Below, piece by piece: positions 1 through 45,742 of a DNA stretch of 45,742 nucleotides. Made by a program: the position numbers and the translations under genes. The stretch is from Bifiguratus adelaidae. Its lineage: Eukaryota > Mucoromycota > Endogonomycetes > Endogonales. Under the pieces are notes generated by a model. The model was not told the origin of the DNA. It saw nothing but the letters and a program-made list of their open reading frames with translations, and made no database searches. Numbering within the stretch: position 1 is the stretch's first letter; every line of letters starts with the position of its first letter. The stretch spans positions 1 to 45,742 of the forward strand of contig MVBO01000117.1 of NCBI GenBank assembly GCA_002261195.1, read 5' to 3'.

Positions 1-107
1 ATAGTCTTGGTAAGTTTGACTAGTCGCCATTGGCCGGCCAACACCGAGCTCACACTAGCATCCTCATCCCTTGTCCAGCGTTACCTTGGCCAGTCTTTAT
101 TAGCATA

Positions 108-1090
108 ATGGCAGTCTTGGGGTTAGTCGTTGTCGCCAACACGTCCAAACTAGGTGCCTTCTATGTGCGTATGCTTATCACTATCCTCGGTATGGGATTT
201 GCCGCCAGTTTGGGTATCCTTTCCGGTATCGTTCTCTTCTTTGCTCAGAAACGGGAAATGATCAACTTCATCGTCGCGAGGATATACTACCTTACCACTG
301 GCACCTTGCTCGGTATCTCATTTGAAGTCGAAGGCCGGGAGATTTTGGATCAAGGAATGCCAGCTATAGTGATATCGAATCACCAATCCTCCCTAGATAT
401 TCTCATGTTGGGTTGCGTCTTTCCTCGCAGTTGCGCTATAGTCGCTAAGAAAAGCATGCGATTTTATCCAATCATGGGGCAATTCAGTAAGTACAACAAC
501 CAAACACACCGGGACAGTTACGCTGATGCGCGCAGTGACTCTCGCGCAGACGGTGTTTTTAGATAGGAGCAACTCCAAAACCTCGATCGATGCCTTTCGG
601 AAAGCAGCAAAGCAAGTGCAAAAGAAGAGGGTATGTACAGTAAGGGCACACTATTGGCGAAACATCTCACTTTAGCGAGCATTCAGGTTGGTGTGTGGAT
701 CTTCCCTGAAGGGACACGAGCCCATTTCACGGAGAACGATCTTTTGCCTTTCAAGAAAGGGGCTTTCCACCTAGCTACTCAGGCCAAAGTACCTATCATT
801 CCTGTGGTTGTTGAGAACTATTCTCATATATATGACTCAAAATCCAAAGCGTTCACCAGTGGAGTTATTAAAGTAAAAGGTAAACCGCACTATCTCTACT
901 ATCGAAAAATCCTTGCTTACATTTACAATACCTAGTTTTACCGCCTATTCCAACTGAAAACCTCACCGACGACAAGGAATCAACGGATGCACTGAGGGAT
1001 CAAGCACGAGATGCCATGCTAATTGCCCTTAAAGAGATGTCATCCCACCGACGTGCAACAGATATAGATCTTGTAAAGAAGATAGAATAA
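108..1090 (+). CDS. SLC1: 1-acyl-sn-glycerol-3-phosphate acyltransferase (LPA acyltransferase, Slc1/PlsC type)
   Basis: Converts lysophosphatidic acid to phosphatidic acid in ER membranes, the second acylation of glycerolipid synthesis. Exons 108-486, 536-630, 687-879 and 936-1090 sum to 822 nt (273 aa), the usual size. The N-terminus carries hydrophobic segments (roughly residues 1-10 and 24-48). The catalytic H-x4-D box is in NHQSSLD; after splicing, [14 protein letters not shown] restores the usual region between the boxes, and FPEGTR is the phosphate-binding box. The start is the first ATG in frame. The window edge (bases 1-10 followed by a GTAAG donor) may hold an upstream exon, so the 5' end is uncertain. 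The stop faces Psf2 convergently across 122 bp. Confidence 0.9.
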
Positions 1091-1212
1091 GTTTGGGATG
1101 TCAGACATTTCAGGACACGTTATATATCCGCAGACACTGTAAGCATCATTCATATAGGCTATGATAAAAGGTCATTACCCCTCATGCAGCCTTTATTTAC
1201 AAGTCTATGATT

Positions 1213-1998
1213 TCAATATGTGGAGCTTTCAAAAGGTGTCTGTGACATATCTTCCTCAGCTTCTGGAGGTGGAGCTAGTTTAACCAATTGGCTATAAGCT
1301 TTCGTAAAGAATGGACGAATTTCATTCAGTTCCATTTGGGCAATGTTATTGACCTAGAAATGCACGTCAATAACGGAACGATCCATGGAGTCTCTTGTCT
1401 TACTTGAAGATATGTCGCGTCCAGATTCTTTACACCTTCCCTTGCTTTCACTTCCCTGGTTTCCCGCAAGTTTTTGAGGAGTACATGAATCTCGTTGGCG
1501 TTCGGAATATCGTCAGATGCGCTATATCCATTGATGTCGAGTCATTACGCGTATGACATGGACTTACTGGTTGAGAAGCATGTGCGCCACTTCCATGTAA
1601 GTATACGGTAATTCACTGAACGTCGGTTGCTGCTCTTCGTCGGCGAGTCGCGCAGAGAAGAATTCTAGGTTCAAACAGCGTCAGAGATGTATGCCAATTT
1701 GCTTCAAAGTGTACCTGAAGTGAGCCACTCCGGGGGTATAATGGTACAGTTTTGATTCTTTTTCAACATAAGTGCCATCCATAGGGGTACTCTTGTTCGA
1801 ACAGGTGGGCGGAAAGGTCCAAATGAGCCCTAGCAAGAGGATGAAAACCAGAGACCATCCCGGTATGGCATTACTCACCACAATTAGTTCGACAGTACTA
1901 AGACTCTGGTTCGGTACAATGTAAATCAGCTCATTCTCGGCAAGATACTCAATCTCTTGAGGAGTGAGACTGTTTGCAATGGCCGTTGACAAGGCCAT
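1213..1998 (-). CDS. PSF2: GINS complex subunit Psf2
   Basis: GINS (Sld5-Psf1-Psf2-Psf3) joins Cdc45 and MCM2-7 to form the replicative helicase. Five exons (1998-1879, 1829-1715, 1664-1568, 1521-1404, 1353-1213) total 591 nt, 196 aa, matching the family. Visible Psf2 signatures are SLTPQEIEYLAENELIYIVP near the N-terminus, GPFRPPVRTRVPLWMALMLK after intron 1, IIPPEWL, and LLNHASDDIPNA across the third splice. The start is the ATG at 1998; a GTG 33 nt upstream is in frame but not needed. Only about 200 bp separate it from the eL6 stop upstream on the same strand. Confidence 0.93.
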
Positions 1999-2202
1999 GC
2001 CAAAGGGTAACAACTCCACGTTTGGAGTCACTCAATACACGCTAAATTTCTACGCGTCACGTTTCGGCGCTGGATAGGCAAGACTTCACAATAGAATGTA
2101 AAAGGCCTCAAAGCGAAAGTAGATCTCACTCTTTAATCAGCTCTACTCGATTGATTTACAGTAGCTCCATTTCGCGTATAGTTAACATGAGGGAGATGCT
2201 TT

Positions 2203-2973
2203 TTAGAATTGGAGGTTGTGAGGGAATTGTCCCTTGGACAAGCTGAAGGAAGCATTCAAGTAGTGGGCGAGATGTGGAACTTTCTTGATTTCAGCGAGCA
2301 AAGCCTTGTCAATGTTCTTTTGATCGGCAGCCTTGGACTCTGGGAAAGCCTCCTTCTTCTGTGACAATGTATTAGGCTATATTCTATCGTTGACATCCTT
2401 TCTCCTTACCTTCTCTCCATCAAAGAACTCTTCCTCAGTGGCCTTCTTCTTGGTATCCTTGGGCTTCTTGAAGTAACCGTCATCAAGCTTCTCGTCAACT
2501 TTGACAGAGCTGATATCGACCTTGGTGGATGTAGCAATGACATAGGCTTGGTTGACACGCTTCAAGGGGACACCGTTGATCTTAAAGGGACCGGTAACGA
2601 GGAGGAGACCGGATTCCAATTGCTTCAAGAAGACAACACGCTTGCCACGGAAACGACCAGACAAAAGGATCAAGACGGTCCCGGGGGTGATGGTGGAGCG
2701 AAGAGCCGCAGGCTTGGCAGTCTTACGAGTGGGAAGAGGAGTAGGAACATCCTCAGCAGGGTAGAAGCGGGGAGCCTTGTTCAAGGGAATAAGACGCTTT
2801 CCACCGTTCTTGGCACCGCCAACTTGGACCTCCTTGGTGGTAGCCTCCTCCTTCTTAGGAGCAGCTACTGTGGTCTTGCCGCGCTTGTAAAGGGCCTTGG
2901 CGGCGTATGACTTGGAGCGGCTCAAACGAGCAATGCCCGGAGCAAGAAGGCTATTTCTCGGCTTGTGAGGCAT
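2203..2973 (-). CDS. RPL6: 60S ribosomal protein eL6
   Basis: Structural protein of the large cytosolic ribosomal subunit. Two exons (2973-2410, 2358-2203) encode 239 aa. Diagnostic stretches are [60 protein letters not shown] and [12 protein letters not shown], and a C-terminus ending [15 protein letters not shown]. The N-terminal extension ([20 protein letters not shown]) is typical of eL6 outside budding yeasts. A pyrimidine-rich acceptor (CTCTTGCAG) lies just upstream of the ATG, so a 5'UTR intron is likely, as is common in ribosomal protein genes; a good donor (ACAAG|GTATGT) near 3363 would make it about 374 nt. That part is inference. Confidence 0.95.
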
Positions 2974-3654
2974 GTCTGGAGTTCTACCACTGCAAGAGAA
3001 GAAAAAGAAAAGGTTAGAGTGAGTCTTTTGGAGCAATATTGTAGTCGGAATCCTTAGCGCCGTTTCATCAACATGATCAGGTCACTGTGTGTAAGATGGT
3101 CGAGATGCCTATCATTGCCGCAAACTGATGGCAATTGGCGGAACGATGATCATCGTGGATCGCCTAGCCTCTGCACGCTACAGTATGGTGGCTAGATCCA
3201 TGAACCTCATTGCTGGATGGATGGATGGCTTCATGTGGATGGTGGATCGATCATGCATCCATCCTCCGCGCACTCCATTCCAAGCCATCTCGTCAAGAAT
3301 GTGTCCAACGTCGCATACAGCTATCCCCACCATATCCCCTTCGTCAAGATGCACCGTACATACCTTGTAGCGATAAATGCTCTCCACGAAAAAGAAGGAG
3401 CAAGCTGTTGCCAGAGCAGACACAATTTAGCGGCTGCCGCAAAAGAAATCGGGTTAGGGGCAAAATTGAAGCCACCAAGGCTATCCTGGTGACATCATCA
3501 AATTGGATATCGGGGTAGTAGTGATGCAGGACAATGAAAAAAATGTTAACCTTTTAGTAAAGAGAAAACGAATGATACAACCACAGCAAAGACTCGATAT
3601 ATCTAGCAGGCGGACATTAATAGAACACGATATGCAAGTTTTTGACCACAGGCT
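2974..3654. promoter_or_regulatory. Upstream region of RPL6 / downstream of ARF1, no ORF of note
   Basis: A 681-bp gap by local standards very long. No reading frame has coding character. It contains a short GGATGGATGGATGG microrepeat (about 3216-3240), pyrimidine-rich sequence next to RPL6, and a possible 5'UTR intron of RPL6 (about 2990-3363 on the minus strand). It should hold the RPL6 promoter and the ARF1 3'UTR. No tRNA or snoRNA fold was recognised. Confidence 0.5.
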
Positions 3655-4589
<935 letters not shown>

Positions 4590-4836
4590 TTACTAGTGTT
4601 CTTTTCTAAGTAGTTCTGGTCAGCGTATGTGGTCATCCACCTAGATGGACTCTAGATGCGAACTTACATGTTCAGGGGAGCGCAAAGGACACAGAACTGG
4701 TCCAACAGCTATTGGCTGGACGTGTGACACAGTTAATTCATTAAGGTAATCCAAGCGACGTCATCGAGTGACTTCGTTCCCCCTTGACGTTGTCATCGTC
4801 ACTCGCATTCCTCTTGTTCCCCTTTTCCACTCCACC

Positions 4837-6301
<1,465 letters not shown>

Positions 6302-6429
6302 GCCCGAAGCGTCGTCTATAAAGCTTTCCAGCCTTACTGTACACGTGTAATACTAAAGTAATATACAAATGTTTGCTAGCCTTTACGCCTTGCCTATATT
6401 TCATACAGGAAAGTTGTATATGAGAGTCA

Positions 6430-6735
6430 TTACATGTTGTTGGCTTCCGTGTTCACTTCAACAGTTGTTGATAGATCGTCCACCGGTCGTTCTACCGGCA
6501 CATTGCGCTCTGTATAGCCAGGTGGAAACAGATGTTGCCAGGGATCTTCTATAAATGAGGGTTTGTAGTATCCCTCTTCCCCATGTTGTCCCTGCCTCGC
6601 ACCGAAACCACCATTACGACCTCGTCCACCTCTGAAATAGCCACCTCTGTATCCCTGTCCACGACCTCGACCTCGACCTCGACCGCGAAAGCCTCTTTCG
6701 GTCCCGTATGGAAAACTCTCCTTTCCCCTTTGCAT
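6430..6735 (-). CDS. Small RGG/RG-rich protein with C-terminal YYKPSFIEDPW motif
   Basis: A 101-aa reading frame. Residues about 15-50 are dense in RG/RGG repeats (RGFRGRGRGRGRGQGYRGG), the type that binds RNA and is arginine-methylated; the acidic C-terminal half carries YYKPSFIEDPWQHLFPPGY, which looks like a conserved short motif. Family not recognised. The first ATG at 6735 lies only 85 nt below the PIG-A stop on the same strand, so it may have its own promoter inside PIG-A, an unseen first exon, or share a transcript. A fusion to PIG-A was tested by eye and disfavoured, because PIG-A is complete without it. It is convergent with PEP4 (128 bp). Confidence 0.6.
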   Translation of the reverse strand: MQRGKESFPYGTERGFRGRGRGRGRGQGYRGGYFRGGRGRNGGFGARQGQHGEEGYYKPSFIEDPWQHLFPPGYTERNVPVERPVDDLSTTVEVNTEANNM

Positions 6736-6820
6736 GACCGGTCCTTTGCGTGGAACAAGAGAAATGTTGCTATGGCGAGTTTATTTCTACTGTACACAGG
6801 GGACACTGCAAAAGAGGAAT

Positions 6821-8624
6821 TATACCGTCTTTCTACACTTGCCACCCATTCTCCGCCACGTTGCATAGTCTACCGTCTGCGCAATCTCTACTTCTTCCTT
6901 TGGAAACAACCATTCGAGGAACATCCAAATGAGATAATCGATGGCCATCACAAGGCAGAATATCTTGCCTGCGAATACACCGCATCCATAATAGCGTCGC
7001 AGACGTTCAATGAGCGGTGGTGTCGGCGATCTCGTGATTTCGTCGTAGACCTACGAGGATTAGACCTCTGAAGCTTGTGGACCAAGTGCACCGACATACC
7101 TTTTCTGTTCGTTCGGCCACATTGCTCCAACTGTACATTTCCTTAAGCTCCTCGTGAAAGGTGACTGGATTGACTTCGCGACTGCGAATCAAGTGGATGG
7201 CCTTTGACACCGCGACAACAAGATCTAGATCCATTTTGAATATTGTAAACGTGCTTGATTGCCATGTTACATACCATCCTCTTCCGGTTTTGAAAAGTTG
7301 ATCATGTGTCTAGGAAGCACTTCTGGAACTCCACCGACTTTGGTGCTGACCACCAAGAGACTATCACATCATGTCATTTAGATCGTGTCGTTTTCAAGGC
7401 CACCCGATCCTCTTACCCGCAAGAAGCAGCCTCGACAATGGCAATGCAAAAGGCTTCCGTTAAACTCGTATTGAGAAAAATGTCACCTTGGTTGAGCACC
7501 TTGACCACATCATGGTGTTTGACGGGACCTAAAAGCTCCACCCTGTCATGAAGCAGGTATTTTTCCCGCATTTGTTCCAGATCGATCCGTTTCGGACCGT
7601 CACCTCCTGCCCTGGATGAGCATGGAGGACGCGTGTGCATTGGCTATTCACTTACCATTAATGAAACGGGCCCTCTGATGCATGGCACATATCCGTGGTA
7701 TGACGGCGATGAGCAAGTCGATGCCTTTTCGGTATACAAGTCGACTAATGACGACAATGGTGACTAGACAAAGAAGGTGTGATCATTGAGACACCGTATG
7801 TATATCCACCTCTGGCCTCGACTCACTTTTGGTGGGATCGCGCTTGCTGGTATCAGGTTTGAATTGAGAAGCGACAATGGCATTGGGTATGACAGAGACA
7901 TGCTGTGGATTCAAAGCGGCTCGTAGGACGGTATTTTCTTTGCTGATGGAATGGGTAGGAACAGAGCGTTCGAGGAACACGGTCAGGAACAGGACACTGA
8001 GGCAGTTGCAAACTTGCCTGGTATTGGAGACGCAAATGACATGGTCAATATCACTTAGGGTCCATTTGAGCAGTTTGTTTGTGAGGATACTGCTGGCATC
8101 GGCGAAACCAAACAGAGAATGATCGGTGAAGCAAGCTTTCAGACCCATGGTGCGGCCGTGGAGGATGCCTTCAAGGCACATGGATGAAAAGGCTTGGTGT
8201 CCGTGTACAATGTCGATTTCTTCGCGAATCACAATGGCGCGAAAGATGGGAAAGAAGCCGAATATAGTTGGAAACGATGCTTGCGAATAGACAATGCCCA
8301 TGGGCACATAATAGACCTTTAGGCCATTCGTCACATATCGAACGCCAGCGCGGTGACCGTAGGCGTGGGTAATAATGATGACCTATTCAAGTATGAGTAC
8401 TGACGGCATGAGGAAAGCGCGCGCAAGTCGCCTTGCCTTGTGACCACGCTGTATCAACCGTTCCGATAATTGATAGAGGTGGGATTCTACCCCTCCCATG
8501 TTGGGGTAGAAGAAGTCGGATACCATACTAGAGCACAGATTAGCAAACTGCCCATCGAGTCCTAGCCCAGACACCACTCGTGAGTCCAATTGACCCCATT
8601 TACGTACCAAATGTTGTACGGCAT
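6821..8624 (-). CDS. SPT14: PIG-A, catalytic subunit of GPI-GlcNAc transferase (Gpi3/Spt14)
   Basis: Transfers GlcNAc from UDP-GlcNAc to phosphatidylinositol, the first step of GPI-anchor synthesis on the ER cytosolic face. Nine exons (8624-8608, 8527-8437, 8382-8018, 7942-7827, 7763-7656, 7606-7417, 7360-7275, 7225-7100, 7050-6821) sum to 1329 nt, 442 aa (yeast about 452). The 17-nt first exon gives MPYNIC, then [20 protein letters not shown]; also visible are [55 protein letters not shown] and the GT4 E-x7-E box in [10 protein letters not shown]. One C-terminal membrane span ([20 protein letters not shown]). Introns 2 (8383-8436) and 3 (7943-8017) use GC donors. PIG-P, its partner subunit, is at 35.9 kb. 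Confidence 0.95.
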
Positions 8625-8685
8625 GATGAACTTAGGCCATCGCGTAGAACACTTCTTCAGTCACGAATTTCTCTCGCGCACTCAA
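8625..8685. promoter_or_regulatory. 61-bp divergent promoter between PIG-A and the CID gene
   Basis: The start codons of two divergent genes (8624 minus, 8686 plus) are only 61 bp apart. Both starts are supported: MPYNIC is the standard PIG-A beginning after splicing, and MALSEKVIADKL the standard start of a CID domain. Any core promoter must serve both directions or lie in coding sequence. Confidence 0.6.
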
Positions 8686-9976
8686 ATGGCGTTGTCGGAG
8701 AAGGTCATTGCAGACAAATTACGGAATCTACAAGATACACAAGAGGGAATCAGCACCACGTCTCAGTGTAGGTGACCGTAGACAAGGATGCGTGTTCTTT
8801 TGGCGTTTGAATTCTAAGTTGTTGGCCGTCTACAGGGTTTATTTTCCACAAACGACACGCGAACACATGCACCCAAGTATGGGATAGAGAGATTCGCAAG
8901 TGTACGTAGAAAGGCTGGTTGGTACCTTGGCTTGAAGGAGACGCTGACGCATTCCTTATACTAGTAACCGGTAGTCGAGCGCTATCCTTTCTATACCTTG
9001 CCAATGATATCATTCAAAACTCGAAAAAACGCGGCTCCGAATACCTTCACAGCTTTTCAAAGGTAGGCTCGGTGCTACGGGAGAGTAATACTCATCCTTG
9101 GCTCGTCAGTTGCTTCCCGGTGCCATTGAGCACGCGTACAAGAGATCACCTCCCGATATCCAATCAAGAATCATGAGACTTTTGAATATTTGGCAAGACC
9201 GCGGCGTGTACGGAAGAGATTACTTGGAGAACCTCCGGAAACGATGTGAACGGACACAAAGGACGACACGAGAACCCTCAGCCATCAAGAAGCCGCCACC
9301 GGATGTCGACGAGGTGCGGTCACCTAGATTGTCTCTAGAAATTGAGGGCATTAATGTATCTTTGTGCAGGGCAAATTGACGAGTCAGTTGCAACAACTCG
9401 ATACCCTCATCAATACTCGCCTTGTAGCAGCAAACGAGGCAAATGTCTTGTGGGAGCGACTTGTTATAGAGAAAACGACCGGCACCGACATGGCAGAAGC
9501 AGCCGTATCGTATCAAAACCTGTTGGAAAAAAGTGTACAGCACAAGGGCGAGATTTTGGAACTACTGAAATCCATCATGCAGCCTCTGAGGTGGTCCATG
9601 GAAAAGGAGACGCAAATGGTCTCGGACATCAAGGCTGGAAATTTTAACTTTGTACCAGGTAGGAGCCGCAACATTTGGACCTCTTGAACACAATCTTATT
9701 CGCCCAGCCACCGCGTCCCTCAAGACCCAAGACACCAGCCTCACCACATACCCTCCAACGTCCGTAAGTAGTCTGCCGTCGGCTCCAGCCTCCGCGGACG
9801 CGTTCGATACCCTCCAAGAGTTGCCGTCATCACACTTGTTGGCCGACTTTGACTTTACAAGCGGCGATCTACAGGCCCCCGACATGTCTTTTGACGATGC
9901 AATTCATGCCACGTTCAATGGTCAAGAGTATGATGCAACGGCAGAGGTACGATCCAACAAATTGCAACGAACGTAG
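8686..9976 (+). CDS. RTT103: CID-domain protein binding RNA polymerase II CTD (Rtt103/RPRD1 type)
   Basis: CID proteins bind the phosphorylated CTD of Pol II and couple transcription to 3'-end processing and termination. Six exons (8686-8767, 8836-8901, 8965-9062, 9110-9313, 9370-9658, 9708-9976) give 335 aa. The N-terminal CID (residues 1-130) reads MALSEKVIADKLRNLQDTQE, W-FIFHKRHA, and SFLYLANDIIQNSKKRG, then LPGAIEHAY and RLLNIWQDRGVY. A coiled-coil region (about 155-245) resembles the RPRD/CREPT segment; the tail is Ser/Pro/Asp-rich and probably disordered. It is divergent from PIG-A and convergent with the P-protein gene (110 bp). The Rtt103 versus RPRD1 assignment is by overall layout. 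Confidence 0.88.
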
Positions 9977-10086
9977 CGTGTTCCAGGATTGCGGTAGCCA
10001 AAAAATTATACGATAGTTCTCTAACAAGAAGGAAGCGCATGGCAGACATGTGAGGGTCAATGCAAGCTGTAAATCTATTCACATTT

Positions 10087-11556
10087 TTAATCCTGTCGCT
10101 GATTGGGGTATCGACCAAGCACGCAGACTTCGAGACAGTACTTGCTAAGCTCTTGTACGGCTGCCTGAATAGCTTCTTCATCCACCTCTTTGCCGCCTTG
10201 ACATTCCACATAGAATACATAGTGCCATGGCCGTTCCCGAGACGGACGAGAATCAATCTTTGTCAGATTGATATTGTGATCCTTGAACACCTTTAATCCA
10301 TCACATAGTGCACCTGGTTGACGGTGGTCGACGGTGAAGCGGACAAGGAGCTTGTCATCGGAGGTGGGCTTGTCGGACGATGTCCCCAAGACAAAGAAGC
10401 GGGTCGTGTTGGCTAGTAGATAGAGCATGTTAACATAGCTTTGGCAATGCATCTTGGTACTCACTCTTGAGATCTTCGATATCTCGTTCTAGTATGTCGA
10501 GACCATATAAGCTTGCACAAGTTTCACTACAAATGGCAGCAGATCCGGTTTCGCGTGCGGCAATCTCGGCCGCCAGGGAAGTGGAAGAGACATTGATGCG
10601 CTCGGCATTGGGCAAATGCGCATCAAGCCATTTCTGGCTTTGCCCAAAGCCTTGCGGATGAGAATATATTCTCTTGATGCTCTTGAGGGGGCTGTTGGAG
10701 AGCAAACATTGATGAATCTAGCAAATGTCAATGATCCTTGTCTGGATGTTCACGCGCTGACTCGATTGTCACCGTGCTGATGCTCAAATCAATACTCACT
10801 GTAAGATATGATTCTGCGCGTATTTTCAGGTTGGTATCCATGAGCCGATCCAGGGTTTGAACCACAGAGCCATGCGTCGAATTCTCGAAGGGGACAATGC
10901 CATAGGTGGCCCGGCCTTTTTCTACCAGCGTAAAGACATCTAAGGCAGGTGTATGAGATAGTGTACATGTCGGTCGCGCCTACCTTTGATTTGTTCCTGG
11001 GGTATATAAAGGACACTGTCGCCAAAGCGTTCAATGGCCGCTTGATGAGAAAAGGAGCCGGCCGGTCCCAAGTAGCCAACCTTCAGTTCCTTTTGCAATG
11101 AAATTGACGCGGACATGATCTAGGGCAAAATCGGGATGAATATAGGCGTTGGAAAATGGGCCATTAGCCTCTAAAGAAGCATACCTCGCGAAAGATGGCA
11201 TTGAGTGACTCATCCTTGAGAGGTCCCTTGTTGAGTCGCGATACCTGAAGTCGGAAAAAATGGTGAATACGAGGATATAATAAACCTTGCGGTTACCGTT
11301 TCGTAGATTTGCTTTTCGCGCGTGGGAATGTACACGTGAGGATCTGAAGTCGTTCCAGACGAGCTAGTGGGCGTGTTAATGGTTGGCAAAGTATGCGGCC
11401 AACCGCTCGCTTCACTTGCCTTCCGATCTCGACGGCATCGAGGGCCTTCTTGGCAGCACCAATGTCAACAGACACCTGAGCGCGTTCATTGAGTAAATGA
11501 ATGATGGAAACGTCCAAAGAGTCAATCTTGTGCCGTAGTGCCGTCAAGTCTCCCAT
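10087..11556 (-). CDS. Bifunctional chorismate mutase-prephenate dehydratase (P-protein)
   Basis: Makes phenylpyruvate from chorismate in phenylalanine synthesis. Seven exons (11556-11420, 11363-11297, 11244-11185, 11119-10984, 10939-10800, 10717-10465, 10412-10087) total 1119 nt, 372 aa, the size of bacterial PheA. Order: AroQ-type chorismate mutase (about 1-95; LRHKIDSLDVSIIHLLNERA, then YIPTREKQIYETV and LNAIFREIMSAS), prephenate dehydratase (about 100-275; VGYLGPAGSFSHQAA, VPFENSTHGSV, the substrate-proximal NTTRFFVLG), and an ACT domain (about 285-365; GALCDGLKVFKDHNINLTKI, ESRP-like DSRPSRERPW). Intron 1 (11364-11419) has a GC donor. Fungi normally have separate Aro7 and Pha2, so the fused architecture is unusual here. 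Confidence 0.92.
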
Positions 11557-11943
11557 GGTGTGTCCAGTATACGCAGAGTCGCCTCAATGACTATAATCGG
11601 TCACCAGAAATGGCCTTTGCCAGAATTTAAGGTGAATTTGGCGCCTGCCATGCCATCGAGCGGCTATCCATATCGCGCTAGGTATATTGCCAACTAGGAG
11701 ATACACAAAGTGTCTATTAGTTTACCTATTGCGTTGGCTTTTTGGTCCTCACACCTCGAGAATGCCGATACGTTCCATGTGCATGTCCTAGGTTCCGAGA
11801 GGACAAGGTAGTCTTACAGTATTTCCGACTTTTCTCTAGGACCCACACAGTACCCGCCGCAGAATTGGTCCCTTCTACAGCCTTGTTGCGTACTTTCCCT
11901 GTTACGGACAATGTTGTCAGTCGGAAATCGAGAATGGAGTTGA
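11557..11943. other. Intergenic stretch upstream of the P-protein gene, nothing recognised
   Basis: No frame with coding character and no RNA fold recognised. It should hold the promoter of the P-protein gene at its left end; its right end runs into the decayed gene family remnant. Confidence 0.4.
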
Positions 11944-12940
11944 TCAAGAGTACTTATATTCACATCGAGTGTACATTGGCCAGAAAGCTTTCGCTGCTCT
12001 TGGGTTTGGAAATGGAAATGCTTCTCGTAGATCATTGACATCGGGAATATGGCCGTTGGTATCATTGGCAAGGCGAAAAATACAGTCATCTAGCTCGTTG
12101 TTTTGCATTTGACACCTGCTGGTGGAGTAGAGATATGTTCGGTATTGCTCTGAAACTCACAGTATTGTGAGAGCCACACATACAGCAACTTTGTCCCCGG
12201 TGTGATATACCCTTCCTTCGCCGAAAGATTGTGACAAGGACAATGGCACTAAGTACAACCACAATGTGGTGCCATATAACGTTTCTTAACAAGACTTCCT
12301 GCATTCCCGACTCCTCCAGCCACCTAAAATCGACAAATTGCTATGAGCCGTCGTCAGGGTCGATAGGGTTGCAAAGGCCGTCTCCCTGTCGAGGGTCACT
12401 GTGTGAACGTTATGATAGGGAAAAGACCTAAGGAAGGCCGAGTCTTGAACCGGCTAGTTCCCACTTGTCGATATGCTGATCGTATACTCTCATCACTTTA
12501 GCCTGTCCGGAACGATTCACGCGCTGCAGCTCAATGTAAGGCCCTTCATCACCAGGACGGGCGCAAATGCCGATTGATGAAGAATGCGAAGGACATAATA
12601 ATATCCTGTCGTTTCTGTTCCGAAACAATAAAAGCTCGCTGTCAGGAAGTCCGAGGTATCAAGATCGCCGTTGACAAGAGCCATTTCCTCCTCCCGAAGC
12701 TCGTAATTTGAACAGCTGGAAAACTCAGTCAGTTCACGTATAGGTGATTTCACGTACCATACCATACCTACTTGCTGTGTGTTCTTCGCCAAAGCAGCAG
12801 GCAAGCAGGCCAATAAGACTCCCAAACAACTCTCTCTTCGGCGGTGATGTAATATCGACCTTGATGGCGGCGAAAATTCACCAATTCGAATCTGGTAATA
12901 GGCACTAAATGAGAATGCACCTTGACTCCAATAGTCCAAC
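11944..12940 (-). pseudogene. Remnant A of a repeated unknown gene family (frame-broken)
   Basis: Minus-strand sequence whose translation matches remnant B only when the frame is switched. Conserved pieces in order: ITSPPKRELFGSLIGLLACC (about 12,800), RSGQAKVMRVYDQHIDKW (about 12,470), FPYHNVHTVTLDRE (about 12,410), CPCHNL (about 12,235), and an open C-terminal segment NNELDDCIFRLANDTNGHIP ending at a stop at 11,944. Bases 12,224-12,242 are identical to 14,819-14,837. A one-base difference near 12,255 and another near 12,560, relative to remnant B, break the frame, and a stop interrupts the CPCHNL segment. Function unknown; introns may explain some frame changes. Confidence 0.5.
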
Positions 12941-13483
12941 TAGACATTTCACCACACCTCGGAAGCAGTCATGCTAGAACCAGATGCGTTTTTTGCCGTG
13001 AAGAGAATGGTCAAGGTACAAAAGGCAAGAGCGCAGATCCTCAGAAAGAGGCTTCTTGATGAACAATCGTTTTACATGAGATATCGTTTTCTTTATGGTA
13101 TTACTCTTCCAAGTATTCGCTGCTTGAACCTCTTGCTATCGTCTCCACGCTCTTTAAGGTAATATACTTGCCTGTGGTGCTGGAAAGCATCGCAAAGGGC
13201 ATTCTGGAAATTCTCGCGCTGCAGTACAACGGCAGCCCATCTCTCGAAGCAGCCACAACCTAGATCATGTTGTGCCTTATTGATTATTTCAAGAGCTTGA
13301 ACGTCAGTACGATAACAGAGTAGTGCTTGCGAGCAGCTGGCAGTGTAACCAACAACGAGAGGATATGCTGTCGACAGTCCTCCAAATCAAGCTGAGGTGG
13401 TCTGTCGTCCCTCTGTGAGTCCCAAAGGGTATCAAGGGATAGCGTGAGGTGTGCGTTTAACACCGAACAAAAATACAAAAATG
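12941..13483. other. Gene-poor stretch beside the tRNA, possible further family remnant
   Basis: No intact gene. A minus-strand open frame around 13,400-13,110 (containing CFERWAAVVLQRENFQNALC) looks protein-like and vaguely resembles the end of remnant C (YRARIAAKVRYLDSLLKSHQ), so it may be the tail of another decayed copy, but the likeness is weak. Two oligo-T runs on the minus strand (plus-strand 13,467-13,483) serve as the tRNA terminator. Confidence 0.3.
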
Positions 13484-13555
13484 TAGCGTCGGGTGGTTTC
13501 GATCCACCGGCCTCGAGGTTATGAGCCTCGCGCGCTTCCTCTGCGCTACGACGCT
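13484..13555 (-). tRNA. Initiator tRNA-Met (CAT)
   Basis: A 72-nt cloverleaf on the minus strand. The acceptor stem AGCGTCG/CGACGCT pairs perfectly, followed by discriminator A. D stem GCGC/GCGC, anticodon stem CGAGG/CCTCG with loop CTCATAA (anticodon CAT), variable loop AGGCC, T stem GGTGG/CCACC. Initiator identity follows from the A1:T72 pair and the T loop ATCGAAA (A54 and A60), both hallmarks of eukaryotic tRNA-iMet rather than elongator tRNA-Met. No intron. The internal B box is GGATCGAAACC, and an oligo-T terminator follows immediately. Oddity: the pair 29:41 is A:T, so only two of the usual three G:C pairs flank the anticodon loop. Confidence 0.95.
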
Positions 13556-14589
13556 GTTGTTGTAATATAATTTTGAACACTCATAATATGTCAGCAAAAA
13601 CCCTAACCCTATTACTCACCAGATTTCACATGTTATACTCTTTAGCCCACGTGTCCCGCCAAATACAGTGTCTGAAAGACCCGGTGCAAGCTTTCAACTC
13701 CTTTTACATGCAATTCGTCCTTTTTTATGCCATCGTCCGCAATAAACGAGTTCAATTCACAAAAGGCTTAAGCTCCCACAAGAAACGTACCAGCTGAAGA
13801 ATAATAAGAAACGCTGGCAGCACGGGTTTGGGCACATATGTCACCCCTAGGCATGGACATTGGGCCTCAGATGGACTCAAATACACAGGTGTCAAAAGGA
13901 AATGCCCATGCCCATGCCCGACGTCCTGAATAAGGCCTATCTCCTATCCGGCTGTAGCCTGCCCGTGCTTGGCCCCCGGCGTGGACAGGCCAGCCCGAGA
14001 ATGCAGGTGCGTCCTAAGTGTGGATAGTAGCTCCGTGGAAGGCTACGACAACCTCTTTCAAAACTGGCAATATATGAACGCCACATGCCCGTTGTATGTC
14101 AGTCAACCACCAACACACACACCCTTCGGAGCCGAAGCTGCAATTTCTCCATCTTTTTCCAATTTGTTTCCTATCCTACATTTCTGACTCGTGTCTTGTC
14201 TGATGACCCATAAAGTGTCCACCCCGCTTTGAACAAAGGAGCTCAAATTCTAAAATGGAAAGGTTACACAGCATTTTTCATGCTATCGGCAAGAGGTACT
14301 AAGCCACGACCTTTGTGCCACGTTGGACAGGTTATTTTGGAGGGAAATGTGCACTCACCATTACGCGCCTTCGCTTCACGTTTTCTGCGGCCAACCCGGT
14401 GCGTTTTGCGACATGCCCTTTCAGCGTCCAGTCTTCGGTAGCCAAGCTCAACATGCAAGTGGACGGTACAGGATTCAATAGTTCAATTAACCAAGGTTTG
14501 TCAATTGCAGGTCAAAGGTCCGTGATGGTACAATTAATCTATAACCTCCAGTGAACTACATGGGCGAGAATCTCGTCTATTCTTGGAAA
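13556..14589. other. About 1 kb without a recognisable gene
   Basis: I see no gene. Two TAACCC-like units at about 13,599-13,612 are too few to be a telomere remnant. A minus-strand segment near 14,460-14,350 has a short protein-like frame (WTLKGHVAKRTGLAAENVKR) before a possible donor, with no match I recognise. A short ATGCCC tandem lies near 13,901-13,920. Confidence 0.4.
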
Positions 14590-15440
14590 ATCATTGGAGA
14601 ATTCTTGTGCTATGATATCCCATTGGGTTCCTCGCCTTTCCAGTCGATGAGATAGCAAAGGAAGTCTTCCGGATAGTCCTTTCGCAATTCGCAGACGAAA
14701 ACGCAGAGGTATTTATTGTAATTATCGTCCACGGCGCAAACGGTCTGACGGCAGTTGCAATCTGAGAGCCGCACGTAGGGCAACTTTGACCGCGGCGGGG
14801 TTCGCCATTCCATCGCGCAAAGATTGTGACAAGGACATTCGGTATTACTACATGCACGCTGTGGTCCCCATGTTACTTCGCAAAAGATCACACTCCGGGT
14901 ACTTGCGGCGTCCCGAAATCCATAACTTGCAAAGGGCCGCCGTCAGTTTCGAAGGTCTTGCAATGGGGCATCTCTATATCGATAGTCGCTTTGCGAACAT
15001 TCCGATAGGGAAAGGATGATCAAGATCAAGTCCTCCACGGCCTTCTACCAACCGATCGACAAGCTGATCGTGTACTTTCATCACTTTGATCTGTCGGGAA
15101 TGATTCAGGTGTTCTAGCTCCAACCAATGGCCCGGCGGTTTCAAAGCTAATTCGAAGAGAATGGCAAGGAAATCCCAGTGTCCTGTCGAGCCTGTCCGAA
15201 CCGCGAAGGCTCCCCCTCAAAGTAGGTCCTTACGTGCCCGCCGCTTGCACCGATATTATACTGAATCCTATTCAGGCGACGCCTTGGGGACGATGTTGTT
15301 TCTCTCTTTCGCAGCATAGTCCAATGGGGTCTCGAAGACTGTAATCGCTTCGACTACAATTAGCTCTAACGCCTCATCGGGCAGTCTCATGAGCGATTCT
15401 ACGTGAATGCTGGAAGCCGAGAAGTTGACAAGTCAATGGA
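14590..15440 (-). pseudogene. Remnant B of the repeated unknown gene family
   Basis: Minus-strand pieces parallel those of remnant A. Near 15,400 a frame opens with MRLPDEALELIVVEAITVFE, reminiscent of an F-box-like or helical N-terminus. Then GHWLELEHLNHSRQIKVMKV (about 15,100), FPYRNVRKATIDIEMPHC (about 15,000), and a Cys-rich part with RACSNTECPCHNLCAMEWR and LPYVRLSDCNC (about 14,860-14,760), ending DWKGEEPNGIS at a stop near 14,611. Frame changes are needed between the pieces, either unrecognised introns or decay. Nucleotide likeness to remnant A is visible by eye over at least three blocks. Function unknown. Confidence 0.5.
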
Positions 15441-15626
15441 CGTGAATTGTTTACTTCTTGTTCACTTGTACCTGTCGAAGTGAAGCATGAACTGAATCGA
15501 CAACCCGTCCAACAAGCGTGGAGCGGTGGAGGCACAGAGGACGGTAGCTCACATCTTTAGCTAGAGTATGAGGGAAGGCAGGGCTGCCTTAGACGATTGA
15601 GCTCTTATCATATGCTCAATGTCAAA

Positions 15627-16540
15627 TCATAGCTGACAGCTCAGGTGCTTCGTAAATATGGACTCTTGATGTGACTTGAGAAGCGAATCAAGATACCGTA
15701 CCTTTGCCGCTATACGAGCTCGGTACCTGTTGAAGTAAACGGTTATATCAAAGTCTGATTGCCCGCTGCGGACAAGAAGGGGATGAAGGAATTTAACAAG
15801 CCTTATTGGCTGCTTGTCGGCACAGCGGTAGGTAGCGAGTAATGAAATGGAGAGATGTACATACGCCAGCACCTACTCACTGTAGTAAGATATGGCAATG
15901 ATTGTCGTACGGTTTGCCGTTTCGGTGACAGCCTGACCAATTGATAAAAGTGCTAAAAGAAGTCTTCTCGCTCGTCATTTTGCATCACACACGTTAGAGT
16001 GGAGATACGTTCTGTAATGCTCGCCCATGGCGCCAATAGCTTGCTGGTCGTCAGATAGTTGGTATCAATGAATGTCTTGAGAGGCACCTTATTTTTGTTC
16101 CAAGCCGCTGGCAAGACGCACATGAAAGAGGTCCAACAAGGAAGTGATGGTTCGCTGAAAAGAACGATGCCGAGGTCTTATGTCTCCTTAGTCGTCATAC
16201 CTGTCGCCCAGGTCAACGTGGAACATCTGCTCCGTAGGGAGGCGATCCAATTCAGTAAATTAGACATTGGTACTGTGCATATTCGACATCAAGGGTCCCA
16301 GCATGACAACTAGACCGTGGGCTACCTCGATAGCAAGGACATCCACGATGGCCCCGTCAATTGTGTCCCTGGCATTCGCGTCAATGAAGCAATCAAGGCG
16401 AAAGGAAATGCCTTGAGCACCTAGGATGAGATACAAAAAGTACAGGAGGTGACAGCCAATTAAAGAAGGCAAAGAAGGCAACAATAACGGCAGGGGTAGT
16501 AGGAAGAATAAAGGAGATGTAGAATGAGCTTCCAAAGTGT
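15627..16540 (-). pseudogene. Remnant C of the repeated unknown gene family
   Basis: Minus-strand sequence with a hydrophobic leader-like start (about 16,530; SPLFFLLPLPLLLPSL), an open stretch DTIDGAIVDVLAIEVAHGLV (about 16,370), a possible 46-nt intron (GTATGA...TTTTCAG), the segment TITSLLDLFHVRLASGLEQ that aligns with remnant A near 12,800, and TERIST...QNDERED, matching the remnant A block at about 12,130-12,080. The middle part present in A and B is missing, suggesting an internal deletion. A final open frame (15,872-15,627) ends in KVRYLDSLLKSHQESIFTKH. Could be an expressed divergent gene with unresolved introns; no family recognised. Confidence 0.4.
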
Positions 16541-16995
16541 GTGGGTTAGGACAACTCTGATGTTAATTGCTTGGCCGTTGATCATTGACAGCGACTTCTT
16601 ATTCACCAGTTAGCTAATCAGTATGCCGTACGAAGCATAGCTAGTGCATCTTTGGCGCGTTCCGGAAACAACCATTAACATTTGCAAATCACTTCAAGGT
16701 TATTGCGGAGACTTTGCGACAATGAAATAGGCAGCAGATGCGTGATAAGAATAGCTTTCACATGGATGCATCTAGCAAGTTATAAAGCCTTTTTAAAACC
16801 TTAGAATCTCATGCAGAATGCAGAGATCAGCTTTTCTCATTATACCCATGATATCATGACCCTAGAAACTCGAGATTTTCATGAACGAGCTAAAATAAAA
16901 GCGAGCTCTCGCCGCGCGCCGCTCGATATACAGTAGGAGCAGCTGATGTAGATTCTAATCATTTTTGTTCACATATGAAACTTGTACACGGGAAT
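16541..16995. other. 455-bp stretch with nothing recognised
   Basis: AT-richer than neighbouring coding DNA; no coding frame, RNA fold or repeat noticed. It should contain the 3'UTR of the wall-protein gene to its right. Confidence 0.4.
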
Positions 16996-17652
16996 CTACA
17001 ACAATGCCATAACAGAAAGGAGAGCGGAAACCAAACCTAGAGTGCTCGTCTTGTGATTGTTCATCAATGACAAGGCGTCAGAGGTAGAGTTGGCACTAGC
17101 AGATCCGCTAGCGGCTTTCGAAGACATGGCAGCAACCGATGAGCCAGTAGCCATGGCGCCGCTGGCACTGGAGGAGCCTTGAATGGTAAAGTTGGCAGAG
17201 TAAGAGGTGTCTACGTTATCGAATTAGGCGCGTTTCCAAATTGGATTGGGGAGAATCTACTTACATCCAGACGTGGGATCCGTGAAGCGAAGAGCATAGG
17301 CAGAGCTAGTCCCGGTATTGGCGGGAACCTTCCAGCTGTACTTGCCGGCTTTGGCACTGACGTTGCTGGCAATGACGTTTTGCAAAAGCTTATTGTTGAG
17401 CAGCTCTAGTGTCACTGTAGTGGGAGCACCAGTGCCACTCTTGTAGAGCCAAGCGACCGTGTTGGACTGGCCAGCAATGAACGTGGTGGAAGAGACGGGC
17501 TCAGTAACATAGATGTAGCTTTGCGCAGCAGCAGTTGAAGATGACGCAGGAGCGGAAGATTTTGCAGTAGTCTTGCTTGCCGCTGAGGAAGCAGCGGTGA
17601 CGATAGGAGCAAGAATGCTGGCGACGGTGAAAAGCAATGCAGTAATCTTCAT
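16996..17652 (-). CDS. Secreted Ser/Thr-rich GPI-anchored protein (Kre9/Knh-like domain)
   Basis: Predicted cell-surface protein. Exons 17652-17265 and 17210-16996 give 200 aa. Residues 1-20 form a signal peptide (MKITALLFTVASILAPIVTA), followed by an Ala/Ser/Thr-rich linker. The domain at about 48-140 (YIYVTEPVSSTTFIAGQSN, VAWLYKSGTGAPTTVTLELL, YSWKVPANTGTSSAYALRF) has the layout of the Ser-Thr-rich GPI-anchored Kre9/Knh1 N-terminal family. The Ser/Ala-rich tail ends in a hydrophobic segment (LGLVSALLSVMALL) after small residues, a GPI-attachment signal. Its anchor would be made by the pathway that PIG-A and PIG-P of this window start. Exact wall role unknown. Confidence 0.85.
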
Positions 17653-17787
17653 GTTTTAAAGGAGTGTCAGTGGGAGGTACCTAGACCCAAGAGATATACA
17701 CAATTGAGAGAAGCGCTGGAATAAATACTTGCGCGAAATGGAAGAAAGACGCACTAAAAGCTCTATTTACGGGATGTTACACAGGAG

Positions 17788-18448
17788 TTATTGCGTTACT
17801 TCCACGACGCGCGAGGCCCGTGAGCTGGATGATTGTTGTGCTTGCTTCCGTGTTTGCTCTCTGGCCGCGCCCTTCATGTCGCGCGCATACTCTAGGAAGA
17901 TGTTAAAGTAGCGATCGGGCAACTAGAGAACATATTTGAGCCGAGACGCGCCAATCGATAATGATTCGTCTTACTTTTTGGGTATCATACAAATTCGCCA
18001 AGATCCAGGTTTGGCGTAGTTTTGAAAACTTCCAATGAGTACGATCTGATTGCCATTGCTCGAGATAATGCCAATCTGAGCCACACCCTGTTGACGATGT
18101 CTGTCATTCATGGATGAGGACCGGTCGTCACTTACGGGGATTGCTATTGCTTGAAGATTTGGCGGATGATGCCGGCTTCTTTTGTCGCTCTTGCCGCTTC
18201 TGACGCTTGATGGCTCGACGCGCGGCTACATCCTCGGGGGCATTGGAGAGTATCTTGTGCTTGGATCTCGCGTCGGAATTCTTGTCCGGTTCTTTTTTCC
18301 GCTTCACCGTGGGTGGATCTCCTTCGAGATGCTGGGCTTGGGCGTCACCAGCTGCCTTGCGCTTCCTGTCTCGAGGCTTGGCATGCGACTGTTTCTTGTC
18401 ATTTGCCCCTATAGTCTCTGCATCGTCGTCAAAGTGCATGTGGACCAT
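17788..18448 (-). CDS. WKF-domain protein (C7orf50-like)
   Basis: Exons 18448-18136, 18087-17975 and 17922-17788 give 186 aa. The N-terminal half is Lys/Arg/Asp-rich and disordered with several basic clusters (KKQSHAKPRDRKRK, RRAIKRQKRQERQKK) suggesting nuclear or nucleolar location. The C-terminal domain has the WKF signature: YLEQWQSDRTHWKFSKLRQT followed by WILANLYDTQKLPDRYFNIF. The family (human C7orf50) is linked to ribosome biogenesis, but its biochemical role is unknown. The start is the first ATG in frame; an upstream GTG frame is ignored. It is divergent from the transcription-factor-like gene across 286 bp. Confidence 0.85.
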
Positions 18449-18734
18449 CACAAGCGATGGATCGTGACATGGGATCACGTGCCGTGCCTTATCTTACGTG
18501 CCCTGTGTGACGGATGTCGTGTGAATAAAAATGGGCCGTTTCAGTGGGAATGTCTTATCTTGGGAAAAAAAGTTTCTTTTTGGTTGTGTCCTTTGCGTCT
18601 CGACTATTGATCACTCGCATCATGGTCTCTGGTTGAGCACCTTATGATTACAGACTTTTATCTCTTTTTACTCTCTTATTTTATACTACGCTCGTGCAAC
18701 GCAACTGCGCCTGTCGACGATAATTCATCTCTAA

Positions 18735-21700
18735 ATGACTCAGGGACAGGCGTTTTCACCCATGGTGGGCGCTCTGAGCAAAGATTCTCTCGACGAACAT
18801 GCTATGGGCGGGTACTCTAGTGAGACATCTGATCCTATATACATTATCCCGCCTTCGCACTTGTATATCGATGTGCAACACATGAGCGGGTTTTGCCTCG
18901 GTGTAGATCGGTTTACAGACGGGCCTCTAGCGTACCAGGGGATGTGCGACGCTCTCCCACTCGCGGGAATGGGGTACCTTGGCATCAAGAGCCATACTGC
19001 CTCTTCTCCCACCTCCAACAATTCTGAACTGGATGCCAAGTCCGATCAGGAGGCAAAAGGCTTGCCACCATCCTGTTTTGACCACATGTACCGTCTCGAT
19101 GACATATTATCCAACAACTATCGCTATCGACCGCCACCTCGACATTTTCAACCTAGTCCACCCATGTCCCCGGAATCCGTCGACGATCATCCGGCACTCA
19201 GAAAACCAGTTCCCACCTTATTACCTTCTTTGATGGCTGACCTCTCGCAGGATCCCGCCCCCCTATGCACCTCTCCGGTCGCAAACGCTTCGTACCGACG
19301 TGCAAGCAGCGTTTCTTACTCCAACCTTTCAATCAGCTATCCGATTTCACCGGCCGAGACGACTGCAGCGGGTTCTCCCGGTGAAAACGCACCATCGTAT
19401 ACTGCTGCCGATTGGCTTGAATCCGCTTCATCATTTTTGCAAGGTACGCTTAGCGACTGTCAAATCCAACGTACACACGATGACCAAATCATCATTTATA
19501 CCAATGCCGGCAAATATGCAGACCTGTGGCGCCTCCTGGCGCGACTCAAGGCATCGCTTCCAAATGCCTTGCCAGATCCCGCCACAGCTCAGCCTTCGAC
19601 CACTAGTCGCAATCCACTCTACAAGAACAAGTTGCACAAGACGAAAACCATCAACATTGCCATTCGCGTATATTGGCTAGGTTCTCTAGAGGTGTCTGTG
19701 CATCTAGCCCGCCACTCTCTTTTGCGGCAAGTGGCAGACCATTGCATCAACGTTTACCTGAAATGCTGGACCAGATATTATCCAGTCCTGCACAAGGAAG
19801 ACTTTATACGATGGTATCAGACGCTCGATAACCCCACCGATCATCTCGTCGTCAACGCCATCGTGGTATCTGTAGCCAAGCATGCTCTCACCAAGCACGC
19901 CGATAACGGTCTTTTACACGGTGTCAGCGACCAGTCAAAGATTCGGGAGCTTGAAGAAATCTTTTTTCAAAAAGCTCGCGAATCGCTTGCTGAAAGCTTT
20001 GACGAACCGCAGCGAGATCACATTATAGCGGTCATGCTTATGAGTCTGCGAGCTCAAAAGAGTAAAAAGGCATTGTACATGAGTATGGCCACTCGCATGC
20101 TATATCATCTCAATATCACGCCAAGACGAGTCGGTGATGCTCAATACATGGAGGCAAAATTAGAAAGTAATCGACCATTGACCTCAGACGACGACGAAGG
20201 TGCCATCTATCACGAATTAGCCTTTCAAAAGGAGCTCGATACCCGCCTTTGGTGGTATGTCTGGGGCTACGATTTTTGGGCATGGGCCGCCGGTATCACT
20301 GATGTACGGATTCGCGATTTCGCCGATGACAATGTCGATTATCCCATGGTGTTTGAGGAGGACATCGATGTCGACGAGATTGCCGTCATGATGTGGGGTT
20401 GGGCGCTTCGATTATGGCAGATTCAGGACAAGATCAACGATCGATTCTACCTTCCCAACACCGAGGACATTGACGTGGACGATTTGGTGGAATTTGAAGA
20501 CAAGCTTCATGGCTGGGAAAGGCAGTTGCCAGAATACTTCAAACTGGATACTGGATTCGAATACGGTACGACCGATTTGTTTCAAGCTGCACTGGTCATA
20601 CAACGCGAATACTTTGCCACCTGGATCATGCTCCACAAGCCCTTTATACCCGATCCGTGGCAGATTGATCAAGCCGTGCATAATCCCTCGGGATTACGCT
20701 CACTCAACAAGTGTCTTCGTTATTCACTCTTGATGCTCAAACTGCTCACCTCCGTGTTTTATTTGCCCGGCGGTGGCTGTGCGTTTGATCTAGACGAACT
20801 TTGGAGAGCCAGCGAGGTCTTTATCATTGTGATCGACATGGTCGATCATCTGGACGCCGACAGTGCCTCTCGACTACTTCATGGAACGACCAAATCGACA
20901 TTGACGCGTGCTCTGGCCAAGTCCATGTTGCTGGTGCGAAAAACCGACGAGTGTCAAAAGAAGCATGAAAACTTTGTGGAGTTTGCCAATTGGCTTGAGC
21001 GCGCCTTACTGGAACGAGCCATCCTGATTCACTCACCGCAAGCGCAAACAACAGACGGTCGGCACCAAGTATACGACGAGACAGCCTATGTTTTTCAGCA
21101 TCCTGATGGACGCGGTGAGCCGGAGATGGAAGATGCTTTTATACCTATCCTCAAGATTGGTTTTTCACGGTCTACCCCACTTGAAATGCATTGCGCAGCG
21201 TCACCAGAGACAGCTGATTTTGCAGTCAAGCCAGACCCCATTACACCCACGCCATCCTCCTTCTCCAAATCAACTCCTCAACCGAGCCAAGTATCCATCG
21301 CGTCCATGTCAGCCGATGAGGCTCAAGGTGTGGAAAGGCTCGCTTCGTCTGCCAAGCTAGATGGCTCTTTCCTACAATCGCGTCGTTGTCGCCCCAAGGT
21401 GGACGTGAATGCGCTGGCTCAGATGTCTCAAGTCTCCAAACTCGCACCAAGCGAGGGTACTACGAGCAAGGAAACGTCCAAGGTATCTGTACATAACAAG
21501 AAGAACACTAGTACGGCGTGGAATAGCCGACAGTCTTCATTTCAAGCCAACGTTGAACCACAGCGAAAAGACAGGACCAAACGACCCTCATTACCCAAGC
21601 CACCTCCGTCGATTCAGATGAGAAACAACTCCTTCAGTTTCCAATCCCCTCAAACCTCCTTTTCCAAGTCAGCTCCCAAATTCCGATATTTTAATCCCAG

Positions 21701-21743
21701 TACCGCCAACAAGTACATGTTCATTGACGAGTTTCCGGGCTAA
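18735..21743 (+). CDS. Fungal_trans-domain transcription factor-like protein without a visible zinc cluster
   Basis: A single uninterrupted frame of 1002 aa in an intron-rich region. Residues about 315-620 resemble the middle homology domain of fungal Zn2Cys6 regulators (LLRQVADHCINVYLKCWTRY, YYPVLHKEDFIRWYQ, then LDTRLWWYVWGYDFWAWAAG and DFADDNVDYPM). The flanks are Ser/Pro-rich and disordered. No C-x2-C-x6-C Zn2Cys6 motif is seen anywhere, and no plausible upstream exon in the 286 bp before the ATG, so DNA binding would need a partner or another domain. The tail contains basic stretches. Target genes cannot be inferred from the neighbours. Confidence 0.8.
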   Translation: MTQGQAFSPMVGALSKDSLDEHAMGGYSSETSDPIYIIPPSHLYIDVQHMSGFCLGVDRFTDGPLAYQGMCDALPLAGMGYLGIKSHTASSPTSNNSELDAKSDQEAKGLPPSCFDHMYRLDDILSNNYRYRPPPRHFQPSPPMSPESVDDHPALRKPVPTLLPSLMADLSQDPAPLCTSPVANASYRRASSVSYSNLSISYPISPAETTAAGSPGENAPSYTAADWLESASSFLQGTLSDCQIQRTHDDQIIIYTNAGKYADLWRLLARLKASLPNALPDPATAQPSTTSRNPLYKNKLHKTKTINIAIRVYWLGSLEVSVHLARHSLLRQVADHCINVYLKCWTRYYPVLHKEDFIRWYQTLDNPTDHLVVNAIVVSVAKHALTKHADNGLLHGVSDQSKIRELEEIFFQKARESLAESFDEPQRDHIIAVMLMSLRAQKSKKALYMSMATRMLYHLNITPRRVGDAQYMEAKLESNRPLTSDDDEGAIYHELAFQKELDTRLWWYVWGYDFWAWAAGITDVRIRDFADDNVDYPMVFEEDIDVDEIAVMMWGWALRLWQIQDKINDRFYLPNTEDIDVDDLVEFEDKLHGWERQLPEYFKLDTGFEYGTTDLFQAALVIQREYFATWIMLHKPFIPDPWQIDQAVHNPSGLRSLNKCLRYSLLMLKLLTSVFYLPGGGCAFDLDELWRASEVFIIVIDMVDHLDADSASRLLHGTTKSTLTRALAKSMLLVRKTDECQKKHENFVEFANWLERALLERAILIHSPQAQTTDGRHQVYDETAYVFQHPDGRGEPEMEDAFIPILKIGFSRSTPLEMHCAASPETADFAVKPDPITPTPSSFSKSTPQPSQVSIASMSADEAQGVERLASSAKLDGSFLQSRRCRPKVDVNALAQMSQVSKLAPSEGTTSKETSKVSVHNKKNTSTAWNSRQSSFQANVEPQRKDRTKRPSLPKPPPSIQMRNNSFSFQSPQTSFSKSAPKFRYFNPSTANKYMFIDEFPG

Positions 21744-21998
21744 CCGCTTACTGGGTGCTGTCATGGTCAAGATGGATAAGGACACGTATTCGTATGCCTT
21801 GTATCTCATGTAAAAGCTGTATGTAGTGTATAGAAGACGCATCATTGATGAACAAGAAGACATTGTCTGCACCGTGAACTCATTGTCTCAATATGGAAAG
21901 AGTCTTACCCCACATTTTTTCCCATTGACTCCTTTACTTCTCTAAGTGGTGGTATCTTGCCGTTAGCCGCTTTGACAGCCTTCAAACATTGAACCACC

Positions 21999-23775
21999 AT
22001 GCGAGACACGTACGACAAGATCATCAAGGACTTTTCTATCGATATCCCCGAATATTACAACTTTGCGCAGGATGTTATCGACGTTTCAGCCAAAAAAGAC
22101 GAACGAAAACTGGCCATGGTTTGGGCTCCTGAACACTGTCAAGGGCCTCACGATGAGCGAGTTCAATATCTGACCTTTGCCTGGTTCTCTGACATGTCCC
22201 ACAAGTCGGCACGGTTATTCAACGACCATCAACTGCAAAAAGGCGATCGCGTCCTGGTCATGCTTCCACGTATTCCTCATTGGTGGACGGCTGTCGTAGG
22301 GCTCGTACGACTTGGTGTCGTTGTCATCCCTTGTACGACACTCTTGACACCCCGCGACTTGGAATTTAGGGCCAACTTAGCGGAAGCAAAGGCGATCATT
22401 ACGGACAAGACGGGAGCGCAGAAATTCGAGACTATTCGAGACAAGGCCACCACCATCACATGTACCATCGTCGTCGACAGTGGGGATGGAATAGACTTTC
22501 ACAACCATGAGCAATGGATCAAGTATGACATGATTGAGAGCTGGGATAAAACAACTATGGAGGTTGCCAAGACACATCGCAAAGATCCTTGTCTTATTTA
22601 TTTCACCTCCGGCACGTCAGGATACCCAAAAATGGTGACGCATACGCATATCAGCTATCCTTTGGGCCTAAAGGTTACGGGAAAGTATTGGTTGGATCTC
22701 AAGCCAAGCGACTTGCACTGGAACTTGAGTGAAATGGGGTGGGCAAAAGCAGCGTGGTCGAATCTGTTTGCACCATGGGTAAGCATGTACGCATGCCCAT
22801 AGCAAGGTAATGACCCCGTATTTGCTACAGTTGTGTGAAGCAGCTATTTTCATACAAGATATACGGTCCAGTAAGTTTGACCCAGAAGGCGTGCTGCGTA
22901 CACTGCATCAATTTCCCATCACCACATTGTGTGCTCCGCCTACGGCATATCGCATGTTGGTCCTGGAAAAGCCACTCGAGTACTTTGGGGCGCACCCTTT
23001 CAAGGCGTTACGCAGCTGCACAGGTGCAGGAGAACCACTGAATCCTGAAGTTATTCGCCGCTGGCACAAACATACAAAGATGCATATTCGCGACGGTTAT
23101 GGTCAAACCGAAACGACCCTGCTTTGCGGCAACTTGCCCGGTATGGAGTTGCGCATTGGATCAATGGGCAAACCCATGCCTGGTTGTTGCGTCGCAATCA
23201 TTGATGAGGACGGCAAGGAGGTGCCCGCCGGCAAGGAAGGAGACATTGCCGTATATGTGAAGCCAGAGCGACCACCCTTCATATTTGGGGGTTATTTTAA
23301 ACGGCCCGATCTCACTGAAAAGGCCATTCGAAAGGGCGAATGGTATTGCACTGGCGACAGGGCCTACAGAGATGACGATGGTTACATTTACTTCGTAGGT
23401 CGCGCAGATGACGTGATCCTGTCCAGCGGATACCGAATAGGTCCATTCGAAGTCGAATCTGCCCTCAAAGAGCATCCGGCTGTGGTAGAATCGGCTGTTG
23501 TTGCCTCACCTGACGACATACGAGGTGAGGTGGTCAAGGCATTCATTGTGCTCACCGAAGCGGCCCGCAGTAAGCCACAAGATGCCTTGATCAAGGACAT
23601 TCAGGAACACGTTCGGAAGGTGACCAGTCCATACAAGTATCCTCGCGAGGTTGAGTTCCTTGACGCATTGCCAAAAACAATATCTGGAAAGATACGTCGT
23701 GTGGAGCTTCGTGAGCAAGAAAACAAGAAGAAGTGGGCCATGGGCGTGAGAGCAAAGCGACCGAGTCGATTGTAA
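21999..23775 (+). CDS. Medium-chain acyl-CoA synthetase-like enzyme (ACSM/AMP-forming)
   Basis: Activates a carboxylic acid to its CoA thioester via an acyl-adenylate. Exons 21999-22778 and 22831-23775 give 574 aa, the length of ACSM proteins. Motifs of the ANL superfamily: YFTSGTSGYPK (P-loop), SEMGWAKAAWSNLFAPW (A4 region, across the splice), DGYGQTE (A5), YCTGDRAYRDDDGYIYFVGR with ADDVILSSGYRIGPFEVE (A7-A8), and PKTISGKIRR with the catalytic lysine (A10). No clear N-terminal mitochondrial presequence or C-terminal peroxisomal SKL (ends RPSRL), so the compartment is open. Substrate chain length is inferred from overall ACSM likeness only. Confidence 0.9.
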
Positions 23776-23871
23776 TGGCTGTATTGTTTAGACTAGCCAA
23801 TCAGCGTCGAGGATTTCATGCCCTCTATGAATACAAGCCACCCAAACAGCTCTTTCTTCATACATAACATC

Positions 23872-24647
23872 ATGAACCCAGAGAAGCTCGCCAAGTTGCA
23901 GTCGTCTGTGCGTATCGGAGGCAAGGGTAAGTCTTTGTTACTTGGATGCTCCACGTCTGGGCTAGGTCGCTTCTTGCTGCATAGTCTGCGTGGAGATCTG
24001 CCCAGAATTCAGGTAGTAGATCTGATCGCGTTCATCGACCTGCAGGTACTCCTCGTCGTAAGATGAAGAAGGTCACCAAGGCGACTGCCACGGATGACAA
24101 GAAGCTTCAAGCTGCTTTGCAAAAACTTCACGTTAACCCCGTAGCTGGTGAGTGCCAAACGCAGAATCGGGTCGTTCCTGGCACCTGCTAATGCGTTCGA
24201 TGCAGGTGTTGAGGAAGTCAACATGTTTAAGGAGGACGGCAACGTCATTCACTTTAGCAACCCTCGTGGTAAGTCATGTCCTTCCAAAGGTTCGAATATG
24301 CGGTATTCAGCAGTCTCTAGTCCAAGCTGCCGCTGGCTCCAACACCTTTGCCATCTACGGCCGTTCTGAGGAAAAGGATCTCACTGAGCTCCGTAAGTGT
24401 TAAGCGCCATTGAATCTTACTTAGATGCTCATCATCCATGCTTTCAGTTCCCGGCATCTTGGCCCAAATGGGTCCTGAATCTCTTGCCTCCCTGCAAAAA
24501 TTGGCGGAAGCCTACCAAAACGCTGCGGCCGCTCAAGGTGGTGCTAACGCTGAGAATGATGATGACGAAGTCCCCGAACTTGTTGAGAATTTTGAAGCTG
24601 TCTCCACCGAAGATACCGACAAGGGGAAGGGAAAAGAGGTTGAATAA
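23872..24647 (+). CDS. EGD1: Nascent polypeptide-associated complex subunit beta (BTF3/Egd1)
   Basis: NAC-beta docks the alpha/beta dimer on the ribosome exit tunnel and guides nascent chains. Five exons (23872-23926, 24046-24147, 24206-24268, 24321-24392, 24448-24647) sum to 492 nt, 163 aa. Signatures: [19 protein letters not shown], then TPRRKMKK (ribosome-binding basic patch RRK-x-KK), NAC domain at about 35-100 ([40 protein letters not shown]), and [14 protein letters not shown]. The tail is acidic ([14 protein letters not shown]). The third intron must end at the TCTCTAG acceptor (24320), not the nearer CAG, to keep NPRVQ. Confidence 0.95.
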
Positions 24648-24851
24648 GTCTCACATGTATAGAGTAGATTTGTCTCTCGAGTCTCACTCCATGCCGTTTC
24701 CTGCTGTTTTGTACATTCAACAACTTGGTTTGCTCAGGGGAAGCCGTGAACCGTACAAAAAGTTATAGTTTCACATCAATGCTCTTTTCTGCCGGGAAGA
24801 CCCTCGCTCTTATATTTTACACTGCAGAGACAAACATCGCCGAGAAACACA

Positions 24852-26252
24852 TCATTCGTCGTCACTCAAATCGTCTACCTCTTCCTCCAAAAACAGTTCA
24901 CTGTTCACGGCAACTGGCTCTTGACCATCCGCGTGTTCATTGAGCGACATGTCTTGCACACCGTTGGCGACGCCATTGGCCTGGTTGGCCGATTCCTCCT
25001 CGTCATCCTGGCGGTGATAAGCCGAAAGATCAAAGACATCATCGCCCTCATCGTATTCGTCTTTGCCATCATTGGCCCAGTCGGGATTGAACTCAAAGAG
25101 ATCTTTGCCAGACATGCCGGCGGATTTACCAGCCTTCCATTGACTTTCTTTGGCTTTCCGCTTGACCTCTTCAGCAGCGTCTTGTTTCGCCAGTCTATTC
25201 TTCTTCCATTCGGCAAATGTTTCGGCAGTGACGGGGGTTAGGTCCTTGCCAAGTTTATGTCGCTTGAAGAGCAGTGTGAATAGTTATCCCTATTATCAAG
25301 TCCTAGACGCTCACCTCAGTCTCCAAGAAATCTTCTAAGCTGATTTCATCCTTTTCTTCCTTCTTTTGTTTCGATTTTAGTACAAAGCCAGGAGGAAGAG
25401 CGTGTCGATATTTGCAATCCTTGCCTCCATTCGGACATTCCCAAAACCATCCATACAATCTGAAAGACGCGTTAGTCTTGCGTTCGTGGCCCTTGCAGAG
25501 ATGAAACACGTACCCACTTTCCACAGCTTCGAGAAAGAATTTGCAAACAATGTCTGTGGTGGTCTTGGGATTGCCATCCTTGCTAAGGACGACTTGTTCT
25601 AATTTCTTTTGGTCCCACTGGTCCATGGTATCTAAATCCACAATGCCAATGCCCGATCAGAATGGATCGACGTCCAATGCCACTCCTATGTTGGCCAACC
25701 TACCATTCTTCTTCTCCTCTTGTCTTGCATCGGTGTACAAGTCAATCTTCGCCGCCTTTCGCTCTACCTTGGTGTCATGAGAGAACCTTTAAGTCCTTGG
25801 TTAGGACCATGTTTGTCGAGACTTTCCATCACTTACTTGCACTTCGATCCCTTCTCGCAGTGCCCAGCCTTGAAGTACTGACAGAGCACTGTTTTAGGGT
25901 CAGTACCAAAAGGCACCTTTTGAGCCACTTGAACGGGCTTGAACAGTTCGGCGATCTCTTGCTGCTTCTTTTGTTCTTGGGCCTTTTTGGCTTCGGCCAC
26001 TTCCTTGGCCTTAGCCTTTTCAATCTACATACGCAAACGGTGAGCTCATGCCCTTGCATTCGACCTCATGGCCGCAAGACCTACCGCTGCTTTACTGTTG
26101 GCACCCTGAGCTTGCGCTTGCACTTGTTGCACATATCGATTGACCTTGGCCGACTTGTTCTTGTTCTTTAGTCCAAAGGTCTTGTCCTCGGCTGCCTTTG
26201 CCTTGGACTTGGCTTCAGCTTTGGTTTGCCCTCCCCCCTTCTTCGGCGGCAT
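24852..26252 (-). CDS. TMA46: Translation-machinery-associated CCCH zinc finger protein Tma46 (ZC3H15/DFRP1)
   Basis: Partner and stabiliser of the ribosome-associated GTPase Rbg1/DRG1. Six exons (26252-26085, 26024-25837, 25786-25704, 25631-25514, 25459-25315, 25262-24852) give 370 aa. [20 protein letters not shown] starts the protein, followed by a Lys/Glu coiled coil. CCCH finger 1 is C104-x7-C112-x5-C118-x3-H122 ([20 protein letters not shown]). Finger 2 spans C176, C194, C201, H205 ([11 protein letters not shown]...[13 protein letters not shown]), the atypical spacing of this family. DFRP-type segments [12 protein letters not shown] and FAEWKKNRL follow; the tail is acidic. Divergent from the racemase gene, starts 57 bp apart. 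Confidence 0.94.
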
Positions 26253-26309
26253 GGTGAAAGGGAAATACGGGTGGCTTAGACATCTTCAGACGGCTTTAGA
26301 GCGCGCGAG

Positions 26310-27085
26310 ATGCCTTTCCGTGTGCTAGTGTTCAATCCCAACACAAGTGCGGCCATGACGGCTAGCATACAAACTTCTGCGCAGCAGGTGGTAGAAGCTA
26401 TGCCCAACGTGTCTATTGAGGTGCAGTGTGCCGATCGAGGGGTATCGTCGGTGGAAGGTGCCTTTAACGATATGGTGTCGACCTATTGGACCTTGGACAA
26501 GGTATGCCTCAAGTAGCAGAGTTTGACGCCATAGTCATTGCTTGCTACAGTGACCATGGATCCATCAAGGCGCTTCGAGAATATACGAAAAAGCCAGTAA
26601 TGGGTATTTTGGAGGCATCGGTCGCGCACGCTTTGCCGTTGGGTCACTCCTTTTCTATCCTGACGGATTCAAGGCACTGGCAGCCCTGGTTGGAAGAAGC
26701 GGTGCATGCCTTAGGATGTACAGATCGGCTGGCCAGTGTTAGACATGCCGGTATAACGGCTTTGGACACGGTAACGCTGACCCCGGAGCACGTTGCGCAA
26801 CGGCTGATAGACATTGGACGCCAAGCAATTGAGCAAGACCATGCAGAGGTCCTCTGTCTTGGATGCGCGGGCATGGCGAACCTTCAATCGGTTATAGCCG
26901 CAGAACTCGGGGTTCCTGTGATTGATGGCGTACGCGCGGCTATTGTTCAGGTGGCCGGCCTCCTGTTCACAGGCATGTCTACCAGTTCCATTGGCAAATA
27001 TACCTCATTGCCACCGCGATCTCATGAGTGTCATGTTCCCGAGAAGGGCATCAGTTTTGCTTATGCGTCTACACCCGAACCATAG
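26310..27085 (+). CDS. DCG1: Asp/Glu/hydantoin racemase family protein (Dcg1-like), frame break inside
   Basis: Family members racemise amino acids or hydantoins; yeast Dcg1 is nitrogen-regulated and linked to allantoin metabolism. The N-terminal frame (26310-26516; RVLVFNPNTSAAMTASI...STYWTLDK) and the C-terminal frame (from about 26,486 to 27085; EFDAIVIACYSDHGSIKALR...LGCAGM) are in different frames. Both catalytic cysteines are present (ACYSDH, CLGCAGM). Two readings: a one-base frameshift near 26,500-26,512 (error, or a broken gene), or a 59-nt intron 26458-26516 with a weak GTGCCT donor, which gives 238 aa but deletes a segment that looks conserved (GAFNDMVSTYW). I favour a frameshift. 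The start ATG is 57 bp from TMA46's. Confidence 0.75.
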
Positions 27086-27156
27086 ATGATGATGCCGGTA
27101 TATATTGTACATGTTTCTCGGGGTAAAACTAATATATCCTACAGTCTGTAGAATGG

Positions 27157-28688
27157 TCATACGGTAATGCGTAGTCCTTCCATGGTACTATCCAATGCTT
27201 CATGGAGCTTGGACTCTTCTTGTCTGTTCCATTCCCGGGTATCTTCACCCGTCTGCTCATCGGAGAACAAGGTGGCGGAGGTGTTGTGGGATGCGTCAGG
27301 TATCGGACTATCCTCAAACACGTAGCTGTTCTCTAGCTGCCCATCCTTGTCCTCCTCGCCCTCTTCTCTACTCGCTTCTCGATCGTCGTCATCTTGCTCT
27401 GGATTGCCGCGTCGACCCCGGTCCCCGAGGGGTGTATTCCGGCGCAAGGGCGTCTCCTCAACGGCCTCACTCACGATGCCTCCAATGGCTCCGACCATGT
27501 CCACCCGCAAAAAGGGATCTCTCAAGAAAGATGTGTGATTGGCTACGCGCTCGGAAGCCGTCTCTGACGATTCGTAAGGTCTGGGCGTGGAGTGACCACT
27601 ACTGTTGGCTTGTGTACCGAGTCCTTGCGCTGCTGTGGTGACAGTGAATACCTCTGCTGTTTCATCAGAGGTCTCTACGGCCGAAAATGGATCTTCCACC
27701 TGATCAATCATCTATGGCAAATAACACTGATCAACCATGGCCTCGTTTCTCCGATAAAGCTCGCTCTCATTTTACCTGTTCCAGAATGGGATCTGCCAGA
27801 CCTTTACGCGCAATGCGTTCGCACACCTCCACTTGCGCCCTCACGATGCTCGCTGCCTTGTCCAAGATGAGATTGAAGTTCCTCTGCTCCGTATCGAGCA
27901 TATGTCTGTAATAACTGTTCTTGACGTTTTCCAATTCGTCCACCTGTCTCGTCAAATCGGCCAAGGCTTGTCTAAACTGACTTAAATCTGCACAAGTGTC
28001 AACATGGAGGTCAATCTTGCATTGCCTTCTCTCTTGCGCCTACCTCGTTGGCCTTTCCGTCCACTCATGACATTTCTCGACTCAGTTTCCTTGATTTGAT
28101 CGCTCATGTCCCGCAATGCCTTTTCATAGTTTTCTTCGCTTTGCTAAGGATGCGCCCATCAGTCATGCGGTCATTGTTCAGCAGTTTGTAACCTACCAGG
28201 ATAGTGGCTTTGTGATGATCCAAGTTCTCCATGAGCGGTATCTCGAAGGCCTTGTAAAAGACATCTCCCTGCCGCACCCGTCAGTCCTAGCTCCTTCCGC
28301 GTACCATACGACTCACCAAAACTTGATAATGGTTCGAAATGAGGTATTGCAACCCAGAAGCAGCATGCAAGCCTGTTCCAGCGTCAATAGCACCACGACT
28401 TTTGGCCAAACGCTCCATGGTACTCCCGAACCCCGCAGCGGCTTGCGCCAACCCCATCATCTGGTTTCGGTAGCTTTTGGCGGCCGTCAAGAGGAACTCG
28501 TAGTTTTCTATTGTTGTTCGTAACTCTTGACGTGATAGTTGAAGTGGTACATTTGGTGCTTCCGTTTCTGAAAAGTGTCGAATGGAGCTCGCTATACTGA
28601 TACGCCCAGGGGAGAGCGTTCGTCGGTGAGACGATGGAGAGTATGGCTGTGGATGCGTGTAGGGTGAGGACGAGAGGGGACGTTGCAT
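27157..28688 (-). CDS. IVY1: Ivy1-like inverse-BAR phospholipid-binding protein
   Basis: Yeast Ivy1 binds PI3P-containing vacuolar/endosomal membranes, the Rab Ypt7 and Vps33. Five exons (28688-28317, 28268-28197, 28143-28044, 27987-27776, 27711-27157) sum to 1311 nt, 436 aa. After a Ser/Pro-rich N-terminus (1-40), a helical BAR-like region spans about 45-260: LSRQELRTTIENYEFLLTAA, MMGLAQAAAGFGSTMERLAK, GLQYLISNHYQVL, GDVFYKAFEIPLMENLDHHK, LADLTRQVDELENVKNSYYR. The C-terminal 170 residues are acidic and disordered (EQDDDDREASREEGEEDKDG). Its start lies 69 bp below the stop of the next minus-strand gene. Confidence 0.85.
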
Positions 28689-28757
28689 GTCAAGAAGGGT
28701 GGCATCACACGTTCAGGAACAATGCCATTTATTCTACACGTACTATACACACGCCAA

Positions 28758-29893
28758 TCACTCGAGCGACATTTTGCTGAAACCACCACTAGCATCTTGT
28801 ATATTGACTAGACTCTCGGCACCTCGACTACCGCTACGTGCTCTAGCTGCAGCATTGGCGCTGTAGGATGTCGATGTGGTCATAGAGATGAGCGTCGGCA
28901 GGTTAGGATTGAAGATGGGGCCAAGGATGGGAGAGTGATTGACGGAAGGGGAGACGGCTCGACGTTTGAAGGTGGGAGCAAAGTAGGGGTCGAATCGATC
29001 ATCGGAGACTTAGTCGTTATGAGCATGGCTTTGCATCGGTAGTGCGCAAAACTTACTTTTCCGTTTCGTTTTCCCAGACCACCCTATGGCCGGCAAAGGT
29101 GCGGTCGGAGAAGGAGGGGCCAAATCCTGAAAAAACTAAAGAGGTAGAGTTACATCCAAGCCCCAGGCTCTCTCTCTTTTATACCTACATTCATCTCCAC
29201 TTCTGGATTCAGTTTGGAGCATTGATACTTGTCGACAGACGGAGCAATTTGTTCCATGGTCATGCGAGATCGTGTCAGCATCGACACGGGCGTATTGGGT
29301 GATGATGAGGATGAAGCGGGATAATAAAAGGTATGAGAGGGTGGTGTTGCCGGTGGTGTGCCCTTCATAGACACCTAACACGACGCCATTCAGTTTCTGT
29401 TTCGGGGTGTAAGACCAGCAAACACTTACATCGGTAGAGCCTGGATCCATGTCCATTTTGTATTCCTTGTCTCGTTCCTGCCGTAGATGACTGGTCAACT
29501 CGTGTTCATGTTTGAGCTCGTGTTCAAGTGGATGGGTTTCATCCTCCAGCTGATTCAGAATGCGTAGAAATGGCTTCGCCTTGGGCTAAAACAAGTGTCA
29601 GCCATTTTGTCCAGCAGAAGCACCGAGTGTGGCCTCACCAAGAGCGAACCTCGTCGCTGAACGGTACACCGTTCTACGGGAGGATACCGATAGGCTTCCT
29701 CGGTCGATTCCGCCTTCTTGGCCCGCAAGTTGGCCATGATGGAATGCGTTCCCATCGAGTCCATGTCTGGGTGCATGTCGTCGTTCCAACGCGGTGTGTG
29801 GTCTGTATCATCAGCGCGTAGTAGTGGTGTGAGTGGATCAGAACGAGAGCGAGTTAGCGTTGGTCGCCGTGGAAGTGTGAGATTCTGAGCCAT
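28758..29893 (-). CDS. Uncharacterised disordered Ser/Pro-rich protein
   Basis: Five exons (29893-29639, 29585-29430, 29374-29189, 29135-29057, 29008-28758) sum to 927 nt, 308 aa. Family not recognised. The sequence is low in hydrophobics and rich in Ser, Pro, Thr. Possible CDK/MAPK sites: RSRSDPLTPLL near the N-terminus, SSSSSPNTPVS, APPSPTAP, and RRAVSPSVNHSPIL. A conserved-looking core includes KPFLRILNQLEDE (about 88-100) and KRK-SDDRFDPYFAPTFKRR (about 225), with basic clusters usable as nuclear signals. The layout suggests a nuclear phospho-regulated factor, but that is inference. Its start codon is 6 bp (or 33 bp) from that of MDM31 on the other strand. Confidence 0.75.
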
Positions 29894-29899
29894 CCATGC

Positions 29900-32103
29900 A
29901 TGAAATCAAATACTGTTGCTGTTGACATGTTGCGTTTGGTCAGCCGGGTGAGGTTGACACCGACGCCTGCTTATAGGCAGAGCATGGGGACGACTCGTCG
30001 ATTGCCTCGGACAATGACAGTAAGACCGACGTATATGTCGTTGGTTCGGTTACAATACCCTATCCGCTCGCATTCCTCACTTCCACATCGACCGACCAAG
30101 GCAGAGCTTCTGGCTTCGGCCAATGGCTTCTCCTCTCGACTCAAGATTCGCGCGCAACTCCTACTTATGAAGCAAGTTCGTCCGTTTACGTTTAATGATG
30201 TATCGGCCATGTTTAGTTGGGTCTTTGTTGGACATACCGTTTGGTTACTCGTTGGTACAACGAGTTTTGTCAGTCTAGCACTCTGGAGTGCCAATACACT
30301 ACAGTTTCAAGGTGAGCCAAGTCTGAGGAATGGCACCGTGTCGGTATTGACGCGGCGGATGAGTCTAGAATGGATTGCCTATCGGGTGGGCGAGTATCTA
30401 ACATCATCGACCGGTATCAATGTTGTTTTCGAGTCGGCTATCGTTCCCAACTGGAAAGACGGCAAGATCTCGTTCAAAAATGTCTCGGTATCTCGAATGC
30501 CGCATACCATTGAACAGCGATTGAAACTTGAAAGCGAAAGCGGGGTTGAAAATTTAGATACGATGAAGACGATGGAGGAGCGACAGGCTGAAGTGGCTCA
30601 TAGTGCAGACAAGAAGGGATTCTGGCGGCGACGATGGGCCATGATGCGTTTGCGCAATCAGACAGGTGGCAAAGGGGACGAGGGATGGTTGCGGTCACTG
30701 AAGCAATACATGTGGTTTGACTTGACGATCGGGCAAGTAGATGTGACGCTCAATTTGATGCGGTGGTTGGACGGAAAGGGCCTGGTACAGGATGCCGAGG
30801 TGAAAGGCGTGCGGGGCACCATAGGTAGGCAGAGGGATGCAAGGCATGGCTTTTCATGGTACTGAACGTGACCTTGCAGATCGTAGACATATCAAATGGG
30901 ATCCAAATACGCCGTGGGATCCGGTGGCCGCGAGGACGAAATACACGCCAGGAGATTTCGAACTGGAGCAGTTCCATCTTGAGGATATGCTCGTCACCAT
31001 CTACCAACCGCAAAACTTTCGACCCTATTCCTTTGCCGTCTTCAATGCCGATCTATCCACCTTTCGGAAACAATGGGTGTTTTACGATATACTGACGGCT
31101 GATTCCATCACGGGCACGTTTGACAAGTGCCTTTTTAGCGTGCATACACCTCTTGTCGAGACGGCTTTGGTCAACAGCTCAGATGGACATGGATTTACGA
31201 CAGTAACTAATCACGAATTCGCCAACCTGAGCCCAGTCGAGCTGAAACGCGCAGGGTACAAGCGCAAGGTAAGCGCGACATATCCAGTCACCATTGCTCA
31301 TGTGGCTCATTGTGTGTAACCTTTCTAGACTCGATTACGCATTGACCATGTATCCGTCGATCATTTGAATCGGGGGGTCAGTGGACCTTTTGGATGGTTG
31401 ACTTCAGCCAACATTGACATTGCCGCCGATATTTACATCCCAATTGAAGCCACTGAAGCTAGATCATCAGAGGTTCTGCAACAGCTTGCGCGACAGGTCG
31501 TGGAACGCATCGAATTACCAGAGAGCATCGTCGTCGGAGTTGGAAAAATTGAAAACAAAATCTCTTTGCACCCATCCGCATCATCGTCTGACAAGCAACA
31601 TACAGCAACGGAAAATGAGACGCCAGCCGTCAAAAGTGAACCGAAATTCATCATGGATCTGGACATTCGCTTTAACGATGCCAAGGCTAGCGTCCCACTC
31701 TTGACCACAGACCTCACGTATCTCAACAATGCCATGATTCGACCCATTGTGGGTTACATCAACCGGGTACGCACTATCGTACCCATCAAGTCACGCATCG
31801 TGATGGATTTGGTGAGTGACGTGTTGCTGACTGATGCACCCGCTTATCATTTGATAGTCCAACTTTGATGGCTCCTGGACAGCCTATGACTCCACGCTGT
31901 TGGATCGTGTATCCGAATCCGTGGGCGTTGCCTTTGTCAATCTCACACTCGATCAAGCTGAACGCAACAAGCGATTGAAACGGGTGGGATTATGGGGCAT
32001 TCAAGAGGTGACACGCAACGTCCTCTCCGTGTACGATTACGCGCGAGGATCCCGCGGGTTTTGGCATTACTTGGGTGCAGCCAGTGGACCCATCGGCATG
32101 TGA
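29900..32103 (+). CDS. MDM31: Mitochondrial inner-membrane protein Mdm31/Mdm32
   Basis: Required for mitochondrial shape, mtDNA inheritance and lipid homeostasis in yeast. Exons 29900-30824, 30880-31268, 31329-31811 and 31858-32103 give 680 aa from the first ATG. The second ATG (29,927; MLRLVSRVRLTPTPAYRQSM) begins a typical Arg/Ser-rich mitochondrial presequence and is the likelier start. A membrane span lies at VFVGHTVWLLVGTTSFVSLA; family hallmarks are MSLEWIAYRVGEYLTSSTGI, VVFESAIVPNWKDGKISFKN, WFDLTIGQVDVTLNLMRWLD, KWDPNTPWDP, GPFGWLTSANIDIAADIYIP and a C-terminal GLWGIQEVTRNVLSVYDYAR. Starts face the unknown minus-strand gene across a very short gap. Confidence 0.94.
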
Positions 32104-32202
32104 TAATCAAACATTCACATCTGTAGACCTCTTTGTAACTTTTTTACATCCGCATTTGCAATTGTACATCCGTCCTCATAAACACGATAGAATACCATCC
32201 TC

Positions 32203-32798
32203 CTAAGTTTGCTTAAATCCCTGTCCAATACCGATAATATTGCAGAATAATGATAGATAGGTAATAAAGGCATCCATAACCAAACACGTCATCACACCCA
32301 AGTAACCCATCACTTGACGCCCATGCACGTAGGCCTGTCCAAGGACAGGAACGAGCTGTAACACGGGTTCCAGGCGGAAATGATCTTGTTGTCGAATAAT
32401 GCGGCATCCATCGCTATCGAGGGTGACCAAGACAAGCACGGGAATCAAGAGACGAAAACTCGACGGGGTGTAAAAGAACCAAAAGGGTCGAATGTGTTCG
32501 GTGGCGTGGAGAACATAGGTATTGGGTTCATCCGTTTTACCTAAGCACATCAGAACCACTTATACTACAGCTTGTCTTACTTGCCTACGAGTTCCACGGT
32601 CATTTCAATCTCCAATTGACAGCGTACCCATTGCCGGAATAAGGCCAAGATATTGTCCCGACCTTCCACGTAAAGCCATGGATGGTCTAGAACTGCGTTT
32701 GCGTCAAAAATGTCTTTGATGGTTGACGCTTGTACTGTTGGGTTCTTGGATAAACATAGCGGAACGAGTCACGCAAGGTCATTCTCTGGGTCGTTCAT
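32203..32798 (-). pseudogene. Small membrane protein, possibly NTF2/SnoaL-like fold, with in-frame TGA at codon 10
   Basis: Two exons (32798-32585, 32540-32203) joined by a GC-AG intron (32541-32584, AG|GCAAGT) keep frame and would encode 183 aa. The sequence LVPLCLSKNPTVQASTIKDI, DANAVLDHPWLYVEGRDNIL, LFRQWVRCQLEIEM then HATEHIRPFWFFYTPSSFRL suggests a SnoaL/NTF2-like domain with a late hydrophobic segment (VMGYLGVMTCLVMDAFITYL). The only in-frame ATG (32,798) is followed by TGA at 32,771-32,769, one base from CGA. No later ATG precedes the domain core. Options: nonsense mutation, sequencing error, a missed 5' exon, or readthrough. Family assignment is tentative. Confidence 0.55.
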
Positions 32799-32926
32799 GA
32801 AGAAGTGTCTGACGAAGAAAGCAGGAATGCGGGATGAGGCAAGAGCATTTCCTTTTTAGGTCGTTTGACATCTGGAACGCAACGCATGTCATACACGTGG
32901 TGGTGGTCTATATACGAGGTATCGTG

Positions 32927-35873
32927 CTAATCCTCGTCATCTTGTGCCTCCTCGGCATCCATATCATAGACGACTGCATGTCGACGTTGATGACTAAGGA
33001 TACAAGCGACGCGACGACCAGGTCGCCCATTAGTGGAAATGTCGTTGATGTCGGCAAAGTCTAGCTGTCGCATCTTGTCCAATTGGAGCTGTACCTTATA
33101 TGTAACCTATGTGAATCGGGTTGTCATGGCGTAGTGCGGCGTGAGTGACTTACCATAATGTTGTTGTCTTTGCTGACGGCTTGAAAATCCAGGACCGTCC
33201 AATTGAACAAACCGACCCAGGTTGAGTCTAATTAGCCTTGTGAGACCACGAATAATACCGTGCATGCTGTTAGCAGCTTACCTGCATCTTTGGCTTTCAG
33301 CAGCACTGCCAGATAATCTTCGTCAAAGCCTTCAATGCCCGCTAAAAGCACTTCGCCTTGCGCATCCAAGCTAGGTCCAACAGCCAGACTGATTACGGTT
33401 GTGAGCGTAGACGATGGCTTTTGCAGCGTTTCTAATGTTTCTTCCGACAGAATGCCAACGGGAAGGTGAAGGTGTTGAGGGGATGGATGGGAAGGAAAGG
33501 TGCTTTTGCACAATCGAATATGAGGAGGAAACTCAGAACTCTGGTTGGGCTCGTAAATAGCACACAGTAATACTATTTCGCCACCCTTGCAAGAGGAATC
33601 AGCATCAACATTACGGCCATCAAACAAAATCGGCTCACCTTCGACCATACATTGTAGGATGACTTTAGAGTGCTAGTTTCTTGCGTGGACATTGGCGAAT
33701 CATCGACGGTAGTAGCAAATGATGACAGTGGTTCAACGTAGAGAATAGGCCGATCATCGTGCCTTCGTATGCTACAAATACTTTTAAGCACGCGTAAAGC
33801 CATCGACGCAAATGTTGCCATGGTGACCGGTTCCTCCATTGTTTCCTCACTGGTGGATCGAGGCAATTTTTGCGTAGACCTAGGTATTTTGACCCGCCTA
33901 GGAGGATCCAGCGTATATCCACGAAGTTGATCTAATTTTTCGGGTCGATGCATTTGATCAATGGCCGACAAGAGGTCTTTTCCATCGCTGGAAAAGTATT
34001 CGCTTAGGGGATCACCAGTCAGGCTGTTACGGATGAAATCAGCGACAATGCGATTGTCGACGGAGTATTTTGGTCTCGGAATCGATCCGTCTTCTGCGGC
34101 GCTCAGTTCTACAGCTAACAAACGAGACTATGGGCTCAATGAAGATAGACACAGCGAGGATTGTCTCGTACCTTGATTTAGCCAGAGAGCAAACTCTTTA
34201 AAAGCATTCGCCTCCTTTTCAATTTTGTCCAGAAGCTCATTGGCCACCAGCAGAAATGCGGACGACATGTGTATCAATTCCTCAATGTACCTTGTACGTG
34301 CCGCGTCACCCCGCCGGCTGTCTTCCCTATGGACGACCTGTTAGTCTCGTCTGGTAGAGTGACGTTCATCCACGCCTACCATCTGCTTTGGCCCAACATG
34401 TCGGTGAGGCTCAAGAGTAGCCTTTCGCCAGCCGGTTGAATGTGCTTGATGATGAGAATCCTCATGTTGGCCCATCCACTATCTGTTTGTCGTGTCCACT
34501 TTTTCAGTCCCTAAAGTATTTGAAGCATGAGGCATTGTAACCTGACCATCCATGGCAAATACAACTTACTCTTGGGGTCAAATGTCGTTGTAGAAAGAGG
34601 TTTACCGGTTCGCTCGGTGTCCCAGTGCCCAACATGCCGAGTAGCTCGATTTTGGGTGTTGCATTAGGTTCTGGATCGCCAAATTAGCGTCAAAATGCTA
34701 ACCGAAGCTAGTGAGACCCATACCGTTGTGATCATCCAAAATTTGCTGGAAAGCATTCACATATTCCCCAGTAAGCTCGGTGGCTCTCTTGTAATCGCCT
34801 TCAAGCGCCTTATACGCTTCCGAGATATAGGTGAGCAGTGACTCGCATGTCCAGGCTTTGCGCGCCAGCAATTGCATTTCGGCGAGTGTGTCTCCGGTCA
34901 AACCTGTGCCGACCATGGCTTGCTGAATGATGTCTTGTCCGTTGTATACTGTCCCCCGCAAGAGCAATGCAATTTTGGAGAGGTCGGGAAACGCTTTTAT
35001 AGAAAGTATGTCCGTGAATTTGACGTCAGGAACAGACACGATATCTTCGAGCCTATATACTTTGAGATCCAACATTCCGCAGACACTGCAGCATGATGAG
35101 ATGAACGAAAAGCTTAGGAAATTTGGCTTTAGCCACTTGCCTCATATACAAAACATGTTCGCGGTTTGCCACCACCAATAGATCAACCACGTCCGACGGT
35201 TTCAACCATGGTGCTTGCTGGATGGTGCTTGCGTTTGATTTCCGGTCTACAGAAAAGACATCTCTACAAAACATTATGGAGTCTTAGTAGCGATACAACG
35301 CAAAGGCTTGCCTACGACGTACCCTGTACCAGGTCGAGGAAGCTCTTCGAGAGGCGGCAAACGTTTTGTAATGCTTTCCAACGACGGATCTTCAGTCTAA
35401 AACGGCATTCATCAGACATCCTGCACCGTTATCATCCGCGTCGCGTACCCAGGCATCGGACATGGTGAGCTTGTTGGTCACACAAGCACTATTGTCCGCC
35501 CAATGGATCCGTTCAATGGCTGCCGTCCCACATGCAAGCCGTCGAACACATGTATCAATTCCAATATCATGTAACTCAACCATGCCATTGTTCCAGCCAA
35601 TGGCGAGCAACAAGCCTAGAGGAGATGAATATCCACCTACATCTTGTCCTTGTGTCCAAGAACCCTACCGTCAGGCTTCCACTCTATGCTAGTGACAACC
35701 TTGTCGTCGTCTCCTGCAAGCGACCAGATCTTTGTCCAAGTGATTCGGTAAGCTGTCACTGAACCACTGCTGCTCAGTAGAGCAACAACATCCATGGTTG
35801 GACACCATGCTATCTGTCTTGTTGTCTCGCGGTGCAAGTGTTCTGATAACTGGTGAAAGGAACGCGTCGGCAT
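32927..35873 (-). CDS. APC4: Anaphase-promoting complex subunit 4
   Basis: Scaffold subunit of the APC/C ubiquitin ligase that drives anaphase and mitotic exit. Twelve exons (35873-35669, 35615-35449, 35396-35330, 35282-35141, 35085-34724, 34670-34570, 34510-34380, 34326-34172, 34114-33639, 33585-33282, 33227-33154, 33106-32927) sum to 2364 nt, 787 aa, as expected. N-terminal WD40 part: FHQLSEHLHRETTRQIAWCP, VTSIEWKPDGLLLAIGWNNG. Middle APC4 domain: FPDLSKIALLLRG, GLKKWTRQTDSGWANMRILI, RYIEELIHMSSAFLLVANEL, NRIVADFIRNSL. C-terminus acidic (DAEEAQDDED). Intron 4 (35086-35140) uses a GC donor (AG|GCAAGT); no GT donor restores frame. It is divergent from PIG-P, starts 54 bp apart. Confidence 0.93.
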
Positions 35874-35927
35874 TGAACCTTAATTGGGAACGCGTTCGAC
35901 GCCTTTGTAGTGGACAGGGTAGACGTG

Positions 35928-36831
35928 ATGCAAGACTATAAGTAAGTATATGTGCGTCTATGGTTTATACCATGCGATGCTCATGTCGGTCCTAGCGTCA
36001 ATGTGAAGCGCACATCGTCCTACAACTCTATTCTGGACTTGAATTCGCAGTTTCGAAAGCAGGCTGATGGCATCGTCTTGCCTCGCATACCCTCTCAAAC
36101 AGCGATCACACCGCCGGCAGCAGGCGCAAACAGCCATCTAAAGAAAGGAAGAACTCGGGCGTTGTCTGGGTAAGTCAATGTGATTGTATTGAACGAATCC
36201 TTCTGAGCCAATATCTGCTAGTCCGGCCTTATTGTACCCTCCGGATAACTCGCCGACTACGTTAACAAAGACGCCAACGTACGAGTACTATGGCTTTGTC
36301 ATGTATCTGGGATCCTTTGTCGCCTTTGGTGAGAATTATTGTTGCACATGGAGAAGGTGCGTATTGACATTGCTTCTACGATAGCCATCTACTTGCTGTG
36401 GGCGTACATGCCAGACGAGTTTCTGGAAATGATTGGGATAAGTTACTATCCGAACCGGTGGGTGATTGATTGCTCCGCGTGTATGCCTTCACAAAGTTGA
36501 TTTGCGCTCTTTTTGCCATGCTAGCTGGTGGGCTTTGGCTATACCAGTCTGGATTGGTATGCTCGTTCCTTTCATTCTCATCTGGTTCATGACCATCAAC
36601 ATGATCAATACTCCTTCCCTCGATTCTATACACGCCATCACAGGTAAGTTTAGATGCGCCCAAGAAATGAATGTCTTGACTGATCTCTAGATAGATGAAT
36701 ATAGCCATATTCCAAATGAGGTCCATCATGCCATATCGCAAGATGACGATCACATACCCGAGATTCAAGACCTCCCAATGGGATTCGTCAACGCTGTCTT
36801 GTATGGCGAAGGCACTATATCGACGTCGTAA
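35928..36831 (+). CDS. GPI19: PIG-P subunit of GPI-GlcNAc transferase (Gpi19)
   Basis: Small membrane subunit of the complex whose catalytic chain is PIG-A. Six exons (35928-35941, 35996-36169, 36222-36328, 36385-36457, 36525-36643, 36695-36831) sum to 624 nt, 207 aa. The first exon is only 14 nt (MQDYN). PIG-P signatures: EYYGFVMYLGSFVAFAIYLL (membrane span 1), WAYMPDEFLEMIGISYYPNR, WWALAIPVWIGMLVPFILIW (span 2), NMINTPSLDSIHAITDEYS. The N-terminal 75 residues are a basic disordered extension. The last intron ends at CTAGATAG (36694), since the nearer CTCTAG would shift frame. Divergent from APC4. Confidence 0.93.
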
Positions 36832-36980
36832 ACGTAGTCTGAATCACCCGTTGGATACCGTCCAGCCGATCAACCTCATCAGCGTCCGCTGCGCGCCGAC
36901 AAGGTATAAATGGAAGAGTCAACGTTGAGGCAAGACAGAGCGCAACCGTTCTGCAATCTTCTCTTCATCAATTCTTACGA

Positions 36981-38546
36981 ATGGGAATCTTTACAACTCG
37001 CAATCGCTTGACCCAATTGGTCATTGTCGTCTTTGTACTGCAAGCGTCGCTCTTTGTCTTGAAGGTCGACGCGAGAAATCCTTCCGTTGGTGTTCCAGGT
37101 GGTGGAAGACCTGGAGGGTTGTATAAGCGCTGGCTTGGCTGTTTTGGCTGCGAGGAGTGCGGTGGCTTCGAGGAGGAGTGCGGAGGCGAAGACATGTTCG
37201 CCGAATGTGAAAACAATGAACGCTGTCGAGAAATTGCAGCCGAGGAGTGTGAAAACCTGGATGTCAATGTCTGCTGCTCTTCACAAGAGGCGTTCTGCTG
37301 CACCAACGCTGAATGTGAATCTGAGGCTGAAAGTATGTCATGCAAGCGGAAGAGACAGTTTGGTTGTTTTGGTGGTTGTGGTGGTTGTGGATGCAATGAC
37401 GAAGAGTTTATGAGTGCCGAGTGCGAGAACGAGGAATGCTGCGAACAGCTCGCTTTCGAGGAGTGTGAAAACCTGGATGTCAATGTCTGCTGCTCTTCAC
37501 AAGAGGCTTTCTGTTGCACGACTAGCGAGTGCGAGAATGAAGACGAATTTTCCAGATGCGGCTTCAAGCGTAGCCCTCATATGGGAGGCAACCAGAACAG
37601 GGGAAGTCACTTCAAGCGTTTTTGTGGCGATGATTTTATTGAAGCGCACTGCTTTGACGAGGCTTGCTTCGATAACGAAGCTTTCGAGGAGTGTGAAAAC
37701 CTGAATATCAATGTCTGCTGCTCCGAGCAAGAGGCTTTCTGTTGCACGACTAGCGAGTGCGAGAGTGAAGACGAACTTTTCGACTGCGGCTTCAAGCGTA
37801 GCTATCCTGGAGCCAACAGGAACCGCATGTACAAGCGTTCTCGTGGACCTGCACCAGGTAATATGCGGCCATACTACAAGCGTTCTCGCGGTACTTCACA
37901 GTGGGGTCATGCTCCTTTTGCCAAACGTCGATGCGGTTTTGGTAACTGTGGTGATGACTTTGACTCTTTCGAGTGCTTTGATGAGGCTTGCTTCGACAAC
38001 GAAGCCTTTGAGAGCTGCGAGAACCTTGAGGCCAATATTTGCTGTTCGGAGCAGGAGGCATTCTGCTGCACAAACTCGGATTGTTTTTCTGATGCTGATT
38101 TCTTTGATTGTACAGGATGGAAGCGAAGTGGCTACCCCAGTAACGGGGGACGCAGCGGCTACCGTCCATACAAACGTAGTCTTGCCCCTTCAAGACGCCC
38201 TTACAAGCGTAGTCTCGGTCGCGGAGCCAATGCACCATCCAATTCTCGCTACTATCGTCGCTCTTTTGGTCAACCCGCTCGTTCTCCTTCACGCGGAGCT
38301 CTCTACAAACGCTTCGGTGGCCTCTGCGGGCCCTGTGACGGCTGCGGGTTCCTCTGTGACCCATTTGATCCTTTCTTCGACCACTGTGAATGCGAAATAG
38401 AGGAATGCGACTGCGAAAACGATGGCTGTGTCCATGTTTGCAATCCTATTGATATCAACTGGTGCATTGACCAAGATGCTTTCTGTGAGTGCAACTCAGA
38501 GGATTGCGATCGCTCAGATGTCTTCGGCTTCGGCTTTCCCTTCTAA
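36981..38546 (+). CDS. Secreted cysteine-rich repeat preproprotein with many Kex2-type sites
   Basis: Intronless 521-aa protein; no family recognised. Residues 1-31 form a signal peptide (hydrophobic 11-27). Five Cys-rich acidic modules: about 51-121 (13 Cys), 126-193 (14), 214-269 (10), 317-377 (11), 445-509 (14). Modules 1-4 share CENLxxN[VI]CCSxQEAFCC; module 5 is a divergent version (DINWCIDQDAFCEC). Modules are separated by Arg/Tyr/Gly/Ser spacers ending in dibasic sites: KR at 49-50, 122-125, 196-197, 212-213, 272-273, 285-286, 300-301, 315-316, 381-382, 398-399, 409-410, RR at 426-427, KR at 443-444, often preceded by Tyr. This predicts Kex2 cutting into Cys-rich domains plus short basic peptides. 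Role unknown: wall protein, signalling peptides or effector. Confidence 0.9.
   Translation: MGIFTTRNRLTQLVIVVFVLQASLFVLKVDARNPSVGVPGGGRPGGLYKRWLGCFGCEECGGFEEECGGEDMFAECENNERCREIAAEECENLDVNVCCSSQEAFCCTNAECESEAESMSCKRKRQFGCFGGCGGCGCNDEEFMSAECENEECCEQLAFEECENLDVNVCCSSQEAFCCTTSECENEDEFSRCGFKRSPHMGGNQNRGSHFKRFCGDDFIEAHCFDEACFDNEAFEECENLNINVCCSEQEAFCCTTSECESEDELFDCGFKRSYPGANRNRMYKRSRGPAPGNMRPYYKRSRGTSQWGHAPFAKRRCGFGNCGDDFDSFECFDEACFDNEAFESCENLEANICCSEQEAFCCTNSDCFSDADFFDCTGWKRSGYPSNGGRSGYRPYKRSLAPSRRPYKRSLGRGANAPSNSRYYRRSFGQPARSPSRGALYKRFGGLCGPCDGCGFLCDPFDPFFDHCECEIEECDCENDGCVHVCNPIDINWCIDQDAFCECNSEDCDRSDVFGFGFPF
37249..37782 (+). repeat. Tandem nucleotide repeats encoding the Cys-rich modules
   Basis: The module core is repeated almost without change: about 50 nt beginning GAGGAGTGTGAAAACCTGGA at 37,249 recur at 37,459, and a close variant at 37,687; the following TTTCTGTTGCACGACTAGCG occurs at 37,507 and 37,735. 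Spacing is about 210-228 nt. Such high nucleotide identity suggests recent duplication or gene conversion among modules 1-3, while modules 4 and 5 have diverged. Confidence 0.85.
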
Positions 38547-38715
38547 ACTGGAGTGCGGGAAATTTTCTTTTCTCTATTCAGCTTCTTTCTCAAATATATA
38601 ATCTCATTGACTGCATGTATCTAAACAAATCGCCAAGAAAGAGCCATGGCCGACGGCCATCCTTGATGCAAAACTATATACACCCTTCTTCTATACACAT
38701 CTCTCGTATTGTACA

Positions 38716-39844
38716 CTATATGAGGGAAATCTTGCTTCTGACAAGATGACCTTTAAAGTTTTTCAGTGGTTTAGGCGCATACTGCATCCGCCGAAAGGCT
38801 TCCTGAATATGAATGGACTTAAGCGGGGTCTGCTCGTTTTTTGGCAAGCTAAAGAGTCCTCCGGTAGCACCGGCACCCGCATTTTCGTCCTCGTCTTCTT
38901 CGTCGGCTTCACGTTTCCGTTTACCACCTACGGCATCATCCACCTCACCGCCTCGATGGCGAGCAGCCTCAGAACCGGCCCATTCGTTCTTGACCTTCAT
39001 GGCTGCTTCGGTGATGGTACTGACCATCTCAAAGGTCAAAAAGCCAAGAATATCAATAATGTCATCATTGGGTTTCACGTCAAGCAGCGTCGACATGTTG
39101 GCCCAATCCCGGAACCGCTTTCCTTTCCGATAGGTGAAGCTCGCCTGCCGACACTCGGAATAATGCACATATTCTTCCCGACTCATGGCTCGAGTCACGG
39201 CGTCAGCGTCTCGTAATCGTTGAACACTTTCGTTGTACGCTTCCACTTCATCATCGTCTTCCGAGTCGGAATCGGCTCCAGCGTTCATGGCATCTGAGAA
39301 GGCGTTGACGAGTTCCCATGGTAACTTGATGACCCTCCGCCGTACCTTGCCTCCTTTATCTACATTCACGGTCAATCTTGTTTAGTCTGCATTCCATCCT
39401 ACTCACCTGCTTCTGTATCATCAAGATCCACATCGTCGACGGTCGCATCGGTAGGATCGTTGGCTTTGGCATTCTTGCGTACTTCCTTCCAGCTGAGAAA
39501 CGATCGCAACCGATTGACTTTGCCTCGGTCATGCCGCACCAAGAATATAAGATCTTCTGGTGATATATGACGTGATCCTCGTCGATGAGCAAGCGCCGAG
39601 CCTTGAAGGATCTGCAAGACAACCGCTAATGAGCATCACAACCGCATTGACGTCGCACACCTACAATCTCCACCACTTGAGATTTTACAATGTCTTCTAC
39701 CAGGTTGACCGTCTCTGGGAGGGGATCCGATACCTCTCCCGTAACAAACATCATTTGAGAGATTTCATTGGCATACTTGGGTCCCTTGTCTGCCTTGTCT
39801 GCCTTTTTGGACATTCTGGAGAGCGGAAGGGTGAGGTGTGACAT
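38716..39844 (-). CDS. SPT3: SAGA subunit Spt3
   Basis: TBP-interacting SAGA subunit with two histone folds, acting at TATA promoters. Exons 39844-39665, 39611-39407 and 39359-38716 sum to 1029 nt, 342 aa. Signatures: KYANEISQMMFVTGEVSDPL, PETVNLVEDIVKSQVVEI, then RRGSRHISPEDLIFLVRHDR and RLRSFLSWKEVRKNAK (first fold); EEYVHYSECRQASFTYRKGK, FRDWANMSTLLDVKPNDDII and ILGFLTFEMVSTITEAAM (second fold); C-terminus NFKGHLVRSKISLI. The start ATG is only 20 bp from that of MHF1 on the other strand. A downstream in-frame ATG (MSKKADK, 10 codons in) is an alternative. Confidence 0.94.
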
Positions 39845-39864
39845 ATTTGGTAAGACGCGTCTTT

Positions 39865-40502
39865 ATGGACGACGATACGCGACAAGAGACAGAGCAGGTA
39901 AGTTAGACGCGCGGGAGGGCAGGGTGTTAAGCACAAGATCTGTAGAGGCTCAAAGCTGCCATTTGGTATACGGTGGGCAAGATGTGCCGAGAAGCAGGTA
40001 AGCTCTCACCGGACCCCACTGACAGGTGCTCAACGCGTCTATCAGAGTTGGAGTTGAATGCAAAGATATCGCCTCAATTCATTGCTTCACTCTCGGATGT
40101 GGTCTACAAGCAAGCCGGTACGTCGTAGCGAATAGAACACTTTGCGCATGGTGCTGATAGGATCCACGTAGGTCACCTTGCGGTGGACTTGGAGCATTTT
40201 GCAAAGTAAGTGGAGCTAGGATGAATACACGTGAGCTGATGCGCGATCATAGGCACGCTAAACGATCCGTTATATCGATGGAAGACGTCAAGGTAAGCAT
40301 GTTGAATGCATAATGTGGCCATCCGGCTCACCTCACGTTAGCTGTGTGCTCGACGAAATGACAGCCTGGTAAGCGTACCGTTCACGATTGAGAGACAAGC
40401 GCTCAATGCACTCTTCATTAGCACGAGATCATATCGGACGATGCTCAACGGTTAGCAGATCAGATGGCCAAAGAAAAGGAAGCCAAAAAGAGGCGCAAGT
40501 GA
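39865..40502 (+). CDS. MHF1: Histone-fold protein Mhf1 / CENP-S
   Basis: With Mhf2/CENP-X it stimulates the FANCM/Mph1 helicase and joins the CENP-T-W-S-X complex at kinetochores. Seven small exons (39865-39897, 39946-39997, 40046-40117, 40172-40205, 40253-40292, 40342-40368, 40422-40502) sum to exactly 339 nt, 112 aa, the usual size. Spliced signatures: RLKAAIWYTVGKMCREAELE, ISPQFIASLSDVVYKQAGHL, AVDLEHFAKHAKRSVISMED, VKLCARRNDSLHEIISDDAQ, then a Lys-rich tail KEKEAKKRRK. Six introns in 640 bp is extreme density. It is divergent from SPT3 and convergent with COG7 (stops 33 bp apart). Confidence 0.93.
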
Positions 40503-40535
40503 TGTACATAGGGAAAGGAAAGGCTATAGTGTGAT

Positions 40536-43404
40536 TTATGATACGTGGACACGCCGCATTTTGGCAATCACATCTTGTATCTCAGTCCTTTGCTCCACCT
40601 TTGCCTCAGATAATTCACTCGCCTCCATTTGAACAGCTCGCAAAATCTGAGTAATTTCATCTGTAGGTTCCACGTCGAAAGCCGTCAAGACATTGACGAG
40701 GTATTCAATGTCGGTTGCGAGTTGTTTGGCACCTGAAGCACTGAGGTATGGAATGGCGAGGATTTCTTGCACAACTGTATGCATCACCCCTCGCGAGACG
40801 GACGTCATCCATCGGTGCGTAATGTCCTCGGTCGTCAGCTGGGAATGATTGGAATGAAATCGCTTCCGAATCGTGGTTGGGGATGCCGATGCTGTGGGTG
40901 TTTGAAGCTCTTCCTGTTGATCCATGCCACCTACAAAGTCGGAGACCTTGTCTGATTCTCCAGTCTCGGTCGGCTCCTGTTTAGTCATGTAGGGCAAATC
41001 ATCCACGATGAGGCCAAGGGTATCGTTGTCGGAATACATCTCAAGATGAGGTGGGAGCATGAGAAGTTGTTCGCCGACTTTGGTAATGTATTCGGAGGGT
41101 GATAAACTGAATTTCGGCATATTGTTGAGGATGGATCGAGATCGGCGTCGGTCAAAGGCTTGATCGTTCCAAAGCCGATCATTGTGGCGAAGGTTCTTTA
41201 GACTTTTGGTCACATGTGCTTCAATGCTTTTGTATACGTTCATTCGGCAGGCTGCAATGCAGCGCAAAAGTGCTTGTCGTGCAGGAAGAAGAAGGACGTC
41301 GTCAGTCTTGTCGAGACTTTCAAAAATTCTGGCGAGTTCAAAGTTATTGAGTGTACTCGATCGCAAGAGCGATACGGCTGCCGAGGCTGGTTTACGATCT
41401 TGCGTTTGTTGGAATTGAGGGGATATGCTGAAACTGCGTCGCCGCGTGCTTGGATAGAGACCTGAATCGGCCTTTATCGACTCGCGATGTTTTACGCTCT
41501 GTCTCCGATCTCGTTTTGTCGATATTGAGCTACGGTTGGAAAGACTGGAATGGCGGAAAAGTGGTGCAGCCAGAGACGCGACACTATCTTCACGTTCATA
41601 TCCTAAGACATGGATTTCGCATGATCGTAAAGCATGCTCAACATCGACTTCGAGGCTGTATAACCGATCGTCGAGAACCTGGCACAGTTTGAGCCAAGAT
41701 AGTCGCGCTTGAAAATCGCTCCATTGATCCGTCTCTCCTCCACTCGCCGCACCTTCCAAGCTAAAGCTGGCCACGCTGGGCAAAGCCATTCCGGAGAAGC
41801 GTCGTGAATTGCGTGGCGATAGGACGGGCCGTTTGACCACGGGTTCTTCCTCAGCCATCTTCTCAAAAGCTTGCGTGATGGTGTCGAAGTACTTGTTGAG
41901 ACTATTCAGCATGCCTGGAGCTCCAAACCCAAAGGTGAAAGATGTGCAATGATGCACCGCATTACTGGGCCCTTCAAAGAACTTCACCGTATTATCAATG
42001 AGGAATTTTGCCCTTTCGAGATGAGCCATCTTACGCGCTTGCTCCACGACGGCATCAGACTTTGATGTTAGGTACCGTAGTTCATAATCACCGTAGTCAC
42101 GTTGGTAGGGCAAGAAAGGCTCAAACAATACGTATGCCCAAGCGGTGGGATCATCCTGCAAGGGAGGCCGACCACTAAGAGCAGAAGCGCTTGATGCTGA
42201 ACGGCGATCAACATCGCGTCTAGATGCTATGGAGTCCTGTGCCGGTGAGAGCGCATGACTGAGGATATGACTACTTTCGCCGAGTATACCAGCCCGGCTA
42301 AGAGATTTTTCAAGCTCGACGGTGATTGTGAAGGCTTGTATGAGATGCTCTAGCGCGCCTTCATGCAAAGTGATACTGGAAAGCCGTGTTGCAAAGGATG
42401 GATCAAGATGTGCGAAAATGTGCTGTAGAAATTTGTAAATGACAAGCTTTGGATCGTTGACGATGTTGGTGCACCAAGCATACTCTTCGCTCAAAACGAT
42501 AAATACTTCCTGGTGAAATTGTGATAATAGATGCGAGAAGGCTGTGGCGCTTTCGTCAATGACCTCTGACGTCAAACTGAAATTTGACCATATCGACCGT
42601 ATCTTGACGGAGCGCTCGTTAAAGTAAACATTGAAAAAGATGTCTTCTTGTCCGAGTTGTTGATAGATGCGATAAAAACGGCGACTGGCAACGGCATCCC
42701 TGGCTTGCAAGGCTCGATCTAGCAAAGGTCGCACTGCCTCTTCCAAATCGTCACGAAGCCGCGCGAGCAATTCCTGACGATAGGCATAGTCTGCAGTGTT
42801 GTGAAAGACTTGTAAACTCTTGCCGGCATCTTCCAGACGACCTCCAGCTTTCTCAAAGTCCTTGGCTTCAATGAATGCCTTTGCTTCTACCTCCAAGTTG
42901 ATCCAATTGTCGGCTTCCTTGAGAGCAGCCCGACAAGCCTCCATGCGCGTTTTCACAAGATCCAACTGCTTGAGGTGAAGTAATCCTTTGGCTGTCTCAT
43001 CATCCAGGCTCGTAATCTGCTCCTTGACACTATCAACGACCTGTCGCACCGACGCAGCCTCGTCCTTCATCCAAGTTAAATCATACACGATACGCGGCAT
43101 CCGAGCCACCATATCCTTGGACACCTTCCCAAAGGTCTCAGACACGTCTTGGTTAAGTATTTGTAATCGACTCAGCAGCGCTACAGCCTGCCATTCCGTA
43201 TCATACGACCGAACCTCTACCGAATGAGTACGTGAACACCATCCCATCTCACTCACCTTGTGCTGGTTCATCAACCTCGCCTCTAGGTACACCTAATCCA
43301 CTCGCTTCCTGCACCCTTCCATTGGTCTGTTGTGACAATGCGCGGTTGATCCAACTCTTGATGTCTACACTTTTGTCTCCCAACGTCTCCAATATCGCCT
43401 CCAT
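40536..43404 (-). CDS. COG7: Conserved oligomeric Golgi complex subunit 7
   Basis: Lobe B subunit of the COG tether for retrograde intra-Golgi vesicles. Two exons (43404-43257, 43216-40536) joined by a 40-nt intron give 942 aa. The N-terminal signature is DKSVDIKSWINRALSQ, followed by LLSRLQILNQDVSETF, DLTWMKDEAASVRQVVDSVK, DLVKTRMEACRAALKEADNW, RRFYRIYQQLGQEDIFFNVY. Long helical coiled-coil composition throughout; a Ser/Arg-rich disordered insertion lies at about 580-640. The splice is needed to reach the real start, since the long frame itself extends with nonconserved residues into the intron. It is divergent from the ZIP gene, starts 14 bp apart. Confidence 0.92.
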
Positions 43405-43418
43405 CACCAAAATCCACC

Positions 43419-44444
43419 ATGTCTTTTAGCGCGTTCGTCCTGGAGTACCTCTTTCCAGGGTCCGCGTTGACCAACTCTCTCTTGGCAACCGCCTACATTT
43501 CGCTCTTTCCTAACCTCTTGCTGTACTTTGTGCCGCCAGATATCGATACAGCGTCTCTCAACACGCTCGTGGCTTTTGCAGTCGGTGGTTTGTTAGGCGA
43601 TGTCTTTCTACATTTGCTCCCCCATGCGTTCCTTGGAGAGCATTTCGAAGCAGATGCGGTGGTAGCTGTTGATGAACGCAAGAACGTCTTGGTGGGTCTT
43701 GGCATCTTTGTGGGATTAGCATTCTTTTATGTGATGGATAAGGGCATGCGGGTGTTGAATGGTGGAGATGGACAACACGCGCATGGTCACACGCACGCGG
43801 TCGAGAGTTCAGGGCATTCAACAGGTGTTCAAGAGCATACGACGGAGGCCAAGAAACGCGGAAAGAAGGCCAAGAAGGGAGAAGAAGAAGACGATAAAGA
43901 CAACGCCGTGGATCACAAGCCGACGTCGTCCATCAAACTCTCTGCGTACCTCAATCTCTTTGCCGATGCGACCCACAACTTTACCGACGGTCTTGCCCTG
44001 TCTGCTTCTTTCTACGCGTCACCGGCGGTTGGCGCCACCACTGCCGTGGCCGTCTTCTTTCACGAGATCCCCCATGAAGTAGGTGACTATGCGATCCTCA
44101 TCCAATCCGGCTTTTCCAAACAACGCGCCATGATGGCTCAATTCACGACAGCAGTGGGTGCCTTTCTGGGTACCTTGGCTGGTATTGCGATTGAAGAGAC
44201 GCAGCAGGATTTCTCGGTCGTCAAAGGAGCTGGGATTGCAGGCACCGATTTACGATGGGGTGATTTGGTCATTCCCTTCACGGCCGGAGGCTTTCTCTAC
44301 ATTGCGACTGTAGGCGTAATCCCAGAGTTGTTGCAGGTCTCTGGCCACTTTCGTAAAGACGCTAGACAAATGATGTATGAAATCGTGGCTTTATCGGTTG
44401 GATTGGGCATGATGGCTTTCATTGCTTGGTCTGAAGCCACCTAG
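43419..44444 (+). CDS. YKE4: ZIP-family zinc transporter (Yke4/SLC39A7-SLC39A13 type)
   Basis: Intronless 341-aa membrane protein moving zinc from the ER/Golgi or secretory lumen to the cytosol. About eight hydrophobic segments; the N-terminal two include LVAFAVGGLLGDVFLHLLPH. The cytosolic loop between spans 3 and 4 is His-rich (GDGQHAHGHTHAVESSGHS) followed by a Lys/Glu-rich stretch. The metal-binding span 4 reads LFADATHNFTDGLALSASF, and span 5 contains the LZT-subfamily motif HEIPHEVGDYAIL. The C-terminus is FIAWSEAT. Start ATG is 14 bp from the COG7 start. The glutaredoxin-like gene begins 6 bp after its stop. Confidence 0.94.
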   Translation: MSFSAFVLEYLFPGSALTNSLLATAYISLFPNLLLYFVPPDIDTASLNTLVAFAVGGLLGDVFLHLLPHAFLGEHFEADAVVAVDERKNVLVGLGIFVGLAFFYVMDKGMRVLNGGDGQHAHGHTHAVESSGHSTGVQEHTTEAKKRGKKAKKGEEEDDKDNAVDHKPTSSIKLSAYLNLFADATHNFTDGLALSASFYASPAVGATTAVAVFFHEIPHEVGDYAILIQSGFSKQRAMMAQFTTAVGAFLGTLAGIAIEETQQDFSVVKGAGIAGTDLRWGDLVIPFTAGGFLYIATVGVIPELLQVSGHFRKDARQMMYEIVALSVGLGMMAFIAWSEAT

Positions 44445-44450
44445 ATATAA

Positions 44451-44757
44451 ATGTTGCGGTTGAAGTTGTTCTCGTCACCAACGTGTTCGCTATGTGCTAC
44501 GGCCAAGCAGTCTATTGAGCGGGTACAGCAACGGGTAAGTGCTGGAGAAAGTGTAATAGTGATGCGCTGAGTCATGGCAGGTGGCGGTCCCCACCACGTT
44601 AAAGGTCATTCACATCAACACGCAAGAATGTCCACCTGACTTGTCGCAAAAGTACATGTTTGATATACCGGTCGTTCATCTCAACGACGAGTTCTTGTGT
44701 ATGCACAGGGTGGATGAGGCATGGTTGGAACAGAAGCTCAAGGAAGCAGCCCAATAG
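44451..44757 (+). CDS. Glutaredoxin-like protein (DUF836 type)
   Basis: Exons 44451-44534 and 44581-44757 give 86 aa. The N-terminal beta strand and active site LRLKLFSSPTCSLCATAKQS carry C12-x2-C15; the fold continues with LKVIHINTQE and the cis-Pro motif FDIPVVHLNDEFL, ending in helix VDEAWLEQKLKEAAQ. Small thiol-disulfide family (yeast YDR286C-like) whose substrates are unknown. Only 6 bp (ATATAA) separate the ZIP stop from this ATG, so the gene either uses a promoter inside the ZIP gene or is carried on a two-gene transcript. Confidence 0.88.
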
Positions 44758-44870
44758 TATATCCCATTTATTAGATGGAGCGAGACTGTAGCTCAAGGAG
44801 AAGAGAGAGAAAGTGAGAGAGAGAGTGGCAGGCAACTGTGAAAAAGAAACGAAAAACAAGATATCCAAAC

Positions 44871-45742
44871 TTAAGCGTCTGACTTGGCCAGTGGGGCACT
44901 TGCAGCAGCATGGGAAGCCGATGGCTCTTGCGGTGTGGGGGAACGTCCAGCGTCGTGCTTGCCCTCTCCGGGATGAACATGTTCTACACTTTCTTGTGCC
45001 TGCGTTTCCTGTCCATGGTCGTAGTCATGCTCGTGACCTGGATAGTCATGCTTGTGGTAATATTCGGGTGGATAATCATGACGGTATCCCATCGGAGGTT
45101 GGCTCGCACGAGGATCGTACACATAATCGTGAGGATGATGATGATGGTGGTAATGATAGTCGTCATGAGGATCTTGGCCATTGCCATTCATGCCAGAGTA
45201 ATGGTGATGAGGAGGAGGCGGAGGATGATGAGGATGATGAGGATGATGGGGTGGAGGGGCGTGGTGGGCGGGCGGATGTCCATAGGGAGTGTAGATGGGA
45301 GCTTCGTCACCGGTACCACTGGAATTGGACATCATGCTCGCTTGGGAATCCTGTCGCATGCGTGCATGCCAGGGATCTTCGCGATGCGTCGGCGGACCTT
45401 GAGGCATATGTTTGTGAGCGGGATCGGGAGAAATGTATTCTCCATTTCCATAATAGGCTTCACCCGCTTCAGAACGCGTTACTTCTTCATTCTTGTAGCC
45501 AGTTGGAGGATGAGCATCGGAGGTTTGAGGAGGAGGAGGCAAGGCTTGAGAATGCGGAGGCGGTGGGTATCCATGTGGAGGTGGTTGATCGCCCGGTCGA
45601 ATAGGCGCACCAGGAACGGGAGAGAACTGCGCATAGCCAGAATAGTGAGGATAGGAGGGATAGGGGTAGTCGACAGCACCATTGGGAGTACTGGGGGCGC
45701 TTCTGGGACCGGAAAAATGAGGATAACGTCCATCAGCACCAC
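44871..45742 (-). CDS. Pro/His/Tyr-rich disordered protein (5' end beyond window)
   Basis: Open in one frame from the window edge to the stop at 44,871, at least 290 aa; the N-terminus lies outside. Composition is extreme in Pro, His, Tyr, Gly and Ser, with runs such as PPHHPHHPHHPPPPPHHHY and DDYHYHHHHHPHDYVYDP and spaced Tyr motifs (GRYPHFSG, YPYPSYPHYSGY). A possible phospho motif is DAGRSPTPQEPS near the end. This is the kind of tail found in disordered transcription or RNA-binding proteins, or a histidine-rich metal binder; no domain is visible, so no function is assigned. It is convergent with the glutaredoxin-like gene (113 bp). Confidence 0.75.
   Translation of the reverse strand, partial: GADGRYPHFSGPRSAPSTPNGAVDYPYPSYPHYSGYAQFSPVPGAPIRPGDQPPPHGYPPPPHSQALPPPPQTSDAHPPTGYKNEEVTRSEAGEAYYGNGEYISPDPAHKHMPQGPPTHREDPWHARMRQDSQASMMSNSSGTGDEAPIYTPYGHPPAHHAPPPHHPHHPHHPPPPPHHHYSGMNGNGQDPHDDYHYHHHHHPHDYVYDPRASQPPMGYRHDYPPEYYHKHDYPGHEHDYDHGQETQAQESVEHVHPGEGKHDAGRSPTPQEPSASHAAASAPLAKSDA

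Follow-up and report, generated by a model that had tools for sequence, protein, structure and literature searches.

The window analysed here is a 45,742-nt stretch of DNA from Bifiguratus adelaidae, which is placed by NCBI in the Mucoromycotina, Endogonales. This fungus lives in soil and roots, and the Endogonales are an order with root-associated members. At 36981-38546 on the plus strand, an ORF that is open throughout encodes a 521-aa polyprotein with 62 Cys, 14 Lys, and 38 Arg residues, its start at 36981 being the earliest ATG, GTG, or TTG downstream of the preceding stop codon; the coordinates and frame given for it in a preliminary description proved exact. The gene is flanked by an ANAPC4-like ORF (34698-35075, minus strand) and COG7 (40536-43292, minus strand), with MDM31 located upstream, a ZIP transporter gene located beyond COG7, and an ORF with no family assignment (38716-39375, minus strand) directly after it. 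No cluster partner stood out when 19 other ORFs of the window were compared with Pfam. The features of the locus, with the basis of each in brackets, are as follows.

36905..36910, plus strand: TATAAA, putative promoter, 76 nt 5' of the start codon (sequence, motif scan)
36981..38546, plus strand: whole coding sequence, 521 aa, read as one exon (open frame, codon adaptation)
36981..37073, plus strand: putative signal peptide, residues 1-31, cut site placed by eye (hydropathy)
37074..37130, plus strand: N-terminal propeptide, residues 32-50, ending in LYKR (dibasic layout)
37131..37355, plus strand: acidic module M1, 13 Cys, ending in KRKR (dibasic layout, Cys spacing)
37356..37571, plus strand: acidic module M2, 14 Cys, ending in FKR (dibasic layout, Cys spacing)
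37572..37619, plus strand: basic spacer peptide 1, ending in FKR (dibasic layout)
37620..37799, plus strand: acidic module M3, 10 Cys, ending in FKR (dibasic layout, Cys spacing)
37800..37928, plus strand: basic spacer peptides 2-4, ending in YKR, YKR, and AKR (dibasic layout)
37929..38126, plus strand: acidic module M4, 11 Cys, ending in WKR (dibasic layout, Cys spacing)
38127..38312, plus strand: basic spacer peptides 5-8, an inner RR in one of them being a further possible cut site (dibasic layout)
38313..38543, plus strand: acidic module M5, 14 Cys, diverged, C-terminal product (Cys spacing, shuffled alignments)

Codon adaptation was calculated with histone genes of the same genome as the reference (four stretches, 419 codons). 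The polyprotein ORF reached 0.491 (z +5.4 versus recoding with background codons), compared with 0.244 in the +1 frame and 0.290 in antisense at the same locus. Among the comparison genes, the closest to it was ribosomal protein L6e at 0.552 (z +6.6, 107 codons), and values lower than that of the polyprotein were found for COG7 (0.318), a transcription factor (0.338), and the ZIP transporter (0.384, z +2.2). This histone-like codon usage supports coding and suggests strong expression. Taken together with the TATA box and the selection on the modules described below, it leads us to argue for the ORF being a real gene. Three long shadow ORFs over the gene (36968-37567, minus strand; 37711-38400, plus strand; 37792-38364, minus strand) showed no sign of being genes. 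Elsewhere in the window, an aspartyl protease ORF (5732-6301, plus strand) was as biased in codon usage as the polyprotein (0.499, z +4.5) and is perhaps strongly expressed too.

The polyprotein harbored 14 dibasic blocks (11 KR, one KRKR, and two RR), which split it into a hydrophobic N-terminal segment, five acidic Cys-rich modules, and eight short basic spacers. The preliminary description had proposed about 13 Kex2 sites separating five modules of 10-14 Cys and short basic spacers; the dibasic division and the modules (13, 14, 10, 11, and 14 Cys in M1-M5) were recovered, and the number of sites was corrected to 14 blocks. All 62 Cys fell within the modules, in which no dibasic pair was present. 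The N-terminus, judged by hydropathy only, showed a best 15-residue mean of 2.92 from residue 13. Across 10,000 shuffles, KR was expected 1.0 times with a maximum of 6, compared with 13 observed, and [KR]R was expected 3.7 times with a maximum of 11, compared with 16 observed. Moreover, 13 of the 14 lysines sat in KR, the sole exception being K28 at the end of the hydrophobic N-terminus, and an aromatic residue directly preceded 11 of the 14 cut blocks, with Ser directly following 8 of them. When all 357 stop-to-stop segments no shorter than 60 aa were taken from the six frames of the window, the polyprotein ranked first in KR (13, the runner-up having 5) and in Cys (62, the runner-up having 12); its [KR]R density of 2.8 per 100 aa was not the highest, one 78-aa segment reaching 7.7.

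Together, the modules comprised 339 residues, including 62 Cys (18%) and 92 Asp/Glu with no Lys and no Tyr, and their net charges were -18, -17, -18, -16, and -18 from M1 to M5. The Cys spacing C-x7-CC-x6-CC-x4-C-x8-C was common to M1-M4, which were 47-73% identical to one another over 55-65 aligned residues. The best local alignment score of M5 was obtained with M2 (112) and was matched in none of 2000 shuffles, likewise with Cys fixed, whereas its scores with M1, M3, and M4 were reached in 4, 14, and 62 of 2000 Cys-fixed shuffles, respectively. As judged from these alignments, M5 is a diverged relative of the other modules, with its clearest fit to M2 and weaker fits to M1, M3, and M4. Between M3 and M4, differences were found at 24.0 of 24.7 synonymous sites versus 30 of 125.3 nonsynonymous sites. 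The dN/dS ratio was 0.15 for M1/M2, 0.16 for M1/M3, and 1.32 for M2/M3 (on just 3.4 synonymous changes), these ratios being rough because synonymous change in the other pairs approaches or exceeds saturation; the block ends of M1 and M4 are, in addition, imperfectly aligned. Our guess is that the M2/M3 ratio reflects gene conversion, and the modules are read as probable old duplicates under selection. The odd Cys counts of M1 (13) and M4 (11) imply either a free thiol in each or an intermodule link surviving cutting. In comparison with Pfam, the sole match of the modules was Fibrillin_U_N, which was sub-threshold (best E 0.28) and present in two of the five, and an AlphaFold2 model of M3, built with the five modules as the alignment, was poor (pLDDT 44, pTM 0.21). 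Likenesses to hevein (CCS....FC) and granulin (CC-x6-CC) were dropped as neither family appeared among the Pfam matches, PF00187 (hevein, chitin-binding type 1) in particular matching none of the five modules.

The trimmed spacers, with SLAPSRRPY taken as one peptide, amounted to 105 residues containing no Cys, Asp, Glu, or Lys. Ser was first in all eight (0 of 200,000 shuffles), and Tyr or Phe was last in seven (2 of 200,000 shuffles), both features being counted after the pattern had been seen; Tyr was present in six of the eight. If the inner RR of SLAPSRRPY were cut, there would be nine spacers, with Ser first in eight and an aromatic residue last in seven. The modules carried a total charge of -87, compared with +14 for all eight spacers when trimmed and +30 with their dibasic ends, so that a one-to-one charge balance by the spacers is impossible. 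The suggestion of the preliminary description that modules and spacers stay associated through opposite charge is weakened by these values.

The pattern of dibasic sites and the presence of kexins in the genome agree with the earlier proposal of a secreted precursor for dibasic cutting. Considering these features, we estimate a probability of roughly 0.7 that the polyprotein belongs to the Kex2-processed repeat proteins (KEPs) and yields two classes of product, a reading made from sequence. The chain would enter the endoplasmic reticulum via the signal peptide predicted at its N-terminus, and disulfides would presumably form inside each acidic module. In the late Golgi, a kexin would then cut behind each of the 14 dibasic blocks, as suggested by the arrangement of the sites and by the kexin-like genes of this genome, and a Kex1-like carboxypeptidase might trim the basic ends. 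The expected products are five acidic Cys-rich mini-proteins of 58-77 residues and eight basic peptides of 9-15 residues with Ser first and mostly Tyr or Phe last. Two kexin-like loci, each with Peptidase_S8 and P_proprotein domains, were detected in the B. adelaidae genome:

Genome G000, contig C209, about 73.8 kb, minus strand: kexin-like locus L002 (Peptidase_S8 and P_proprotein)
Genome G000, contig C79, about 7.5 kb, plus strand: kexin-like locus L003 (Peptidase_S8 and P_proprotein)

In addition, four contigs carried 10 listed matches to S10 carboxypeptidases, some adjoining on one contig or with internal stops, and a Kex1 may be among them. As a separate observation, the two kexin-like genes in one genome contrast with the single Kex2 gene copy noted for numerous fungi in a review (PMC8528282).

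The definition of KEPs asks for a signal peptide plus three or more repeats set between Kex2 sites (PMC6339444, PMC7329392). The polyprotein has a putative signal peptide (judged by hydropathy) and resembles KEPs in having more than two related repeats, none longer than 100 aa, bounded by predicted Kex2 sites, the repeats making up half of its length. Cutting at KR/RR yielded 15 fragments of at least 2 aa past residue 32, compared with the minimum of four used for KEPs. Furthermore, KEPs are expected to have three or more similar repeats, each 8-100 aa long and together accounting for no less than 15% of the protein; M1-M4 covered 50%, their likeness being judged by identity (47-73%) and not by the similarity cut-offs of the published scripts, and the accompanying Kex2 was found in the genome as the two S8 and P-domain loci. 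The preliminary description had not recognised the combination as one of a known kind; in outline, the polyprotein instead fits the KEP class, in which precursors with several motifs are already published, 77 of the 1193 KEPs of Le Marquer et al. (2019) having two motif types and 2 having three (PMC6339444). The later survey of Umemura (2020) reported 7878 KEPs, 2560 of them without a homolog (PMC7329392). The KEP class is already known, and it is the pairing of two product classes and the orphan Cys module that look new. The polyprotein differs from known KEPs in that a single chain combines two dissimilar classes of product and in that its repeats are 58-77 aa long with 10-14 Cys, whereas the commonest KEP peptide class of Dikarya, as given in the surveys, is 9-24 aa; larger KEP peptides are recorded in Mucoromycota and chytrids (PMC6339444, PMC7329392).

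Among individual systems, Rep1 and Hum3 of Ustilago maydis are likewise precursors of repeats at Kex2 sites, with the Rep1 peptides forming fibrils on the hyphal surface and Hum3, of unknown function, carrying Kex2-separated repeats joined to a hydrophobin domain (PMC4617103). They differ from the polyprotein in their amphipathic repeats, and Hum3 has only one Cys-rich domain. To our knowledge, the repeats of neither protein are Cys modules of the present kind. The SP7 family of the plant-symbiotic fungus Rhizophagus irregularis is similar in comprising secreted repeat proteins with conserved predicted KEX2 sites, but is set apart by its description, which in the text available mentions no Cys-rich modules (PMC5293756). 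Several Cys-rich domains per secreted chain are also found in the polyhydrophobins, such as the Claviceps trihydrophobin CFTH1 and pentahydrophobin CPPH1 (PMC12375992). These have Gly/Asp-rich linkers, as far as they are described, whereas the polyprotein has Kex2-bounded basic peptides. The hydrophobin pattern consists of eight Cys in the order C-CC-C-C-CC-C, unlike the core spacing of M1-M4, and no Pfam hydrophobin match was obtained in the five modules up to E 10. Lastly, the Chitin_bind_1-annotated KEPs of type S-6 in Neocallimastix and Piromyces share an origin in early-diverging fungi and are annotated with a Cys-rich domain (PMC7329392), but the five modules of the polyprotein lack a chitin-binding match.

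Among the alternatives to a KEP precursor with two product classes, the one that survives best overlaps with it in accepting Kex2 processing. Only the modules would be active, and the spacers would be discarded pro-peptides aiding solubility, folding, or cut-site separation, a possibility that we take seriously while favoring it less. The constrained ends and variable middles of the spacers and the purifying selection on the modules are consistent with such a role, and pro-domains have been reported to aid the in vitro folding of Kex2-processed effectors (PMC8528282). However, the tandem spacers (three before M4 and four before M5) exceed the need for linkers, M1 and M2 have no spacer between them, and the composition of the spacers is narrowly constrained.

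It is distinctly unlikely that the polyprotein is a secreted metallothionein-style protein in which Cys and acidic side chains bind zinc, copper, or calcium. Such binding would suit the Cys and Asp/Glu content of the modules and the ZIP zinc transporter gene 4.9 kb downstream, but Cys in the secretory pathway are usually oxidised, the ZIP gene has matches across Mucoromycota and counts as an ordinary conserved gene, and no metallothionein match was found in Pfam. Slightly less probable again is an unprocessed Cys-rich wall protein with incidental dibasic pairs. Since Kex2 cutting is here a prediction, this reading keeps some room, but the approximately 13-fold excess of KR over expectation, which uses all lysines but one, and the modules free of internal dibasic pairs argue against it. 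The similarity of the KEP layout to alpha-factor precursors would be compatible with a peptide pheromone precursor, which we consider very unlikely, given that the spacers differ among themselves and that we know of no pheromone precursors with large Cys modules. Moreover, apocarotenoids serve as the sexual pheromones of Mucoromycotina members (PMC6339444). Least probable of all is a dikaritin-type RiPP precursor with cyclised Tyr-containing spacers, which would accord with the Tyr in six of eight spacers and the Kex2-flanked cores but is opposed by the spacers not being identical repeats, by the lack of a UstYa (DUF3328) match in the genome (in a search with no working positive control) and among the 19 window ORFs scanned, and by the survey of Umemura, which, in the part available, detected DUF3328 in none of six other phyla (PMC7329392).

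Relatives of the polyprotein were searched for in protein, DNA, and literature sources. With the whole polyprotein, phmmer examined 3796 candidates among database proteins of 286-911 aa and none reached E <=0.001, and residues 200-275 yielded no candidate; as the protein search requires shared exact five-residue words and a length of 0.55-1.75 times that of the query, distant relatives may escape it. The absence of the polyprotein among database proteins of 286-911 aa indicates that its gene probably lacks an annotation or has a different gene model. No relative was found in Pfam, NCBIfam, or PDB, among 45 pattern stretches in viral contigs, or among 217 in prokaryote contigs. The fungal DNA searched was the B. 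adelaidae genome alone, in which the whole protein, M3, M5, and the spacer/M4 stretch retrieved only the polyprotein gene itself; M5 as the query at E 10 found only M5 and missed the other modules. A back-translated pattern matched eight places in this genome, five in the polyprotein gene and three elsewhere (two mismatches), compared with one for the backward control. The three off-gene places were rejected as paralogs, with open stretches of 67, 29, and 53 aa containing 5, 2, and 1 Cys, respectively, and a stop within one motif. In the literature, nothing like the polyprotein gene was present among the matches listed for Kex2 with Cys-rich or repeat proteins, polyproteins, and Mucoromycota, and no title on secreted proteins was present among those listed for Bifiguratus, a genus that is also not named in the main texts of the KEP surveys (PMC6339444, PMC7329392).

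As for the function of the putative KEP products, the preliminary description had named pheromone-like or signalling peptides, antimicrobial peptides, an adhesive wall coat, and a host effector as candidates. The role that we favor, tentatively and by analogy, is one on the surface of the hyphae or in the space adjoining the root (apoplast). From charge alone, binding of the acidic modules to a chitosan-rich wall is conceivable, much as Rep1 coats Ustilago hyphae, and the basic peptides would diffuse as signals or antagonists. In Mucorales, chitin and chitosan dominate the wall and protein is bound to its rigid part, a composition reported for that order and not for Bifiguratus (PMC11437000). 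A fuller version, which we regard as unlikely, is a dual-cargo polyprotein in which one gene would deliver, at a fixed 5:8 ratio, a new disulfide-rich acidic fold and cooperating basic Ser...Tyr peptides. Where this early-diverging fungal lineage meets the root, the modules would act on its chitosan-rich wall, and the peptides would act on anionic polymers, membranes, or host receptors.

KEPs are widespread in fungi with functions that are largely unknown; in Coprinopsis, KEP peptides were seen by mass spectrometry and kep knockouts showed no phenotype (PMC9769878). Early-diverging fungi are thinly covered for KEPs, and the polyprotein adds an orphan Cys-rich module family from the Endogonales. 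Should the processing prove real, it would show that Cys-rich mini-proteins and short basic peptides can be combined in one fungal precursor; animal prohormone and venom precursors pair products similarly. Furthermore, the polyprotein is missing from a database in which one or more further proteins of the same contig are present, implying that annotation-based surveys may have missed it. Near the contig end, downstream of the ZIP gene, lies a His/Pro-rich ORF of 223 aa with no Pfam match (44871-45542, minus strand). The ZIP ORF itself (43419-44444, plus strand) is 100% identical to BZG36_04938 of B. adelaidae over 96% of its length, and the public model of the latter (446 aa, partial) combines PF05768 with ZIP (PF02535), whereas the window ORF holds ZIP alone, so the public model is possibly fused.
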